NCBI GenBank assembly: GCA_014804485.1
Contig: JAAUZT010000018.1
Span: 1-64,000 of the forward strand
Length of the DNA stretch: 64,000 nt
Reading direction: 5' to 3'
DNA from: Lachnospiraceae bacterium
Lineage (GTDB): Bacteria > Bacillota > Clostridia > Lachnospirales > Lachnospiraceae
Shown here: in pieces, positions 1-64,000 of the stretch
Position numbering within the stretch: the stretch's first letter is position 1
Layout: the number at the start of each line of letters is the position of its first letter
Notes under the pieces: model-generated
Told to the model about the DNA's origin: nothing
Databases searched by the model: none
Seen by the model: only the letters and a program-made list of their open reading frames with translations
Translations under genes and position numbers: made by a program

Positions 1-174
1 ATCCATTCCCGAAAGTGCATAAAGCAGGGTGGATTTGCCCGAACCCGATGCACCCATTATAATAGTGAAGTCCTTTTCCCTGATCTCAAGATCAAGATTC
101 TTGATGATATGCTGCTGCAAGCCGCCGCTTGAGAATGATTTGCACAATTTATCGGTATGAAGAATTGTACTCAT
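1..174 (-). CDS. ABC transporter ATP-binding protein, N-terminal part (runs off window)
   Basis: Only the first 58 codons are present; the gene continues beyond the left edge. It starts at ATG 174 behind a GGAGG-type site. The Walker A motif GASGSGKST lies at about residues 41-49, preceded by the usual first strand and a flexible loop (SFSSGGLQQH). This arrangement resembles the MacB/LolD/BceA class of export or peptide-resistance ATPases, but the fragment is too short to assign a substrate. The promoter region upstream carries two direct repeats overlapping a poor -35, which would suit control by a response regulator, as is known for BceAB-type transporters. Family is secure; subfamily is inference. 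Confidence 0.85.
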   Translation of the reverse strand, partial: MSTILHTDKLCKSFSSGGLQQHIIKNLDLEIREKDFTIIMGASGSGKSTLLYALSGMD

Positions 175-223
175 GTTTATTCCTCCATAGTAATCGAAAA
201 GAAGTTTGTGTTTCTATGGTATT

Positions 224-283
224 ATTATACATAATATTTCGAAAAGGTCTTTATCTGTTTACTATTTGTTTCTTATCTGTTTA
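224..283 (-). promoter_or_regulatory. Promoter with direct repeats, probably activator-dependent
   Basis: On the minus strand a perfect -10 TATAAT lies at 229-224, 50 bases upstream of the ABC ATPase start. The matching -35 position (252-247, AAAGAC) is poor. Two identical 11-base direct repeats, TTATCTGTTTA on the plus strand at 251-261 and 273-283, lie 22 bases apart (about two helical turns), and the proximal one overlaps the -35. This is the layout expected for an OmpR-type response regulator that activates transcription. The regulator itself is not in the window. Confidence 0.5.
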
Positions 284-305
284 TTAAATGGACAGTAAGG
301 AACAA

Positions 306-341
306 TAAAAAAGCATTGCCATCCGTTATGGAAAACAATGC
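306..341 (-). terminator. Intrinsic terminator, minus strand
   Basis: GCATTG (313-318) pairs with CAATGC (336-341), with an inner CCAT/ATGG stem. On the minus strand the stem is followed by six T residues (plus-strand A run 307-312). It would end transcripts from the lipoprotein gene at 551-1036, although it lies about 210 bases beyond that stop codon. Confidence 0.6.
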
Positions 342-550
342 TCATATCATGTTTCTGTTCCTGAACCTCTCTCATCAGAGCCACGCTGTCTTTGAAGCCT
401 TCCTTGTATGCAGCTCTCCTTCATTAAATACTGCCATAATCTTTCTCTGTAATTTTATCTTTTTGTCTAGCTATCACAAACCATCATTTCATTCTTATCT
501 ACTCTGAGTACCATAAGCATCATCAGCCCTATAATCCATCCATTCCACTC
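342..550. other. Intergenic stretch with a possible decayed coding remnant
   Basis: No intact gene is visible. On the minus strand one frame reads a plausible peptide (RQKDKITEKDYGSI, two stops, then AAYKEGFKDSVALMREVQEQ), interrupted by consecutive TAA and TGA codons near 421-426. It runs into the terminator at 306-341. This may be the relic of a small helical protein or chance. Confidence 0.2.
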
Positions 551-1036
551 TCAATACTTCTGAAACACATCACTCAAAGCATACACCGTATCATTCTCTC
601 CCATCACAGATAAAATCACATTCCCCCTGCTCTCGATCAGCATCGTCTCCGCGCTGACGCATACCCACTTATTCAGGTCTGCATTGTCTTTCAACTGCTG
701 TTTGACAGTATCAACCTGATCCTCGTCCACCCGAAGCAGTACACACTGATACGCAACCGATGACATCCTGGGCATGGACACAACGCCTTCCGTATACTCA
801 ATCTCATCTGTTCCTAAAATAGATATTTCAATATCTTCTGTCAATTCGTAAGTCTCGAAGCTGGCCATGCCTGCCCTAAAATCTTCCGATAAATCCGCAT
901 TCTCATAAAGCCCTGACATTATATCACCCAGATTTCCCTCCAGCTGATCCCCATCCTCTTTTTTACCGCAGGCAGCACAGAGAAATACCGTAAAAATACA
1001 TATACTGCACAACATCATCTTCTTCATTGATTTCAT
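551..1036 (-). CDS. DUF4358-type lipoprotein
   Basis: A 161-residue predicted lipoprotein. The start ATG at 1036 is chosen because GAGAGG lies 10 bases upstream and because the reading then opens with a proper signal: MKSMKKMM, a hydrophobic core, and a lipobox ending AAC at residue 23. The mature part begins with a charged KKEDGD segment, followed by a compact alpha/beta domain with a conserved-looking central stretch (VVSMPRMSSVAYQCVLLRV). The layout matches the DUF4358 proteins common in Lachnospiraceae, whose function is unknown; the assignment is from memory of the family. It probably sits on the outer face of the membrane. It is transcribed after, but not obviously with, the YkgJ-like gene 102 bases upstream. 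Confidence 0.7.
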   Translation of the reverse strand: MKSMKKMMLCSICIFTVFLCAACGKKEDGDQLEGNLGDIMSGLYENADLSEDFRAGMASFETYELTEDIEISILGTDEIEYTEGVVSMPRMSSVAYQCVLLRVDEDQVDTVKQQLKDNADLNKWVCVSAETMLIESRGNVILSVMGENDTVYALSDVFQKY

Positions 1037-1138
1037 ACAACTTGTACCTCTCTTCCATACTAATATAAAAAATCTAAAAACTACCATTCAATAAGAGTAG
1101 TATTACCAAAATTTTTCATAAAATATATCCATAGCCAA

Positions 1139-1768
1139 TTATGTATAATACTCTCGCATACGTTCCTCAAATTGCACATAAAAATCTTCTTCTGTATCAT
1201 AAGGCTTCTGATAGAATACTTTCAACATTTTTATATTGTTACTCTGCGTATATTCATCTGATTTTTGTTCTATAATCCGCGCCTGTATATCTTTTCGCAG
1301 ATCATGCCAATCGATCAGAAATTTCTCATATTGATGTAACGGGCTTATTTCCAGCCACTTTTTAATTTTTATTTTTGTCCGGTTCTGCACCTGACAAGCA
1401 TCTTCCAGCAAAAAATACCGCAATCCTTTTTCATCATAATTTCTACCCAACGGAAATAATCTGCACAGCCCGGGTCTGTAATCATGAATATTACATCGTC
1501 CGCTCTGATTTAAAAAGCCACAGGCATCTGTACCGCTCTGCATCTTAAGTGACGGCAGAATAAGCCCGTCCTCCACATGCAGTTCAATCTTTTCCTGCAT
1601 AAGCTGTGCAAAATTTAATTCTGTCGCCTTCTGCAGTTGACAAAGATCATAGGGGTCTAATACGATCGACTGTCCCATCCCACGACAGCATTCACTACAT
1701 CCGCTGCACTCATTACAGCCCAATTTTGCCAGATCATTGCTATTGTATAAAATCATATTCTTCACCAT
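1139..1768 (-). CDS. YkgJ-type cysteine-cluster protein
   Basis: A 209-residue soluble protein. Near the N-terminus it carries the dense motif CNECSGCSECCRGMG (about residues 18-32), and further cysteines occur at DACGF, GRCNIH, PGLCRLFP and EDACQ. This is the signature of the YkgJ/CxxCxxCC family, which binds zinc or an Fe-S cluster; the cellular role is not established. The start at 1768 lies 13 bases after the esterase stop codon, so the two are probably co-transcribed. A second ATG four codons in (1756) has a GGTG at good spacing and could be the real start. Confidence 0.75.
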   Translation of the reverse strand: MVKNMILYNSNDLAKLGCNECSGCSECCRGMGQSIVLDPYDLCQLQKATELNFAQLMQEKIELHVEDGLILPSLKMQSGTDACGFLNQSGRCNIHDYRPGLCRLFPLGRNYDEKGLRYFLLEDACQVQNRTKIKIKKWLEISPLHQYEKFLIDWHDLRKDIQARIIEQKSDEYTQSNNIKMLKVFYQKPYDTEEDFYVQFEERMREYYT

Positions 1769-1780
1769 GTTATATATAAC

Positions 1781-2635
1781 CTACCTGGCATACCCTAACT
1801 TCTCATGGAAAAAGTTAATTATACGCCGCCACGTCTCTCTCTGGAAAAACTGATAGTCAGCATGGTTAGCTCCCTCGATTGCGATCAGCTTCACATCACA
1901 GCCGGCTTCCTCCAACTTATCATGCAACAATTCTCCCTGCATAAACGGCACTGTATCGTCTTTAGTCCCATGCATGATCATAAACGGAGGTGCATCCTTT
2001 GACACATAAGCAACAGGACATATCCTAATCGCATCCTCCTTGTAAAGCATCACATTCTTACCCAGAAGCAGTGATTCCATGGATGCTGCCGCTTCGGCTG
2101 CCGATTCATATGGAAATGCCGAAACGTCAGTAGGCGGATACCACGGACACGCCGCCTGCACTTTACTGGAATATTCCAGATACTCTCCAACATCAAATGC
2201 AGAATCATTAGCTAATGCCGCCATTGCCGTCAGATAACCGCCAGCCGATTCTCCCATCACTCCGAAATGCTCTGTGTCAATATTATATCGCTTACTGTGC
2301 GCACGCAGATACCGTATCCCTGCTTTTACATCCGTCAGCTGAGCCGGATAGATTTCTTCATTAGTTGTACGATACTCCACGCTTGCAACTACGAATCCGC
2401 TCCGTGCAAGCTCCGACAGATATGCAAGATGTGCCGATCTGTCCATCACTCTCCATGCACCACCACAGATCCAAACAATACAAGGATAGACCTTTTCACT
2501 GTCCTCCGGATAGATGATATCCATCTTCAAGTCTCTGATTGTGTGTCCGAACCATGCATCTACCTGTGCAAAGGTTACACCGGCCGCAACGGAATACTGC
2601 GGCTCTTCTTTATTGATCCTCACTGTTTCACGCAT
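1781..2635 (-). CDS. Alpha/beta-hydrolase, acetyl-esterase/lipase type
   Basis: A 284-residue cytoplasmic hydrolase. The nucleophile elbow GESAGG puts the catalytic serine at about residue 130. The acid lies in HGTKDDTVPF and the histidine in EGANHADYQ. The oxyanion region reads CGGAW where many relatives have HGGG, as in hormone-sensitive-lipase-like esterases. The start at 2635 is preferred over an upstream ATG because AAAGGAG sits just before it. Likely substrates are acetylated sugars or small esters; the specificity cannot be read from the sequence. It leads a two-gene unit with the YkgJ-like gene behind a promoter at 2678-2706. Confidence 0.8.
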   Translation of the reverse strand: MRETVRINKEEPQYSVAAGVTFAQVDAWFGHTIRDLKMDIIYPEDSEKVYPCIVWICGGAWRVMDRSAHLAYLSELARSGFVVASVEYRTTNEEIYPAQLTDVKAGIRYLRAHSKRYNIDTEHFGVMGESAGGYLTAMAALANDSAFDVGEYLEYSSKVQAACPWYPPTDVSAFPYESAAEAAASMESLLLGKNVMLYKEDAIRICPVAYVSKDAPPFMIMHGTKDDTVPFMQGELLHDKLEEAGCDVKLIAIEGANHADYQFFQRETWRRIINFFHEKLGYAR

Positions 2636-2677
2636 ATATTTTTCTCCTTTATTTATCCGCATATCTCAATGTAAATT

Positions 2678-2706
2678 ATTGTATCAAAAACGGATTAGGT
2701 TGTAAA
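2678..2706 (-). promoter_or_regulatory. Sigma-A-type promoter of the esterase gene
   Basis: Minus strand: -35 TTTACA (2706-2701), 17-base spacer, -10 TACAAT (2683-2678). It lies about 45 bases upstream of the start codon at 2635. Confidence 0.6.
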
Positions 2707-2784
2707 TCTTCGCATTGTTTGCATATGGTAATCTTTATGTGATAAACCCTATATGTAATAAGATCATGTTATGAAATTGAAATA

Positions 2785-2824
2785 CCCCTTTTGCCGAAGC
2801 ATTTTGTCACTCTGACAAAAGGGG
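2785..2824. other. Alternative-hairpin sequence after the metallohydrolase gene
   Basis: CCCCTTTTG (2785-2793) is complementary to CAAAAGGGG (2816-2824). Between them TTTTGTCA (2802-2809) is complementary to TGACAAAA (2813-2820) around a 3-base loop. The two stems share bases and cannot form together. Minus-strand transcripts from 2889 run into it, so it may act as a terminator, but the T tract after it is poor (TATTTC). Confidence 0.4.
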
Positions 2825-2888
2825 GGATTGTTTGGCTAAACAGCCATTTTATTTATAGTGATTTTACAGTATATGGCATGCGGTCCGA

Positions 2889-4106
2889 TTATGGATTACA
2901 TCTCTTACACGGAACATACCCTGCAGCAATTACATCATCCCTGGACATCGTTGTATCTTCTCTGTTCTTCGGTTTGATTGTATCTACGCTGCTACAGCTC
3001 GGCATATGGAATTTATGCGTATTCTTATTCAAAACATACGTAATTCCGGCAGGCTGTGAAGAGGCAGTATCCTTTTGTGACTCTTGCACTGCCGCCGTGT
3101 CATTCGAGGCATTCTGCTTATCCGTTGATGAATCGCCTGTCCCTTTAGCAGAATCATCTGCCTTCTGTGTTGTTGTCGCTTTATTCTTCGCTGATTGTGA
3201 TGTTTCAGATGTGGTTGAATTTTGGGTTGGTTCTCCGGCTTTCCATGTCTCTGACGCCGGTACGTTAAAGGTAATCTTCTTGCCATCCGCTGTGGCAACA
3301 ATCGTCCCCTCTTCGTCAGTTCTGTACACCTTTACGCCATTTGTCCTTAGTATATTCAATGTCTCAGCGTGAGGATGCCCGTAGGAATTGTCTTCGCCGC
3401 AGCTTATCACCGCATAAGTCGGTTTTACAGCTTTGAAAAAATCTTTGGATGTAGAATACCTGCTTCCGTGATGTCCTACTTTATATACATCCGCAGCAAT
3501 ACTGATTCCATTATCCAGTATATCTTTCTCGGCATCCTCTCCCGCATCGCCGGTAAACAGGAACTTATTACTTCCGTTTTTGACAAGCAAGGCAATTGAT
3601 GCATCGTTCGAATTATCATATTTGTCATTAGGCGCAAGTATAGTGATGGAGGCTGCTCCCAAAGTGTACTGTGAACCGACACCCGGCGTAGTATACTTGA
3701 GTCTCTTATCATCCAATGCCTGTATCACTTTTTGATAGGTTTTCGTATCTTTTTCATAATTGGATACAAACACTTTATCAATATCAAATTTCGTAATAAT
3801 AACCGGAGCACCGCCGATATGGTCAGCATCAGGGTGGGTGAGAATCAGGTAATCCAGTTTCTTGATCTTACGCTTTTGAAGATAATTCTGGATGGCAGTA
3901 CCTTTTGTATCATCTCCCGCATCGATCAGCATGGCATGTTCTCCACAGGTAATCAAAGTCGAATCTCCATGTCCCACATCAATGAAATGTACTTCCATTG
4001 TGTCAGGATTCGCAGCCTCTGCCGGTGTGGAAGCAGATAACAATCCTCCTACGGCAACTGCGACGACCAGAAACAGATTTATTATTCGCTTATATATTTT
4101 TTTCAT
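2889..4106 (-). CDS. Secreted ComEC-like metallo-beta-lactamase-fold hydrolase with Ada-like C-terminal tail
   Basis: A 405-residue exported protein. The signal peptide ends at about residue 32 (TPAEAAN). The metallo-beta-lactamase core follows: FIDVGHGDS, the metal-binding HPDADH at about 91-96, FTGDAGEDAE, VGHHGSRYS and SYGHPHAE, as in the extracellular nuclease-like domain of ComEC/Rec2. A Ser/Thr/Gln-rich linker (about 280-350) leads to a C-terminal segment with FHMPSCSSV, an NRE-type motif and GYVPCKRCNP, resembling the zinc-binding N-terminal domain of Ada and the tails of some secreted nucleases. A DNA- or nucleotide-related hydrolase outside the cell is a reasonable inference. The start has AGGAGAG upstream, and an extended -10 (TGG TATAAT) lies at 4144-4139. 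Confidence 0.8.
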   Translation of the reverse strand: MKKIYKRIINLFLVVAVAVGGLLSASTPAEAANPDTMEVHFIDVGHGDSTLITCGEHAMLIDAGDDTKGTAIQNYLQKRKIKKLDYLILTHPDADHIGGAPVIITKFDIDKVFVSNYEKDTKTYQKVIQALDDKRLKYTTPGVGSQYTLGAASITILAPNDKYDNSNDASIALLVKNGSNKFLFTGDAGEDAEKDILDNGISIAADVYKVGHHGSRYSTSKDFFKAVKPTYAVISCGEDNSYGHPHAETLNILRTNGVKVYRTDEEGTIVATADGKKITFNVPASETWKAGEPTQNSTTSETSQSAKNKATTTQKADDSAKGTGDSSTDKQNASNDTAAVQESQKDTASSQPAGITYVLNKNTHKFHMPSCSSVDTIKPKNREDTTMSRDDVIAAGYVPCKRCNP

Positions 4107-4334
4107 ATCGCTCTCTCCTGTATTATTTTAATAGTTCTATTATACCAAAAAATCTGTTAAAACCTATTACTTTCTATAAATAACACTCTATTTTTTCACA
4201 ATAAAACTCACATGTTATTTATTTCCTTACTTTATGTACCACTAAAAAACTGAACATAACTCTCCATCCTTAGCTTTCCACTATTTAGTTTATACCTCTG
4301 CAGATTTTTATTTAGTCATTTTCATAAGTAATCA

Positions 4335-4910
4335 TTATCTCATTTTTACAATTTCATAAATATCACTTCCGAATTTCTGTTCAAAATGCCTTTTCAATTC
4401 CATATTTTTGTCCCACTTCGACTGCGGGTAATGCCCATATCTTATTTTAACATCATTCATACGCTCCTCCATGTCAACTACGCCTTCTGCGGCAGCTATG
4501 GAATCACAAAGCTGAATCAACTTATCATACTCATCAAACTCTATCCCATCTAATGCCTGTCTGATCTCTTCTATCTGCTGTTCCGATATATCAAAGTTTC
4601 CAATATAATCTTCCAGTTTTCCTTCATTAAAAGAATGTGTCAGGCATATTCTGGCTACTTCATCATAACCACATTCAAGCATATACTTCCATCCATCATA
4701 CACATGCCCCAAATGCTTTACACCGAACTTTCTTCCGATATCATGCATAAGCCCTAAAACATATGCCTTCTCCGGGTTCATCCCCATACATTTTTCTGCA
4801 ATTTTCTTCGCGCATTGCGCCGCCACACGACTATGATTCTCCCATGGTCCCGGATTACACTGCGCTGCTTCTTTCAGCAGCCTCTCTGCTTCCTGTATTG
4901 TCGGATACAT
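4335..4910 (-). CDS. HD-domain phosphohydrolase-like protein
   Basis: A 191-residue cytoplasmic protein with a single HD domain: an early His in NHSRVAA, the HD pair in MHDIGRKFG and a later Asp in LIQLCDSIAA. These are the metal ligands of the HD superfamily, whose members hydrolyse nucleotides or other phosphate esters; no more exact substrate can be read. It is preceded by AGAGGG and by a promoter at 4951-4979. It is followed by a 228-base gap before the metallohydrolase, which has its own -10, so it is probably transcribed alone. Confidence 0.75.
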   Translation of the reverse strand: MYPTIQEAERLLKEAAQCNPGPWENHSRVAAQCAKKIAEKCMGMNPEKAYVLGLMHDIGRKFGVKHLGHVYDGWKYMLECGYDEVARICLTHSFNEGKLEDYIGNFDISEQQIEEIRQALDGIEFDEYDKLIQLCDSIAAAEGVVDMEERMNDVKIRYGHYPQSKWDKNMELKRHFEQKFGSDIYEIVKMR

Positions 4911-4950
4911 AATTTCCCTCTTTTTTCTTATATATAAATTATTTATATAT

Positions 4951-4979
4951 AGTATATCACAATTCCCATCTATTGTATA
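4951..4979 (-). promoter_or_regulatory. Promoter of the HD-domain gene
   Basis: Minus strand: -35 TATACA (4979-4974), 17-base spacer, -10 TATACT (4956-4951). It is about 40 bases from the start at 4910. Confidence 0.5.
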
Positions 4980-5035
4980 AAAGATTCGTAGGGCCGGAAA
5001 TACATTTATTTAATGATAGCACACACTTTATAACA

Positions 5036-5155
5036 TACGATATTATAACGTTCGGTATTGTATCGCCCGACATCGTAACTCTTGTTATTATAACAGGTGG
5101 TGTCGCTTTAATGTATTTATATAACAACAGATATCGTAAGCATTGTTATCATAAC
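5036..5155. repeat. Cluster of GTTATNATAAC palindromes
   Basis: Two near-perfect palindromes, GTTATTATAAC at 5084-5094 and GTTATCATAAC at 5145-5155, and a related half (TATTATAACG, 5041-5050) lie within 120 bases upstream of the HD-domain gene. CGAT/ATCG-like words recur between them. The region has no gene. It may be a multi-site operator or a small degenerate repeat block. Confidence 0.35.
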
Positions 5156-5184
5156 GATTGCACTTTATCACTATCCTATTACAC

Positions 5185-5223
5185 AAAAAAGCACTGTAAC
5201 TTAATAAAATCACAGTGCTTTTT
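5185..5223 (-). terminator. Strong intrinsic terminator
   Basis: AAAAAGCACTGT (5186-5197) pairs perfectly with ACAGTGCTTTTT (5212-5223) around a 14-base loop. It is flanked by A and T runs, so it could work on both strands. It lies 37 bases beyond the stop of the GGGtGRT gene and would end that operon. Confidence 0.85.
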
Positions 5224-5260
5224 ATCTTTACATCTTATTTTCTAATGGAATATAACTCTA

Positions 5261-6271
5261 TTAGAACTTCCCAGCCTTAGCAGCCTCCTCAATCGAAACC
5301 GCAACAGCAACCGTTGCGCCGACCATCGGGTTGTTACCCATACCGATCAGACCCATCATCTCAACGTGAGCCGGAACGGAGGAAGAACCTGCGAACTGTG
5401 CATCGGAGTGCATACGTCCTAATGTATCCGTGAAACCATAGGAAGCAGGACCTGCAGCCATGTTATCGGGATGAAGTGTACGTCCCGTACCACCGCCGGA
5501 AGCAACGGAGAAATACTTCTTGCCGGCTTCGGTTCTCTCTTTCTTATATGTACCCGCAACAGGATGCTGGAATCTTGTAGGGTTGGTAGAGTTACCTGTG
5601 ATGGAAACATCTACATTCTCCTTCCACATGATCGCAACACCTTCCGGAACAGAGTTAGCGCCATAGCAGTTTACTTTGGAACGAAGACCATCGGAGTAAG
5701 CGATTCTTTCAATCTCTTTTACTTCATTTGTATAAGGATCATACTCTGTCTCAACGAATGTGAATCCGTTAATTCTGGAGATAATCTTCGCAGCGTCTTT
5801 ACCAAGACCGTTCAGGATAACACGAAGGGGTTTCTGGCGAACCTTGTTAGCCTTCTCAGCGATACCGATCGCACCTTCTGCTGCTGCAAAGGATTCATGA
5901 CCTGCTAAGAATGCGAAGCAGTCTGTCTCCTCTTCCAGTAACATCTTACCAAGATTACCGTGTCCAAGACCAACCTTTCGGGTATCGGCAACAGAACCGG
6001 GGATACAGAATGCCTGAAGTCCTTCACCGATTGCTGCGGCAGCGTCAGCCGCCTTCTTGCAGTCTTTTTTGATTGCAATTGCAGCGCCTACCGTGTAAGC
6101 CCAGCATGCGTTCTCAAAACAGATCGGCTGGATTTTCTTTACCTGCTCATATACGTCTAAGCCGGCATCTTTTGTGATTTTCTCAGCTTCTTCGATAGAA
6201 GAAATACCATAACTGTTTAATACGGAATTGATCTTATCAATTCTTCTCTCATATGATTCAAATAAAGCCAT
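5261..6271 (-). CDS. GGGtGRT family protein
   Basis: A 336-residue protein that contains the family-naming motif SGGGTGRTLHPD in its last third, together with long conserved-looking stretches (GNSTNPTRFQHP, SSSVPAHVEMMGLIGMGNNP). The family is widespread in anaerobic Firmicutes and nearly always sits beside a NifU-like scaffold protein, as here, where that gene ends 18 bases upstream. The role is not established; a link with Fe-S cluster chemistry is inferred from the pairing. The start follows GAAGGAGG. No signal peptide or membrane segment is seen, so it should be cytoplasmic. The strong terminator at 5185-5223 closes the operon. Confidence 0.85.
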   Translation of the reverse strand: MALFESYERRIDKINSVLNSYGISSIEEAEKITKDAGLDVYEQVKKIQPICFENACWAYTVGAAIAIKKDCKKAADAAAAIGEGLQAFCIPGSVADTRKVGLGHGNLGKMLLEEETDCFAFLAGHESFAAAEGAIGIAEKANKVRQKPLRVILNGLGKDAAKIISRINGFTFVETEYDPYTNEVKEIERIAYSDGLRSKVNCYGANSVPEGVAIMWKENVDVSITGNSTNPTRFQHPVAGTYKKERTEAGKKYFSVASGGGTGRTLHPDNMAAGPASYGFTDTLGRMHSDAQFAGSSSVPAHVEMMGLIGMGNNPMVGATVAVAVSIEEAAKAGKF

Positions 6272-6289
6272 CTTATCTTAATCCTCCTT

Positions 6290-6982
6290 CTATTCGCATC
6301 TGGGGTCAATAATCTTAACAGCATCATCAACGCGTCCGTACTGTCCACATGCTTTCTCATAAGCAGTATTCGGGTCATCACCCTTCTTGATGAAGTCTGT
6401 CATCTTACCGAGACTTACAAACTTATAACCGATGATCTCATCATTTGCATCCAGTGCAATACCTGTTACATAACCTTCAGCCATTTCAAGGTAACGAGGA
6501 CCTTTCTTCAATGTACCGTACATCGTTCCGACCTGACTTCTTAAACCTTTACCCAAATCCTCCAGACCTGCGCCTACCGGAAGACCTTCCTCTGAGAATG
6601 CGGACTGTGTACGACCGTATACGATCTGTAAGAACAGCTCTCTCATAGCCGTATTAATGGCATCACATACAAGGTCAGTATTGAGTGCTTCCATAACCGT
6701 TAAGCCCGGCAGAATCTCAGACGCCATAGCAGCGGAATGTGTCATACCGGAACATCCGATAGTCTCAACGAGAGCCTCCTGAATGATTCCCTCTTTCACA
6801 TTCAGAGTCAGCTTACATGCACCCTGCTGGGGAGCACACCAGCCTACACCGTGTGTCAAACCGGAAATATCCTTTACTTCTTTCGCCTGAACCCATTTTG
6901 CTTCTTCCGGGATCGGCGCACAGCCATGATGAACGCCCTGTGCCACTGTACACATTTCTTCAACTTCTTTTGAATAAATCAT
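6290..6982 (-). CDS. NifU-like iron-sulfur cluster assembly scaffold protein
   Basis: A 230-residue NifU_N/IscU-like protein. Conserved-looking cysteines lie in GWCAPQQGACKL (about residues 48-56) and IGCSGMTHS (about 76), with two further cysteines near the N-terminus and one close to the C-terminal end. Family members hold a nascent Fe-S cluster. It is longer than IscU, with an extra C-terminal region (about 150-230), as in homologues paired with GGGtGRT proteins. The start has AAAGGAG, and the two genes form one transcription unit. No isc/suf genes are nearby, so this may be a dedicated rather than a general assembly pair. Confidence 0.8.
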   Translation of the reverse strand: MIYSKEVEEMCTVAQGVHHGCAPIPEEAKWVQAKEVKDISGLTHGVGWCAPQQGACKLTLNVKEGIIQEALVETIGCSGMTHSAAMASEILPGLTVMEALNTDLVCDAINTAMRELFLQIVYGRTQSAFSEEGLPVGAGLEDLGKGLRSQVGTMYGTLKKGPRYLEMAEGYVTGIALDANDEIIGYKFVSLGKMTDFIKKGDDPNTAYEKACGQYGRVDDAVKIIDPRCE

Positions 6983-7154
6983 GTGATAACTCCTTTCGAT
7001 TATGTATAATTATTTCATAACAGGCCTGCTCGCCTGTCATAACCGCTAGTCCTATTTTCGCATATTACGAGTAAAAAATCCAGTCATTTCTATGAATTAT
7101 ATGCAGATTTTTACAAAATAATGACAACCCGAATCTCAGAATCTGATCGCCGCC

Positions 7155-7973
7155 CTACGATAGTATCATTCTGTCATTGGCAAACTCTCCTCCGCTGGCT
7201 TCCTCAAACTTCGACAAAAGATCTGACACATGGAGACTTTTCTTCTCCTCCCCACGCACATCGTAGATAATCCTGCCCTCATGCATCATGATAAGGCGGT
7301 TGCCGTGGGTAATCGCATCTTTCATATTATGTGTAACCATCATTGCCGTCAAATGATTCTCCTCTATGATTTTATCAGACAATGCCAATACTTTCGCCGC
7401 CGTCTTCGGATCCAATGCTGCCGTGTGCTCGTCAAGAAGCAGCAGATTCGGTTTCTGCAAAGATGCCATAAGCAGGGTCACGGCTTGACGCTGTCCTCCG
7501 GAAAGAAGTCCGACCTTAGAGGTCAGCCGGTCTTCCAGTCCAAGATCTAAAGTCTTAAGCATCCCCATATACCGCTCTTTCTCTTCCTTAGTCACGCCCC
7601 ACTTTAAAGTACGCCTTTTGCCACGTCTTGCGGCAAGAGCCATATTTTCCTCTATGGACATAGTCGCCGCCGTACCGGTCATCGGATCCTGAAAAACGCG
7701 TCCGAGGTATTTCGCCCTCTTATGCTCGGGCAGGGATGTCACATCCGTACCTCCGATGATGATGGAACCGCAGTCTACCGGCCACACACCGGCAATTGCA
7801 TTAAGCGCAGTGGATTTGCCTGCACCGTTACCGCCGATAATGGTCACAAAATCACCATCCTCAAGCTGCAGATTCAGCCCGTCCAGAGCCGTCTTTTCGT
7901 TGATCGTTCCCGAATTGAAAGTCTTATGAATATCTCTTAATTCCAATGCATACGTCTTTGCTCCGTTACTCAT
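7155..7973 (-). CDS. ABC transporter ATP-binding protein (aromatic amino acid type importer)
   Basis: A 272-residue ABC ATPase. Walker A is GGNGAGKST, the signature LLSGGQRQA, Walker B LLLLDEHTAALD, and the switch His lies in MVTHNM. Its start overlaps the permease stop by 4 bases (ATGA), which shows translational coupling. With the permease and PF04392-type binding protein upstream it forms a complete importer. Systems of this type are linked to tryptophan/tyrosine uptake (TrpXYZ) in related Firmicutes, but other substrates are possible. It acts on the inner face of the membrane. Confidence 0.85.
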   Translation of the reverse strand: MSNGAKTYALELRDIHKTFNSGTINEKTALDGLNLQLEDGDFVTIIGGNGAGKSTALNAIAGVWPVDCGSIIIGGTDVTSLPEHKRAKYLGRVFQDPMTGTAATMSIEENMALAARRGKRRTLKWGVTKEEKERYMGMLKTLDLGLEDRLTSKVGLLSGGQRQAVTLLMASLQKPNLLLLDEHTAALDPKTAAKVLALSDKIIEENHLTAMMVTHNMKDAITHGNRLIMMHEGRIIYDVRGEEKKSLHVSDLLSKFEEASGGEFANDRMILS

Positions 7974-8911
7974 TGCCTTGTCACCCCTTTCTTTCCGTAT
8001 TTACTCTTCAGATAAGGGATCGACAGGAAGATTGCCACGACGATCGCCGAAAACAGTTTCATATCATCCGAAGGCATCTTCAGCCACAGTACAAATGCAA
8101 TTACAATATAGTAAAGCACAGCCCCCAGTATGACGGAAATCATCGTAAAGGCAAAAGCCGATTTTCTTCTCACACAGAACTTGCCGAAGAGCACTTCTCC
8201 GATAATCACGGCAGCAAGACCGATGACGATGGCTCCGCGTCCCATATTGACATCGGCAGCCCCCTGATATTGCGCATACAGACCGCCGCATAAACCTACC
8301 AGACCATTGGAGATCATGAGCGCCAGAACGGTATGAAAGTTTGTATTGATTCCCTGCGCCTTCGCCATGCTCATATTGCATCCCGTAGCGCGGATCGCCT
8401 GCCCCTGCTCTGTCCCGAAGTAACAGTACATGATCATAACCAGAATAAGACATCCCAAGGTCACTCCGCCGTAGAATTTAAATTTCGTCAGCGCATCTCC
8501 CGATATATAGCGAAGGGAAACCACCAGCTTATACTGATCTACATTGATCGCCTGGTTGGATTTACCCATAATATTCAAATTAATGGAATACAGTGATATC
8601 TGCGTCAGAATACTGGACAAAATACCCGGAATTCCAAGACCCGTATGCAGTAATCCCGTGATCATACCCGCAAGCATACCTACCGCAAAAGACACGATCA
8701 ATGACACCCACGGATTTACCCCCGCACGAATCAGCATAACTGCCACCGCACCACCCGTCGCCAGCGTTCCGTCCACCGTAAGATCCGGAAAATCAAGAAG
8801 TCTGAAAGTAATATAGACGCCCAGTGCCATAATACCCCAGATCAGTCCCTGTGCACATGCCCCCGGCATCGCCCTAAGCAGTGCCATAGGATTAAGTGAT
8901 AGTAAAATCAT
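7970..8911 (-). CDS. ABC transporter permease (aromatic amino acid type importer)
   Basis: A 313-residue integral membrane protein with about eight hydrophobic segments, including LIWGIMALGVYITFRLLDF and AVIVGLAAVIIGEVLFG-like stretches. The motif LLDFPDLTVDGTLATGGA near the N-terminus is typical of branched-chain-amino-acid-type permeases that partner PF04392 binding proteins. The start at 8911 is chosen because GGAGG lies 7 bases before it; a longer reading to 8977 would cross the intercistronic leader. It lies between the binding-protein and ATPase genes of one operon. Confidence 0.85.
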   Translation of the reverse strand: MILLSLNPMALLRAMPGACAQGLIWGIMALGVYITFRLLDFPDLTVDGTLATGGAVAVMLIRAGVNPWVSLIVSFAVGMLAGMITGLLHTGLGIPGILSSILTQISLYSINLNIMGKSNQAINVDQYKLVVSLRYISGDALTKFKFYGGVTLGCLILVMIMYCYFGTEQGQAIRATGCNMSMAKAQGINTNFHTVLALMISNGLVGLCGGLYAQYQGAADVNMGRGAIVIGLAAVIIGEVLFGKFCVRRKSAFAFTMISVILGAVLYYIVIAFVLWLKMPSDDMKLFSAIVVAIFLSIPYLKSKYGKKGVTRQ

Positions 8912-9000
8912 TTTGTAACCTCCGTAAAAAATCCGACCGGACAGTCCGTATTCCATATGTAACAACTGCCCGATCACTGTTCTGCTCTATATAAGGATAA

Positions 9001-9024
9001 GGGGATGGCAATTGTGTCATCCCC
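9001..9024 (-). other. Intercistronic hairpin after the binding-protein gene
   Basis: GGGGATG (9001-9007) pairs with CATCCCC (9018-9024). It lies 26 bases beyond the binding-protein stop codon and has no T tract. Such stems often protect the upstream message so that the binding protein is made in excess over the permease; that role is inference. Confidence 0.5.
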
Positions 9025-9049
9025 ACCCACATCATTATAATAGCCGAAA

Positions 9050-10123
9050 TTATTCAGCAGAGATCGCCTCGTAATCATCAGGGATCGTAATGCCTAATTG
9101 TTCGCAGATAGAAGCATTATACTTCTTCGTAACCTGAGGTGCATATTTTACATCCATTGTAGTGATATCCGCACCGTTTACCAGAATGTCATAAGCCATT
9201 TCTCCTGCCGTATAACCGATATCATAGTAGCTGATCGATAAAGTTGCGACACCGCAGCCCGAACAGATACCTTCTTCGCCCGCAATGATCGGTACACCTG
9301 CGGGAAGAGCCACATTGTTGACAGCTTCTGTTGCGGCTGCCAGTGTATTATCAGTCGGGATATACAGGACATCACATGACTCGCATGCGCTGGTAACTAC
9401 AGACTGGATTTCATTGGAATCAGCTGCCGTATACTCCTCGTATGCAATTCCGTCTGCCTCCAGACATCCTTTGACCACATCAGCCTGATACTTGGAATTT
9501 GCTTCCGCAGAGCAATATAAAATTCCCACTTTCTGTACATCTGGGAACAGCTCTACCAGCATCTTCTCCTGTTCCTCAAGCGGAGCAAGGTCTGATGTCC
9601 CGGATACATTCGTACCGGTTGCACCAGTCCAGTCAGCAATGTCAAGCGCCGTTGCATAGTCCGTGATGGATGTGCCGAGAATCGGAATCGTGTTGGTCGC
9701 CGCCGCTGCAGCCTGTAAAGGCGATGTAGCGTTGGCAAGAATCAGATCTACGTCGTCTGTGACAAACTGTGTACAGATCGTTGCACAGTTGGTCTGCTCA
9801 CCCTGTGCATTCTGAAAACTGATATTTACATTTCCCTCACCTAAGAGATCTGTCAGCGCCTGCTCAAATCCACGTGTCGCCTCGTCGAGCGCCGGATGCT
9901 CTAATAACTGACAGATACCGATATTATATACCTTATCCGCCGCAGGAGCTTCTGCTCCGTCATCCGTTGCGTCCTGTGCCGCACCGTCGTCCGTAGCTGT
10001 CGTACTGTCATCTGTGGATGCTGCATTGTCTGCCGTCGTATTGCCGCCGTCAGAGCCACATCCTGCAAGCATGGTGGCTGACATTGCCGTTGCCATAAGT
10101 AATGCTAATGCTTTCTTTTTCAT
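9050..10123 (-). CDS. ABC transporter substrate-binding lipoprotein, PF04392 type
   Basis: A 357-residue lipoprotein. MKKKALALL begins the signal and the lipobox LAGC places the lipid-modified Cys at residue 22. A low-complexity Asp/Ala/Thr linker (about 25-62) follows. The periplasmic-binding-protein-like core starts at VYNIGICQLLEHPALDEA and contains DLILANATSPLQAAAA and GVPIIAGEEGICSGCG, features of the TrpX-like ABC_sub_bind family. Tryptophan, tyrosine or a related compound is the likely ligand by family, not proven. AGGAGG lies before the start. It is the first gene of the operon, behind the promoter at 10187-10215. Confidence 0.85.
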   Translation of the reverse strand: MKKKALALLMATAMSATMLAGCGSDGGNTTADNAASTDDSTTATDDGAAQDATDDGAEAPAADKVYNIGICQLLEHPALDEATRGFEQALTDLLGEGNVNISFQNAQGEQTNCATICTQFVTDDVDLILANATSPLQAAAAATNTIPILGTSITDYATALDIADWTGATGTNVSGTSDLAPLEEQEKMLVELFPDVQKVGILYCSAEANSKYQADVVKGCLEADGIAYEEYTAADSNEIQSVVTSACESCDVLYIPTDNTLAAATEAVNNVALPAGVPIIAGEEGICSGCGVATLSISYYDIGYTAGEMAYDILVNGADITTMDVKYAPQVTKKYNASICEQLGITIPDDYEAISAE

Positions 10124-10150
10124 AATTATCCTCCTAAATTAGTACTCATA

Positions 10151-10170
10151 CACTTTAAAGTGCTAAAGTG
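10151..10170 (-). promoter_or_regulatory. Operator-like palindrome and direct repeat in the importer leader
   Basis: CACTTTAAAGTG (10151-10162) is a perfect 12-base palindrome. On the minus strand the word GCACTTTA occurs twice in tandem just downstream of the predicted start point. A repressor bound there would block elongation or initiation of the importer operon. The protein is unknown; a TrpR- or TyrR-like factor would fit the cargo, but this is inference. Confidence 0.45.
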
Positions 10171-10186
10171 CACTGCTTCCTAAGAA

Positions 10187-10215
10187 AATATACACGAAAA
10201 AGTCGCATTCGTCAA
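10187..10215 (-). promoter_or_regulatory. Strong promoter of the ABC importer operon
   Basis: Minus strand: -35 TTGACG (10215-10210), exactly 17 bases, -10 TATATT (10192-10187). The -35 lies directly after the diguanylate cyclase stop codon (10217-10219), so the importer is started separately from the gene upstream. Confidence 0.75.
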
Positions 10216-10216
10216 C

Positions 10217-12427
10217 CTAGCCCATGAAATATTCTGAAATATCAATGCTGTTTAAAAGTACAAGTCCATTCTCTTCTTTGCATTCAAGCCAGCTCGCACT
10301 GCATCTGCTCCAGCACCTCAGAGAATAGTTAAAGAGTTCTTCCGTACATCTGCAGTGGGGATCGTCCTTTTTTAAACGCTTCGCAATACAATTTTCGCAC
10401 GGAGTATCTCTATGCTGTAACGCCTTATAACATATATCGCCGATCTTGACTTCCGGAGAAGTCATCAACACCTTTTTATTGATAAAGCTGAGTTCATATG
10501 TATCCGGATTTACAATATATACAAAGCTGTCCATATTGTCAAAAATAGCGATCTGCGTAGCGAAATCCTGAAGACGATCCATAAAACCGATCTGTAAGAT
10601 ATGTGCCTCCAGAATACGCATCAGAGAGCGGAGCTCTTCCATCTCACTTTTTTTGAATTCAAGCTGAACATCCTCGTGGTTTTCAAAGATAATTGCCCCT
10701 TGAAAATCTCCGTGGGATGTGATCGGATAGTAGAACATACTCTTAATACCTTCCGCTTGAAAATAATCGTGCATCTCCACTGCGGTCAAATCATAGTCGT
10801 GAATAATCGTCGCTTTGCGGAAAATCTCATACAGAATCTCACTGACCACTCTATTCAGCTCATAGTGCTCCTTTGTCTCGCGGCCGATCTCATAACCTGT
10901 AGCGGCAAACTGTACGGTCGCCGATATAGGAAGCCCCTCACTACCGCAAACATATCCTCTGTGAAAATGGTACTTCGACGTAATCAGCTCAATGGCCGAC
11001 TTAAGCGCCGACTCCATCACTTTATCCTCAAACAGAACCTGCATCACCATATCTTCGATGTCATGGTTCATCTCCATACCTTTCTCCGGATTATACGCCG
11101 TATTCTTCCTGGTCGCATGATATGCCATAGTCGTAGCAGCATCATAGATACGATATCCGCACTTACCATTTGCTTTCGCCGTATATACGGCCTTATCCGC
11201 TTTCTTAAAAAGTTCTTCATAATCGTTGCCGTGATACGGGGAAATTGCCACACCCACACTGCAGGTCACCCGGATCACTTGGTCCTCATGCTCAAATGAG
11301 AAATCAACCCCCTTCACAACCTCACCTGCCAGAATATCAGCGGTGGAAATGCTATCTATATTTTTCATATATACCATAAACTCATCGCCGCCGATACGGC
11401 CGACAATATCTCCGCCCTTGAAGATATCATTCAGCACATTGGCAGTATCCACAATCACCTGATCTCCCTGCGCATGTCCCATAATATCATTAATCTCTTT
11501 AAAACTATCCAGATCAATGATCATCAAAGCATTCAGCATACCGTTATCCTTATTCTCGTGAAGCGAATTCTGGATCAACTCCATCGTAGCGCCCTGATTA
11601 TATAACCCGGTCAGTGCATCCTTCTCGGCGCGCAGGAGCAGTTCCAGCTCTTTCAGCTTCTTCTCATGAATATTGATCAAACGGCCTACAACCCTTGTCA
11701 CATAGCCCTCCGGTCCCAACAAAGAAGTAAGATTTGCCTGATACCATGTATAATCATCGTCAAAACGCCTGGTTCGATATTCAACCGTCTCATGCTTAGG
11801 CGATGTCAACAGACCTCTAAAGATCGACCTATAATACGGCATATCCTCTTCATGGATCGTAGAATCAGCAAAATGTTCCATCCATCTATTCTGGATCTGC
11901 TCTCCCGCTAAATCATATTCACTGGATGACTTAAACACCATAACATCCGTCTTGGCATTATAGTCTATGATCTGCTCTCCCTCCGCCTCTGAGAGAATAT
12001 GTAATCTTTCCGCCTGCCGGTGCAGCTCTAACTCAATATTTTTACGTTCGGTAATATCCTCGATAATTGTCAAAATCGTATACTTGTTCTCTTTCCTGGA
12101 GTACAAGTTCCCCCTGACATGCAGCCAGCGTAGCCCGCCGCTTCCTGTTACCGTACGGAACTCCACATCTACGGCACCGTCGTCCTTGAGCACATCCACA
12201 ATTCCTTGTTTATAAATCCGCAGATCCTCTGGAATAATGTTCATCTCGATCTTCTTCATCAACCTCATGCCTTGTATTCTCGAATATCCGAGCATACGAA
12301 ACATGCCCTCATTGATGAATAAAGGCGTCATTGTCTCATTCCCGCCGTCATACTCAAAGAAACATATGCCTGCGATCACGTTATCAATCATTGATCCGAA
12401 ATTTTCCATGCTTAACTCTGTAGCCAT
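10217..12427 (-). CDS. Diguanylate cyclase with PAS, GGDEF and Cys-rich C-terminal sensory domains
   Basis: A 736-residue cytoplasmic signalling protein without membrane segments. An N-terminal PAS/PAC region (about 10-130; ends in TILTIIEDITERK) and a second PAS-like part (about 150-265) precede a GGDEF domain with the intact motif GRIGGDEF, so it should make c-di-GMP. The residues before it read KGGD rather than RxxD, so the product-inhibition I-site seems absent. A GAF-like region follows, then a last PAS-like domain with a cysteine cluster (ICYKAL, PCENC, HCRC, RCWSRC). The start at 12427 has only a modest ribosome site; ATG 12409 is an alternative. Confidence 0.85.
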   Translation of the reverse strand: MATELSMENFGSMIDNVIAGICFFEYDGGNETMTPLFINEGMFRMLGYSRIQGMRLMKKIEMNIIPEDLRIYKQGIVDVLKDDGAVDVEFRTVTGSGGLRWLHVRGNLYSRKENKYTILTIIEDITERKNIELELHRQAERLHILSEAEGEQIIDYNAKTDVMVFKSSSEYDLAGEQIQNRWMEHFADSTIHEEDMPYYRSIFRGLLTSPKHETVEYRTRRFDDDYTWYQANLTSLLGPEGYVTRVVGRLINIHEKKLKELELLLRAEKDALTGLYNQGATMELIQNSLHENKDNGMLNALMIIDLDSFKEINDIMGHAQGDQVIVDTANVLNDIFKGGDIVGRIGGDEFMVYMKNIDSISTADILAGEVVKGVDFSFEHEDQVIRVTCSVGVAISPYHGNDYEELFKKADKAVYTAKANGKCGYRIYDAATTMAYHATRKNTAYNPEKGMEMNHDIEDMVMQVLFEDKVMESALKSAIELITSKYHFHRGYVCGSEGLPISATVQFAATGYEIGRETKEHYELNRVVSEILYEIFRKATIIHDYDLTAVEMHDYFQAEGIKSMFYYPITSHGDFQGAIIFENHEDVQLEFKKSEMEELRSLMRILEAHILQIGFMDRLQDFATQIAIFDNMDSFVYIVNPDTYELSFINKKVLMTSPEVKIGDICYKALQHRDTPCENCIAKRLKKDDPHCRCTEELFNYSLRCWSRCSASWLECKEENGLVLLNSIDISEYFMG

Positions 12428-12462
12428 CCCTTTATCCCCACATACTTTATCGTAATTACCAT

Positions 12463-13137
12463 CTAATATTTCTCTGCAATCTCACCCTGCCGCTTATAAA
12501 TACTGCAAGCCGGTATAAATCCCCTCACCATAGAAGTCGGATAGATATTCGCCTGTCTTCCTATAACAGTTCCCGGATTCAACACCGAGTTGCACCCCAC
12601 TTCCACATTGTCACCGAGCATTGCGCCGAATTTCTTAAGTCCCGTCTCCAGAGACTCCTCTCCTGCACGCACAACCACTAAAGTTTTATCACTCTTAACG
12701 TTGGATGTGATGGAACCGGCCCCCATATGTGCCTTGTATCCTAATATACTGTCTCCCACGTAATTATAATGAGGTACCTGAACCTTATTGAACAGAATCA
12801 CATTCTTAAGCTCGGTGGAATTACCTACTACTGCTCCTTTACCGACAATGGCGTTGCCCCTGATAAAAGCGCAATGCCTTACTTCCGCTTCCTCATCAAT
12901 GATCGCCGGTCCGTTGATACAGGCACTCGGATAGACCTTCGCATTTCTGGCTATCCATACGTTGTCCCCCCTCTTTTCATAAAGCTCTTCCGGAAGCGTA
13001 TTACCCAGTGCCACAATGAAATCACCTATTTTGGAAAGCACCTCCCACGGATAAGTCACTCCCTGAAAAATCTCTCCCGCAATCGTCTCCTCAAGCGTAT
13101 AGAGTTCACCGATTTCAGTATCATGTAAACATGCCAT
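12463..13137 (-). CDS. Left-handed beta-helix (hexapeptide repeat) GlmU-like protein
   Basis: A 224-residue protein made largely of hexapeptide repeats: VWIARNAKVYPSACINGPA, IGKGAVVGNSTEL-like rungs, VGDSILGYKAHMGAGS and VGCNSVLNPGTVIG. This is the parallel beta-helix of the C-terminal half of GlmU and related sugar-nucleotide acyl- or nucleotidyltransferases. No nucleotidyltransferase domain is present, so a complete GlmU activity is unlikely; acetyltransfer is possible but unproven. The ATG at 13137 with GGTGAGG before it is preferred over a GTG at 13146. It sits between topB and the diguanylate cyclase, possibly in one transcript. Confidence 0.7.
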   Translation of the reverse strand: MACLHDTEIGELYTLEETIAGEIFQGVTYPWEVLSKIGDFIVALGNTLPEELYEKRGDNVWIARNAKVYPSACINGPAIIDEEAEVRHCAFIRGNAIVGKGAVVGNSTELKNVILFNKVQVPHYNYVGDSILGYKAHMGAGSITSNVKSDKTLVVVRAGEESLETGLKKFGAMLGDNVEVGCNSVLNPGTVIGRQANIYPTSMVRGFIPACSIYKRQGEIAEKY

Positions 13138-13215
13138 CTTCCTCACCTGCCTTCTGTCAGTCTTCTATAATAATATCCCGCTGCTTCATTACACAGCGCT
13201 CTCCGTATTGCCACA

Positions 13216-15237
13216 TTACGTCCGTTTACTATAAAACTGTTCCACATACCGGAATCTGTTATAAAGTAAGGACTGATTGTTCATCTGCTTCACGGTGTTG
13301 GTTCTTCTCGTGACAAAATCATCCAGTTTCACCATATACTCATTTTCCGTGATCTCTCCGTCAGCCACCAGCGTCAGCCCTTTCTCCCAGCTTGCAGTCA
13401 GTCTCGGATCGAGCAGCGGCTTAATCGCTCCCGCCACCACTTCATATATCATCTCGCCAAGCTGCGTCGGCGTAATGATCTGGGTCTTCTTATTTAACGC
13501 CAGATACTTGATATTCACCAGTTTTTTGAGAATCTCGGCTCTTGTGGCCGAGGTGCCGATCCCGCTACCCTTGATCTGTGCACGCAGTTCTTCATCCTCT
13601 ATAAACTGTCCCGCATTCTCCATCGTCAGGATCATCGTACCTGAATTATAACGTTTGGGAGGAGAAGTCTCCCCCTCCTTCTTATCCAGACCGATCAGCT
13701 CTAATTGTCTGCCCTTCTTTAATGTATTCAGAGTTTTCAAAAAAGAATCGTCACAGGAAGCTTCCTGCTCTTCTTCCTTCTTCTCCCCGTTATCATCCCC
13801 ATCCGCCTTCTTTCCGGCGAAAGAATTCCGGCTTACCGCTAAATATCCCTCCTGTGCCAGCACCTTAAAGCCGGTGGAAAAAAATTCTCCCTTCATCATA
13901 ACACCCAGCGTAACTTTCTGGTAGATCGCCGCCGGATAAAAAATACTTAAAAAGCGTCTGACGATAATCTCATATACCTTCGCCGATGTAGGGTGTAGTC
14001 CGCGTAATGCGCCAAGTCCCTGTCCCGTTGGAATGATCGCGTAATGATCCGTAATCTGCTTATCGTTGACATATCTTGTCTTCGCGATAGATTTATAACT
14101 GCCGCCGCTTAATATTTCCGCCGCATAGGGCGCTGCAATTTCATAGTTTCTCAAACCGCCGATATTCTTATGTATCTCCTTTGCCACCGCACTCGACAGC
14201 ACTCTGGCATCCGTACGGGGGTATGTCGTCAGCTTCTTTTCATAGAGTTCCTGCGCGATCCGCAACGTCTCATCGGGACTGATCTTAAAAAGTTTGGAAC
14301 AGTCGTTCTGCAGCTCCGCCAGATTATACAAAAGCGGCGGATTCTTGGTCTCTTTTTTCTTCTCTACCTTTTCTACTACGGGCATGGCCGCCGGAGTTTC
14401 CTCCAGATATTGTATGAAAGCATCGGCTTCCTTTTCTTCCAGAAAACCGTTGTCCTTATAGAGTAGGGGCGACTGATAGTATTTGGAACCTTCTATCGCT
14501 TTCCACTCACAACTGCACTCCCGTCCTTCTATGGAGAGCCGTGATAGAATCCTGTAAAAAGGGATCTTCACAAACTCTCTGATCTCTCTCTCTCTGTTGA
14601 CCACCATACCAAGCACGCAGGTCATCACACGTCCCACGGACACCACTGCCCTGTCCGCCTTCAGATAAGATTTGATCGGATTACTGTACTTCAAAGTCAG
14701 CACCCTGGAAAAATTAATTCCCATAAGATAATCTTCCTTGGCACGCAGATAGGCTGCGTTCGACAGATTATCATATGCCGACAGATCTTTAGCTTCCCTG
14801 ATTCCGCGCAGGATCTCCTCTTCTGTCTGGGAATCGATCCAGACTCGTTTCCTTAATTTCCCCTGCACATGCGCCTGCTGTTCTACCAGACGGTATATAT
14901 ATTCTCCCTCTCGTCCCGAGTCGGTGCAGACATAGATTGTCTCCACATCCTCACGGTTCAGCAGCCCGCTCACGATCTGGAACTGCTTCTTCACACTCTC
15001 GATCACCTCATATTTAAACTCTTCCGGAATAAAGGGGATCGTGTCAAGCGACCAGCGCTTATATTTCTCATCATATGCTTCCGGATAACTCATCGTCACA
15101 AGGTGCCCTACACACCATGTCACAACCGCCTCTTCGGACTCCATATAACCGTCACGGTTTTTCATATTATATTTTAATGCTTTGGCAAATTCCTTTGCCA
15201 CGCTGGGTTTCTCTGCTATATAAATACTTTTTCCCAT
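13216..15237 (-). CDS. topB: DNA topoisomerase III (type IA)
   Basis: A 673-residue type IA topoisomerase. The TOPRIM part opens the protein (SIYIAEKPSVAKEFA) and holds the acidic motif TDSGREGEYIYR at about 105-116. The catalytic tyrosine lies in TTYPRTDARVLS at about residue 339. A GSGIGTSATRAEIL motif and a C-terminal region follow, without zinc-finger cysteines. It relaxes negative supercoils and separates linked single strands. The size is normal for Firmicutes TopB, which is sometimes chromosomal and sometimes carried on mobile elements; nothing around it suggests an element. A charged insert (about 500-520, KADGDDNGEKKEEEQE) is unusual. The ribosome site AAAGGA is rather far from the start. 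Confidence 0.9.
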   Translation of the reverse strand: MGKSIYIAEKPSVAKEFAKALKYNMKNRDGYMESEEAVVTWCVGHLVTMSYPEAYDEKYKRWSLDTIPFIPEEFKYEVIESVKKQFQIVSGLLNREDVETIYVCTDSGREGEYIYRLVEQQAHVQGKLRKRVWIDSQTEEEILRGIREAKDLSAYDNLSNAAYLRAKEDYLMGINFSRVLTLKYSNPIKSYLKADRAVVSVGRVMTCVLGMVVNREREIREFVKIPFYRILSRLSIEGRECSCEWKAIEGSKYYQSPLLYKDNGFLEEKEADAFIQYLEETPAAMPVVEKVEKKKETKNPPLLYNLAELQNDCSKLFKISPDETLRIAQELYEKKLTTYPRTDARVLSSAVAKEIHKNIGGLRNYEIAAPYAAEILSGGSYKSIAKTRYVNDKQITDHYAIIPTGQGLGALRGLHPTSAKVYEIIVRRFLSIFYPAAIYQKVTLGVMMKGEFFSTGFKVLAQEGYLAVSRNSFAGKKADGDDNGEKKEEEQEASCDDSFLKTLNTLKKGRQLELIGLDKKEGETSPPKRYNSGTMILTMENAGQFIEDEELRAQIKGSGIGTSATRAEILKKLVNIKYLALNKKTQIITPTQLGEMIYEVVAGAIKPLLDPRLTASWEKGLTLVADGEITENEYMVKLDDFVTRRTNTVKQMNNQSLLYNRFRYVEQFYSKRT

Positions 15238-15284
15238 ATATCAGATTGTGTCCTTTACAGGCTTAGAATAACTTCATGTTTTTA

Positions 15285-16646
15285 TCACATATCCGAAATC
15301 TGCACAAGTTTCAGATTCGGCTTGACCTTTGCTTCCAGATTCAGCTTCTCGTCAAATCGAAACGCCGTATACATATAGACATAATCCGCATTGATCTTTG
15401 CCTTCTTCGCGTATCCCAGAAGTTCCTCATAATCTTCATAGGTCATCGGTCTCTCCCAATTACACAGCCCAATCAGAGTCCGACCATCCTCATCACGCGC
15501 TATAATGTCCAGTTCACCCGCCTTACCGATCCACTCGCCTACGATGTCGAAATCAATCGGGAGTTTATGTCTGTTGTTCATTTTCGTCAGGTGCTGTCTG
15601 CACACTCTTTTAAAATATCCTGTCACATACCGCCTGAAATCCGGCATAATATAACGGTTGTAGAATTCTCCTACAGACAACGCTTGCAGATCACTCAGAT
15701 AGGGATACATATACGTATAATAAAACTCAACGAAAGGATGGCTGATCCGGTAAATTCCTTTCTGCACATTCTCCCGGCCTTCCGTATCATAGGAGAAGAC
15801 TTTCTCAACCAGCTCTAATTCTATCAGATTCTTAAGATACACACTGATTTTGGCACGGGAAAACTCCGTATGCAGATACAGATTGTTCAGCTTATGGCTG
15901 CCCGCCGCGATAGAGGCCATAATCGTATTGTACACTCCCGGCTCCCGCAGTTGATCCGTCAACATACGCTCCCCTTCCTCAAACAGAAAACTGTTCGGGT
16001 CCAGGATATTGCGACAAATATTCTGCTGTATTGTCAATCTGTCATCAAACTGATTCCAAAGCCCCGGGAATCCTCCCAAAATAGCATATGCCTCAACGCA
16101 TTCCTCAATACGGAAGTTCGGAAATTTCTGAATTATATCCTCAAACAGCAGTTCCCGTATTTTCAGAAAACCTGACAACTCATAGGCCGCTTCCCCGATC
16201 CGTGTAATCATACTGTTCTCGATCCAGCCGATAGACGAACTGCATAAAACAACCATCACTTCATCCCGGTTCCACTGACTGTGCACAAAGGATACCAACT
16301 CTTTCATAAACCGTTCGCTTGCCCTGACAATATTCTGAAACTCATCTATAACCAAAACCTTCTTACCACTGCTGCGGCGGGTTATCTTGGCAAAAATATC
16401 ATGAAAAGACATAAACTGCTCTGTCTCATATCCGTCACGCTGAAGCTGGCTGCACCATTGATAGCTCTGCTCCCTCTCGGAACACGCCCTGGCAAGATAA
16501 TAATACCCCGGCTTATCATCCATAAACTCTCTGACAAGGGCTGTCTTGCCAATATGCTTCTGTCCATACACGACCAGAATCTGGCTGCCGTCTCTGTCAT
16601 AATAACTATTCAGATACTTTAATTCAGATGTTCTGCCAAATAACAT
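15285..16646 (-). CDS. AAA ATPase, archaeal-type with DUF234-like C-terminus
   Basis: A 453-residue STAND/AAA-like ATPase. Walker A is GQKHIGKTAL (about 28-37) and Walker B KKVLVIDEFQNI. A winged-helix-like middle follows (about 225-290), then a DUF234-like C-terminal part with GELDIIARDEDGRTLIGLCNW. In relatives this last segment has a nuclease-like ExK pattern (GECKW), which here reads GLCNW, so nuclease activity is unlikely. Function of the family is unknown; some members act in toxin-antitoxin-like or defence loci. GTGAGGAGA precedes ATG 16646; a GTG four codons upstream lies inside that site. It begins 16 bases after the EAL gene, so they may share a message. Confidence 0.75.
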   Translation of the reverse strand: MLFGRTSELKYLNSYYDRDGSQILVVYGQKHIGKTALVREFMDDKPGYYYLARACSEREQSYQWCSQLQRDGYETEQFMSFHDIFAKITRRSSGKKVLVIDEFQNIVRASERFMKELVSFVHSQWNRDEVMVVLCSSSIGWIENSMITRIGEAAYELSGFLKIRELLFEDIIQKFPNFRIEECVEAYAILGGFPGLWNQFDDRLTIQQNICRNILDPNSFLFEEGERMLTDQLREPGVYNTIMASIAAGSHKLNNLYLHTEFSRAKISVYLKNLIELELVEKVFSYDTEGRENVQKGIYRISHPFVEFYYTYMYPYLSDLQALSVGEFYNRYIMPDFRRYVTGYFKRVCRQHLTKMNNRHKLPIDFDIVGEWIGKAGELDIIARDEDGRTLIGLCNWERPMTYEDYEELLGYAKKAKINADYVYMYTAFRFDEKLNLEAKVKPNLKLVQISDM

Positions 16647-16661
16647 AGGTCTCCTCACATA

Positions 16662-18386
16662 CTATGCAGTCATATCAGCCAACAGATTTTCTATCTTATC
16701 TGACGGCATTGGTTTGCCCAGAAAATATCCCTGGATATTGTCGCAGTCAATCTCATTTAAATAGCGGTACTGCTCTTCCGTTTCAACGCCCTCGGCAATC
16801 GTCTCAAATCCTAATTTCTTGACCATATAGATGATCGATTCCGTAATGATCCGCGTATTCTCATCCGTAATCACAGTATCAATAAACGATTTATCAATCT
16901 TAAGCGTATCAATGGGCAGCCCCTTCAAATATGACAAAGATGAATACCCTGTACCAAAATCATCAAGAGATATCTTGATACCGATATCCCGTAATGTAAC
17001 CAGCTTCTCCGTAATATCGGTAAAATCATCAATCAAAACAGACTCCGTGATCTCCAGTTCGATCTCGGAAGGCTCGATATCATATTTCTCCATAAACCGG
17101 AGCACCTTTTCAATAAAATCCGGCTGCCTATACTGGATTGCCGAGACATTGAGAGACATGATCATCGGATAATGATACTTTCTTTTCCATCCTGCAAAAG
17201 CACGCAGACTCTCCTCGATCACCCATGTGCCGATAGGCACGATCGCACCGTTCTTCTCCGCAATCGGAATAAACACTGCCGGACTGATCATCTTACCGTT
17301 ATCGTCCCGCCAGCGGATCAGCGCTTCCACACCCCGCAGCACCTTGTCCGTCGTGTGAAACTGCGGCTGATAATACATGGTAAAATTCTGCTCGAAAACA
17401 GCATCCTTTAGCTTATTTTCAATTTTAACTTTTTTGAGAAAATCGTCCAGAATTGTGCCGTCAAAATACAGTATCTTATCCTTACCCATGTTTTTGGCTT
17501 TAAACATGACGATCTCTGCACAGTTAATCAATTCCAGCGTCTTAGCTGCCGCTTCGGGATACTCCGCAACCCCCACGCTGATTGTAAGAAATATCTCCTG
17601 TCCCTCGGACAGTTTAAACGGTTTCTTAAGCCTCTCTCTGATCGTTCTGTAGATCGTCTCCACGCTTCTCGCCCCGCACGGGCTGTAGATACCGATACAA
17701 AAGATATCACTGTTGAAATGGGAAATGATGACATTATCCCCTATCAAATCCGATAGAAACTGCCCAAACATCTGCACAAGCTCATCACCGCTGATAATGC
17801 CCATGCCGTCATTGATCCTGCGAAAATCATCAAAATCCATGAACATGACCGCCACCGTCTCGTTCTCTTCTTCCGCACGCCTGATATACTCTCCCAACAG
17901 CCTTACAAAATAATTGCGGTTATAAAGCCCTGTCAACATATCATAATAAGCCATATAAGTCAGCTCATCATTCTGGGAATTAAACTTTGTCACATCTTTA
18001 AAACGGATGACCTTATCAGTCGGATTATCCATGGTATCATAGACCACACTGACTTCCACCTCAATACAGAGGCGTCTGTCCTTTAGCTTCACTTCAATGA
18101 CCTGACTCTTCAGTTTCTGCTCATCAATAAACAGTACTTCTTTCAGGGGAATGACATACTTTTCCTCCACGCAGTCATACAGCCTGCCCAGATCATGCAT
18201 GTCTGTAACTGTGAAATCAAAGAAATGATCCCAGTTTGCGATCGTCCGGAGCTGCTGTTCCTCATAATTATAATATAGGAATGCGCTGTTTGATGTCTCG
18301 CAAATCAATCGAAGCATTTTCCCTTCTCTCGCCAGCTTCTCGTTCATCGCATTTAACAAATCAACCTGATACTTTAATCCTTCCAT
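16662..18386 (-). CDS. c-di-GMP phosphodiesterase (degenerate GGDEF plus EAL)
   Basis: A 574-residue protein. An N-terminal PAS-like region (about 1-130) is followed by a GGDEF domain (about 135-300) whose active-site loop reads HFNSDIF instead of RxGGDEF, so it should not make c-di-GMP and may bind GTP as a regulator. The EAL domain (about 310-570) is intact: GVEALIRW, NVSAIQ, EIELEITESV, DDFGTGYSSL, IDKSFI, AEGVETEEQ and GYFLGKPMP. It should hydrolyse c-di-GMP to pGpG. No membrane segment is seen. AAGGG precedes the start. With the diguanylate cyclase 4 kb away it makes a synthesis/degradation pair in one neighbourhood. Confidence 0.85.
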   Translation of the reverse strand: MEGLKYQVDLLNAMNEKLAREGKMLRLICETSNSAFLYYNYEEQQLRTIANWDHFFDFTVTDMHDLGRLYDCVEEKYVIPLKEVLFIDEQKLKSQVIEVKLKDRRLCIEVEVSVVYDTMDNPTDKVIRFKDVTKFNSQNDELTYMAYYDMLTGLYNRNYFVRLLGEYIRRAEEENETVAVMFMDFDDFRRINDGMGIISGDELVQMFGQFLSDLIGDNVIISHFNSDIFCIGIYSPCGARSVETIYRTIRERLKKPFKLSEGQEIFLTISVGVAEYPEAAAKTLELINCAEIVMFKAKNMGKDKILYFDGTILDDFLKKVKIENKLKDAVFEQNFTMYYQPQFHTTDKVLRGVEALIRWRDDNGKMISPAVFIPIAEKNGAIVPIGTWVIEESLRAFAGWKRKYHYPMIMSLNVSAIQYRQPDFIEKVLRFMEKYDIEPSEIELEITESVLIDDFTDITEKLVTLRDIGIKISLDDFGTGYSSLSYLKGLPIDTLKIDKSFIDTVITDENTRIITESIIYMVKKLGFETIAEGVETEEQYRYLNEIDCDNIQGYFLGKPMPSDKIENLLADMTA

Positions 18387-18477
18387 AATGCTATACCCTT
18401 ATATCCCGCCGCATTCCCCAATACGACGGGTGACCCTCGATCCTATATATTTTTGGTTAAGCAATCCCTCTCACAAC

Positions 18478-19563
18478 TTATTTTGCACTGATATATCCCT
18501 TGGCCTTCAATGTTTCGGCACACAGAACCGCTCCACCGGCCGCACCACGTACCGTATTATGGGAAAGTCCCACAAATTTCCAATCGTATACACTGTCCTG
18601 TCTGATCCGTCCCACGCTGATCCCCATACCGTTCTCAAAGTCTACATCCAGTTTAACCTGCGGGCGATTATCCTCCTCCATCACCTGGATAAACTGCTTC
18701 GGCGCGCTGGGCAGCTCCAGCTCCTGCGGAATCCCCTTAAAATTCACGAGTTTTTCCACAAGCTGCTCCTTCGTAGGCTGCTTTCTGAACTTCACAAATA
18801 CTGCCGCGGTATGACCATTCAGAACCGGAACACGAATACACTGACAGGTAATCACCGGGCTTACTGCCGGAATGATTTCTCCGTTCTCCACTTTACCCCA
18901 TATTCTGAGCGGCTCTTTCTCACTTTTTTCCTCCTCACCGCCGATATACGGAATAACGTTTTCAACCATCTCCGGCCAATCCTTAAAGGTTTTGCCCGCA
19001 CCCGAGATTGCCTGATAAGTCGTAGCAACTACTTCATACGGCTCAAATTCCTGCCATGCGGTGAGAACCGGAGCATAACTCTGGATAGAACAGTTCGGTT
19101 TCACCGCAATGAAGCCTCTGGTCGTACCCAGACGTTTCTTTTGCGCCTCAATCACTTCGAAATGCTCCGGATTGATCTCCGGAATAACCATCGGTACATC
19201 CGGTGTCCAGCGGTGCGCACTGTTATTAGACACTACCGGTGTCTCTGCCTTCGCATATTCTTCCTCGATTTTCTTAATCTCATCCTTGGTCATATCAACC
19301 GCGGAAAAAACAAAATCCACTTCTGCTGCTACTTCCGCTACTTCGTTGACATTCTTTACAATAATATTTTTTACCGCCTCAGGCATGGGGGTCGTCATTT
19401 TCCACCTGTCCCCTACCGCCTCAGCATATGTCTTACCCGCAGAACGTGGACTCGCTGCAATAGTCGTAACCTCAAACCACGGGTGATTCTCCAACAGTGC
19501 GATAAACCGCTGCCCTACCATACCTGTTCCGCCTAAAATTCCTACCTTTAATCTCTCGCTCAT
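18478..19563 (-). CDS. asd: Aspartate-semialdehyde dehydrogenase
   Basis: A 361-residue enzyme that makes L-aspartate 4-semialdehyde from aspartyl phosphate with NADPH, on the path to lysine, threonine, methionine and diaminopimelate. The nucleotide loop GILGGTGMVGQRF is at the N-terminus and the catalytic Cys lies in VKPNCSIQSY. Length and sequence resemble the archaeal/fungal subtype that many Clostridia carry rather than the shorter E. coli type. The start at 19563 follows AAAGGAGG; a longer frame to 19605 is not supported. It lies 48 bases downstream of argH and is probably read with it. Confidence 0.9.
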   Translation of the reverse strand: MSERLKVGILGGTGMVGQRFIALLENHPWFEVTTIAASPRSAGKTYAEAVGDRWKMTTPMPEAVKNIIVKNVNEVAEVAAEVDFVFSAVDMTKDEIKKIEEEYAKAETPVVSNNSAHRWTPDVPMVIPEINPEHFEVIEAQKKRLGTTRGFIAVKPNCSIQSYAPVLTAWQEFEPYEVVATTYQAISGAGKTFKDWPEMVENVIPYIGGEEEKSEKEPLRIWGKVENGEIIPAVSPVITCQCIRVPVLNGHTAAVFVKFRKQPTKEQLVEKLVNFKGIPQELELPSAPKQFIQVMEEDNRPQVKLDVDFENGMGISVGRIRQDSVYDWKFVGLSHNTVRGAAGGAVLCAETLKAKGYISAK

Positions 19564-19611
19564 AATATATACTCCTCCTTTGATTATACCGTATTCGCAA
19601 TTCAATCCCTA

Positions 19612-21024
19612 TTACTTAGGAATATTAATCTCATCTTCCTCGTGCCAGTCCTTTGCGAGATACTCTTTCGCCGTGTCGATCACCACACCCATCACCGCCG
19701 GTCCGGGTGCTCCCACGGTAAGCCGCTTCTCCACACATGTCTTTAAGCTGATAGCTTTATAGATATCCTCCTCAAAAACAGGACTGATCGTTTTCAGTTC
19801 GTCAATCGTCAAATCCTCAATACTGCACTGTTTATCAATACAGTATAGCACAAGTTTTCCGATAATGCCATGGGCATCTCTGAACGGGACACCGTGCCCC
19901 ACAAGATAATCCGCCGCATCGGTCGCATTGGCGAAACCTTTCATCGCACTCTTCTCCATCCGGTCCTTCCGGAACTTCATCGTGCGCAGCATCCCTTCAA
20001 ACAGCACCAGGCATCCCTTCACCGTGTCTATGGCATCAAAAGTCAATTCCTTATCTTCCTGCATGTCTTTATTGTAAGCAAGGGGAAGTCCTTTCATTGT
20101 AGTGAGAATCGAAATCAGTGCACCATAAACCCGACCGGTCTTACCCCGCACCAGTTCGGCGATATCCGGATTCTTCTTCTGCGGCATAATGCTGCTTCCC
20201 GTGGAATACGCATCATCGATCTCAACGAAACGATATTCGTCCGAATTCCAGAGAATAATTTCCTCACAAAACCGACTCAGGTGCATCATAATCGTTGCCA
20301 GTGCCGATAAAAATTCTATCACATAATCCCGATCCGACACGGAATCCATACTGTTGAGGGTAGGACCCTCAAAACCCAGAACCGAGGCCGTATAAGTTCT
20401 GTCAAGCGGATATGTTGTCCCCGCCAGCGCACCGGCGCCGAGCGGACAATAATTCATACGATGGTATATATCCTTAAGCCGTGACCTGTCCCGCTTAAAC
20501 ATCTCAAAATAAGCGCCCAGATGGTGCGCCAGCGTTACCGGCTGCGCCTTCTGTAAATGGGTAAATCCCGGCATGTAAGTCTCCGTATTATCTTCCATGA
20601 TGTGTAACAGCGTACAGAGCAGTTCCTTGAGCAGTTCATCCGTATGGAGCACTTCTGCCCTCGTATACAGCCGCATGTCCAGCGCAACCTGATCATTCCG
20701 GCTTCTGCCTGTATGCAGTTTCTTACCTGCATCTCCGATTCTCTCGATCAGCTTCGCCTCCACGAAACTGTGAATATCCTCATACTCCTCTGTTATCTCA
20801 AGCCTGCCCGCTTCCACATCCCTGCGGATACCGGTAAGTCCCTTTAAAATCGCATCCTTCTCATCCTTCGTCAGAATACCCTGTTTCGCCAGCATGATCA
20901 CATGCGCGATACTTCCCTCAATATCCTGTCCGAAGAATTTCCGGTCAAAAGAAATCGATGCGTTAAAGTTATATACAAGTTTGTCCGTTTCCTTCGTAAA
21001 ACGTCCGCCCCACAGCTGTGCCAT
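19612..21024 (-). CDS. argH: Argininosuccinate lyase
   Basis: A 470-residue enzyme that splits argininosuccinate into arginine and fumarate. MAQLWGGRFTKETD is the usual N-terminus, SRNDQVALDMRLY and the fumarase/lyase signature GSSIMPQKKNPD are present, and TGRSRN and HTGRS-type substrate contacts are seen. The start at 21024 is set by GGAGG 9 bases upstream. The other arginine genes, including argG, are not in the window. A good promoter lies at 21059-21087, shared with asd downstream. Confidence 0.93.
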   Translation of the reverse strand: MAQLWGGRFTKETDKLVYNFNASISFDRKFFGQDIEGSIAHVIMLAKQGILTKDEKDAILKGLTGIRRDVEAGRLEITEEYEDIHSFVEAKLIERIGDAGKKLHTGRSRNDQVALDMRLYTRAEVLHTDELLKELLCTLLHIMEDNTETYMPGFTHLQKAQPVTLAHHLGAYFEMFKRDRSRLKDIYHRMNYCPLGAGALAGTTYPLDRTYTASVLGFEGPTLNSMDSVSDRDYVIEFLSALATIMMHLSRFCEEIILWNSDEYRFVEIDDAYSTGSSIMPQKKNPDIAELVRGKTGRVYGALISILTTMKGLPLAYNKDMQEDKELTFDAIDTVKGCLVLFEGMLRTMKFRKDRMEKSAMKGFANATDAADYLVGHGVPFRDAHGIIGKLVLYCIDKQCSIEDLTIDELKTISPVFEEDIYKAISLKTCVEKRLTVGAPGPAVMGVVIDTAKEYLAKDWHEEDEINIPK

Positions 21025-21058
21025 GCGATAGTCCTCCACTTTATTAAATGCAAATTTA

Positions 21059-21087
21059 ATGATAACACAAAAAACTTTCCTTTTCAA
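21059..21087 (-). promoter_or_regulatory. Promoter of argH-asd
   Basis: Minus strand: -35 TTGAAA (21087-21082), 17-base spacer, -10 TATCAT (21064-21059). The region is shared with the divergent ABC transporter, whose likely -10 is TATAAC just before its ribosome site. Confidence 0.7.
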
Positions 21088-21172
21088 TCAAAATACTTTT
21101 CTTTTAAGTTAAAAAACACATATTTTCTTATTACTCATAGAATATCGTATAACGATAAGGAGTTGTTATTCT

Positions 21173-21970
21173 ATGCAGCCAATATTATCATTACAGGGTA
21201 TCTCCTATGCATATCACAATCTGAAAGGAGAAACACCTGCTCTATCGGATATTTCTTTTGATGTATCTCAGGGAGAATTTCTGGCGATCGTAGGTCCCAG
21301 CGGTTGTGGCAAATCCACGCTTCTGTCCATCATAGCCGGTCTGCTGTCTCCGGAAGAAGGCACCGTATATTACAGAGGTAAATGCGTCGCGGACTGCGGT
21401 TTGAATGATACCGTGAAAATCGGCTATATGCTGCAGCGGGATCATCTGTTCGAGTGGCGCACTATCTACCAGAATGTTATCCTCGGTCTGGAACTTAATC
21501 ATACACTGACACCGGAAAACTGCAATTATGTTCTGAAACTGTTAAGAGACTATGATCTCTACGCGTTTAAAGATAAGAAACCTTCCGAACTTTCCGGCGG
21601 AATGCGGCAGCGCGCCGCTCTGATCCGCACTATGGCGATTCATCCCGATCTGCTTTTGCTGGATGAACCATTCAGTGCACTGGATTCCCAGACAAGGCTG
21701 AATGTCTCTGCCGATATCGCCCAGATCATCCGACAGACGAACAAAACAGCGATTCTCATTACCCATGATCTGTCTGAGGCAGTCACGCTGGCGGACCGTG
21801 TTCTTGTCCTGTCCAGAAGACCCGCCTGTATTAAATGTGAAATGCCGATCTGTTTCGACATCGACCGGCATGATCCTATGGCAATCAGGAATACTGCGGA
21901 ATACCAGCTCTATTTCAATCATTTGTGGGAGGTGTTGACGAATGAACAGTCTTCTCTCCGGTCAACCTGA
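21173..21970 (+). CDS. ABC transporter ATP-binding protein, nitrate/sulfonate/taurine (SsuB) type
   Basis: A 265-residue ATPase. Walker A is GPSGCGKST, signature LSGGMRQRAAL, Walker B LLLLDEPFSALD, and the switch lies in LITHDLSEAV; the phrase MLQRDHLFEWRT is typical of the SsuB/TauB/ThiZ group. It would energise uptake of a sulfonate, nitrate-like or thiamine-precursor compound. Its end overlaps the permease start by 29 bases. No binding protein is encoded beside it: the next element is a terminator. AAGGAG lies 11 bases before the start. Confidence 0.8.
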   Translation: MQPILSLQGISYAYHNLKGETPALSDISFDVSQGEFLAIVGPSGCGKSTLLSIIAGLLSPEEGTVYYRGKCVADCGLNDTVKIGYMLQRDHLFEWRTIYQNVILGLELNHTLTPENCNYVLKLLRDYDLYAFKDKKPSELSGGMRQRAALIRTMAIHPDLLLLDEPFSALDSQTRLNVSADIAQIIRQTNKTAILITHDLSEAVTLADRVLVLSRRPACIKCEMPICFDIDRHDPMAIRNTAEYQLYFNHLWEVLTNEQSSLRST

Positions 21971-22763
21971 CAGCATATCCGCCAATCAGTATTTGTTCCT
22001 GAAAGCGCACAGGCGCCACCATCATCAGGTAGGCTTTGCAAGATTTCTTCTGATTGTCGCATTCTTAAGTCTGTGGGAACTGGCCGCAAGCCGGCAATGG
22101 ATTGATGTTTTCTTCTTTAGCAGCCCCAGCGGTATCGTGACTTATCTGTATCAGATGTTTCTGGATCATTCCTTTTTCACCCATACGGGAATTACATTAT
22201 TAGAAACCATCGCAAGTTTCCTGTTAGTCACACTGATCAGTCTGCTTACCGCGACGCTTCTATGGTATGTGAACAGTCTTGCCGAAGTTTTAGAACCTTA
22301 TCTGGTTATCCTCAATTCCCTGCCAAAGTCAGCGCTGGCACCGCTTTTGATTGTCTGGCTCGGCACCGGAACAAACACCATCATCGTCGCCGGAATCTCT
22401 GTTGCCGTATTCGGTTCCATTATTAATCTCTACACGGGATTCGGTCAGGCAGATCCGGAAATGCTCAAGCTGATTTATACGCTGGGCGGTACAAAGCGGG
22501 ATGCGCTCTTTAAGGTTATTCTTCCCTCCTCCGTCCCGCTTATTTTGAGTAATATGAAGGTCAACATCGGACTTTCCCTCGTCGGTGTGATCATCGGAGA
22601 ATTCCTTGCCGCAAGGCGCGGTCTCGGCTATCTGATCATTTACGGTTCTCAGGTATTCCAGCTTAATATGGTGATCACCTCGATCATCATTCTCTGTGCC
22701 ATCGCCATGGCATTTTATAAGCTGATCCAGAGTTTGGAACATCATTACCGCAAGAAATATTAA
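21942..22763 (+). CDS. ABC transporter permease, SsuC type
   Basis: A 273-residue membrane protein with about six transmembrane segments. The coupling (EAA) loop is seen in LIYTLGGTKRDALFKVILPSSVPLILSNMK-type sequence, and GEFLAARRGLGYLI is the usual end of this loop in the BPD_transp_1 family. GGGAGG precedes the ATG. It pairs with the overlapping ATPase gene. The binding protein must be elsewhere in the genome, or these two subunits serve a different partner. Confidence 0.8.
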   Translation: MNSLLSGQPDSISANQYLFLKAHRRHHHQVGFARFLLIVAFLSLWELAASRQWIDVFFFSSPSGIVTYLYQMFLDHSFFTHTGITLLETIASFLLVTLISLLTATLLWYVNSLAEVLEPYLVILNSLPKSALAPLLIVWLGTGTNTIIVAGISVAVFGSIINLYTGFGQADPEMLKLIYTLGGTKRDALFKVILPSSVPLILSNMKVNIGLSLVGVIIGEFLAARRGLGYLIIYGSQVFQLNMVITSIIILCAIAMAFYKLIQSLEHHYRKKY

Positions 22764-22764
22764 A

Positions 22765-22797
22765 AAGAAGAGCAGGCGTACATACCCTGCTCTTCTT
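22765..22797. terminator. Bidirectional terminator between convergent genes
   Basis: AAGAAGAGCAGG (22765-22776) pairs with CCTGCTCTTCTT (22786-22797) over a 9-base loop. It starts two bases after the permease stop and touches the nrdG stop codon, so it serves both convergent units. Confidence 0.8.
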
Positions 22798-23318
22798 CAA
22801 TCCGTCCACAAGACGGTTTCTCCTTTTTCTAAAGACTCCTGCACCAAAATGATCCGCTGATTGTCAGATCCCCTGAACTTCAGACTGATATCCTTCCTTG
22901 CCAAAATGAATTCACCGTCCACAAGCACATCTATGTAGGACAGGAATTCCATCATATCCGGCCATTGTGCACAGAATTTATTCAAAATATCTTCCTCAAA
23001 GCGATACCCCGTATAGCACCAGATATCCTTCCCGGGATACTTCTCCTTCACTGTTCTTATAAACGGCAAAAGTTCTCTCCAATTCGCATACTCAAGCGGC
23101 TCACCGCCAAGCAGCGTAAGTCCGGCGATATACTCCGGCGCCAGATATGCGAGAATCTGTTCTCTGACAGTTTCCTCAAAAGGATGTCCGTACTTAAAGT
23201 CCCATGTCATCTCATTAAAGCAGCCTTCACAATGATGTGTGCACCCGCTCACAAAGAGCGTTACCCGGACTCCGGTCCCGTTGGCGATGTCACAGTTTTT
23301 GATCTCCGAATAATACAT
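22797..23318 (-). CDS. nrdG: Anaerobic ribonucleotide reductase activating protein
   Basis: A 173-residue radical SAM enzyme. The Fe-S-binding motif CTHHCEGC (CxxxCxxC, about residues 26-33) is intact, followed by GGEPLEYANW, the usual GGE strand that contacts S-adenosylmethionine. It generates the glycyl radical on NrdD. GGGAGA precedes the start, 14 bases after the nrdD stop, so it is translated from the nrdD message. Confidence 0.93.
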   Translation of the reverse strand: MYYSEIKNCDIANGTGVRVTLFVSGCTHHCEGCFNEMTWDFKYGHPFEETVREQILAYLAPEYIAGLTLLGGEPLEYANWRELLPFIRTVKEKYPGKDIWCYTGYRFEEDILNKFCAQWPDMMEFLSYIDVLVDGEFILARKDISLKFRGSDNQRIILVQESLEKGETVLWTD

Positions 23319-23332
23319 ATGTGTCTCCCAAA

Positions 23333-25495
23333 TTAGAGATGCAGCACCCGCTCCTTAATCTCCTGTGTGCGCCCCTGATTCCAGAACTGCGTACCGATGT
23401 AGCCGCAGGTACGTCTCGCGACATTCATCTTATCCTGATCCGTATTACCGCAGTTAGGGCAGCGCCAAATCAGCTTACCGTCCGTGTCCGCAACGATTTC
23501 GATCTCTCCATGATAATCACACGCCTGGCAATAATCGCTTTTTGTGTTTAACTCCGCATACATAATATTCTCGTAAATGTACTGCATGACGGAAAGCACT
23601 GCCTCCAGATTATTTTCCATATTCGGCACTTCAACATAGCTGATTGCACCGCCCGGCGACAGCTCTTGAAACTGTGATTCAAATTTCAGTTTATCAAACG
23701 CATTAATTTCTTCCGTCACATGCACGTGATAACTGTTGGTGATATAATTCTTGTCCGTCACCCCTTCAATCACGCCAAACCGCTTCTGCAGACATTTGGC
23801 AAACTTATAGGTGGTGGATTCCAACGGTGTACCATAGAGACTGAAATCTATGTTTGTCTCCTCCCGCCATTCTTTGCAGGCATTATTAAGATACTGCATG
23901 ACTTTCAGCGCAAAGGGAGTCCCTTCGGGGTCCGTATGACTCTTACCCGTCATGTATCTGGTACACTCACACAGTCCCGCATAACCAAGCGATATGGTAG
24001 AATAACCGCCATATAACAGTTTGTCGATCTTTTCCCCCTTCTTAAGCCTCGCCAGCGCCCCGTTCTGCCACAGGATCGGCGCCACGTCGGAAGGTGTTCC
24101 TTTCAGCCTGTTGTGCCGGCACATAAGCGCTCTTCTGCACATATCCAGACGCTCGTCCATGATCTCCCAGAATCTCTTCATATCTTTGCCGGAGGAACAT
24201 GCCACGTCCACCAGATTTAAGGTAACGACACCCTGATTGAATCTGCCGTAAAATTTCGGTTTATCCTCCTCATCGTGATACACCGTAAGGAAAGAACGGC
24301 ATCCCATACAGGTATAACAATTACCGTCTTTTAGCTTTTTCATGATCTTTTCGGATATATAATCCGGCACCATGCGCTTCGCCGTGCACTGTGCCGCCAG
24401 CTTCGTCAGATACCAGTACTTGCTGTCCTCGTGAATATTATCTTCTTCCAGCACATAGATCAGTTTCGGAAACGCCGGTGTGATATAGACGCCTTTCTCA
24501 TTCTTGACCCCCTTAATGCGCTGATGAAGCATTTCTTCGATGATCATAACCAGATCATCCCGAAGCTGTCCTTCCGGCACCTCGTCAATATACATGAACA
24601 CCGTAATAAAAGGCGCCTGTCCGTTCGTCGTCATCAGGGTAATAACCTGATACTGTATAATCTGGACACCGCGCTTAATCTCATCCTTCACACGGCTTTC
24701 CGCAATCCGGTTGACCTGTTCATCACTCGCCTCCAGACCGCTCTCTGTAAGTTCTCTTCTGATTTCCTTACGGAATTTCTCACGACTCACCTGTACAAAA
24801 GGCGCCAGATGAGACAGTGATATACTCTGCCCGCCATATTGACAGCTCGCGATCTGCGCGATACTCTGTGTAGCAACGTTACACGCCGTAGCAAAACTCT
24901 TAGGTCTGTCGATCATGGTCTCGCTGACCACCGTACCGTTTTGCAGCATATCTTCCAAGTTAACCAGACAGCAGTTGTGCATGTGCTGTGCAAAATAATC
25001 CGCATCATGAAAATGCAGGATTCCCTGCTCGTGTGCCTCTACAATATCAGGAGGCAGCAGAAATCGCTTGGTAATATCCTTACTGACCTCACCCGCCATG
25101 TAATCACGCTGTACACTGTTGACCGTAGGATTTTTGTTGGAATTTTCCTGTTTTGCTTCCTCGTTGTTACACTCCAACAGACTTAAAATCTGCTCGTCCG
25201 TAGAATTCGATTTTCTGACAAGCGCTCTCTTATATCGATACGTAATATAATTTCTCGCCATCGTGTATGCGCGATACTTCATGAGCTGGTTCTCCACCAT
25301 GTCCTGAATCTCCTCCACACTTGGCGAACGCTTCATTTCTTCACAGTTTCTCGCTACTACCTCAGCAATCTCGTCGATCTCTTCCTCGGACAATTTTTCT
25401 TCTTCTTTGACACTGTTGTTTGCCTTACAGATTGCCGCCACGATTTTCTTCAAGTCAAAGGTTACTTCAGCACCGCTTCTCTTAATGATCTTCAT
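23333..25495 (-). CDS. nrdD: Anaerobic ribonucleoside-triphosphate reductase
   Basis: A 720-residue class III reductase that converts ribonucleoside triphosphates to deoxy forms without oxygen. The ATP-cone lies at the N-terminus (KIIKRSGAEVTFDLKKI, about 1-95). The C-terminus carries the zinc site (CQACDYHG and CPNCG) and the glycyl-radical loop RRTCGYIG. Size and order are normal. It is the first gene of the nrdD-nrdG unit, behind a strong promoter that carries NrdR-like boxes. The start at 25495 is preceded by a weak GGTGGG site. Confidence 0.94.
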   Translation of the reverse strand: MKIIKRSGAEVTFDLKKIVAAICKANNSVKEEEKLSEEEIDEIAEVVARNCEEMKRSPSVEEIQDMVENQLMKYRAYTMARNYITYRYKRALVRKSNSTDEQILSLLECNNEEAKQENSNKNPTVNSVQRDYMAGEVSKDITKRFLLPPDIVEAHEQGILHFHDADYFAQHMHNCCLVNLEDMLQNGTVVSETMIDRPKSFATACNVATQSIAQIASCQYGGQSISLSHLAPFVQVSREKFRKEIRRELTESGLEASDEQVNRIAESRVKDEIKRGVQIIQYQVITLMTTNGQAPFITVFMYIDEVPEGQLRDDLVMIIEEMLHQRIKGVKNEKGVYITPAFPKLIYVLEEDNIHEDSKYWYLTKLAAQCTAKRMVPDYISEKIMKKLKDGNCYTCMGCRSFLTVYHDEEDKPKFYGRFNQGVVTLNLVDVACSSGKDMKRFWEIMDERLDMCRRALMCRHNRLKGTPSDVAPILWQNGALARLKKGEKIDKLLYGGYSTISLGYAGLCECTRYMTGKSHTDPEGTPFALKVMQYLNNACKEWREETNIDFSLYGTPLESTTYKFAKCLQKRFGVIEGVTDKNYITNSYHVHVTEEINAFDKLKFESQFQELSPGGAISYVEVPNMENNLEAVLSVMQYIYENIMYAELNTKSDYCQACDYHGEIEIVADTDGKLIWRCPNCGNTDQDKMNVARRTCGYIGTQFWNQGRTQEIKERVLHL

Positions 25496-25543
25496 ACTGC
25501 AATACCCACCAATCTCTTCTCACTGATACCCTCTGTCGTATAC

Positions 25544-25588
25544 ACACAATATATGATACCTCTTATTTGCGTATACCATATATTGTAC
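25544..25588 (-). promoter_or_regulatory. Two NrdR-like boxes
   Basis: Plus-strand sequences ACACAATATATGATAC (25544-25559) and ATACCATATATTGTAC (25573-25588) match the NrdR pattern (ACACwATATaTwGTGT) with a few differences. They lie 29 bases apart, start to start. The second covers the nrdD -10 element and the first is just downstream, as expected for repression when dNTP pools are high. The nrdR gene is not in the window. Confidence 0.6.
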
Positions 25589-25609
25589 CACCGAAAAATT
25601 TACTGTCAA
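25582..25609 (-). promoter_or_regulatory. Promoter of nrdD-nrdG
   Basis: Minus strand: consensus -35 TTGACA (25609-25604), 16-base spacer, -10 TACAAT (25587-25582), overlapped by the proximal NrdR-like box. Confidence 0.75.
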
Positions 25610-25650
25610 GGTATTGTGTATTTTATTTTTATATTTTAATAGTTTAAATA

Positions 25651-26016
25651 TCAGGTTTGTTTTGACCGACCTGGTCGGTTAAATCCAATCATAACAGACG
25701 CATGGCATTTCTCCAGCTCGGACAACACTTCTCTCACATATGCTTCCCTCTCCATTCGCAGCTTAATCACCGCTCCGCTCTTCATGTTCATCATAAGATA
25801 GTTCTCCATCAAAAGAAACTCTCCGCTCTCACCGCTCTCCTGCCGCAAATAGGCGCCTGTAATCTCGCTGTAAGATACGTATCTGATCCGAATGAAATAG
25901 CGGTAGAATAAATGTGATGTTCCGAGTCTTACTTCTCCGAATCTCCTCGCCGACTTAAATTCTTTCCGTAACGTTTCCTGATCCGTTTCCTCACCTGTCA
26001 TGCAGACTAATTTCAT
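25651..26016 (-). CDS. Hypothetical protein, 121 residues
   Basis: Not recognised. The start at 26016 is chosen because GGGAGA lies before it; the longer reading would cross the tRNA terminator at 26054-26087. The sequence is a mix of beta-type stretches (HLFYRYFIRIRYVSYSEITGAYLR, in part) and a C-terminal helix (EAYVREVLSELEK), with basic ends and no signal or membrane segment. The arrangement resembles a small PH-like or SRPBCC-like fold, but this is only an impression. It lies between the tRNA gene and nrdD, about 40 bases from the nrdD -35. Confidence 0.6.
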   Translation of the reverse strand: MKLVCMTGEETDQETLRKEFKSARRFGEVRLGTSHLFYRYFIRIRYVSYSEITGAYLRQESGESGEFLLMENYLMMNMKSGAVIKLRMEREAYVREVLSELEKCHASVMIGFNRPGRSKQT

Positions 26017-26053
26017 AGATTTTTCTCCCGCTTCCTGTAATCTGAACACATAT

Positions 26054-26087
26054 GAAAAACAGCACGCATGCATAAGCACGGTGCTGT
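26054..26087 (-). terminator. Terminator of the tRNA-Thr gene
   Basis: On the plus strand ACAGCAC (26059-26065) pairs with GTGCTGT (26081-26087). On the minus strand a run of T follows (26058-26054). It begins 11 bases after the tRNA 3' end. Confidence 0.75.
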
Positions 26088-26097
26088 CTGTCCTTCA

Positions 26098-26170
26098 AGC
26101 TGGAAAAGGGACTCGAACCCTCGACCTACTGATTACGAATCAGTTGCGCTACCGACTGCGCTATTCCAGC
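26098..26170 (-). tRNA. tRNA-Thr (anticodon CGT)
   Basis: A 73-base cloverleaf on the minus strand: acceptor GCTGGAA/TTCCAGC with discriminator T, D-arm GCGC/GCGC, anticodon stem ACTGA/TCAGT with loop TTCGTAA, hence anticodon CGT reading ACG, and T-arm GAGGG/TCCCT around TTCGAG. The CCA end is not encoded. It has its own promoter and terminator. Confidence 0.95.
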
Positions 26171-26190
26171 ATATTACTGCAACAAAAATT

Positions 26191-26219
26191 ATTATACTTG
26201 CTTACCGCAGATTTTGCAA
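26191..26219 (-). promoter_or_regulatory. Promoter of the tRNA-Thr gene
   Basis: Minus strand: -35 TTGCAA (26219-26214), 17-base spacer, consensus -10 TATAAT (26196-26191), 21 bases before the tRNA 5' end. Confidence 0.8.
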
Positions 26220-26246
26220 GCAGAATTTCCTAAATAAAATTATAAT

Positions 26247-27131
26247 TTATGATTCTCCCGCATTCCCGTCTATGTGCACATCCATCTGCGGATACGGTAT
26301 CGAAATACCAGCCTCGTCCAAGGCATACTTGATCTGCTCCGTAATGCGCCATCTGCACTCCCAATAATCTTCATTTAATGCAAAACAGCGTACATTCAGA
26401 TTCACGCCGCTGTCCGCAAGCTCCTGTACAAATACCCGTCGGTCTTTCTCCTTAAGCACCGCCGCATCATCCTCAAGTACCTGCAAAATCACTTCTCTGG
26501 CCCTGCGTATATCGGCATCATAAGAGATTCCGACAGGAATATCCATCCGCCGGTCCCCTAACATGCTTGTATTCAAAATACTTGAGTTTGTCAGCGTTCC
26601 GTTAGGGATAATGACTACGTGATTATCCGGCGTAGCAAGTTTCGTGTAGAATAGCTGAATTTCTTTAACCGTACCCTCATGTCCGTCACTGTCCACCTTG
26701 ATATAATCATCAACACGAAAAGGTTTGAGCAACAGAATCAGAACCCCTCCGGCAAAATTGGACAGACTTCCCTGCACGGCCAGTCCGATTGCCACTCCCG
26801 CAGAACCTAAAAGCGCCACAACACTGGCGGCATCCAGACCAAATCCCGATGCAATCATGAAGATCAGCACAATGTACATCGTCACTTTAATAAAGGAATC
26901 CAGAAACTGTGCAACCCCCACATCGGCATTGGCTTTCTTTAATGAACGGCGAACGATCCTGCGCACCAGTTTGATGACCTGCATACCGATCAGCAGAAAA
27001 ACCAGTGCCAGAACTACGCGCATACCAAACCGCAGTGCTTTATCCGGAAGCTGCTCCAAATATGTCTGTATCAATCCCATATCAATTTCATCAGGTGTGA
27101 TCTGCACTAATTCCGCCGCTTGCTTTTCCAT
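26247..27131 (-). CDS. Small-conductance mechanosensitive channel, MscS family
   Basis: A 294-residue membrane protein. Two or three N-terminal helices lead to the pore helix GSAGVAIGLAVQGSLSNFAGG (in part) and the beta-domain start VLILLLKPFRVDDYI, both hallmarks of MscS. The cytoplasmic vestibule follows to a C-terminal MDVHID-type end. It opens under membrane tension to release solutes after hypo-osmotic shock. GAGG precedes the start. It begins 15 bases after glgB and is probably read with it. Confidence 0.9.
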   Translation of the reverse strand: MEKQAAELVQITPDEIDMGLIQTYLEQLPDKALRFGMRVVLALVFLLIGMQVIKLVRRIVRRSLKKANADVGVAQFLDSFIKVTMYIVLIFMIASGFGLDAASVVALLGSAGVAIGLAVQGSLSNFAGGVLILLLKPFRVDDYIKVDSDGHEGTVKEIQLFYTKLATPDNHVVIIPNGTLTNSSILNTSMLGDRRMDIPVGISYDADIRRAREVILQVLEDDAAVLKEKDRRVFVQELADSGVNLNVRCFALNEDYWECRWRITEQIKYALDEAGISIPYPQMDVHIDGNAGES

Positions 27132-27146
27132 AACAATCTATACCTC

Positions 27147-29699
27147 TTACTTCTTCCGGCTGCCTGCCGGCTTCCTTCCGCTCCGCTTAGGTTTAACATC
27201 GTCCTGTTTATTCTCAGGCTTCTTATCCGCTGTCTTATCCTCCGCCTGTCTGCGTTCCTGATCCGCTTCGATCTTGTGCAGTTTCGCCTCCGCTTCCTGT
27301 GCCTTCTTGATCATTTCCTCTGCTATTTTGGCCCGTTCTTTGGCTTCTGCCGCCGCAATCTTGGCTAACCGCTTCGCCTCTTCCGCTTCTTTAGCAATCG
27401 CATCTGCAATCTCCTTAGCTGCCCTGCGTTCTTCCGCCTCTTTCGCTCTGCGGATTTCTTCGGCACGCACTCTCTCTATCTCCTTTTTCTCCTCCGTTGT
27501 GTATGGCGTATAGGAGAAAATACTGATGGAAAGCGGTGCACTCACCATGTCGATGGCATAAGGTTTACCGTCCCACTCTGTCTCTACGGTGCTGCAAACT
27601 TTCTTATTTACAATATCCTGACCGCCATAGATTCTGGCATCGGTATTCAGAATCTCCTTATATTTACCTTCATAGGGCACACCTACACGAAATTCCTGCT
27701 TCACATCGGCGAAGTTCGCCACCACAACTAACGCCTCTTCCGGTTTGTCGGTCTTTCTGATATAGGACAGCATACATGCATTGGGCGTAATGCAGTTAAT
27801 CCACTCAAACCCTTCCCAGGAAGTATCTTTCGCATACAAAGCCGGTTTTGTCGTGTACAGTTTATTCATATCCGCAACGAGACGGTTCAGTTTTGCATGT
27901 TCCTCGTTTTGAAGCAGCTCCCACTCTACAGCTCTCGCTTCATTAAACTCATCATATTCACCGATATCCTGACCCATAAAGATCAGCTTTTTGCCCGGAT
28001 GTGTCATATGATAAGCGTAAGTCAGCCTCATGTTTGCAAACTGTTTCGCCCGTTCTCCGGGCATTTTACCAAGAAGTGTCGCCTTGCCGTGCACCACCTC
28101 ATCGTGGGAGAATACCAGCATAAATCTCTCGCTGTAAGCATAAATCATGCTGAACGTCAGGTCATTATGGCAGCCCGAGCGGAAATAAGGGTCTGTCTTA
28201 ATATAACTCAGATAATCGTTCATAAATCCCATATTCCATTTCAGGTCAAATCCCAGACCGTCATCATCAAGCGCACCGGTAACCTTAGGCCATGCCGTTG
28301 ATTCCTCCGCGATCATAAGCACGCCTTCGTTACGCTTCTTCATAATGGAATTCAAATGCTTGAGAAATTCTACCGCTTCCAGATTCTCATTGCCGCCGTA
28401 TATATTAGCAACCCACTGTCCGTCACTCTTGCCATAATCCAGGTACAACATGGAGGCTACGGCATCGATCCGTATGCCGTCGGCGTGATACTGTTCTACC
28501 CAATAAAGCGCATTCGCAATCAAATAGTTGCGCACTTCCGGTCTGCCGTAATTATAGATCAACGTGCCCCAATGCGGGTGCGATCCCTGTCTCGGATCCT
28601 GATGTTCATACAGGCAGGTACCGTCAAAACCTGCAAGTCCGTAAGTATCCCGCGGGAAATGCGCCGGAACCCAGTCTAAGATCACTCCGATTCCCGCCTT
28701 ATGCATCTCGTTCATAAAAAACATAAAATCTTCCGCATTGCCGTAACGGGAAGTAGGCGCATAGTATCCGATCACCTGATATCCCCACGATGCATCAAGC
28801 GGATGTTCCATCACCGGCATAAGCTCCACATGAGTATATCCCATTTTCTGCACATATTCGATAATCTTAGGCGCCAGCTCACGATAATTATAAAAATCTC
28901 TGCCATCCTCGGGCTTCGCGAAAGAACCAAGATAAATCTCATACACATTGATCGGTTCGTCTTCCGCCTGCACCTTCGCACGGTTCTTCATCCACTTGCT
29001 GTCTTCCCATTTAAAACCGTTGATATCCCTGACAACGGAAGCACTGTCCGGTCTAAACTGCTGTCCGAATGCATACGGATCGGCTTTTAAGAATGTCAGT
29101 CCCCCCTTCGCCTTGACCTCAAACTTGTAGCAGTCTCCCGCTTTCACCCCTGGTATAAAGAGTTCAAAGATACCGGAGTCCCAGAGTCTCCTCATCTGGT
29201 GTGTCCTGCCGTCCCAACCGTTAAAATCACCTACCACGCTGACCCGCATGGCATTCGGTGCCCACACGGCAAACACAACGCCCTCGGTATCATCTATTTT
29301 CTCCGGATGCGCCCCAAGCTTCTCATAAATCATGTAGTGAATACCTGCATTGAATTTCTCGGTATCCTCCTTTGTGAGCAGGGGCGGATAATTATAGGCA
29401 TCTTTCACCTTCTTAAGTGTCCCGTCCTGTGCCTCCACGATATATTCATAATCGGGAATCTTCTTACCCGGAAGAAGTACTGCAAAGTATCCTTCCTCAT
29501 CCGCCATCTCCATCTTATAACTCTTATCACCTTCTACGGGCTGCAGGCGAACGCTCTTTGCCCCGGGCTGGAAAGTCTGTACAAGCACGGAGCTGCCTGT
29601 CACATGAGCACCGAGAAGTTCATGCGGATTATCGGATTCGGAATAAACAATCTCCTCTATCTGTGCCCAGTTCATCAGTTTATACAATCTTTTATTCAT
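27147..29699 (-). CDS. glgB: 1,4-alpha-glucan branching enzyme with long charged C-terminal tail
   Basis: An 850-residue GH13 enzyme that makes alpha-1,6 branches in glycogen. CBM48-like N-terminal domains (NPHELLGAHVTG; VWAPNAMRVSVVGDFNGWDGR) precede the catalytic barrel with the regions ELMPVMEHP, DGIRIDAV, MIAEESTAW and LVFSHDEVVHG. The all-beta C-terminal domain ends at about residue 735. After that come about 115 residues rich in Lys, Glu, Ala and Arg (EEIRRAKEAEERRAAKE and similar), predicted as a long helix or coiled coil with a basic end, which normal GlgB (about 630-750 residues) lacks. The other glg genes are not here. An inverted repeat (ATGATCA/TGATCAT, 29711-29736) lies just upstream of the start, whose ribosome site is weak. 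Confidence 0.88.
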   Translation of the reverse strand: MNKRLYKLMNWAQIEEIVYSESDNPHELLGAHVTGSSVLVQTFQPGAKSVRLQPVEGDKSYKMEMADEEGYFAVLLPGKKIPDYEYIVEAQDGTLKKVKDAYNYPPLLTKEDTEKFNAGIHYMIYEKLGAHPEKIDDTEGVVFAVWAPNAMRVSVVGDFNGWDGRTHQMRRLWDSGIFELFIPGVKAGDCYKFEVKAKGGLTFLKADPYAFGQQFRPDSASVVRDINGFKWEDSKWMKNRAKVQAEDEPINVYEIYLGSFAKPEDGRDFYNYRELAPKIIEYVQKMGYTHVELMPVMEHPLDASWGYQVIGYYAPTSRYGNAEDFMFFMNEMHKAGIGVILDWVPAHFPRDTYGLAGFDGTCLYEHQDPRQGSHPHWGTLIYNYGRPEVRNYLIANALYWVEQYHADGIRIDAVASMLYLDYGKSDGQWVANIYGGNENLEAVEFLKHLNSIMKKRNEGVLMIAEESTAWPKVTGALDDDGLGFDLKWNMGFMNDYLSYIKTDPYFRSGCHNDLTFSMIYAYSERFMLVFSHDEVVHGKATLLGKMPGERAKQFANMRLTYAYHMTHPGKKLIFMGQDIGEYDEFNEARAVEWELLQNEEHAKLNRLVADMNKLYTTKPALYAKDTSWEGFEWINCITPNACMLSYIRKTDKPEEALVVVANFADVKQEFRVGVPYEGKYKEILNTDARIYGGQDIVNKKVCSTVETEWDGKPYAIDMVSAPLSISIFSYTPYTTEEKKEIERVRAEEIRRAKEAEERRAAKEIADAIAKEAEEAKRLAKIAAAEAKERAKIAEEMIKKAQEAEAKLHKIEADQERRQAEDKTADKKPENKQDDVKPKRSGRKPAGSRKK

Positions 29700-29791
29700 A
29701 TTACACTCGTATGATCACTTCCACCGTAATGATCATTTTCCCCTTTCCTGAATTCAACTCTCATGATTCATTAAGTTCTGAATGCTAAACC

Positions 29792-31033
29792 TTATTCCTC
29801 TATCCTGTGGATCAACAGTCCGCTGCGCAGTTTCGGCTCGAACCATGTGGACTTCGGAGGCATTAAATTACCGGCATCGGCCACGTCAAACAGTTCGTGA
29901 ATATCCGTCGGGTACATGGCAAAAGCCACTTTCGAATCCTTATGTACCCTTCTTTCCAGTTCCTCCAATCCTCTGATTCCGCCTACAAAATCAATCCGGT
30001 CGTCCACCTTGGGATCTGATATCCCAAGCACAGGCTCCAGAAGATCCCGTTGTAAAACCGCCACATCCAGGTTCTCCACCGCATCCCCAAAGTACTGCTG
30101 TTCCCTGATTTTCATACGGTACCATGTATCGCGAAGATACATACCGATCTCACCCTTACACTTGGGTTTATAAGGCACCTCTCCTATCCTTTCCACGTCG
30201 AAATCCTGCCCGATACGCTCCAGAAACGCCTCCTCTGTATATCCGTTAAGCGACTTAACCACACGATTATAGTCCATAATCATCAACTGATCATCAGGAA
30301 AGAGCACTGACAGGAAATAATTAAACTGCTCCTCTCCGGTATATTCCGGATGTGATTGCCTGCGCCTCTGCGATACCCGTACCGCCGAGGCACATCTGTG
30401 GTGTCCGTCCGCGATATAGATCGACTCCACCTGTTCAAACTCCCGCCTAATCTGCTCCACATCGCCTATATCATCGATCACCCAAAGTCTGTGGATAATA
30501 CCGTCCTCTGCCGTAAAATCATATACCGGACAACTGCTCATCACCTTGCGAACCTGCCGCTCTATGCCCTCCCGTCCGCGGTATGCCAGAAAAATAGGGC
30601 CGGTCTGGGCGCTGCACACGTCCACATGACGGATACGGTCCGCTTCCTTGTCCGCTCTCGTATTCTCATGCTTCTTTATAACCTGATTTTCATAGTCTTC
30701 CACAGAGGCACAGGCGCCGATTCCTACCTGCGAACGCCCGTTCATCACCAGCTCATAGACATAATATGCCTCCCGGTCTTCCTCGATCAGCAATCCGTCC
30801 CGAAGCATATCATTCAACATATTCCTCGCCTTATCATACACTTCCGGCGCATACATGTCATAGTCCTGCGGAAACTGTGTCTCCGGTCTGTCAATCCGCA
30901 GAAACGTATAGGGATCGCCCTGTACTTTCTCATAAGCCTCCTGCCTGCTGTATACATCATAAGGCAGAGCTGCGATCCGATCCGCCAGATCCTCTCTCGG
31001 CCGCACGGCACGAAATGGGTTCACTTTCGCCAT
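29792..31033 (-). CDS. DUF1015 family protein
   Basis: A 413-residue protein of unknown function. MAKVNPFRAVRPREDLADRI and LPYDVYSRQEA near the N-terminus, DGHHRCASAVR in the middle and the C-terminal FVGGIRGLEELE are the usual features of DUF1015 (PF06245). The family is often found beside serA/serC in Clostridia and Bacteroidetes, as here, so a link with serine metabolism or a ParB-like nucleotide-binding fold is suspected but not shown. AGGAG lies before the start. A hairpin (CCGACCG/CGGTCGG, 31054-31091) is in its 5' region. Confidence 0.8.
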   Translation of the reverse strand: MAKVNPFRAVRPREDLADRIAALPYDVYSRQEAYEKVQGDPYTFLRIDRPETQFPQDYDMYAPEVYDKARNMLNDMLRDGLLIEEDREAYYVYELVMNGRSQVGIGACASVEDYENQVIKKHENTRADKEADRIRHVDVCSAQTGPIFLAYRGREGIERQVRKVMSSCPVYDFTAEDGIIHRLWVIDDIGDVEQIRREFEQVESIYIADGHHRCASAVRVSQRRRQSHPEYTGEEQFNYFLSVLFPDDQLMIMDYNRVVKSLNGYTEEAFLERIGQDFDVERIGEVPYKPKCKGEIGMYLRDTWYRMKIREQQYFGDAVENLDVAVLQRDLLEPVLGISDPKVDDRIDFVGGIRGLEELERRVHKDSKVAFAMYPTDIHELFDVADAGNLMPPKSTWFEPKLRSGLLIHRIEE

Positions 31034-31246
31034 CTTATCTCCTATTCTGATTTCCGACCGGTCTTTTGCGGTTACCCGTCATTTCGGTCGGTTTGATCTA
31101 CTAATATAATTTTATATTCTTATCGAAATCTGCATATGCTATATAGATTCATTTTATCAAATAAGCCTATACAGCACAAGCACGAAGTGCTAAAATGTGT
31201 TTAGCAGTTCAGCCATGATTATTGTTCAAGCACAATCAATATCTAA
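31034..31246. other. Intergenic stretch upstream of the DUF1015 gene
   Basis: No gene is visible. It holds the ribosome site and presumably the promoter of the DUF1015 gene, for which no convincing -35/-10 pair was found, and the inverted repeat at 31054-31091. The palindromic element at 31247 follows. Confidence 0.4.
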
Positions 31247-31383
31247 GCGCAGATGGAAGTTAATATCTTAAGGAGCCCCTTAAAAAGCGTCGGCACTTAG
31301 TGAGGTATTTCACGAACTTAGTGCCCGCTACGCTTTTTACGGAGCGAGAGCGCGGCGACGAAGATATTAACTTTCATCTGCGC
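31247..31383. repeat. 137-bp palindromic element, copy 1
   Basis: The ends form a 23-base inverted repeat with one mismatch (31247-31269 against 31361-31383; outer bases GCGCAGATG and CATCTGCGC). Inside, AAAAAGCGT pairs with ACGCTTTTT and GCACTTAGT with ACTTAGTGC, giving a long foldback. A second copy of identical length lies at 51969-52105. Where the copies differ in the stems, both partners usually differ, so pairing is kept. No protein is encoded. It resembles a MITE or a structured RNA/DNA repeat. Confidence 0.8.
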
Positions 31384-31538
31384 GAACGGCCTAGATAACC
31401 TGTGGACATTAGTCTGTCATACGCAGTAACTTATGAATGGTATAGCAACCATACCGGCAGTCGTCAAATATCCATGCATGCATGTCTACTTGGCGCATTA
31501 CTGTCGAGAATAAAATAAAGAAAAAGGATGTGTATCAT

Positions 31539-31823
31539 ATGACCCCAGAAAACAAAGAAATCTTAGACCGTATTAACGCCTACGCCGAGGAGGCATTGGC
31601 AGACATTGATCCTCAGAAGACGCGGATCTCATTCCAATTAGAGACGCTGAAACCCGTTATGCAGGAAATTGCCGACGAGAAAGGCATGTCCATCGAAGAT
31701 GTGTTTATCCTCTATATGGATCTGGCAAGCGAATCCTCTGTGGAAGCGGAAAATCAACTGCAGGCGACACTTGACGAAGAAGAAACAGCCAATTTTTCTA
31801 AAATTGCAAACCGGCTGAATTAA
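31539..31823 (+). CDS. Hypothetical small acidic protein, 94 residues
   Basis: Not recognised. The start at 31539 follows AAAGGATG. The product is acidic and mostly helical (RINAYAEEALADIDPQK; MQEIADEKGMSIEDVFILYM), without signal, cysteine cluster or membrane segment. A C-terminal helix is rich in Glu and Asn. It stands alone on the plus strand between the DUF1015 gene and serA and ends before a shared terminator. A protein-interaction role is possible but cannot be supported. Confidence 0.6.
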   Translation: MTPENKEILDRINAYAEEALADIDPQKTRISFQLETLKPVMQEIADEKGMSIEDVFILYMDLASESSVEAENQLQATLDEEETANFSKIANRLN

Positions 31824-31842
31824 AGCTTCAAACTGCCACCTG

Positions 31843-31870
31843 AAAAGGGGCAGACTCTGCAGTCTGCCCC
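31843..31870. terminator. Bidirectional terminator between the small gene and serA
   Basis: GGGGCAGACT (31847-31856) pairs perfectly with AGTCTGCCCC (31861-31870) over a 4-base loop. The minus strand has TTTT after the stem; the plus strand has a weaker T-rich tail. It ends serC-serA and the small plus-strand gene. Confidence 0.85.
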
Positions 31871-31889
31871 GATTTATGATTGTTCTTTT

Positions 31890-33053
31890 CTATTTTACGA
31901 CTCTCACTCTGAACACGCCGCCTATAGACTGCAATTTCTGAATGATATCATCAGAAGCGGGAGACTCGATATCAAGCATGGTATATGCAACTTCACCCTT
32001 GGATTTATTGGTCATATCCGTAATATTGATATTGTTATCTCCGAAACATGCAGTAAATTTCGTGATCATATTGGCAATATTTTTATGAAAAATTGCCACA
32101 CGTCCCGCCTGTGCGCAGACACCCATATCGCATTTCGGATAATTGACACTGTTAACGATATTACCGTTTTCCAGATAATCCTTTAATTCCTTAACCGCCA
32201 TCACCGCACAGTTATCCTCTGATTCTTCCGTAGAAGCACCCAGATGCGGAATCACGATACAGCCGTCCTGTCCCGCCGTGGTACTGTTCGGGAAATCAGA
32301 CACATATTTTCGAATCTTACCGGATTTAATTCCCTCCAGTACCGCTTTCTCATCCACAAGAAGATCTCTGGCAAAATTCAGCAGAATCACACCATCTTTC
32401 ATCTTACCGATTGCTTCTTCATTTATCATCCCTTTTGTGGCATCCATCAAAGGCACATGGATCGTAACTAAATCACACTCCTCATAGATTTCCTCCACAT
32501 TCAGCACATGCTTTACATCACGGCTTAAGTTCCATGCCGCATCTACGGACACATAAGGATCATAACCGTACACTTCCATCCCTAAATGTTTTGCTACATT
32601 AGCGACTCTGACACCAATCGCGCCAAGTCCGATAATTCCCAGCTTTTTACCCTCAATCTCCGTACCAGCAAAATTCTTCTTCGCTTTCTCGGCGGACTTC
32701 CCTACGTTTTCATCGGACTGATTGTCCTTGACCCACTCGATACCGCCCACTACATCACGGGAAGCAAGTAGCATACCCGCAATCACAAGCTCTTTCACTC
32801 CGTTGGCATTTGCCCCAGGCGTATTAAATACTACGATACCCTTCTCCGCACACTTATCCAGCGGAATATTATTGACACCCGCTCCGGCTCTCGCAATGGC
32901 AAGCAGATTATCCGACAGCTCCATATCATGCATAGCGGCACTTCTCACCAAGATTCCGTCAGCCTCATCCATGTTATCTGTCTTCACATATTGATCGTTG
33001 AATTTCTCCAAACCGACCCCTGCGATGGGATTTAAACAATGATACTTAAACAT
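31890..33053 (-). CDS. serA: D-3-phosphoglycerate dehydrogenase
   Basis: A 387-residue enzyme of the first step of serine synthesis. The NAD-binding loop is GIIGLGAIGVRVANVA, and the catalytic region includes RAGAGVNNIPLD and IPHLGASTEESE. A C-terminal ACT-like part (about 315-387; TACFGDNNINITDM) could bind serine. It is shorter than the E. coli enzyme and matches the form common in Clostridia. GAGG precedes the start, 16 bases after the serC stop, so both are in one operon. Confidence 0.93.
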   Translation of the reverse strand: MFKYHCLNPIAGVGLEKFNDQYVKTDNMDEADGILVRSAAMHDMELSDNLLAIARAGAGVNNIPLDKCAEKGIVVFNTPGANANGVKELVIAGMLLASRDVVGGIEWVKDNQSDENVGKSAEKAKKNFAGTEIEGKKLGIIGLGAIGVRVANVAKHLGMEVYGYDPYVSVDAAWNLSRDVKHVLNVEEIYEECDLVTIHVPLMDATKGMINEEAIGKMKDGVILLNFARDLLVDEKAVLEGIKSGKIRKYVSDFPNSTTAGQDGCIVIPHLGASTEESEDNCAVMAVKELKDYLENGNIVNSVNYPKCDMGVCAQAGRVAIFHKNIANMITKFTACFGDNNINITDMTNKSKGEVAYTMLDIESPASDDIIQKLQSIGGVFRVRVVK

Positions 33054-33069
33054 TCGTATATCCTCTTTT

Positions 33070-34155
33070 CTATTTTTCAGTCTTTTCTTCGAACTCCCTC
33101 ATAAATGCGACCAGCTTCTCCACACCTTCTATCGGCATAGCATTATATATGCTCGCCCGCATACCACCCACGGTACGGTGTCCCTTCAGATTCACGAAGC
33201 CCGCTTCTGTCGCAGCCTTAATAAACTTCGCATCCAATTCCTCATTACCGGTTACAAACGGCACGTTCATAAGGGAACGATCCTCTTTTCTGACGGTCCC
33301 TTTAAACATCTTGCTCTCATCCAGAAAATCATACAGGATCTTCGCTTTCTTCTCATTCAGCTCCTTCATGGCTTCCAGTCCGCCGTTTTTCAAGAGCCAC
33401 TTAAACACCTTGCCGCAGATATAGATACCGTAGCATGGCGGTGTATTATACAAAGAATCGTTATCCGCGTGAACCTTATATTTCATCATGGTAGGTGTAC
33501 CCGGAAGCACATCATCCGTAAGCAAATCTTCTCTGATAATCACAATCTGCGTCCCCGCAGGTCCTACGTTCTTCTGCACACCCGCATAGACCATGCCGTA
33601 CTTGGATATATCCATAGGCTCAGACAGGAAACAGGATGACACATCCGAGACAAGGATCTTGCCTTTCGTATCAGGCAGTTTATGGAATTTTGTACCATAG
33701 ATCGTGTTATTCTCGCATATGTACACATAATCCATATCGTCTGTAATCGGCAGATCGCAACAATCCGGAATATAGGAAAAAGTCTGATCCGCTGAGGATG
33801 CCAGCTCCACCGCTTCACCGTAAATCTTCGCCTCGGCAAAGGCTTTCTTCGCCCACTGTCCCGTCAGGATATAGCCCGCCTTGCGGTTTTTCATAAGGTT
33901 CATAGGAACAGAGGCAAAAATCAGGCTTGCACCGCCCTGCAAAAACAATACTTTATAGTTGTCGGGAATATTCAGAAGCGTTCTTAAATCTGCCTCCGCC
34001 TCTTTGATAATCGTATCATATGCCTTAGATCGATGGCTCATCTCCATGACCGACATGCCGGTTCCCTTATAGTCTAACATTTCCTCCGCCGCTTCCCGTA
34101 AGACCTCCTCCGGCAAAACAGCAGGGCCTGCTGAAAAATTGTACACTCTAGCCAC
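33070..34155 (-). CDS. serC: Phosphoserine aminotransferase
   Basis: A 361-residue pyridoxal-phosphate enzyme of the second serine step. VYNFSAGPAVLPEEVL is the usual N-terminus, the cofactor lysine lies in VYAGVQKNVGPAG, and HRTVGGMRASIYN closes the protein. The start is a GTG at 34155 with GGAGGAG just before it; the upstream ATG at 34182 overlaps this site and is not favoured. It leads the serC-serA operon behind a strong promoter. Confidence 0.92.
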   Translation of the reverse strand: MARVYNFSAGPAVLPEEVLREAAEEMLDYKGTGMSVMEMSHRSKAYDTIIKEAEADLRTLLNIPDNYKVLFLQGGASLIFASVPMNLMKNRKAGYILTGQWAKKAFAEAKIYGEAVELASSADQTFSYIPDCCDLPITDDMDYVYICENNTIYGTKFHKLPDTKGKILVSDVSSCFLSEPMDISKYGMVYAGVQKNVGPAGTQIVIIREDLLTDDVLPGTPTMMKYKVHADNDSLYNTPPCYGIYICGKVFKWLLKNGGLEAMKELNEKKAKILYDFLDESKMFKGTVRKEDRSLMNVPFVTGNEELDAKFIKAATEAGFVNLKGHRTVGGMRASIYNAMPIEGVEKLVAFMREFEEKTEK

Positions 34156-34201
34156 TTTTATCTCCTCCAATTGAATAAACATAATTTATAGACCAACAAA
34201 C

Positions 34202-34230
34202 ATTTTACCTTTTTCCCATACTTTAGTCAA
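34202..34230 (-). promoter_or_regulatory. Promoter of serC-serA
   Basis: Minus strand: -35 TTGACT (34230-34225), 17-base spacer, -10 TAAAAT (34207-34202). The leader to the GTG start is about 40 bases, with no room for a T-box or riboswitch. Confidence 0.75.
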
Positions 34231-34247
34231 TTACAACGTGAAATTTT

Positions 34248-35651
34248 TTAGTAGAACATTACCACCGGCGTTCCGACTTCCACACTCTCATACAACTGTA
34301 CCATGGTCTCTCTGGGTGTGTTAATACATCCGTGGGAGCCGTTCGTCTGATAAATCGTTCCGCCGAACCTGCTGCGCCAGGCCGCATCGTGAATGCCGAT
34401 ATTACCCTTCACCGGCATCCAGAAATCCACGTGTGAAGCATACCCCGGTCCTCTTAAAATACGATTCGTCTGTTTCAAATACACATAATTGACTCCGGCG
34501 GGAGTTCCCATTTTACGGGAAGTATTACCGGTCACAATGGGAGTCGCGATCTGTTGTACCCCTTTTACATAATAGTACATCATCTGTTCTCCCATATCCA
34601 CTTCTACATATGTGTCCCCGATATCATCTTTCCCCTGCTGCAATGCCGTCTGTATATACTCCGGCTCATGAACCTCTTTCCTGTGATTCATGAAGGCTTC
34701 CGTCAGATAAGCCACCTCTGCTTCACGATCGATCTTATTGCCGTAAGTACCGCCCTCAACAGTTACCAACTCTCCTCTGGTTGCCCGAAACTGTCTGCTT
34801 CCTCCGACCGTATCATACCGTGCTGCAAGTGCATCAACAAACTCCTCTATCGCACCTTCGCGCAGTTTAAGATTACCACTGTCGTCCATGGCAAAACTGC
34901 CGTCCTCCGCAAGCTCTATCCACTCACAGACTACCGATCCGTCAACGGCAATCTGCTCTTCTCCCATCTGATAGACGATGCCGCACTCCTGAAAACTTTT
35001 CACCTGTTCCCACATTCCGAGTGTATCCTGCATCTGGGACGTCAATGCCAGATCATGATAACATCCTGCCTCTTCCAGAGAAAGCTCCTTTTCGGACTGC
35101 TCTATGGCTCTTGTGACCGCTTCTGCCGCCTCATCTGCCAACAGAACTCCCTGCCTCTCATTTATAAGTTCATATCCCTGATTTGTCTTAATAATGGCAA
35201 CTTTACGCTCTTCCTCCGGGTGCTCTCTCACCGGCAGCATAAAAGGCATCTGATCCAGAACATCGGCAAGCGCCTGACCGTCATAGGACACGATCGGAAT
35301 AAGATCTACACTGTCACCATAAAACAGACTCTCAATCCACATCCATGGATTCTGCTGTTTCCGGTATACCTCCAACGCTTTCATAAAATCAAATTGATAG
35401 TCGATCTCCTCTGCGGATATGAAGTAGGAATTGCCTTCCATGTCATAAACCGTAAGTCCCTCATATGCAAAACCGGGCACGAGTTCATCATTTACATCCT
35501 GAATGCTTTTTCCTGTGCAGTATACGCCGTTAATCCACGTTCCGTAAGCAAACGCATTGTGGTAGTAAATGGCCAGTCCGATGTATGTTCCCATCAGACT
35601 GACCAGAATGATACATAATATGATCATCAAATGTTTCAATAATCTTTTCAT
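34248..35651 (-). CDS. L,D-transpeptidase (YkuD) with peptidoglycan-binding-like domain
   Basis: A 467-residue membrane-anchored protein. A short cytoplasmic tail and one transmembrane segment (about 8-30) lead to a large outer region that resembles the PG_binding_4/VanW-linked repeats. The YkuD domain at the C-terminus has YVKGVQQIATPIVTGN and the active-site motif HDAAWRSRFGG...GSHGCINTPRE with the catalytic Cys. It would make 3-3 cross-links or attach proteins to peptidoglycan. The start ATG at 35651 has a weak site; a TTG six codons upstream is also possible. It follows ilvB by 61 bases. Confidence 0.85.
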   Translation of the reverse strand: MKRLLKHLMIILCIILVSLMGTYIGLAIYYHNAFAYGTWINGVYCTGKSIQDVNDELVPGFAYEGLTVYDMEGNSYFISAEEIDYQFDFMKALEVYRKQQNPWMWIESLFYGDSVDLIPIVSYDGQALADVLDQMPFMLPVREHPEEERKVAIIKTNQGYELINERQGVLLADEAAEAVTRAIEQSEKELSLEEAGCYHDLALTSQMQDTLGMWEQVKSFQECGIVYQMGEEQIAVDGSVVCEWIELAEDGSFAMDDSGNLKLREGAIEEFVDALAARYDTVGGSRQFRATRGELVTVEGGTYGNKIDREAEVAYLTEAFMNHRKEVHEPEYIQTALQQGKDDIGDTYVEVDMGEQMMYYYVKGVQQIATPIVTGNTSRKMGTPAGVNYVYLKQTNRILRGPGYASHVDFWMPVKGNIGIHDAAWRSRFGGTIYQTNGSHGCINTPRETMVQLYESVEVGTPVVMFY

Positions 35652-35712
35652 AAAGATGTTTCCAGTCAACTTTAATTCAAGCCATCTTCCGTATTGCTTC
35701 CGGTGGCCGCCC

Positions 35713-37395
35713 TTAATGTTCCTTCTTTAATAGGTCCTCTGCATCAAACGCCTCACTAATCGGCGCCCCCGCCGGAACCATCGGAAATACCTTGTCATCT
35801 TCCGGAATGATACAGTCTAACAATACCGGTTTATTCAAAGCGATCGCACGCTCGATGGAAGGTGCCACTTCCTCTTTCTTCGTCACTCTGATTGCCTCAC
35901 ATCCCAGACCTTCCGCTACCTTGCAGAAATCCACACCGTCATTTAAGACTGTCTGGGAATAACGTTTACCGTAGAAAAGTGTCTGCCACTGCCTCACCAT
36001 GCCAAGCACGTGATTGTTGATCACCACCTGAATAATCGGAATATTGTAGCGGCTTGCCGTGGCAAGTTCATTCATATTCATGCGGAAGCAGCCGTCCCCT
36101 GCAATGTTAATACAGATCTTATCCGGCTGTCCCATCTTAGCGCCTATGCATGCACCCAGACCATATCCCATGGTGCCCAGTCCGCCTGATGTAAGCAATG
36201 TGCGGGGCATGGAATATTTATAGTACTGCGCTGCCCACATCTGATGTTGTCCCACATCCGTGGTAATCACCGCACTGCCCTTTGTCACTCTGTCGATCTC
36301 TTCAATAATATATGGACATGACAATGCGGATTCATCATAACTCAACGGATATTGCTCCTTTAATTGTGTAATATGCTGCATCCACTCCGTATGTTCCTGC
36401 TGTTCCAGCTGCGCATTGATTCTGCCCAGCACTTCTTTCAAATCTCCCACAAGAGAAACGTCTGTCTTAATATTCTTATTAATCTCCGCGGCATCAATAT
36501 CAACGTGCAATACCTTGGCATTCTCCGCAAACTTGTTCGGATTGCCCACCACGCGATCAGAGAATCTGGCTCCCAATGCAATCAGCAGGTCACACTCACT
36601 GACTCCAAAATTGGAAGTTTTCGTGCCATGCATACCGATCATACCCGTATAACGCGCCTCATGCCCATCGCAGACACCTTTGCCCATCAGTGTGTCACAA
36701 ACCGGTGCATCCATTCTCTGCGCAAAATCTCTTACCTCTCGATATGCACCGGAGATAACCGCTCCGCCGCCCACATAAATATATGGTTTTTTCGATTCTT
36801 TTAAAAGTGTCAGCGCTGCCTGCAGTTCCTCCTCCGTATAACCGGAACAAGGCTTTACCGCCTCCGGTGTCTCGGGCTCAAACTCACAGCTGTTAGATGT
36901 CACGTCTTTCGTGATATCCACCAACACCGGACCCGGTCTTCCACTGCCCGCTATGGCAAAAGCTTTACGAAGCGTTTGCGCCAGAATATTGATATCCTTC
37001 ACAATATAATTATGCTTGGTGATCGGCAGGGTCACACCGGCGATATCAACTTCCTGGAAAGAATCCTTTCCAAGAGAGGGCAATACCACGTTACATGTGA
37101 TCGCTACCATTGGCACGGAGTCCATATATGCCGTAGCAATACCCGTCACCAGATTAGTAGCGCCCGGACCGCTGGTCGCCAGACACACGCCTACCTTGCC
37201 TGTGGCTCTGGCATATCCATCCGCGGCATGTGCGGCTCCCTGTTCATGGGAAGTCAAAATATGGTTTATTTCATTACTATGTTGATACAATGCGTCGTAT
37301 ACATTCAGGATCGTCCCGCCCGGATATCCGAACACGGTGTCCACACCCTGCTCTTTCAGACACTCTACAACGATCTCTGCACCGGTTAATTTCAT
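35713..37395 (-). CDS. ilvB: Acetolactate synthase, large (catalytic) subunit
   Basis: A 560-residue thiamine-diphosphate enzyme that makes acetolactate or acetohydroxybutyrate. The activating Glu lies in LTSHEQGAAHAADGYAR and the cofactor site in NIAGDGCFRMNMNELAT. The FAD region (GGGAVISGAYREV) is typical of the anabolic form. No small regulatory subunit (ilvN/ilvH) is adjacent. AGGAGGAG precedes the start, 69 bases after ilvD. It is the last gene of the branched-chain amino acid group here. Confidence 0.92.
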   Translation of the reverse strand: MKLTGAEIVVECLKEQGVDTVFGYPGGTILNVYDALYQHSNEINHILTSHEQGAAHAADGYARATGKVGVCLATSGPGATNLVTGIATAYMDSVPMVAITCNVVLPSLGKDSFQEVDIAGVTLPITKHNYIVKDINILAQTLRKAFAIAGSGRPGPVLVDITKDVTSNSCEFEPETPEAVKPCSGYTEEELQAALTLLKESKKPYIYVGGGAVISGAYREVRDFAQRMDAPVCDTLMGKGVCDGHEARYTGMIGMHGTKTSNFGVSECDLLIALGARFSDRVVGNPNKFAENAKVLHVDIDAAEINKNIKTDVSLVGDLKEVLGRINAQLEQQEHTEWMQHITQLKEQYPLSYDESALSCPYIIEEIDRVTKGSAVITTDVGQHQMWAAQYYKYSMPRTLLTSGGLGTMGYGLGACIGAKMGQPDKICINIAGDGCFRMNMNELATASRYNIPIIQVVINNHVLGMVRQWQTLFYGKRYSQTVLNDGVDFCKVAEGLGCEAIRVTKKEEVAPSIERAIALNKPVLLDCIIPEDDKVFPMVPAGAPISEAFDAEDLLKKEH

Positions 37396-37464
37396 GATCT
37401 ATACTCCTCCTACTGTTTTCTTATTACTTATTCCGCCGTCCGGCTCTGCACAATGTCACAAATC

Positions 37465-39138
37465 TCAATGATTTGCGGGTATTTCCAAAATAGCGCCTCT
37501 GTTACCGCTCGTAACCATCTCACGGTATCTTGCCAGATACCCGCTCGTCACTTTCGGTTCTCTGGGCTGCCACTTTGCTCTTCTGGCCGCCAGTTCCTCA
37601 TCGGATACTTTCACATCCAGCTTCATATTCGGAATATCTATACTGATAATATCCCCCTCTTCCACAAACGCGATCGGTCCGCCGACCGCCGCTTCCGGAG
37701 ATACATGTCCGATGGAAGCGCCGCGAGATGCGCCGGAGAATCTTCCGTCCGTAATCAGCGCCACGCTGGACCCAAGCCCCATTCCTGCAATTGCGGAAGT
37801 TGGATTCAACATCTCACGCATACCGGGACCACCCTTTGGTCCTTCATAGCGGATGACTACCACATCCCCCGGTACGATTTTGCCACCCTTAATGGCCGCT
37901 ATGGCATCTTCTTCGCACTCAAATACTCTTGCCGGTCCTTCATGAACCATCATTTCTTCTACCACCGCGGAACGTTTGACTACACTGCCGTCCGGTGCCA
38001 GATTACCTTTCAGTACGGCGAGTCCGCCGGTCTTACTGTAAGGATTATCCACAGTCCTGATTACCTCCGGATTCTTATTAACCGCATCTTTAATGTTCTC
38101 ACCGATGGTCTCACCGGTCACAGTCATACATTCTGTATGCAGAAGACCGATATCCGCCAGTTCTTTCATGACTGCATAGACACCGCCTGCCTCGTTTAAA
38201 TCTTCCATATAAGTAGGTCCTGCCGGTGCCAGATGACACAGATTAGGGGTTTTCTCACTGATCTCATTGGCGTAAGAAATATCAAAATCAAAACCGACCT
38301 CATGCGCGATTGCAGGCAGATGCAACATGGAATTAGTGGAGCATCCCAAAGCCATATCCACCGTCAACGCATTCAGTATTGCATCTTTCGTCATAATATC
38401 TCTGGGACAGATATTCTCTTGCAACAGTTTCATAACAGCCATACCGGCATGCTTCGCCAGCTTAATTCGCTCGGAATAAACCGCGGGTATCGTACCGTTG
38501 CCGCCAAGTCCCATACCCAGCACTTCCGTCAGACAGTTCATGGAATTCGCTGTATACATACCGGAACAGGAACCGCAAGTAGGGCATGTCTTCTCCTCAA
38601 ACTCTCTTAGTTCTTCGTCGTTCATGGTTCCCGCCGCATAGGAGCCCACAGCTTCAAACATGGAAGAAAGACTTCTCTTCTGCCCGTGCACATGACCCGC
38701 CAGCATGGGGCCGCCCGATACAAATACGGTCGGAACATTAATACGCGCCGCCGCCATAAGCAGGCCAGGCACATTCTTATCGCAGTTAGGCACCATCACA
38801 AGTGCGTCAAACTGATGTGCCAATGCCATGCACTCCGTAGAATCTGCAATCAGATCTCTTGTAACCAGAGAATATTTCATTCCGATATGTCCCATGGCAA
38901 TACCATCGCAAACCGCAATTGCCGGAAATACAACCGGCACGCCTCCTGCCTCAGCCACACCAAGCTTTACGGCATTCACAATCTTATCCAGATTCATATG
39001 TCCCGGCACGATCTCATTATAAGAGCTGACAATACCTACCATAGGTTTTCTCATCTCCTCCTCCGTAAATCCCAAAGCATTAAATAAACTTCTGTGCGGT
39101 GCCTGCTGTACACCCGCCTTTACATTATCGCTTCTCAT
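37465..39138 (-). CDS. ilvD: Dihydroxy-acid dehydratase
   Basis: A 557-residue Fe-S enzyme of valine, leucine and isoleucine synthesis. Cluster cysteines lie in PNCDKNVPG and [18 protein letters not shown]; the C-terminal region has [20 protein letters not shown]. The start is placed at the second ATG (39138) because AAAGGAG lies 7 bases before it. The start is two bases away from the stop of the membrane glycosyltransferase gene, so the two are coupled. Confidence 0.93.
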
Positions 39139-39140
39139 AC

Positions 39141-40766
39141 TCATTCTCCTTTATCATTATTTTCCATGTATAGGATAAATCTATTATTTTCATAGACAGC
39201 TTCCATCCGTTCGACTATCCGCGCTGCTGCAAACTCTTCCTGTGTCAGATACAGCTTCCAATCATCGCCGCTCCAATCAATAACATCTGTATTGTAATCT
39301 AACAGCAGATACTTGTCCGCCAGCACGGCCTCCGCTTCTGTCAAATCACGTGTAATTCGCTCTTCATCTATGTCATATAAAAATAACAACAGATATTCCT
39401 GATCACAGTCCGTCACGGCGATCTTCTGCAGCCGGGACAACTCTGCCTGTTCATAAGCATCCTCTATTGCCGCCTCCCTGTCGCTGTACTGAGCCTGATA
39501 AGACGGAGTAAGCAGCATGACAATACACAGAATTCCTGCCGCCATGCTTCCGAATATCGGCATGTATTTCCCGCTCTGTCCGGAAATAAATCCTCTGACG
39601 ACAGCCTGCCAAAGCCATGTGACTGCAAAAGCCACCAATGCACCTGCGAAAGAAAACACTCTGTAATATGGCAGCGAACACAAACAGATCTGCATAAGCG
39701 GAATCACAATCAGGCTGACTGCCAGATAGATCTCCACGAAGTAATCATAACGTTCGTTTTCTTCGGCAGGTTTGTTCCTATAACTATTGTTATTTATTCT
39801 CTTTATAATACAGTACACCACATGCATAATACAGAGAATCAACAGAACCGCCAGTATCACTGCACCACCCATGTAAAATTCATTTAGCATGCTGTGCAGC
39901 CAGCTTATAAATTTACCGGCAAATCCCTCTCTGCCCACGCTTTGGATATACGGCGTTGCCAGCATATATTCAATCCCGGTCCGCAGTGCCGCAAACGGCG
40001 CATGCAGGATAATTGCTCCATGCCCCATGCCGTAGTATGCACTGCCTTCTGTTTTCATAAGCAAATTGGAACCGATGGCAAGCCATACCACCCCATACAG
40101 ACCTAGCGTACAGACCGCCCCGACCAGAGAAGTGAGAACCAATCGCCAAAAACCTCTGTACTCGCCGCATGCAAGCAGAACAATACCACCCACAAGACAA
40201 ATCGGAATCACAACATACAGACTGCTGGGAATCGCATACAACGCGAGCGCCAAGCTTATGCCGAAACATATATAGTCCCGAATCCGTTCTTTATGCTCTA
40301 CCGTAATGCACAGCAGTTCGTATATTGCCACAAAATAACAGAATGATACAAGTGCATATCCTCTTCCCTGCACCGCAAGCTGATTTACCAGTTTCATACC
40401 CGCATAGAGGAAAACAGGGATAAGCGCCAGTCCGCGCATAAAACATTTTCTGCCGATTCGAAAAATCAGAATCATACTTCCGAGACTGCACAGATAAGAG
40501 ATACCTCGCAGCGCAATGGCAGAATTTCCGAAAATGCCAAGACAGGCCGACAATACCGAATACCCAATATGATTATTGGGCAGCGGCCAATGAATTGCCG
40601 CATAAACCGGCCCCCTGCTGATAAAAAAGTAGTATGTGTAGAGCTCATCATACCACGGCGTCAGCGCAAACATACGCCAGCCGTAATAGACTGTCAGCCC
40701 CATAAGAAACAGAATAAACACAGTTGTCTCAATATCAAGTTTCTTCCGCTTATTGTTCTGTTCCAT
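39141..40766 (-). CDS. GT-C-type membrane glycosyltransferase-like protein
   Basis: A 541-residue integral membrane protein with about ten to twelve hydrophobic segments. The first outer loop after helix 1 has [17 protein letters not shown], the acidic pair typical of PMT/ArnT-like (GT39/GT83) enzymes that use lipid-linked sugars. A soluble C-terminal part (about 445-541) ends the protein. The donor and acceptor are unknown. It lies between leuB and ilvD, with only 34 bases after leuB and a near overlap with ilvD, which is an odd place for such a gene. The start at 40766 follows AGGGAA. Confidence 0.75.
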
Positions 40767-40800
40767 AAAAGTTCCCTGCATTTTCCGTCTCGGTTCTTTT

Positions 40801-41886
40801 CTATTTGATCCGCTCAGCCAAAAGATCTCCCATCTGTCTGCACCCTACCTGAGTACATCCCTCAGCCATAATATCGCCCGTGCGGTAACCGCTCTGAAGG
40901 ACCTCTCTTACCGCACTCTCGACCGCATCTGCTTCACGATCCAGATCGAAGCTGTAGCGCAGCATCATTGCTGCAGAAAGAACCGTGGCAATCGGATTCG
41001 CAATATCTTTTCCGGCAATGTCCGGTGCAGAACCATGGCTCGGCTCATACAGACCAAACTTCGTATCATTTAAGGAGGCCGAAGCCAGCATTCCGATAGA
41101 TCCGGTCACCATGCTCGCCTCATCAGACAGGATATCGCCAAACATATTTTCTGTCAGAATGACATCAAACTGTGCGGGATCTTTGACAAGCTGCATCGCG
41201 CAGTTATCTACCAGCATATGTTCTAAAGTCACTTCCGGATACTTCTTTGCGACCTCATCCACCACGCTTCTCCACAATCTTGAAGAAGCCAGCACGTTGG
41301 CCTTATCCACGCTCGTCACTTTCTTTCGCCGTTTCATGGCGATATCAAATCCCTTCACGGCAATCCGCCTGATCTCATTCTCATCGTATACAAGCGTATC
41401 AACTGCCTTTCTCACTCCGTTCTCCTCAATCGTCCTCTTCTCTCCGAAGTAGAGTCCGCCGGTCAGCTCTCGCATAATTATCATATCAAATCCCGCGGCA
41501 GCTATCTCATCTTTTAACGGACAAGCCGCCACCAGTTCATCATACAATACCGCAGGTCTTAGATTCGCAAATAGACTCAGTTCCTTCCTGATTGCCAGTA
41601 GTCCGGCTTCCGGTCTTAAGGAAGGCTCCAGCCGATACCACGGAGAAGTCGTCGTGTCTCCGCCGATAGACCCCATCAATACGGCATCGCCGCTCTTCGC
41701 TGTTTCAACCGCTTCCTTTGTCAGGGGAACACCATGCACGTCAATAGACGCACCACCCATCAGAATATCCGTATAATGCATGGTATGCCCGTACCGCTTG
41801 GCCACAGCATCAAGAACTTTCTTTGCTTCCGCTATAATCTCCGGTCCAATCCCGTCCCCCGGAATGCACGTAATCCTCAAATCCAT
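40801..41886 (-). CDS. leuB: 3-isopropylmalate dehydrogenase
   Basis: A 361-residue NAD-dependent enzyme of leucine synthesis. Substrate and metal motifs are [33 protein letters not shown] and the NAD region [18 protein letters not shown]. The length is normal. GAGGGA precedes the start. leuA, leuC and leuD are not in the window. It leads leuB-glycosyltransferase-ilvD-ilvB from the promoter at 41934-41962. Confidence 0.94.
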
Positions 41887-41933
41887 ATCAATCCCTCATT
41901 TCCGTGTCATTTGTCGCAAAATATCACTTATAT

Positions 41934-41962
41934 ATCATAGTCTATTCTTCTATAAATTTCAA
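41934..41962 (-). promoter_or_regulatory. Promoter of the leuB operon
   Basis: Minus strand: -35 TTGAAA (41962-41957), 17-base spacer, -10 TATGAT (41939-41934). The leader is only about 40 bases, so there is no T-box; control of initiation (for example CodY) would have to act at the promoter. Confidence 0.7.
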
Positions 41963-42001
41963 GAAGAGTTTGTCCGTGCCTTCTCTATGGTATCAAAAAA
42001 C

Positions 42002-42031
42002 AAAAGAGACGAACAGTTAAGTCCGTCTCTT
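42002..42031 (-). terminator. Terminator of the acidic lipoprotein gene
   Basis: AAGAGACG (42004-42011) pairs with CGTCTCTT (42024-42031). On the minus strand it is followed by TTGTTTTTTG. It lies 67 bases after the stop at 42098. Confidence 0.75.
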
Positions 42032-42097
42032 ACTTTTCTTGTCTCAATCATAGTCTGCCGTAATCTCTTATGGCAACTACAATACGATATTCAGCTT

Positions 42098-42688
42098 TTA
42101 GTTTGCTGTAAAGGCTTTTTCTGCAAGTACGTTGTCATCAGGATCTGTATAACGCATAACAACCGTGCAGGCTCCGTCCTGTCCGATCACATCATCGAAC
42201 TGCTTAACCTGTGCTTTGAATGTATCTGCCTGTGCATCTAATGCAGCGGAAAGAGCCTCACCCATACCGTCAACGATCATGGAGCTGTCCTCAATCTTGA
42301 TGATTACGGTGAACTCATTGCCACTTACTTCACAATCTGCAGACATACCGTCACCTGCCATAGCATCAAAAGCGCTCTTCAAAGCTGCCGAAACGGTAGG
42401 ATCATTGTAGTAATCCTCTAAGGTTGTATAATCACCCTCATCTGCAGCGTCTGCGTCATCCGCCTCATCTTCAACCTCTTCTGCTTCTGCATCATCTGCA
42501 GGCTCTTCTGTCTCAGGCTCTGTCTCCTCTTCCGTTTCCGGCTCAACTTCTGCAGATTCATCCGTGTCTGCAACCTCTGTCTCCGTTCCCGCTGTTGCAG
42601 CAGCATCATCACCGCCACAAGCGGTCATGGATAATGTAAGCGCCATGATTGCTGCACATGCAACTAATTTCACTGTTCTTATTTTCAT
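42098..42688 (-). CDS. Acidic lipoprotein, DUF4854-like
   Basis: A 196-residue lipoprotein. The signal ends in a lipobox (SMTAC) at about residue 24. A very acidic low-complexity linker (about 28-85, runs of Glu, Asp, Thr and Pro) joins it to a small C-terminal domain that opens with TTLEDYYNDPTVSAALK, a start seen in DUF4854 proteins. The function is unknown. AGGAGGAG precedes the ATG. It has a consensus promoter and its own terminator, so it is likely abundant and transcribed alone. Confidence 0.7.
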   Translation of the reverse strand: MKIRTVKLVACAAIMALTLSMTACGGDDAAATAGTETEVADTDESAEVEPETEEETEPETEEPADDAEAEEVEDEADDADAADEGDYTTLEDYYNDPTVSAALKSAFDAMAGDGMSADCEVSGNEFTVIIKIEDSSMIVDGMGEALSAALDAQADTFKAQVKQFDDVIGQDGACTVVMRYTDPDDNVLAEKAFTAN

Positions 42689-42705
42689 AATATTCTCCTC
42701 CTTTT

Positions 42706-42718
42706 ACTCGTCGCGAGT
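42706..42718 (-). other. Small hairpin just before the ribosome site of the acidic lipoprotein
   Basis: ACTCG (42706-42710) and CGAGT (42714-42718) form a perfect 5-base stem over a 3-base loop in the leader, ending about 4 bases before the AAAGGAGGAG site. It could affect translation or message stability. Confidence 0.35.
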
Positions 42719-42744
42719 CATTGTGCTTTATCACACAACTTTGC

Positions 42745-42773
42745 ATTCTACACGATGTGGAATACACTGTCAA
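42745..42773 (-). promoter_or_regulatory. Consensus promoter of the acidic lipoprotein gene
   Basis: Minus strand: -35 TTGACA (42773-42768), 17-base spacer, -10 TAGAAT (42750-42745). Among the strongest promoters in the window. Confidence 0.8.
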
Positions 42774-42849
42774 GAGATAAACTTGCATTTTGTAGATGTT
42801 TACAAAAGAACCATATTGTGGAAATCGTTTTCCGTCCTTTCTCACAAAT

Positions 42850-42917
42850 AAAAAATTGAGCTTCGCTCAATTGCGAGATTTGCTTCGCAAACTCGTGCAT
42901 AAGCGAGAAATTTCCTA
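42850..42917. repeat. Dispersed hairpin repeat B, copy 1
   Basis: Begins AAAAAATTGAGCTT and ends TTTCCTA. It contains TTGAGC/GCTCAA and TTTGC/GCAAA stems. Copy 2 at 61202-61290 shares the ends and the core words TTGCGAGAT and CGCAAACTC, but carries about 20 extra bases. It lies just past the yajC terminator. Confidence 0.6.
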
Positions 42918-42923
42918 TAGAAT

Positions 42924-42962
42924 AAAAAACGAGCTACACTCGATTGTGAGTAAGCTCGTTTT
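42924..42962. terminator. Terminator of the VanY-tgt-yajC operon
   Basis: AAAACGAGCT (42926-42935) pairs with AGCTCGTTTT (42953-42962), with an inner ACTC/GAGT stem. On the minus strand six T residues follow. It starts 9 bases after the yajC stop. Confidence 0.85.
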
Positions 42963-42970
42963 ATTATCTC

Positions 42971-43291
42971 TTATTCCGCATCTGCCTTCTCGATCTGTGC
43001 AACCGCAGACTTCTGCATAGGAATACGACAGTTCTTGTTGCTGCCGAATTCAACAATAATCGTATCCTCCGTGATATCGATCACAATGCCGTAGAAACCA
43101 CTTGTCGTAAGCACACAATCGCCAACGCTCATCTCCGCTAACATCGCCGCCATTCTCTTCTGCTCTTTCTTCTGCGGACGAATCATAATAAAATACATGA
43201 ATGCCACAATTACAACAATGTAAAGAATCATGACCATGCCGCCGCCTGTTGCCGCCGCTGCTGCTCCGTCACCTGTCAATAAAATACCCAT
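42971..43291 (-). CDS. yajC: Preprotein translocase subunit YajC
   Basis: A 106-residue protein with one N-terminal transmembrane segment (MVMILYIVVIVAFMYFIMI) followed by the characteristic RPQKKEQKRMAAML and a small cytoplasmic beta-domain (VGDCVLTTSGFYGIVIDI). It is an accessory of the SecYEG-SecDF export machinery. The start at 43291 follows GGAGG; the ATG at 43306 lies at this site. It lies 121 bases after tgt, as in many Firmicutes. Confidence 0.9.
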   Translation of the reverse strand: MGILLTGDGAAAAATGGGMVMILYIVVIVAFMYFIMIRPQKKEQKRMAAMLAEMSVGDCVLTTSGFYGIVIDITEDTIIVEFGSNKNCRIPMQKSAVAQIEKADAE

Positions 43292-43412
43292 ATCTTTTTC
43301 CTCCATATATTCCTATATGACCCGGCAATAACTCTGCCATGTCATACGTCTAAGCGTTCAAAACATATCATACACAAAACAAGTTAAGAAAACAAGCTTT
43401 TTTAGATTCTTT

Positions 43413-44561
43413 TTAGATTTCCGCACTGTTTTCCCCACTCCGGCACATCCCATCCAGCTTACGCTTCTTGTATGCCGCAAAAACACCCTGTTCAAGCGCT
43501 TCTCTGATTTCCTCCATCATCGTATTATAGAAATAGAGATTATGCAGTACACACAGCCGCATGCCAAGCATCTCTTTTGCTTTTAACAGATGCCTGATAT
43601 ATGCTCTTGAGTATCTTCTGCAGGCCGGGCATTCACAGCCCACCTCGATCGGCCTCTCATCCAGCTCATATCGCGCGTTGAACAGATTGATCTTCCCTTG
43701 ATTAGTATACAAGTGTCCATGTCTGCCGTTTCGTGTGGGATATACACAATCAAAGAAATCCACACCCCGTTCGACAGCCTCCAGAATATTGGCCGGCGTA
43801 CCTACCCCCATAAGATAGGTAGGTTTATCCTGCGGAAGATACGGAACCGTCTCTTCTATTACATGATACATCTGCTCATGGCTCTCTCCCACTGCAAGCC
43901 CGCCGAGTGCGTAACCGTCGCATTCCATCTCTGCAATCCGCCTGGCGTGATCAATCCGGATATCATCAAATACGGCACCCTGATTGATTCCGAACAAAAG
44001 CTGCTTTTTATTGATCGTATCTTCCAGTCCGTTCAATCGATTCATTTCCGTCTTACAGCGTTCCAGCCATCTGGTGGTACGTGCCACGGAAGCCTCCACA
44101 TAATGTCTGTCCGCCACACTGGAAGGACACTCGTCAAAAGCCATCGCCATGGTGGAGGCAAGATTGGACTGAATCCGCATGCTCTCCTCCGGCCCCATAA
44201 ATATTTTCCTGCCGTCTACATGAGAATTAAAATAAACGCCCTCTTCCTTGATCTTTCGCAGGCTGGCTAATGAAAAAACCTGAAACCCGCCGGAATCCGT
44301 CAGAATCGGTTTGTTCCATGACATGAACTTATGTAAACCGCCCATTTTTTTAATGATCTCATCGCCGGGACGCACATGCAGATGATATGTGTTAGACAAT
44401 TCCACCTGTGTCTTGATCCCCTCCAGGTCCTCCGTGGATACGGCACCCTTAATGGCCGCCACAGTACCCACATTCATAAATACGGGCGTCTGGATCGTCC
44501 CGTGTACCGTTTCCAGCTGCGCCCGTTTTGCTCTTCCTTCTGTTGTTAATATTCTGTACAT
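43413..44561 (-). CDS. tgt: tRNA-guanine transglycosylase (queuosine synthesis)
   Basis: A 382-residue enzyme that swaps guanine 34 of GUN-anticodon tRNAs for a queuosine precursor. The catalytic Asp lies in ILTDSGGFQVFSL and a second in DFFDCVYPTRNGRHG. Zinc ligands are in CECPACRRYSRAYIRHL with a His near HNLYFYN. GGAGA precedes the start. It sits between the VanY-type gene and yajC, a common Firmicutes order. Confidence 0.94.
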   Translation of the reverse strand: MYRILTTEGRAKRAQLETVHGTIQTPVFMNVGTVAAIKGAVSTEDLEGIKTQVELSNTYHLHVRPGDEIIKKMGGLHKFMSWNKPILTDSGGFQVFSLASLRKIKEEGVYFNSHVDGRKIFMGPEESMRIQSNLASTMAMAFDECPSSVADRHYVEASVARTTRWLERCKTEMNRLNGLEDTINKKQLLFGINQGAVFDDIRIDHARRIAEMECDGYALGGLAVGESHEQMYHVIEETVPYLPQDKPTYLMGVGTPANILEAVERGVDFFDCVYPTRNGRHGHLYTNQGKINLFNARYELDERPIEVGCECPACRRYSRAYIRHLLKAKEMLGMRLCVLHNLYFYNTMMEEIREALEQGVFAAYKKRKLDGMCRSGENSAEI

Positions 44562-44575
44562 TGCCTGTCTCCACT

Positions 44576-45652
44576 CTACAGATACTTATCCCAGAATTCT
44601 TCCAGACAGATATTCTCGTCATGCATGATCTTGGCCGCCTCTCTGCCCACATAACGAAAATGCCATGGTTCATATTCTATCCCGGTGATATATTCTTTAC
44701 CGGAGGGATAACGCAGTATGAATCCGTACTCATGACCGTGCTCCGCAAGCCATTTACCTTCCTCTGTTTCAGCAAATCCCTGCAACAACTGTGTATACGT
44801 ATCTGAAGTAATATCCAAAGCCATTCCGATCTCATGCTCACTGCAGCCAGGAACCGTGATTACCTGCGAGGTTTTCTTATAGGCATCCATATAAGATAGT
44901 CCTTGCTTCATATAATATTTGATTCTGTCATTAAAATTGGATTCCTGTCTGTCGAATGTCCTGTACGAGGACTGCACACCCAGATTAAAACCGTCCTTCT
45001 GGGCCGCCTGCAACATAAGCATCAGATCTTCAATGATCCTGTCATCACACCGTATCGTATCCTTGGTCCTGCCGAGGTTAAAATCATAGTTATCCGGTAT
45101 GGGATGCTGTTTGTTGATCAGAACGAACCGCCAATCCGTACTATCAAATTCATAATCTTCCGGCACTTTCACCGCCTCGCTGCCTTCTTCGTTGTCATCG
45201 TCCGTCTGCTCATTCTCCGGCCGGTAATCTTCTCCACCCCCTAAAATATCATCAAGCGTATACACATCCACGTCCGTAATATCCGTTTCCGGATCATAAT
45301 TCAAATCAATCTCCCCATCCTCCGGCAAATCCACTTCCTCCGAATCTGCCTCCGCTTCCACCGCAAGCGTAATATCCGAGTCCTCCACGATGGCGCTGTA
45401 TGTTTCCTGTGCCTTGATAAAACCGGTTTTCTCAGCAAACACTGCAAAAGAAAAGCTACAGCTATTCATAAAGAAGAGTACAACAAACACGACTCCGGCA
45501 TATCGTTTGGTATTCGTCACAAAATGTCTGCCGAGGTGATACCCTCCCAGAATAACGGAAAGCGCTGCAAGACACGGATAATACATAAATTTATTCTTTT
45601 TTGCAATACTCGTAAATTTTGAAATTATTTTTTCCCGAAATGTTTTTTTCAT
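44576..45652 (-). CDS. Membrane-anchored D-Ala-D-Ala carboxypeptidase, VanY/M15 family
   Basis: A 358-residue protein. A basic N-terminus is followed by one transmembrane helix (about 55-75) and an acidic linker (about 90-155, many Asp and Glu). The C-terminal M15B peptidase has the zinc motifs SEHEIGMALDI and EPWHFRYVG. It should trim the terminal D-alanine of peptidoglycan stem peptides. The ATG at 45652 has GAGGAA before it; a TTG four codons upstream is the alternative. It is the first gene of the VanY-tgt-yajC unit (14 bases to tgt). Confidence 0.85.
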   Translation of the reverse strand: MKKTFREKIISKFTSIAKKNKFMYYPCLAALSVILGGYHLGRHFVTNTKRYAGVVFVVLFFMNSCSFSFAVFAEKTGFIKAQETYSAIVEDSDITLAVEAEADSEEVDLPEDGEIDLNYDPETDITDVDVYTLDDILGGGEDYRPENEQTDDDNEEGSEAVKVPEDYEFDSTDWRFVLINKQHPIPDNYDFNLGRTKDTIRCDDRIIEDLMLMLQAAQKDGFNLGVQSSYRTFDRQESNFNDRIKYYMKQGLSYMDAYKKTSQVITVPGCSEHEIGMALDITSDTYTQLLQGFAETEEGKWLAEHGHEYGFILRYPSGKEYITGIEYEPWHFRYVGREAAKIMHDENICLEEFWDKYL

Positions 45653-46059
45653 CAGATTCCTCAAACCCGTTATGGCTCTGTGTATTCAATCCACTGTGTA
45701 TATATACTATGTCGTTTTGTTTTGTAATGTCATTTATATCGAAATACTATATATAGTTCTGATTAATATCATAACACATAAAATTTATTTGTACACCTTT
45801 TTTATGTAAATCAATCAATTTTTTGCAATTTTTTTATTATTTATTTCCATAAAGCGATGTGGTATACTCCGTATAGGCAGATTTAAAGCGACGGAAATTA
45901 TCCAATTTAAACCATTATTTAACATACCATCCGTTATCATTTCCGTGCAAGTTATCCTTCATTTTATTTTCTGAAAACTTCACGCTTTTCTCTGTCTTTT
46001 CGGTCAACTACCATTATCACAATATTATTTCATTAAATGTAAAAGAAAGGATTATTATT
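45653..46059. other. AT-rich intergenic region between VanY-type gene and aroC
   Basis: Divergent region of about 400 bases without a gene. It holds the aroC promoter and a 5' leader of nearly 190 bases with an 8-base inverted repeat (ACGGAAAT 45891-45898, ATTTCCGT 45939-45946). The part near the VanY-type gene has no clear promoter. Confidence 0.4.
45863..45868 (+). promoter_or_regulatory. Extended -10 promoter element for aroC
   Basis: TATACT at 45863-45868 is preceded by TGG, the extended -10 form. The -35 region is AT-rich and not recognisable. The predicted leader is about 185 bases long. Confidence 0.5.
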
Positions 46060-47160
46060 ATGGCTGGTTCATCTTTCGGAAATATCTTTCGGATTACCAC
46101 ATGGGGCGAATCCCATGGTGCAGCGCTCGGTGTTGTGTTAGACGGCTGTCCTGCCGGACTGCCCCTGACCACTAACGATATTCAGCCCTACCTGGACAGA
46201 CGCAAGCCTGGACAGACCCGGATTGCCACTCCCCGAAAAGAAGCGGATGCCGTAGAGATTCTCTCAGGTATCTTCGAAGATCGTACTACAGGCACTCCGA
46301 TCTCCATGCTGGTGCGCAATACATCACAACACTCCGCTGACTACAGTGAGATTGCAAATTACTATCGCCCTGGACACGCCGACTATACGTTTGACGCTAA
46401 ATACGGATTCCGCGACTATCGCGGCGGCGGACGGTCTTCGGGGCGTGAAACCATCGGGCGTGTTGCCGCCGGAGCAGTTGCTGCAAAACTTCTGGCGGAA
46501 TTTGGCATTAACGTGACAGCCTACACAGAGTCTATCGGTCCGATTCATATCAATATGGATAAATTTGATCGAGATGCCATCCTCTCAACTCCTACCTGCA
46601 TGCCTGACAGAGACGCTTCGATTCAGGCGGAATCTTTTCTCGCCGACTGCATGAGAAGTTGTGACTCCGCCGGCGGTGTGGTTGAATGTATCATAGACGG
46701 TGTTCCTGCCGGCCTCGGCGACCCCGTCTTCGAGAAACTGGACGCAAACCTCTCAAAAGCAATTATGTCCATAGGTGCTGTCAAAGCCATAGAAATCGGA
46801 GCCGGGACTAAAGCTGCTTCTCGCCATGGTTCCGAAAACAACGATTTCTTCTATATGGACGACGGCAAAGTTACCAAGCGCACCAATCACGCGGGCGGCC
46901 TCTTGGGCGGGATTAGCGACGGATCCAGAATCCTTCTGCGTGCATACGTGAAACCCACACCATCGATCTTCTCACCACAGGAAACGGTCAATAAAAAAGG
47001 CGAAAACATAGAAATCTCTATTAAAGGGCGTCACGATCCTGTCATTGTCCCTCGCGCCGTAGTCGTCGTAGAAACGATGGCTGCACTCACGGTTGCGGAT
47101 GCTCTGCTCATGAATGCAAGTGCAAAACTTACCAATTTAAAAAAGATATATGGCAGATAA
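46060..47160 (+). CDS. aroC: Chorismate synthase
   Basis: A 366-residue FMN-dependent enzyme of the last shikimate step. MAGSSFGNIFRITTWGESHG, RPGHADYTFDAKYGFRDYRGGGRSSGRET-type signatures and RASRHGSENNDF-like FMN contacts mark it clearly. AAAGGA precedes the ATG. It stands alone on the plus strand; the stop codon lies in the loop of its terminator. The tyrosine- and tryptophan-related genes nearby (tyrS, the TrpX-like importer) are a loose thematic link only. Confidence 0.95.
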   Translation: MAGSSFGNIFRITTWGESHGAALGVVLDGCPAGLPLTTNDIQPYLDRRKPGQTRIATPRKEADAVEILSGIFEDRTTGTPISMLVRNTSQHSADYSEIANYYRPGHADYTFDAKYGFRDYRGGGRSSGRETIGRVAAGAVAAKLLAEFGINVTAYTESIGPIHINMDKFDRDAILSTPTCMPDRDASIQAESFLADCMRSCDSAGGVVECIIDGVPAGLGDPVFEKLDANLSKAIMSIGAVKAIEIGAGTKAASRHGSENNDFFYMDDGKVTKRTNHAGGLLGGISDGSRILLRAYVKPTPSIFSPQETVNKKGENIEISIKGRHDPVIVPRAVVVVETMAALTVADALLMNASAKLTNLKKIYGR

Positions 47161-47181
47161 TCTCTGTCATATATCTTTTTT
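47144..47181 (+). terminator. Terminator of aroC, overlapping its last codons
   Basis: AGATATATGGCAGA (47144-47157) pairs with TCTGTCATATATCT (47163-47176), followed by T residues to 47181. The stop codon TAA (47158-47160) is in the loop. Confidence 0.85.
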
Positions 47182-47253
47182 CGTAACTGTTCAGTACCTT
47201 CACAGTTACGATGCAAAATCCATCCTAAATTATCTTCGACAATGGGATTTTGC
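47182..47253. repeat. Two consecutive perfect hairpins after aroC
   Basis: CGTAACTGT (47182-47190) pairs with ACAGTTACG (47202-47210), and GCAAAATCC (47213-47221) with GGATTTTGC (47245-47253). Neither has a T tract on either strand. They follow the aroC terminator at once, making three stems in about 110 bases. Confidence 0.55.
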
Positions 47254-47332
47254 TTGCTGAATCATATTCTTACGGTCTCAGCAGTAAATGCTCCGACCTG
47301 TTCTGAATAGTTACCTTTTTTCTAAATTTTAC

Positions 47333-48988
47333 CTAATTCATTAAATAACTGCTGATACAATACAATGTCTGTCCGTTATAATCCACTCTCGACCAGCCAT
47401 ACTCTTCATTGATACCCGTTCTGGTTACATACTCCCCGTTATGTAATACCGCAACCACCGTAGCATCCGGATTGGTTACACTTGGAAGGGCTCGCAGATT
47501 GACTTCAATTTTCGCCGTCACCCGATCGCTTCGATCTGCAAATTTCGTCTTAAGTCCGTCACCGCTGCCTGCTCCTTCCTGTACGGGTGCCTGATAGCCC
47601 AAATCTGTCGTCAGATAGCTTGATACCGCATAAACCGTCTGACCTTCATAAATGAGTCTCGACCAGCCACTGTCACTAACACCGGTTCTTGTCGCAGTCT
47701 CACCGTTTTTCAGCGTATACACTATGGCGCTTTCCTCTCCCTGGCTGGGAATGTTTCGCAGATTTGTGGAATCCTTAGCCGTTACCGTTTCATTTACTTC
47801 CGTAAAATTCATCAGCGCTTCCACGTCTGCATGGGCTTCCTCGGGAGTCTCTAAGCTATGCGCTTCGGCCGTACCTTCATACCCGAAATATGCCACATTC
47901 ACATCTACGGGTCTGGAAATTCCCGCCACCGTACCACGATTCGTATACTGCCACATGGCATGAACACCGCCGTAGGATGACTTCTCCGTCTCCGGATAAG
48001 GTACCGCCGGATACTGTGATACCCATATTCGATAACTGCTCTCTATTCTCTCTGTATCCCATTTCGCACTGCCCGAGAGTTCTCCCATGGAAGCATAGAA
48101 CATTGGTGTATAACCCCTGTTATATATTTCCTGCAAAAATGCAACTGCAATGTCGGTACGCTGTGTATTAGTCAGTCCGTACTGTGCACTGTCAGGCCGT
48201 TCAAATCCTTCGCAGTCATATGCCACCGGATAAGTAATCTGATACCCGGCAATATAATCCGCCACCCAATCGGCCTCCTCCACAGCCTCCTCTACAGTAA
48301 CCGCCGTGGAGAAGAAATACGCCCCCAGTTTGATTCCGTTCTTCTGTGCCTCCTGCATATTATACTTTGCATTCGTATCGGCACAGATCTCTCTCGTGCC
48401 ATCCGCGCGGTATCCTACCCGTACCATAGCAAAATCAATTCCTGAAGCCGCCGCCTGCGCCCAGTCTATAGTCCCCTGATATCTCGCCACGTCAATTCCG
48501 ATGGTTACTTGATTCGTCTCGGCCACGCTGCCGGAAGATAACAGCGTCGTCACATCCACTTCCGTCCCCTGTTCGGCACTCATGGCATCGCCCTGCGGAT
48601 CTTCGGATTCCTCATCCTCTGTCACATTTTCCTCCGAATCCTCCTCTACCGGCTGGATATTATCTTCTACGAGATTCTCTTCCTCCGCCTTAAAGCTCTC
48701 CTCCGACTGTGATAACTCCGCCTCCTGTTCCGGTGCCGTCTCTTCGGGAAGTTGATCAATCCTTGCAACAGGTTTTTCTTTATTTCCGGATGATAATATA
48801 AATGCCGCCACGATACCGACAATTATTACAATAATCAGAAGAGCCACCGCAACCACAGGTATCACGATATTCCTGTCCGGAAGCCGCATATACCCGTCTT
48901 CGTCCTCCTCCGCATAATCATCATACGCATCATCCGATTCGTCATCCAAATCTATAAATTCATCGTCCCAATCTCCCAGCTTCTTCAT
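47333..48988 (-). CDS. GH25 lysozyme with two SH3b domains, membrane-anchored
   Basis: A 551-residue cell-wall hydrolase. The cytoplasmic N-terminus is strongly acidic (about 1-38), followed by one transmembrane helix (IVIPVVAVALLIIVIIVGIV, about 40-65) and a Glu-rich linker (about 75-145). The GH25 muramidase domain (about 155-355) has GIDVARYQGTIDW and the catalytic acids of YDCEGFERPD. Two bacterial SH3 domains follow (ATRTGVSDSGWSRLIYEG; VTRTGINEEYGWSRVDYNG) and should bind the wall. GGAGGAG precedes the start. Confidence 0.9.
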   Translation of the reverse strand: MKKLGDWDDEFIDLDDESDDAYDDYAEEDEDGYMRLPDRNIVIPVVAVALLIIVIIVGIVAAFILSSGNKEKPVARIDQLPEETAPEQEAELSQSEESFKAEEENLVEDNIQPVEEDSEENVTEDEESEDPQGDAMSAEQGTEVDVTTLLSSGSVAETNQVTIGIDVARYQGTIDWAQAAASGIDFAMVRVGYRADGTREICADTNAKYNMQEAQKNGIKLGAYFFSTAVTVEEAVEEADWVADYIAGYQITYPVAYDCEGFERPDSAQYGLTNTQRTDIAVAFLQEIYNRGYTPMFYASMGELSGSAKWDTERIESSYRIWVSQYPAVPYPETEKSSYGGVHAMWQYTNRGTVAGISRPVDVNVAYFGYEGTAEAHSLETPEEAHADVEALMNFTEVNETVTAKDSTNLRNIPSQGEESAIVYTLKNGETATRTGVSDSGWSRLIYEGQTVYAVSSYLTTDLGYQAPVQEGAGSGDGLKTKFADRSDRVTAKIEVNLRALPSVTNPDATVVAVLHNGEYVTRTGINEEYGWSRVDYNGQTLYCISSYLMN

Positions 48989-49070
48989 AGCATTCTCCTC
49001 CGTTTAGAAGCCTATACATCATTCCTCCCCAAAATATTCGCGTTATTCCGTGAAAGAATACTCTGGTTCT

Positions 49071-50054
49071 TTAGAAATTATCCAACAGCTCCAGATAGAA
49101 ATCGTTATAATCCTGCCTCTTCTCCTTCATAAACTGAATCGCTGTCTTCGGATGCTGATTCAATATACCTGTCAGAAGGTACGGCACATCATACCCCCAC
49201 ACCACACCGGACTGTCTGAGCGGAATAATATGCTTTTCTACAAATTTCAGTATCGGATTGATCCTGTATTTCGGATTTTTTAAAAATCCCAGAAGCAGTT
49301 CGCTGGGACAATTTCCGCACCCACGTCCAAGGCCGCTCACCGTAGCGTCCAGATAACTGACTCCTTTAATAATTGCCTCCGTAGTATTGGCAAACGCCAG
49401 CTGCTGATTGTTATGAGCATGAATACCGACCTTTTTCCCATATTTGTCCGCCACATCCAGATATTTATCAGCCAGCCTTCTAACCTGCTCCGGGTAGAGA
49501 GAGCCGTAACTGTCCACCAGATATATCGTTCCTACGCTGCTCTGGCAGAGAAGCTCCAATGCCGCATCGATATCCACGTCATTGGATTTGGATATCGCCA
49601 TAATATTAACGGTTGTCTCATATCCTTTTTTCGTACAGTCTTCGATCATTTCAACCGCCGCAGGAATCGTATTAATGTAGGTAGCAATCCGCACCAGATC
49701 TACCGGACTGTCCTTCTTGTTCAGAATATCCTTCTTGAAATCACAACGTCCCACATCCGCCATGATCGCGATCTTCATGTCTGTTTTATTGTCTCCCACT
49801 ATAGCCCGGATATCCTTGTCATCACAGAATTTCCATTTTCCGAACTTGTTCACATCAAACATCTCCTTGGATGCCTTATATCCAAACTCCATATAATCCA
49901 CACCCGCTTTGATATTCGCATTGTATAAGTCTTTCACAAATTCCTCATCGAAGAAGAAATCATTGACCAATCCTCCATCACGCAATGTACAGTCTACAAC
50001 CTTAATATCCGGTGCGTAGGACATAAGTGTCCTCTCTTTTGCCTTCCTTTCCAT
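49071..50054 (-). CDS. HMG-CoA-lyase-like aldolase-domain protein
   Basis: A 327-residue protein with the (beta/alpha)8 fold of the HMGL/DRE-TIM family. The metal and base residues lie in VVDCTLRDGGLVND, and the histidine pair in VGIHAHNNQQLAFAN. It ends in GLGRGCGNCPSELLLG and a helical C-terminal part. Members include 4-hydroxy-2-oxovalerate aldolase and isopropylmalate synthase; the substrate here cannot be named. Two starts have usable ribosome sites, 50054 (AGGAAG) and 50024 (GAGAGG). It lies 21 bases after tyrS and is probably read with it. Confidence 0.75.
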   Translation of the reverse strand: MERKAKERTLMSYAPDIKVVDCTLRDGGLVNDFFFDEEFVKDLYNANIKAGVDYMEFGYKASKEMFDVNKFGKWKFCDDKDIRAIVGDNKTDMKIAIMADVGRCDFKKDILNKKDSPVDLVRIATYINTIPAAVEMIEDCTKKGYETTVNIMAISKSNDVDIDAALELLCQSSVGTIYLVDSYGSLYPEQVRRLADKYLDVADKYGKKVGIHAHNNQQLAFANTTEAIIKGVSYLDATVSGLGRGCGNCPSELLLGFLKNPKYRINPILKFVEKHIIPLRQSGVVWGYDVPYLLTGILNQHPKTAIQFMKEKRQDYNDFYLELLDNF

Positions 50055-50075
50055 CTTGTCTCTTCCTTTCTTTTT

Positions 50076-51302
50076 CTATTTTACAACAATTTTCTTGAAA
50101 CTCTTTTTTCCTTTTTTTACTATAAATTCTTCGGCTGCAATCATCTCTTTCGTGTAGGATATCTTAATATCCCCCACTTTTTCTCCCTTTACGGAAACTC
50201 CGCCCTGCTCCACGGCACGGCGTGCCTCAGATCGGGATGCTGCCATGCCCGCTGCAACAAGAATTCCTAAAATATCAATATTTCCATCTATGAACTTATC
50301 GTCCGTCAGCGCCACCGTAGGCATATTTTCCGAGCTGCCGCCTCCGGCAAAAAGCGCCTTCGCCGCCTCTTCCGCTTTCTTCGCCTCTTCTTCTCCATGA
50401 ACAAGATTCGTCAGTTCATAAGCCAGTATTTCTTTCGCTTTATTCAACTGGCTTCCTTCCCATTGATCCATCTCGTCAATTTGCTCTAACGGCAGGAACG
50501 TCAACATACGCAGACATTTCAGCACATCCGCATCCGCTACATTCCGCCAGTACTGATAGAACTCAAAAGGTGTCGTCTTATTCGGATCAAGCCATACCGC
50601 ACCTTTCTGGGTCTTTCCCATCTTCTTACCCTCAGAGTTCAAAAGCAGCGTGATCGTCATGGCATACGCATCCTTGCCAAGCTTCCGGCGAATCAGATCT
50701 GTACCGCCCAGCATGTTGCTCCACTGGTCGTCACCGCCAAACTGCATGTTACACCCATATCTCTCATACAATTCCATGAAATCATAACTCTGCATGATCA
50801 TATAGTTAAACTCAAGGAAGCTCAATCCTTTCTCCATTCTCTGTTTATAGCACTCCGCCCTGAGCATATTATTGACACTAAAACAAGCCCCGACATCGCG
50901 GATAAATTTCACATAATTTAAATTTAACAGCCAATCGGCATTGTTGACCATCAGTGCCTTACCATCTGAGAAGTCGATGAATCGGCTCATCTGTTTCTTA
51001 AAACATTCGCAGTTGTGATCGATCGTCTCCTTCGTCATCATAGTTCTCATATCGCTCCTGCCGGAAGGATCTCCAATCATCGCCGTACCGCCCCCGATCA
51101 GGGCAATAGGCTTATTTCCCGCCTCCTGCAAGCGCTTCATGAGGCACAGCGCCATGAAATGCCCTACATGCAGACTGTCCGCTGTCGGATCAAAACCGAT
51201 ATAAAAAACCGCTTTACCGCTGTTGATCAGATTCCTGATCTCATCTGCATCCGTAAGTTGTGCAAGTAATCCTCTTGCCTGAAGTTCCTCATAAATTCCC
51301 AT
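50076..51302 (-). CDS. tyrS: Tyrosyl-tRNA synthetase
   Basis: A 408-residue class I synthetase. The HIGH-like motif is LHVGHFM, the tyrosine pocket has FDPTADS and SYDFMELYERY, and the KMSKS-like motif reads KKMGKT. A C-terminal S4 RNA-binding domain (about 345-408) completes the normal layout. The start at 51302 has AAAGGAA nearby; a longer frame upstream falls in the duplicated leader repeat. Expression is controlled by the tyrosine T-box at 51580-51899. About 280 bases, mostly a tandem repeat, separate the T-box terminator from the start. Confidence 0.95.
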   Translation of the reverse strand: MGIYEELQARGLLAQLTDADEIRNLINSGKAVFYIGFDPTADSLHVGHFMALCLMKRLQEAGNKPIALIGGGTAMIGDPSGRSDMRTMMTKETIDHNCECFKKQMSRFIDFSDGKALMVNNADWLLNLNYVKFIRDVGACFSVNNMLRAECYKQRMEKGLSFLEFNYMIMQSYDFMELYERYGCNMQFGGDDQWSNMLGGTDLIRRKLGKDAYAMTITLLLNSEGKKMGKTQKGAVWLDPNKTTPFEFYQYWRNVADADVLKCLRMLTFLPLEQIDEMDQWEGSQLNKAKEILAYELTNLVHGEEEAKKAEEAAKALFAGGGSSENMPTVALTDDKFIDGNIDILGILVAAGMAASRSEARRAVEQGGVSVKGEKVGDIKISYTKEMIAAEEFIVKKGKKSFKKIVVK

Positions 51303-51330
51303 TGTTCCCATTCCTTTCCATTCTTTCTTA

Positions 51331-51448
51331 ATTCCGTGTATAAGCAGACTTGAAATGCTACGCATTCCGAGTTCGCGTTGCTCGCCGTAAGCTCTGTGAG
51401 ACATGCTTATATGCAAGCGTAACGCCTGTCTCGCATAGCTTTTGGCTC
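51331..51448. repeat. 118-bp tandem repeat, unit 1 (tyrS leader)
   Basis: Unit proximal to tyrS. It matches unit 2 at 110 of 118 positions by eye. It contains AAGCTCTGTGAGACATGC and the nearly complementary GCCTGTCTCGCATAGCTT, so the RNA should fold. Its right end runs directly into unit 2. Confidence 0.85.
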
Positions 51449-51566
51449 ATTCCATGAATAAGCAGACTCGTAATGCTTCGCATTCCGAGTTCGCGTTGCT
51501 CGCCGTAAGCTCTGTGAGACATGCTTATATGCAAGCATAACGCCTGTCTCGCATAGCTTCCGGCTC
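51449..51566. repeat. 118-bp tandem repeat, unit 2 (tyrS leader)
   Basis: Second unit, next to the T-box terminator. It is framed by an 11-base perfect inverted repeat, GAATAAGCAGA (51456-51466) and TCTGCTTATTC (51565-51575), which suggests the ancestral element had inverted ends and was later duplicated. Confidence 0.85.
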
Positions 51567-51579
51567 TGCTTATTCGCGC

Positions 51580-51899
51580 AAAAAACCTCGTCCCGTGTAT
51601 ATAAACACATAGGACGAGGTTACTCTCGTGGTACCACCTATTTTTACAGACAACTCGCATTGCCGGCCTCAATGAGTACGATTCCAAGATATATTCTTAT
51701 ACGAATCATCTCTTCCTGATACTCTCCTGCTATAACGTGCATTCCCCGTCACGACCTACTAAGACCCGCCATTCTGCCGTGAAGCTCCAAGATGTATTCA
51801 TAAAAAACTTCCCGTGCGCCTCTCATCAACCGGCTGCTTTCTGTACGTTCCGTAATCTACTACTTGTTCTTATCATCGCCTGTATAATTATTTGTTATT
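51580..51899 (-). promoter_or_regulatory. Tyrosine T-box riboswitch of tyrS, with terminator
   Basis: Minus strand. The T-box proper AGGTGGTACCACG lies at about 51642-51630. The specifier is TAC (51796-51794) within GAATACATC in stem I, matching tyrosine. Stem I motifs (GATGATAAG, AGATTACGGAACG, GGTTGATGAGAGG) are upstream. The terminator stem is AACCTCGTCC (51584-51593) with GGACGAGGTT (51612-51621), followed by TTTTTT. Uncharged tRNA-Tyr would favour the antiterminator and allow tyrS expression. Confidence 0.92.
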
Positions 51900-51905
51900 A
51901 AATAT

Positions 51906-51934
51906 AACTTAAACGAATCCCCCGACTTTGTCAA
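51906..51934 (-). promoter_or_regulatory. Promoter of tyrS
   Basis: Minus strand: -35 TTGACA (51934-51929), 17-base spacer, -10 TAAGTT (51911-51906), directly upstream of the T-box. Confidence 0.75.
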
Positions 51935-51968
51935 CTCCTAATTCGTACTTTTACATATACAATACCCA

Positions 51969-52105
51969 GCACAGATGAAAGTTAATATCTTAAGGAGACC
52001 CTTAAAAAGCGTCAGTGCTTAACGAGGTTTCTCACGAGTTTAGCACCTGTTACGCTTTTTACGGAGCGAAAGCGCGGCTCCGTAGATATTAACTTTCATC
52101 TGTGC
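51969..52105. repeat. 137-bp palindromic element, copy 2
   Basis: Same length and layout as the copy at 31247-31383. Ends are GCACAGATG and CATCTGTGC, and the inner stem is GTGCTTAAC with GTTTAGCAC. It overlaps the 3' end of the hybrid kinase gene, supplying its last four codons (TDES) and stop codon, and ends just upstream of the tyrS promoter. Confidence 0.8.
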
Positions 52106-54872
52106 GTCCGATTTGCATCATTTCATTCAAAATCACCTTAACCTGATGGAAATCAAACATATCATATGCCTCTTTCAATTTCCTCATTCGTGCATTAACA
52201 TCTGCCCCGAAATTTCTGGAAGCCATTTCCGGCACAAGCTTGTCCGTCACCTTCAGATTCATTTTATCCAGTTCCGTCTTGAGGTTTTGCAATATCTGTG
52301 CAGTCAATTCTTCTGCTTCCTTCTCCTCGGTATTCTGCTCTGTCTCCGCCTCATTGAAGCTTCCGATACTGATCAGATATTCTTTCACCTCACCGAGTAT
52401 CTCTCTGAATTTTTCCAGACATGAGTCAAACTGCCTGTTGATCGTATCAGTATCACCCGCTTTACCCGCAAATTCCAGCTCTTTAAAAAGCGCGGACACT
52501 TCCATGGCGCCGATGGCGGCACTGGAGCTTTTGATTCCGTGCACGTCTGTGGTAAAAAGTTGGATATCTCCAACTTCCAGCAGATTCGGCAGAAGCTCCA
52601 GATATTTCAGACCTTCTGTATAATAGGTATTAAGAATTGCCGCGTACGCTTCCTGATTAAAACCGATATTTAAAAGACCTTTATCTTTGTTCAGCCCGCT
52701 CTCCGGTTTCTTTTCTCCGTTTTTTGATATAGACTTATTTTTACCTTGTCCATCCCTGTCGTCCTTTGCCTTGACATGCTCGATCAGCCTTTCCGGCAAA
52801 AACTCCAGCAGACATTTTTCAAGATATCTTCGCTTAACCGGCTTGGCAAGATATTCCTGAAATCCAAGTTCAAGCATCTCCTCCCTGACATTCGCACCAT
52901 TCTGCGCAGTCAGCGCAACAAAAGGCAGCTCCTTGTAATAGTGATCTTCCTTAGCCCGGATCTGTCTGAGTACTTCATCACCGCCCAGATCCGGCATAAC
53001 CATATCCATCAGTACCAGATCATACTTTTCGTTCTCCAATTTCCTAATGCCGTCCTGTCCACTGGTGGCTACTGCAATATCAATGCCATATTTGCTGAAT
53101 ATACCTGCCGCAACTTTCAGATTTACCGCATTATCATCCACGACGAGCACTCTGGCTTTCCTTGCCGTAAAGGTCTCCACCAGAGCACTCTTCTTATAAT
53201 CTTCCTTGTTCCATCTGTTATTCAATACCATAGAGACCGTAATACACGAAAACGGCCGATATATAAGCCGGCACTTACCATAATCGCCGTAAACCGCATC
53301 ATATCCCGAAGTCACATACGTATACTCCTGACACTGATACAGGGAAATAATATTGGACAAATTCTCATACACCGCATCCGGAACAAAAATAAAGTCGAAA
53401 TGTTTCTCCTGAATGGCATGAGCGAACGAGTAATAATTGCGGCTGTATACAGGTCTGACATCGAATGTCTCCATGATATCCTGCCATCTTGCAATGCTGA
53501 TATCATTATCCGCATAAATTAACACGCTTGGTTTCTTCTCATTCTCTAAACGAATCATAGGAGACGCATCGACGATCTCCTGCCGAAAAGTGAATGTGGT
53601 GGATAATCCGATCCCCTCAATACTTTCCACCTTGATATCGCCCTGCATCATGGCAAGCAGTTCCTTACAGATGGTAAACTTGAGGCCGACTCCTTTCAGA
53701 TTGCTGGATTGCCTGGAGTCATAAGTTTCATACATGCCGAAAAGCGACTGTATGTCTATCTGAGACAATCCTTTTCCGGTATCCGCGACCATACAATAAA
53801 AAGTTGCTACTCCCGTCTCTATATCCTTCTCACATCTGACCTCCAGAACAATTCTTCCGCTCGCCGTAAAATCAATGGAGATAAAGAGCAGATACAGAAA
53901 GATCTGACGGATCGTGACACTGTCACCCAGAAGCTCTTTCGGTATATTTCCGTCTATCTTCATATCCAGATATAATTTCTTTTTCTGCAATTCCTCCGAG
54001 ATTGTACGTATAATTCCCTTGATCAGTTTCTCAAAACTGTAAGTACTCTTGATCAGGTGCATATCTCCCGCATCGATTCTGGCATATGTAAGAACGTCGT
54101 CAATGATAGCCAGTAAATCATATGCCGCACTTCTGATCGTGTTGATACTACTCCGTGTCTCATCATCCTGTTCTCCCTTAAGCATAATCTCGGACAAGTT
54201 GATAATCGAATTCATAGGTGTTCTTATCTCGTAGGACATATTCTTCAGGAATTGTCTCTTGGCGGCGCCTGCCCGCTCTATCTTACGGCTGCTGCGCTTG
54301 ATCTTCCACTGCTGATGCAGATAAAATTTCTCTTGAATATAGATCAACATAATAATGAAAAGCGCGGTCCCTATAAAGCTGATCGCCAAATCCGAAAAGT
54401 GGAAGTTCTCACTAATATGATATACATCATTTCCCTTAGAAAAAAACACATCACTATACAGATAACAATACTCAAATATAAACAAAACCAGAACCGGCAG
54501 AAACATAAAACCGTCAAAAACAGAATAAATGATAATCATGCTCGCTACAAACCACATAATTGCTATACAATATGCACCACTGCTGATTTTCAGAATCATT
54601 GGAATTGCAATACCATCCAGTATAACCAGCGTAAGTATCGCGGTCAGATTATGTTTTCTATATCGCAAATTCCAAATCAAAAGAAGACCGCAACCCAAAA
54701 TGATCAAAAGAATGGGCTCCGCCATTCTGTCAAGATTACTGAACACTAATACAATCGGCAATATGATGGTGCTTTCCATAACAACCATAGCAAGAAACAA
54801 GTTTAGATTAAACTCCACAAGTCCCATGCTTGATATTTTTTCCCCGATGATCCGGTCTAATTTACAATCCAT
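52089..54872 (-). CDS. Degenerate hybrid histidine kinase with receiver and Hpt domains
   Basis: A 927-residue membrane protein. About six transmembrane segments (25-180) lead to a DHp-like helix whose H-box reads NMSYEIRTPMNS, with Tyr 214 where the phospho-accepting His belongs. In the ATPase domain the N-box Asn is lost (LLFISIDFTASG), while a D-box (DTGKGL) and a partial G2 (GVGLKF) remain. A decayed receiver-like region (about 445-575) is followed by an intact receiver (VLVVDDNAVNLKVAA; LMDMVMPD) and a C-terminal Hpt domain with the His in DVHGIKSSSAAIGA. It cannot self-phosphorylate in the normal way. The start at 54872 follows GGGAAG. It is the last gene of the cluster and a paralogue of the gene upstream. 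Confidence 0.85.
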   Translation of the reverse strand: MDCKLDRIIGEKISSMGLVEFNLNLFLAMVVMESTIILPIVLVFSNLDRMAEPILLIILGCGLLLIWNLRYRKHNLTAILTLVILDGIAIPMILKISSGAYCIAIMWFVASMIIIYSVFDGFMFLPVLVLFIFEYCYLYSDVFFSKGNDVYHISENFHFSDLAISFIGTALFIIMLIYIQEKFYLHQQWKIKRSSRKIERAGAAKRQFLKNMSYEIRTPMNSIINLSEIMLKGEQDDETRSSINTIRSAAYDLLAIIDDVLTYARIDAGDMHLIKSTYSFEKLIKGIIRTISEELQKKKLYLDMKIDGNIPKELLGDSVTIRQIFLYLLFISIDFTASGRIVLEVRCEKDIETGVATFYCMVADTGKGLSQIDIQSLFGMYETYDSRQSSNLKGVGLKFTICKELLAMMQGDIKVESIEGIGLSTTFTFRQEIVDASPMIRLENEKKPSVLIYADNDISIARWQDIMETFDVRPVYSRNYYSFAHAIQEKHFDFIFVPDAVYENLSNIISLYQCQEYTYVTSGYDAVYGDYGKCRLIYRPFSCITVSMVLNNRWNKEDYKKSALVETFTARKARVLVVDDNAVNLKVAAGIFSKYGIDIAVATSGQDGIRKLENEKYDLVLMDMVMPDLGGDEVLRQIRAKEDHYYKELPFVALTAQNGANVREEMLELGFQEYLAKPVKRRYLEKCLLEFLPERLIEHVKAKDDRDGQGKNKSISKNGEKKPESGLNKDKGLLNIGFNQEAYAAILNTYYTEGLKYLELLPNLLEVGDIQLFTTDVHGIKSSSAAIGAMEVSALFKELEFAGKAGDTDTINRQFDSCLEKFREILGEVKEYLISIGSFNEAETEQNTEEKEAEELTAQILQNLKTELDKMNLKVTDKLVPEMASRNFGADVNARMRKLKEAYDMFDFHQVKVILNEMMQIGRTDES

Positions 54873-54900
54873 ATTCTTCCCGTCCCAAAATTTTGTCGAT

Positions 54901-57006
54901 CTACTGTGCTTTTTCCGCTTTATCATTTGTATAGATAATCTTCTCCTCCGGCAGGTACGACCGTAGAACCTTTTCGAATTTATCCCGCTCAATCGGCTTA
55001 GAAATATACTCATCAAATCCTGCTTCCAGAAACATTTCTCTGGCTCCGCTGACCGCATTGGCTGTAAGGGCGACAATAGGTATCTGATCCAATCGAGGCT
55101 CCTTCAGCGCCCTGATATTTTTCAATGTATCAATCCCATCCATCTCCGGCATCATATAATCTAAGAAGATGAAATCCACCGGTTCCTGCTGCAACATCTT
55201 CAGACATTCCCTTCCGCTTACCGCTACCGACACCTGTGCCTGATAACGGTTTAAAAGACTTGTGGCCACTTCCAGATTGACAATATTGTCATCCACTACC
55301 ATAACATGAGCATCCGGGCAGATAAATCCGCCTCTGTATCCGATATGACGTATTGTACTGTTCTGTCTGCCGGTAAGAAGCGCATCCAGACTCAGACAAT
55401 TAACCGGCCTGTCAAATGTTGCCCTGATCAGGGCATCCTCGTAAGCCAATACAGTAGAACCGATCAGAATAAGCGACTGTGGGGTAAGTAAACCGGCAAG
55501 TCTACCCTTGATACTTCCATATCTTTCCACGGCGATCATGATATGTGTATAGCTTTGTTCCACACACTCTCTTAAGAAACTCTCATCGTCAGCTGCCCGA
55601 CAAAAATCAACTTCTATAGCACTCAGCGCTCCGGCAAGCATATTCCCCTGCTGTGCCGTATTCTCATAGAACAGAACACATGGATTCCCCGCCAAGGGTC
55701 TCTCCACAAGAGGCGTCTTCATCCGGTATTCCTGCCTGATATCAAAATAATACGTTCTCTTTGTCGGTTCTTCGTCCATGTTCAGCTCGCCACTCATGAG
55801 CTCTATGAGACGATTCGGAAGTGGCATAATCTCCTCATCGCAGTCCGGATTCTGCGTCTGTTCACGGTACAGCCAATCTCTGTAAGAATATTGAAATGAT
55901 CCTTCCGCACATACCTCAACTTGCAGACGAATCTCCTGCTCTGTGGCATCTTCCTTTCGGATATTCAAATACACTTCTCCGCTGTCTATCGACTTCATGA
56001 TGCCGAGCCCGATGCTTAACAGTATCTGTCGAACGATCGTTATATCTCCACATAGCTGGGCCGGAATGTCCGGATCAATATTCACATAGAATTCTATCTT
56101 ACGATCCGCAAACCGCACGGAAATCACATTGATTAATTCGTCACAAATATCCCCTATATAATAAGGTCTGTCCGCAACGGCCAGATCGCTGTCATCCATC
56201 TTTGAGAAATCCATCAGTTCATTAGTAATTGATAAAAGAGCCTTGCTTGAGTTGGCCATATGAAAAGCATTCGCTTTCACTCCGTCCTCCACATCCAGAT
56301 CAAGCAACAGCTCCGTGATTCCTAATATGGCATTGAGGGGTGTTCTGATCTCATGGGATACATTAACTAAGAACATGTTTTTCGCATAGCTCAACTGTTC
56401 CGCCTGCTGTTCCATCTTGGTGCTTCTGTCAACCTCTCTGCGCAGCAATCTGTTACGGTAAGAAATGAGCACGCCGCACACCGTGCCTGTCAGAAACAGC
56501 GCCGCAATGATCCTGAGCAGCAGAACCATTCTGTAAGGCGCATGCTCGCTCCATATTATTTCAGATTCTGATACCGTCCGAATCATATGATTGATACAAC
56601 CCAGATCGATGACCGTATTGATCACAATGAAAACCGCTGCACATCTTTTTTTCAAAAGAATCGCCGTGAAGGTAATGCCCGTAAGAAAATAAACCGGAAA
56701 ATCATAGACTGCGTACGGCACATAGAGCGATGCCATAGGCACAATGATAAAGTGCATCGCACAAAGATATCCCATGGAGATCTGCCTGATCCGACTTATT
56801 CTGCTCTCCATATAAATTGCTGCAACAGTAATGGCAATGCCTACCGTCATCAGAAGCGGTACGCGAATATCCAGCCGAAGGAGCAATGTAAAAAAAACTA
56901 TCGCCGAACACTCCACCAGGCTCAACAACATAGCCACATGAAATAGCAGCTCCTCCGCCGGCAATTCTATATCAATATATTTCTCCAACCGTTGCTTTGC
57001 TGTCAT
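54901..57006 (-). CDS. Hybrid histidine kinase with intact H-box but decayed ATPase domain
   Basis: A 701-residue membrane protein. About five or six hydrophobic segments (20-185) precede a normal H-box, NVSHEIRTPLNAILG, with His at about 218. The region that should bind ATP has no N-box Asn (LLSIGLGIMKSIDSG) and no DxGxG box (VEVCAEGSFQYS), so catalysis is unlikely. A decayed receiver-like segment follows (about 425-545), then an intact receiver (VMVVDDNIVNLEVA; FLDYMMPEMDG). It lacks the Hpt found in its paralogue. AAAGGGG precedes the start, 21 bases after the HD-GYP gene. It may be phosphorylated by a partner. Confidence 0.85.
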   Translation of the reverse strand: MTAKQRLEKYIDIELPAEELLFHVAMLLSLVECSAIVFFTLLLRLDIRVPLLMTVGIAITVAAIYMESRISRIRQISMGYLCAMHFIIVPMASLYVPYAVYDFPVYFLTGITFTAILLKKRCAAVFIVINTVIDLGCINHMIRTVSESEIIWSEHAPYRMVLLLRIIAALFLTGTVCGVLISYRNRLLRREVDRSTKMEQQAEQLSYAKNMFLVNVSHEIRTPLNAILGITELLLDLDVEDGVKANAFHMANSSKALLSITNELMDFSKMDDSDLAVADRPYYIGDICDELINVISVRFADRKIEFYVNIDPDIPAQLCGDITIVRQILLSIGLGIMKSIDSGEVYLNIRKEDATEQEIRLQVEVCAEGSFQYSYRDWLYREQTQNPDCDEEIMPLPNRLIELMSGELNMDEEPTKRTYYFDIRQEYRMKTPLVERPLAGNPCVLFYENTAQQGNMLAGALSAIEVDFCRAADDESFLRECVEQSYTHIMIAVERYGSIKGRLAGLLTPQSLILIGSTVLAYEDALIRATFDRPVNCLSLDALLTGRQNSTIRHIGYRGGFICPDAHVMVVDDNIVNLEVATSLLNRYQAQVSVAVSGRECLKMLQQEPVDFIFLDYMMPEMDGIDTLKNIRALKEPRLDQIPIVALTANAVSGAREMFLEAGFDEYISKPIERDKFEKVLRSYLPEEKIIYTNDKAEKAQ

Positions 57007-57027
57007 ACCGAACCCCTTTTGTTCAGT

Positions 57028-58092
57028 TTATCCTGCCACACTTTTAATCTCACTCTCCACGGAGAGAAAGAGATCCACAAGTGCAGGATCCAAACACGTA
57101 AATTTCATGAACTTAATCTTCATAATCGCCTCCTGATGGCTGAGCACTTTGCTCCCGGGCGCGATATTACGCAGGTTATCATATGTATTCACGATCGCAA
57201 GCGCCCTCGCTTCAATCGGAATATTCTCTCCATCCAGCCTGTCCGGATAGCCTTTGCCATCCCATCTTTCATGGTGGCTGCGGCACATATTAAAGGCATA
57301 ATTCATAAAATTATTCTCTCCTGCACTAAGCTGTGTAACCTTAGAGAGCATATCCGCTCCCAATGTCGTATGCGTCTTAACTGCCTCGCGTTCAAATTCG
57401 CTCCCGTTGCCGTTTCTCGTGTTATTCAAATACTGATCGGCGATACACAGTTTACCCATATCATGGATCTGCGCTGCCACGCATATGGTTGTGCCGTCAT
57501 CCGCAGTCAATCCATATTTACCGCTGCGCACCATAGCACTGACCAGTATATCCATATATCTCTCCACCCGTCTTGCATGGTCACCGCCGAAACCATCTCT
57601 CTTTGACAAAAGATCCACAAACATTGCAACAATAGAATACTGCAGTTCCAGATTCTTTTTATTCTTTTCCTGCACAAGGTTATTCAGAGATTTATTCATC
57701 TCCGCCAGCTTCCGCTGTTGTGTGAGAAGCTGAATCTGGATATCCACACGCTTCTTTAAAAGATTCGCTGTATAAGGCTTCCTGATATAATCCATGGCTC
57801 CCAGATTATAGCTTTCCAGCTCGGTAGTATCATCGTCCTGTGCCGTCAGAAAGATAATCGGAATATTCACCAGTTTCGGAACATTCTTCATTTCCGAAAT
57901 AACCTGAAAACCATTTACATTAGGCATGTCAACGTCCAAAAGTACGAGATCCGGAAGTTCCGGCATATCGTTTAGACACTCCAGCGCAGATATCCCCGAA
58001 GACACCGGAATCACTTCATACTCCTCCTCCAATGTTTTCCTTGCCATAATCAGATTGGCCATATTATCATCTACAATCATTACACGATACAT
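57028..58092 (-). CDS. Response regulator with HD-GYP c-di-GMP phosphodiesterase domain
   Basis: A 354-residue soluble protein. The N-terminal receiver (about 1-120) has MIVDDNMANL, the phospho-acceptor Asp in LVLLDVDMPNVNG and the Lys in IRKPY. A coiled linker (about 125-155) leads to an HD-GYP domain with DHARRVERY, IHDMGKL and HHERWDGKGYPDRL, the full set for this family. It should break down c-di-GMP when phosphorylated or released. GAGGTG precedes the start. The gene lies 37 bases after the VWA gene and 21 bases before the first hybrid kinase, so it is the likely output of the two kinases. Confidence 0.88.
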   Translation of the reverse strand: MYRVMIVDDNMANLIMARKTLEEEYEVIPVSSGISALECLNDMPELPDLVLLDVDMPNVNGFQVISEMKNVPKLVNIPIIFLTAQDDDTTELESYNLGAMDYIRKPYTANLLKKRVDIQIQLLTQQRKLAEMNKSLNNLVQEKNKKNLELQYSIVAMFVDLLSKRDGFGGDHARRVERYMDILVSAMVRSGKYGLTADDGTTICVAAQIHDMGKLCIADQYLNNTRNGNGSEFEREAVKTHTTLGADMLSKVTQLSAGENNFMNYAFNMCRSHHERWDGKGYPDRLDGENIPIEARALAIVNTYDNLRNIAPGSKVLSHQEAIMKIKFMKFTCLDPALVDLFLSVESEIKSVAG

Positions 58093-58129
58093 CTCTTCAC
58101 CTCTTCTTATTATATTTTGACAATCTATG

Positions 58130-59326
58130 TCAGCGGTTTGTCATTAGTTTGACCATTGCCTGATTCAGTCCGTCCACCGTCAGTTTATACATCGGAAACA
58201 GTCCCTTGATCGCTGTCTCCGCTTCCCGCCACGGCGCATGACCCGGTGCCATTTTCGGATTGAGCCATACAATTTTCTTGTAATGCCTTTTCATTAACAT
58301 CAGCCACTCCATGCCGGACAAACCGCCGTTAGGTCCTCTGTAATTACCCGTCGTAGAATACAATTCCTCCGGTGCCATCGCCGCGTCCCCCACGATAATG
58401 ACCTTGTAATCACTGTCCAGATTACGAAACATCCACTCTGTCTCAATCCAATCTCCATTCTCACACTCCGGCGTATTGTACAGATTGGAGTAAATGCAGT
58501 TATGGAAAAAATAAGTCTTGACATCCTTATAGTGATTGGATTTATACACGGAATGAAACAACTCATTCAAGAGTGTCGTATACGGAATCATGGTTCCGCC
58601 GGAATCCATAAGGAGCAGCAGTTTCACTGCATTCTTGCGCGGTTTCTCCATCACGATCTGCAGACAGCCGCCATTATTGCAGGTGGCATCCACCGTACCG
58701 TTTATATCAAGCTCTGTCTTCGGAATATCTAGTTTTGCAGAAAACTGCCGCAGTTTCCTGAGTGCCATCTGAAACTGTCTGTTATCCAGGACCTTGTCAT
58801 TACGGAAATCTCTGTATTTCCTCGCACCGACCACTTGAAATGCGGATTGATAGCCCGTCGTACCTCCTACTCTGATACCGCCCATGTTTCCGCCCATGTT
58901 TCCAAAGGCCGTTTTACCCATAGTGCCGATCCAGTAGCTGCCCCCATTGTGCTCCTCGTTCTGATCCCGCAGTCTGTCCTTAAATTTATTCTCGATGTCT
59001 TCCTGATCCATCGTGACTACTTCCTGATTCATCTCGTGGCGCATCTCCTCGAAGACTTCCTGCATCTCCGGTTTGTCCAGCCAGCGCATCATATTCTTGC
59101 TTATTTCGTTTTCCGACTGGATTCCTTTAAATACTTCATCAAAAGCCATGTCAAATTTATCGTACTCCGTCTCTGACTTGACCAGTATCATCCGCGATAC
59201 ATAATAAAATTCCGTCAGGCTGCTGTTACACAATCCCTGTTGAAGCGCATCCTGCAGAGTAAGCCATTCGCTTAAAGAAACTTCCAGCCCTTTATCCTTC
59301 AAAGTATAGAAAAACTTACTGAACAT
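58130..59326 (-). CDS. VWA-domain protein, MoxR-partner (CoxE-like) type
   Basis: A 398-residue cytoplasmic protein. The helical N-terminal half (about 1-150) is followed by a glycine-rich strip (MGGNMGGIRVGGTT) and a von Willebrand A domain with the metal-site loop LLMDSGGTM and a late VIIVGDAAMAPEEL. Such proteins work with MoxR ATPases as chaperones that insert cofactors or remodel complexes; the client is unknown. The start at 59326 is preceded by GGGGG; an upstream ATG at 59359 is possible. It is encoded 63 bases after the MoxR gene. Confidence 0.8.
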   Translation of the reverse strand: MFSKFFYTLKDKGLEVSLSEWLTLQDALQQGLCNSSLTEFYYVSRMILVKSETEYDKFDMAFDEVFKGIQSENEISKNMMRWLDKPEMQEVFEEMRHEMNQEVVTMDQEDIENKFKDRLRDQNEEHNGGSYWIGTMGKTAFGNMGGNMGGIRVGGTTGYQSAFQVVGARKYRDFRNDKVLDNRQFQMALRKLRQFSAKLDIPKTELDINGTVDATCNNGGCLQIVMEKPRKNAVKLLLLMDSGGTMIPYTTLLNELFHSVYKSNHYKDVKTYFFHNCIYSNLYNTPECENGDWIETEWMFRNLDSDYKVIIVGDAAMAPEELYSTTGNYRGPNGGLSGMEWLMLMKRHYKKIVWLNPKMAPGHAPWREAETAIKGLFPMYKLTVDGLNQAMVKLMTNR

Positions 59327-59389
59327 AGAACCCCCATAACCCATACAGTCCATAGTCACCTACGCTCTGCATGCATCGTTTCTGCCACA

Positions 59390-60211
59390 TCAGAAATCTG
59401 TTTTGTTCTTAACTGTCTCTAAATCTTCGTCCTTCTTGACCACTACGCCGATAAAAGGAAGCTCCTGCCGAAGTCTGTCTGTAGGTATCCCACCGATCTG
59501 CAGTGCATTGATCCAGTCGATCAGTTCCGAAGTGCTGGGCTTCTTGCGAATGTCCTTCATGGAACGGATCCAATAGAAAACCTCCATTGCATCGTGTAAC
59601 AGCTTATCCTCCACATCGGGATAATGTGTCCTGACGATCTCTTCCATCAACGTCTGATCAGGAAAATCAATATAGTGGAAAATACATCTTCTAAGGAAAG
59701 CATCCGGCAGTTCTTTCTCCGCATTTGACGTAATGATGACGATCGGTCTGTGCTTTGCCTTAACTGTCCGCTTCGTCTCATGAATATAGAATTCCATCTG
59801 ATCCAACTCCCACAACAGGTCATTGGGAAATTCCAGATCCGCCTTATCGATCTCGTCAATCAGAAGAATCACCTGCTCGTCCGAATCAAAAGCCTCCCCA
59901 AGTTTACCCAGTTTGATATAGTGGGCGATATCATCAACCCCCTCTTCCCCGAACTGTCCGTCGTACAACCGTTGGATCGTATCATACATATATAAGCCGT
60001 CCTGTGCCTTAGTGGTGGACTTGATATTCCATATAATCAGCTTCTTCCCAAGAGAATCCGCCACCGCCTGCGCCAGCATAGTCTTGCCCGTCCCGGGCTC
60101 TCCCTTTACAAGCAGCGGTTTCTGGAGTGCAATCGCCACATTGACGCTTGCCAGTAATTGCTGCGATGCCACATAATCCGTGGTACTGTTAAAATTATTC
60201 TGCACACTCAT
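59390..60211 (-). CDS. MoxR-type AAA ATPase
   Basis: A 273-residue AAA+ ATPase. Walker A is GEPGTGKTML (about 37-46), Walker B VILLIDEIDKAD, sensor 1 VIITSNAEKELPD, and the arginine finger region AFLRRCIFHYIDFP. It pairs with the VWA protein downstream, the usual two-gene module. AAAGGA precedes the start. As first gene it probably drives the whole five-gene row ending at 52089, so it may service a signalling complex at the membrane; this link is inference from order and spacing. Confidence 0.88.
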   Translation of the reverse strand: MSVQNNFNSTTDYVASQQLLASVNVAIALQKPLLVKGEPGTGKTMLAQAVADSLGKKLIIWNIKSTTKAQDGLYMYDTIQRLYDGQFGEEGVDDIAHYIKLGKLGEAFDSDEQVILLIDEIDKADLEFPNDLLWELDQMEFYIHETKRTVKAKHRPIVIITSNAEKELPDAFLRRCIFHYIDFPDQTLMEEIVRTHYPDVEDKLLHDAMEVFYWIRSMKDIRKKPSTSELIDWINALQIGGIPTDRLRQELPFIGVVVKKDEDLETVKNKTDF

Positions 60212-60261
60212 ATTTCTGGTCCTTTCCGCCGGATGATTTGTATTTTATCCGTTAACATTTC

Positions 60262-60290
60262 TTGCTTATCATATAAATTTATGTTACGAT
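60262..60290 (+). promoter_or_regulatory. Promoter of metF
   Basis: -35 TTGCTT (60262-60267), 17-base spacer, -10 TACGAT (60285-60290). It occupies the same DNA as the opposite-strand promoter at 60268-60297. Confidence 0.55.
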
Positions 60291-60297
60291 ATTTCAA
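60268..60297 (-). promoter_or_regulatory. Promoter of the MoxR-VWA-signalling cluster
   Basis: Minus strand: -35 TTGAAA (60297-60292), 18-base spacer, -10 TATGAT (60273-60268), about 55 bases before the MoxR start. Confidence 0.55.
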
Positions 60298-60345
60298 GTG
60301 TAAAAGCAAGAATTTATTAGGTATCCGAAAGAAAGGAAAATACAT

Positions 60346-61203
60346 ATGACACAGAATAATTCTACTCTTAAGAAATCGCAGCTGTCTTTCGAAATATTTC
60401 CCCCGAAGAAAGACGAAGAATTCGAGAACGTATATCAGATTCTGAGAGATCTTGGTAAGCTGAACCCGGATTTCATAAGCTGTACCTACGGAGCCGGCGG
60501 TTCCAGAGCCGGTAAGACAATAGAGATCACATCTTTTATTCAAAAAGAGCTTCATATAGACGCTATTGCACACATTACCTGTGTAGGATTTACCAAAGAG
60601 GATCTGGAACAAAACTGTGCTGCTCTGAAAACGGCGGATGTCAGCCATGTTCTGGCTCTTCGCGGGGACAGACCGCAGACCATGACCGATGAACAGTTTA
60701 ATAACCGGGAATTTTATTATGCCGTCGATCTCATACGTTATCTGAAAGAGCATACCACTCTGGACATATTGGGAGCATGCTATCCGGAAAAGCATTTCGA
60801 GTCCCCCAGCTTTGAGGAAGATTTACGACATTTGAAGGAAAAGGTTGACACCGGTGTCAGTTCTTTGATCTCGCAAATGTTTTTTGACAATCAGTACTTC
60901 TATCGTTTTCTGGATAAAGCCCGTGCGCTGGATATAAACGTACCGATTCATGCGGGTATTATGCCGATCACTACAGCGAAGCAGCTCGGCACCACAGTAT
61001 CCCTATCCGGCTCATCGGTTCCAAAGGAATTGGCAGATATCATTGCCACATACGGTGACGACAAGGAAGACATGCGCAAAGCCGGTATAGATTATGCGGT
61101 GCGCCAGATCCGTGACCTGCAGGAACACGGGGTAGACGGAATTCATATTTACTCCATGAACAAAGTAAAAACCACTACGGAAATCTGTAGTATGATCGGG
61201 TAA
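60346..61203 (+). CDS. metF: Methylenetetrahydrofolate reductase
   Basis: A 285-residue flavoenzyme that makes 5-methyltetrahydrofolate for methionine synthesis. SFEIFPPKKDEEFENV opens the barrel, with CTYGAGGSRAGKT, HVLALRGDRPQ, the FDNQYFYRFLDKA region and GIHIYSMNK at the end. AAAGGA precedes the ATG. It stands alone on the plus strand. The leader is under 50 bases, so there is no SAM riboswitch. Repeat B begins exactly at the stop codon. Confidence 0.93.
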   Translation: MTQNNSTLKKSQLSFEIFPPKKDEEFENVYQILRDLGKLNPDFISCTYGAGGSRAGKTIEITSFIQKELHIDAIAHITCVGFTKEDLEQNCAALKTADVSHVLALRGDRPQTMTDEQFNNREFYYAVDLIRYLKEHTTLDILGACYPEKHFESPSFEEDLRHLKEKVDTGVSSLISQMFFDNQYFYRFLDKARALDINVPIHAGIMPITTAKQLGTTVSLSGSSVPKELADIIATYGDDKEDMRKAGIDYAVRQIRDLQEHGVDGIHIYSMNKVKTTTEICSMIG

Positions 61204-61290
61204 AAAATTGAGCTTTGCGGGGTTGCGAGATATTGCTTATGAGATGCTACGCATCTCCGCAAACTCATGCATGAACGCAGATTTTTCCTA
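61202..61290. repeat. Dispersed hairpin repeat B, copy 2
   Basis: Begins AAAAAATTGAGCTT at the metF stop codon and ends TTTTCCTA. Compared with copy 1 (42850-42917) it carries an extra segment that holds GAGATGC/GCATCTC around TAC. It is followed directly by a terminator, and copy 1 likewise sits beside one. Confidence 0.6.
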
Positions 61291-61291
61291 A

Positions 61292-61330
61292 AAAAACAGA
61301 AGATACGGCACTTTGCCTTCTTCTGTTTTT
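61292..61330. terminator. Bidirectional terminator between metF and gpsA
   Basis: AAAAACAGAAG (61292-61302) pairs with CTTCTGTTTTT (61320-61330), with GGC/GCC in the loop. T and A runs on both sides suit both convergent genes. Confidence 0.8.
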
Positions 61331-61335
61331 CATTA

Positions 61336-62361
61336 TTATTCAACTGATTCTTCGTCCCACGGAATAATCGGGTTCTCTATCTTCTTATCACGTAACATCA
61401 GATTTTTAACCGCCTCATCCGCAAGCTGTCCGTCAAAAAGCACTGAGTTTACCTGTTCGATAATGGGAAGCTGTACCCCGTATTTCTTAGCAAGACCCAT
61501 GGCCGCCTTAGCGGAATAAACGCCCTCCACTACCATCTTAACCTCATCCATCGCCTGTCTGGCCGTGTATCCCTGTCCGATCAGCATGCCGGCCCGTCTG
61601 TTACGAGAATGCATGGAAGCACAGGTGACGATCAGATCTCCGATACCGGTCAGTCCGCAGAAAGTCTCAAACCTGCCGCCCATAGCCACCCCCAGTCTGG
61701 CAATCTCCGTAATCCCTCTGGTAATCAGCGCCGCCTTGGTGTTGTCCCCATATCCTAAACCGTCAGCGATACCCGCCGCCAGCGCCACCACATTCTTGAG
61801 TGCCGCCCCCAGCTCTATCCCTAACACGTCGGGACTGATATAGACACGAAACACCTCACTCATGAATATATTCTGTAAATACTCTGCCGTTGCCTTCTTC
61901 TTAGCACCAACCACAATGGTGGTCGGTATGCCGCGCCCTACTTCTTCCGCATGGGACGGTCCCGACAAAACAGCCACTTCCGCCTGTGGAATCTCCTCCT
62001 CGATAATCTGTGATAAAGTAAGCAGTGTATTCTCTTCGACACCCTTCGCAACATTCACGATAAGCTGCCCTTCCTTCACATAAGGCTGCATATTGTGCGA
62101 CGTACTTCTCGTATAGGGAGACGGCACTGCCAGCACCAATACATCCCTGCCCGTCACGGCCGCCTCAAGATCGGTAGTAAACTCCATATCCTCGGGCAGT
62201 TTTACTCCCGGCAGCTTATCTTTGTGCTCATGTTCGGTCTGAAGCATCTTGATCTCCGCTTCCACGATCGACCATACCGTCACGTGATGTCCATTCTTAT
62301 GTAGAAGAAGCGCCAACGCAGTTCCCCAGCTTCCTGCGCCGATGATACTGATATCAGCCAT
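61336..62361 (-). CDS. gpsA: Glycerol-3-phosphate dehydrogenase [NAD(P)+]
   Basis: A 341-residue enzyme that makes sn-glycerol 3-phosphate for phospholipids. The dinucleotide loop is IIGAGSWGTALA, followed by GPSHAEEVGRG, the catalytic Lys region GAALKNVVALAAG and GLTGIGDLIVTC. GGGAGG precedes the start. It follows plsY by 39 bases in a der-plsY-gpsA order that is common in Clostridia and joins lipid precursor synthesis with ribosome assembly. Confidence 0.94.
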   Translation of the reverse strand: MADISIIGAGSWGTALALLLHKNGHHVTVWSIVEAEIKMLQTEHEHKDKLPGVKLPEDMEFTTDLEAAVTGRDVLVLAVPSPYTRSTSHNMQPYVKEGQLIVNVAKGVEENTLLTLSQIIEEEIPQAEVAVLSGPSHAEEVGRGIPTTIVVGAKKKATAEYLQNIFMSEVFRVYISPDVLGIELGAALKNVVALAAGIADGLGYGDNTKAALITRGITEIARLGVAMGGRFETFCGLTGIGDLIVTCASMHSRNRRAGMLIGQGYTARQAMDEVKMVVEGVYSAKAAMGLAKKYGVQLPIIEQVNSVLFDGQLADEAVKNLMLRDKKIENPIIPWDEESVE

Positions 62362-62400
62362 TTGTTTTTCCTCCCGTTTTTCTTTTCACATCAGCAATTA

Positions 62401-63102
62401 CTATGATTTCTGTTCAGGTCGATCCGCTTTCCCGGCTTCATTCTGTGAGCCCTGCCCATCTCTATTCTTATGTGTCAGATAGGTCTTACGCTCCGTTCCG
62501 CTAAGCAGTCTCTTGATATTGTCTTTATGCTTATAATATGCCATGACCGTGAGTACCCCCGCTATGATGTACATCTCGATCAGCAGATTCTGCGGCATTC
62601 CGAAGATATCCATCTGCCCAAGCACGATCAGTTCAATAAAGAATCCCGCATATACTAACAGCGATCCCAACGATACATAATGCGTCGTGAAAAATGCTCC
62701 GAAGAACAGTATCACTCCCATCGGAATCAGGTACGGATGAAATGAGAGAATCATACCCGCCGTGGCCGCAATTCCCTTACCACCTTTGAAGTGCAGATAA
62801 AAAGGAAAGTTATGTCCTAAAATCGCGCCCGTAGCCGCATAGATTTTGAGCAGATACAGCATATCCGGATGCGACTCTCCAAAAATCAGGTCTGTCACTA
62901 CCACCGCAAGAATACATTTCACAATGTCACAAAGCAGTACCAGTAATCCTGCCTTCGTCCCCAGAACCCGCATGGTGTTAGTCGTACCCGCATTGCCGCT
63001 TCCGTAGTCTCTGATATCAATTCCATGCAGTTTTCCGTAGATATACGCCGTCTGAAACAGTCCGAACACATATCCGATCACCAAACAAATTATCCGTTCC
63101 AC
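62401..63102 (-). CDS. plsY: Acyl-phosphate:glycerol-3-phosphate acyltransferase
   Basis: A 233-residue membrane enzyme that acylates glycerol 3-phosphate, the step after GpsA. It has about six hydrophobic segments and the motifs GSGNAGTTNTMRVLG, GHNFPFYLHFKGGKGIA and a C-terminal YKHKDNIKRLLSGTE. About 25 extra polar residues follow, which is a little longer than usual. The start is a GTG at 63102 with AAAGGAA upstream, two bases after the der stop codon, so translation is likely coupled. Confidence 0.92.
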   Translation of the reverse strand: MERIICLVIGYVFGLFQTAYIYGKLHGIDIRDYGSGNAGTTNTMRVLGTKAGLLVLLCDIVKCILAVVVTDLIFGESHPDMLYLLKIYAATGAILGHNFPFYLHFKGGKGIAATAGMILSFHPYLIPMGVILFFGAFFTTHYVSLGSLLVYAGFFIELIVLGQMDIFGMPQNLLIEMYIIAGVLTVMAYYKHKDNIKRLLSGTERKTYLTHKNRDGQGSQNEAGKADRPEQKS

Positions 63103-63104
63103 TT

Positions 63105-64000
63105 TTACTTGTTTTCCTTTCTCTCTCTTATAATAAACTTAAACGGCGTTCCTCTGAATCCGAAAGTTTCTCTGATCTGATTCTCCAAATATCGCGTATA
63201 AGAGAAATGCATAAGTTCCTTATCATTGACGAAGATCACGAATGTGGGTGGTTTCACCGCCGCCTGCGTAATATAGTACAGGCGCAGGCGTTTCCCCTTA
63301 TCGGATGGCGGCTGCTGCAAAGCTACCGCTTCCGCCATGATCTCATTGAGCACTCCCGTCGCCACGCGCATGGAATGATTTTCGTTTACCACGTCAATCA
63401 TATCATACAGCTTCGGCAGCCGCTGTCCCGTCACAGCCGAGATAAACATGATCTCTGCGTAAGGCATGAAAGAAAGTACTTGTCTTACTTTCTGCGTAAA
63501 CTCATTTACAGTCTTATTGTCCTTCTCGATGGCATCCCACTTATTCACCGCTATGATCGTCGCCTTGCCACGGTCATGCGCTATTCCGGCTATCTTGGCA
63601 TCCTGCTCCGTCACACCCTCAGTAGCATCGATCACAAGCACAACGATATCAGCGCGTTCCACCGCCGCAACAGTGCGGATGATCATATACCGCTCCAGCT
63701 CTTCCTTGATTTTATTCTTCCTACGCAGCCCTGCCGTATCGATAAAGACATACTCCCTGCCGTTATGGGTGATCTCTGTGTCTATGGCATCCCGTGTGGT
63801 ACCCGCAATATCTGATACGATCACGCGGTTTTCACCGATCAGTCGGTTGATAATCGAGGATTTCCCTACATTCGGTTTCCCTACGATAGCTATCTTGACA
63901 CGTTCGTCTTCTTCCTCCGCCGCCGCTTCCCGGTCGAAATGAGAAGCCGCCTCATCCAGCAGCTCGCCGAAACCCAGTTTGTTGACGGAAGAGATCGGAT
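63105..64000 (-). CDS. der: Ribosome-assembly GTPase Der/EngA, C-terminal part (runs off window)
   Basis: About 298 codons are present; the N-terminal GTPase domain lies beyond the right edge apart from its last strand (PISSVNKLGFGELLDE). The second GTPase domain is complete: G1 GKPNVGKSS, G2/G3 DIAGTTRDAID and DTAGLRRKNK, G4 NKWD and G5 SA. A KH-like domain ends the protein (ENQIRETFGFRGTPFKFIIR). Der acts in assembly of the large ribosomal subunit. An acidic linker (EAAAEEEDE) joins the two GTPase domains. It is first in der-plsY-gpsA. Confidence 0.94.
   Translation of the reverse strand, partial: PISSVNKLGFGELLDEAASHFDREAAAEEEDERVKIAIVGKPNVGKSSIINRLIGENRVIVSDIAGTTRDAIDTEITHNGREYVFIDTAGLRRKNKIKEELERYMIIRTVAAVERADIVVLVIDATEGVTEQDAKIAGIAHDRGKATIIAVNKWDAIEKDNKTVNEFTQKVRQVLSFMPYAEIMFISAVTGQRLPKLYDMIDVVNENHSMRVATGVLNEIMAEAVALQQPPSDKGKRLRLYYITQAAVKPPTFVIFVNDKELMHFSYTRYLENQIRETFGFRGTPFKFIIRERKENK

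Follow-up and report, generated by a model that had tools for sequence, protein, structure and literature searches.

Two adjacent hybrid histidine kinase genes of Lachnospiraceae, designated here HKa (upstream) and HKb (downstream), are by sequence comparison a conserved gene pair, and in the genus of the bacterium under study their losses are complementary, with similar losses seen in two other genera. The parts lost are both ends of a phosphoryl transfer from the HKa ATP domain to the HKb histidine, while the parts kept are both ends of the opposite transfer, from the HKb ATP domain to the HKa histidine. The reading proposed here, to which we assign a little less than an even chance, is an asymmetric HKa/HKb heterodimer, in which HKb would donate the phosphate, HKa would accept it, and the Hpt domain of HKb would relay it to a REC-HD-GYP response regulator; we infer dimerization, ATP binding, phosphotransfer, and the direction of transfer alike from the sequences.

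Organization of the locus

The window, i.e., the whole 64,000-nucleotide stretch of DNA analyzed, carries on its minus strand, in order, genes for a MoxR-type AAA ATPase (59390..60211), a VWA (CoxE-like) protein (58130..59359), a REC-HD-GYP response regulator that is the probable output of the pair (57028..58092, Pfam), HKa (54901..57006), and HKb (52089..54872), and then, after a T-box leader (51607-51885; Rfam, 104 bits), the tyrS open reading frame (50076-51416). Given gaps of 21 bases between the HD-GYP and HKa genes and 28 bases between HKa and HKb, these three genes likely form one operon. The syntenic MoxR and VWA genes were considered as necessary parts of the system and rejected. A VWA match was found in 76 of 397 sampled family genomes, the kinase pair was seen in only one (L097) of 20 VWA neighborhoods fetched, some of whose contigs ended early, and in a congener (G370) the site contains VWA and tyrS but no kinase pair. 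Since VWA is present where no adjoining kinase pair is seen, it marks the site and not the system. A palindromic repeat of ~137 nt with perfect 22-nt arms (51969-52105; RNA fold z -8.3) spans the HKb stop codon; 40 places in the genome, including this one, match most of its length at 76% or more, and sister species have a longer element at the same site, apparently with a second palindrome.

HKa (701 aa) consists of a membrane sensor, a DHp domain, a degenerate ATP-binding (CA) domain, a putative decayed receiver, and a receiver. Its N-terminal part is hydrophobic and has no Pfam name; the HisKA domain comes next, with the H-box NVSHEIRTPLNA (56329..56364, minus strand), which reads NVSHEIRTPLN and contains the phospho-acceptor His218 (56353-56355). 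In the CA domain (55732..56187, minus strand), the N-, D-, and G2-boxes are lost: the N-box position reads QILLSIGLGIMKS, with Asn missing at the metal position, VCAEGSF stands in place of DxGxG, and a Pfam search gave no HATPase_c match. The one clear receiver (54940..55314, minus strand) has its Asp in FLDYMMPEM and is preceded by a receiver-sized stretch.

HKb (927 aa) is built as membrane sensor, DHp domain with Tyr in place of His, CA domain, putative decayed receiver, receiver, Hpt domain, and C-terminal tail. The listed open reading frame opens at a TTG (55076) inside HKa, and the true start is likely the ATG at 54872, which is preceded by GGAAGA. A hydrophobic N-terminal part, in which Pfam names nothing, is again followed by HisKA, whose H-box reads NMSYEIRTPMN, with the Tyr214 codon (54231..54233, minus strand) at the phospho-acceptor position. 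The CA domain is recognized by Pfam as HATPase_c (E 6.2e-14) and retains DTGKGL and GVGLKF; its D-box ADTGKGL (from 53783) and signature lid YETYDSRQSSNLKGVGLKF (53732-53667) together occupy 53667..53783 on the minus strand. The N-box QIFLYLLFISIDFT (53859..53906, minus strand) is altered, with Ile331 for the missing Asn and Asp334 (53871-53873) for the canonical Lys. The receiver (52791..53156, minus strand) has its Asp in LMDMVMPD, and the Hpt domain (52407..52637, minus strand; PF01627, E 1.2e-4) has its His in DVHGIKSSS, with the HGIKSSS motif.

The states of the H-, N-, D-, and G-boxes that an earlier note on this DNA had named for both kinases were all confirmed in the sequence, as were an intact receiver in each (Pfam E 6.5e-25 in HKa and 3.6e-24 in HKb) and the confinement of Hpt to HKb, where the Pfam match of 22.7 bits lies slightly below the 24.6-bit cutoff. 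Its claim of a decayed receiver ahead of the true one was borne out as to the stretch itself, ~110 residues without a Pfam match between the ATP domain and the receiver, which may descend from a receiver.

Distribution and conservation of the pair

A collection of genomes from 84,980 species, most of the named ones being MAGs, was scanned with one pattern, the HKb ATP lid [YF][ET][TIK]YDS[RK][QK], which misses other lids. Of the 34 loci that it yielded, 33 belong to Lachnospiraceae, and the last (L132, Saprospiraceae) was considered a chance match; this one and a fragment (L131) were excluded from the family. HKa lies upstream in 32 of the 33 aligned HKb (the window and L099-L130), the contig of L127 starting just before HKb. 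An HKb match occurs in at least 24 of the 77 genomes of the window's genus, possibly an undercount in a search that scored 18 candidates per genome, in 16 of 18 genomes of a second genus (g206), and in all four of a third (the genus of G365). Altogether, 70 HKb and 68 neighboring HKa were compared, HKa being unreadable in L127 and L206, whose contigs start just before HKb, and L169 being without the HKa H-box. Motif columns were taken from MAFFT alignments, in which deletions of the lid make the HKa G2 column uncertain.

The HKa histidine is kept in all 67 readable copies, as is the HExxT/HDxxT motif that contains it, and the HKa receiver Asp is present in 68/68. Within the window's genus, VN[VM]SHEIRTPLNA is kept in 23 of 23 readable copies (11 of 12 positions invariant and one V/M among 22 full-length pairs), while the N-, D-, and G2-boxes are gone in 24/24. 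The HKb of this genus has at the phospho-acceptor position Tyr (20 members), Asp (one), Gln (one), or His (two, L180 and L188), together with the D-box ADTG[KR]G and the lid YDS[RK]QSSNLKG[VI]GL in 24/24 each; its N-box is fixed in a noncanonical form, Q[IV]FLYLLF[IV]S[IL][DE], in which the Lys position is acidic (Asp/Glu) in every member. YDS is invariant in 32 homologues, the recruiting pattern itself containing YDS. The HKb receiver Asp is found in 65 of 68 readable copies and replaced by Asn in three.

Among 55 other, mostly hybrid, kinases, chosen by similarity and not at random (one non-kinase ORF of L061 was left out), H, N, D, and G2 are kept in 54, and the remaining one (L065) has Gln for His. 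The idea that all tandem hybrid kinases are degenerate was rejected, both proteins having intact motifs in the other tandem pairs read, of which several lie after HD-GYP genes. Aligned with close homologues, the losses described in the earlier note are conserved across the genus (HKa ATP motifs lost in 24/24, HKb His in 22/24), and recent decay or sequencing error was thus rejected as their cause. The note had also held that intact homologues would speak for recent decay only, which came out half true: complete HKa proteins do exist in other genera (38/68), yet the whole genus shares the decay, and purifying selection acts on the genes. Its suggestion that neither kinase works alone and that the two may form a heteromer fits well with losses that are complementary and common to 24 genomes of the genus.

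The substitution of the phospho-acceptor also bears on a reading without phosphoryl chemistry, in which the Tyr core and ATP pocket of HKb would sense a phosphorylated receiver or a nucleotide and would regulate a third kinase through contact. Such a role would resemble that of DivL, which has Tyr at the same place according to the excerpted text of PMC4211667, and Tyr is the residue in 20 of the 24 HKb of the genus. However, Asp and Gln are also accepted there, and the HKa His, both receiver Asp residues, and the Hpt His, none of which a pure scaffold needs, are strongly conserved, making this reading improbable.

The HKb ATP pocket

The N-box Asn and Lys are normally required for catalysis. 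The Asn is missing in 64 of the 70 HKb copies, suggesting that HKb was already in part a pseudokinase when HKa decayed; it is missing in all 16 g206 copies, 13 of which adjoin a complete HKa, so its loss appears older than the decay of HKa in the window's genus. One helical turn past the lost Asn, an acidic residue is present in all 24 HKb of the genus and in L102, while the 16 g206 copies have S, A, Q, or F; copies next to a complete HKa can likewise be acidic at this place, as are 8 of 11 such copies among L119-L130 and also L113 and L114. That it might be a moved metal ligand is speculation. In a nine-member clade (L103, L105-L107, L109-L112, and L115), the D-box Asp of HKb is missing in 9/9 and the CA domain is nonetheless well conserved, suggesting that the HKb CA domain can serve a noncatalytic role.

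These observations bring in a second alternative, namely, that the HKb ATP domain was already dead and the sole working autokinase step ran from HKa ATP to the HKb His, which would have been lost once the HKa ATP domain had gone, so that the pair would now act as a phosphatase or phosphate sink, through the HKa HExxT motif, draining an HD-GYP regulator fed by another kinase. The widespread absence of the N-box Asn is better explained in this way than by the heterodimer, and the universal HExxT/HDxxT motif agrees with it. The invariance of the HKa H-box His is in itself more than phosphatase activity requires, and is explained worse, as are the near-invariant D-box and lid of HKb in the genus; in addition, the HKb of three loci (L108, L116, and L118) retains Asn while its His is gone. 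RetS, an example of such logic, is among the solved structures nearest by sequence to both HKa and HKb (6dk7 and 6dk8, besides 7z8n, annotated only "Histidine kinase"). This alternative is regarded as serious, although on balance unlikely.

Coupled losses across lineages

Of the 68 pairs, 38 have a complete HKa CA domain, including most of those outside the window's genus, and 30 have a decayed one. Beside a complete HKa CA domain, the HKb His is always kept (38/38); beside a decayed one, it is lost in 26 of 30, the four exceptions being L102, whose H-box is otherwise altered too, L180, L188, and L205. Similar pairings are found within genera. In the genus of G365, the trio L108, L116, and L118 has a decayed HKa CA domain and an HKb with Gly, Leu, or Met in place of His and with N-box Asn and D-box kept, and in their congener L104, HKa is complete and HKb retains His, Asn, and D-box. 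In g206, a complete HKa and the HKb His occur together in 13 pairs; L164 has lost both the HKa G2-box and the HKb His, which its 13 congeners keep, and L205 has lost only the HKa G2-box and part of the D-box. The call "decayed" for L108, L164, and L205 rests on the G2-box and is weaker, as the HKa N-box Asn and D-box Asp remain, although the HKa of L164 and L205 also lacks the last Gly of the D-box. The trio also has Asn for Asp in the HKb receiver, with the Hpt His kept, and its HKb seems reduced to an ATP domain plus Hpt.

A tree was built from 60 of the 70 rows, with motif columns removed and near-identical or truncated rows excluded. At least four HKa CA losses and at least four HKb His losses are placed on it, all of the His losses within HKa-decayed lineages. 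As these lineages make up 32-38% of the tree length, the probability that four of four fall there by chance is 0.010-0.020, a post hoc figure. An earlier, smaller tree (51 rows) placed two HKa CA losses and put the branch-length probability at 0.051, and a sign test on independent pairs gave p 0.5, significance being unreachable with four changes. Neither cis chemistry nor independent decay would be expected to produce paired losses of this kind. Judging by L180, L188, and L205, the evidence suggests that the HKa ATP domain decays first.

Selection and divergence

Mean identity among 22 full-length pairs of the genus is 76% for the HKa DHp domain, 44% for HKa CA, 77% for HKb DHp, and 71% for HKb CA, and mean dN/dS among the four closest species is 0.017, 0.224, 0.000, and 0.051, respectively. 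All parts are therefore constrained, with the HKa ATP domain least so within the two kinase cores, and the genes of the pair are under purifying selection. A further reading is simple decay of a duplicate pair that is not needed. It is seen in one module, that of L102 (the L032 locus), which is apparently decaying: HKa is split into several frames, HKb carries no Hpt, and no HD-GYP gene adjoins it. As an account of the pair in general it was already disfavored and is extremely improbable, given that in the genus the frames are open and synteny is kept, and that the species groups computed all have dN/dS values well under 1.

Relative rates of divergence gave mixed signs. The HKa CA/REC ratio is 2.21 and 2.37 in the decayed groups versus 0.95-1.59 in the intact groups, and for the HKb CA/DHp ratio the genus has 1.24 (0.93-1.67) and the trio 0.78 (0.56-1.09), versus 1.58-2.01 in three groups with intact HKa, with intervals that partly overlap. 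In contrast, HKa CA/DHp showed no shift (2.32 and 1.99 in decayed groups versus 1.06-4.38 in intact ones), and HKb CA/REC showed no tightening in the window's genus (1.48 versus 0.98-1.39 in intact groups), being tightened in the trio only. It is these mixed signs that limit the strength of the heterodimer reading.

The constraint on the HKb ATP domain also bears on whether HKa could instead receive its phosphate from a third, unrelated kinase, or act in mixed dimers with another HisKA protein, HKb giving only its receiver and Hpt domain. The genome has 43 HisKA matches, of which this pair accounts for two, and the receiver and Hpt of HKb are conserved, as that scheme would have it. It leaves unexplained both the constraint on the HKb CA domain (dN/dS 0.051) and the paired losses between neighbors, and is very improbable.

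Phosphorelay output

Of the 24 loci of the genus, 23 have a REC-HD-GYP gene next to the pair, the remaining contig being too short; in the adjoining genes found, the receiver Asp and HD residues are always present, and the last motif is GYP or GFP. Every untruncated locus with HD-GYP, 42 in number when L101 with one X in its motif is included, has the Hpt domain on HKb, whereas 15 untruncated loci are without both, and seven have Hpt but no HD-GYP. This co-occurrence, in which related rows are not independent, supports a transfer from Hpt to HD-GYP, and with it the link to the HD-GYP regulator put forward in the earlier note. The conservation of receivers, Hpt, and HD-GYP in the genus suggests that phosphate traffic through the pair persists there.

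Other outputs and losses were seen elsewhere. Five g206 loci (L199, L200, L202, L203, and L204) have an HKb without Hpt, no adjoining REC-HD-GYP gene found, and a complete HKa, an apparent joint loss of relay and output. In L119 (4857-7587), genes for a pseudouridine synthase and an NAD-dependent DNA ligase come after the pair, and like-sized genes follow in most of its clade; a small receiver-like gene, by Pfam a receiver in L121, precedes the pair in several members. L119 and its kin likely have a different output.

Discussion

In the proposed heterodimer, which would be obligate, the HKa ATP domain would originally have phosphorylated the HKb His and the HKb ATP domain the HKa His, both in trans. 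Several lineages, including that of the window, would have discarded the first half-reaction, whereupon the HKa ATP domain and the HKb His decayed, and would have retained the second, in which ATP is bound by HKb and phosphate accepted by the HKa His. The phosphate would then move through the intact receivers and the HKb Hpt domain to the REC-HD-GYP regulator, which would set the c-di-GMP level. The half-reaction that is kept needs a functional HKb ATP pocket, and that of L108, L116, and L118 looks able to work. Against the heterodimer stand the HKb of the window's genus, which has neither the N-box Asn nor the Lys, the four pairs with decayed HKa that retain the HKb His, and the small number of independent events. 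A stronger version of the proposal, namely, a natural obligate heterodimer of full-length hybrid kinases in which the same trans half-reaction was lost at least three times in parallel, with a relocated Asp/Glu metal ligand in the HKb pocket of the window's genus, is distinctly doubtful.

If true, the heterodimer would be a natural pair fixed as ATP donor and His acceptor, whose relatives on one tree range from intact through half-changed to fully changed, offering a stepwise view of how obligate heteromers evolve from paralogues. It would also provide a sequence readout of cis versus trans autophosphorylation, since the pattern of losses predicts trans chemistry. If the pair is instead a phosphatase, it would add an independent example, from gut bacteria, to the known cases of RetS-like logic. 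Neither this pair nor a natural, reciprocally degenerate HisKA pair appeared among the matches listed in the open-access literature, a body of text that leaves most subscription papers outside, and nothing was found there on a Lachnospiraceae hybrid histidine kinase together with HD-GYP. The excerpted texts of PMC5992135, PMC4211667, PMC3591291, PMC4734776, a review (PMC12189002), and the ChrS paper (PMC9491836) contain no natural full-length HisKA hybrid pair with opposite losses.

Several known systems, described here from excerpts of the papers cited, share parts of this arrangement. RetS and GacS of Pseudomonas are likewise two interacting hybrid kinases, GacS having a receiver and Hpt, and RetS, with an intact H-box and a degenerate ATP domain, acts as a transmitter phosphatase and phosphate acceptor toward GacS (PMC5992135). 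HKa resembles RetS in combining an intact HExxT H-box with a degenerate ATP domain. Of the two receiver domains expected of a RetS-type regulator, HKa has one clear copy, the stretch ahead of it giving no Pfam match. Unlike that pair, in which GacS autophosphorylates (PMC5992135), most copies with a decayed HKa have lost the HKb His, and the HKa and HKb genes are adjacent and change together. DivL of Caulobacter is like HKb in that Tyr replaces the H-box His and the ATP domain is retained; it binds an ATP analogue weakly, acts on CckA, and showed neither kinase nor phosphatase activity (PMC4211667). However, CckA is a kinase, whereas the neighbor of HKb is without a complete ATP domain in the window's genus.

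The trans chemistry itself has counterparts. ArcB shares the domain types of this pair as a hybrid kinase, and its autophosphorylation proceeds in cis (PMC4734776), which counts against the trans reading. In EnvZ, on the other hand, an ATP-dead protein (G2-box mutant) and a His-dead one (H243A) complement in trans (PMC4734776), so that, as proposed for HKa and HKb, one subunit has no working ATP site and the other no His; these are laboratory mutants of a single protein, whereas HKa and HKb are a natural pair. CheA3 and CheA4 of Rhodobacter sphaeroides, neither of which autophosphorylates alone, place the ATP site and the accepting His on two proteins (PMC3591291). Here, the H-box His is on HKa only in most of the genus and the ATP motifs are on HKb only, but minus the N-box Asn, which is present in the HKb of L108, L116, and L118. 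In the CheA-class proteins, however, whole domains are missing, whereas HKa and HKb keep the HisKA hybrid plan, with their motifs decayed in opposite ways.
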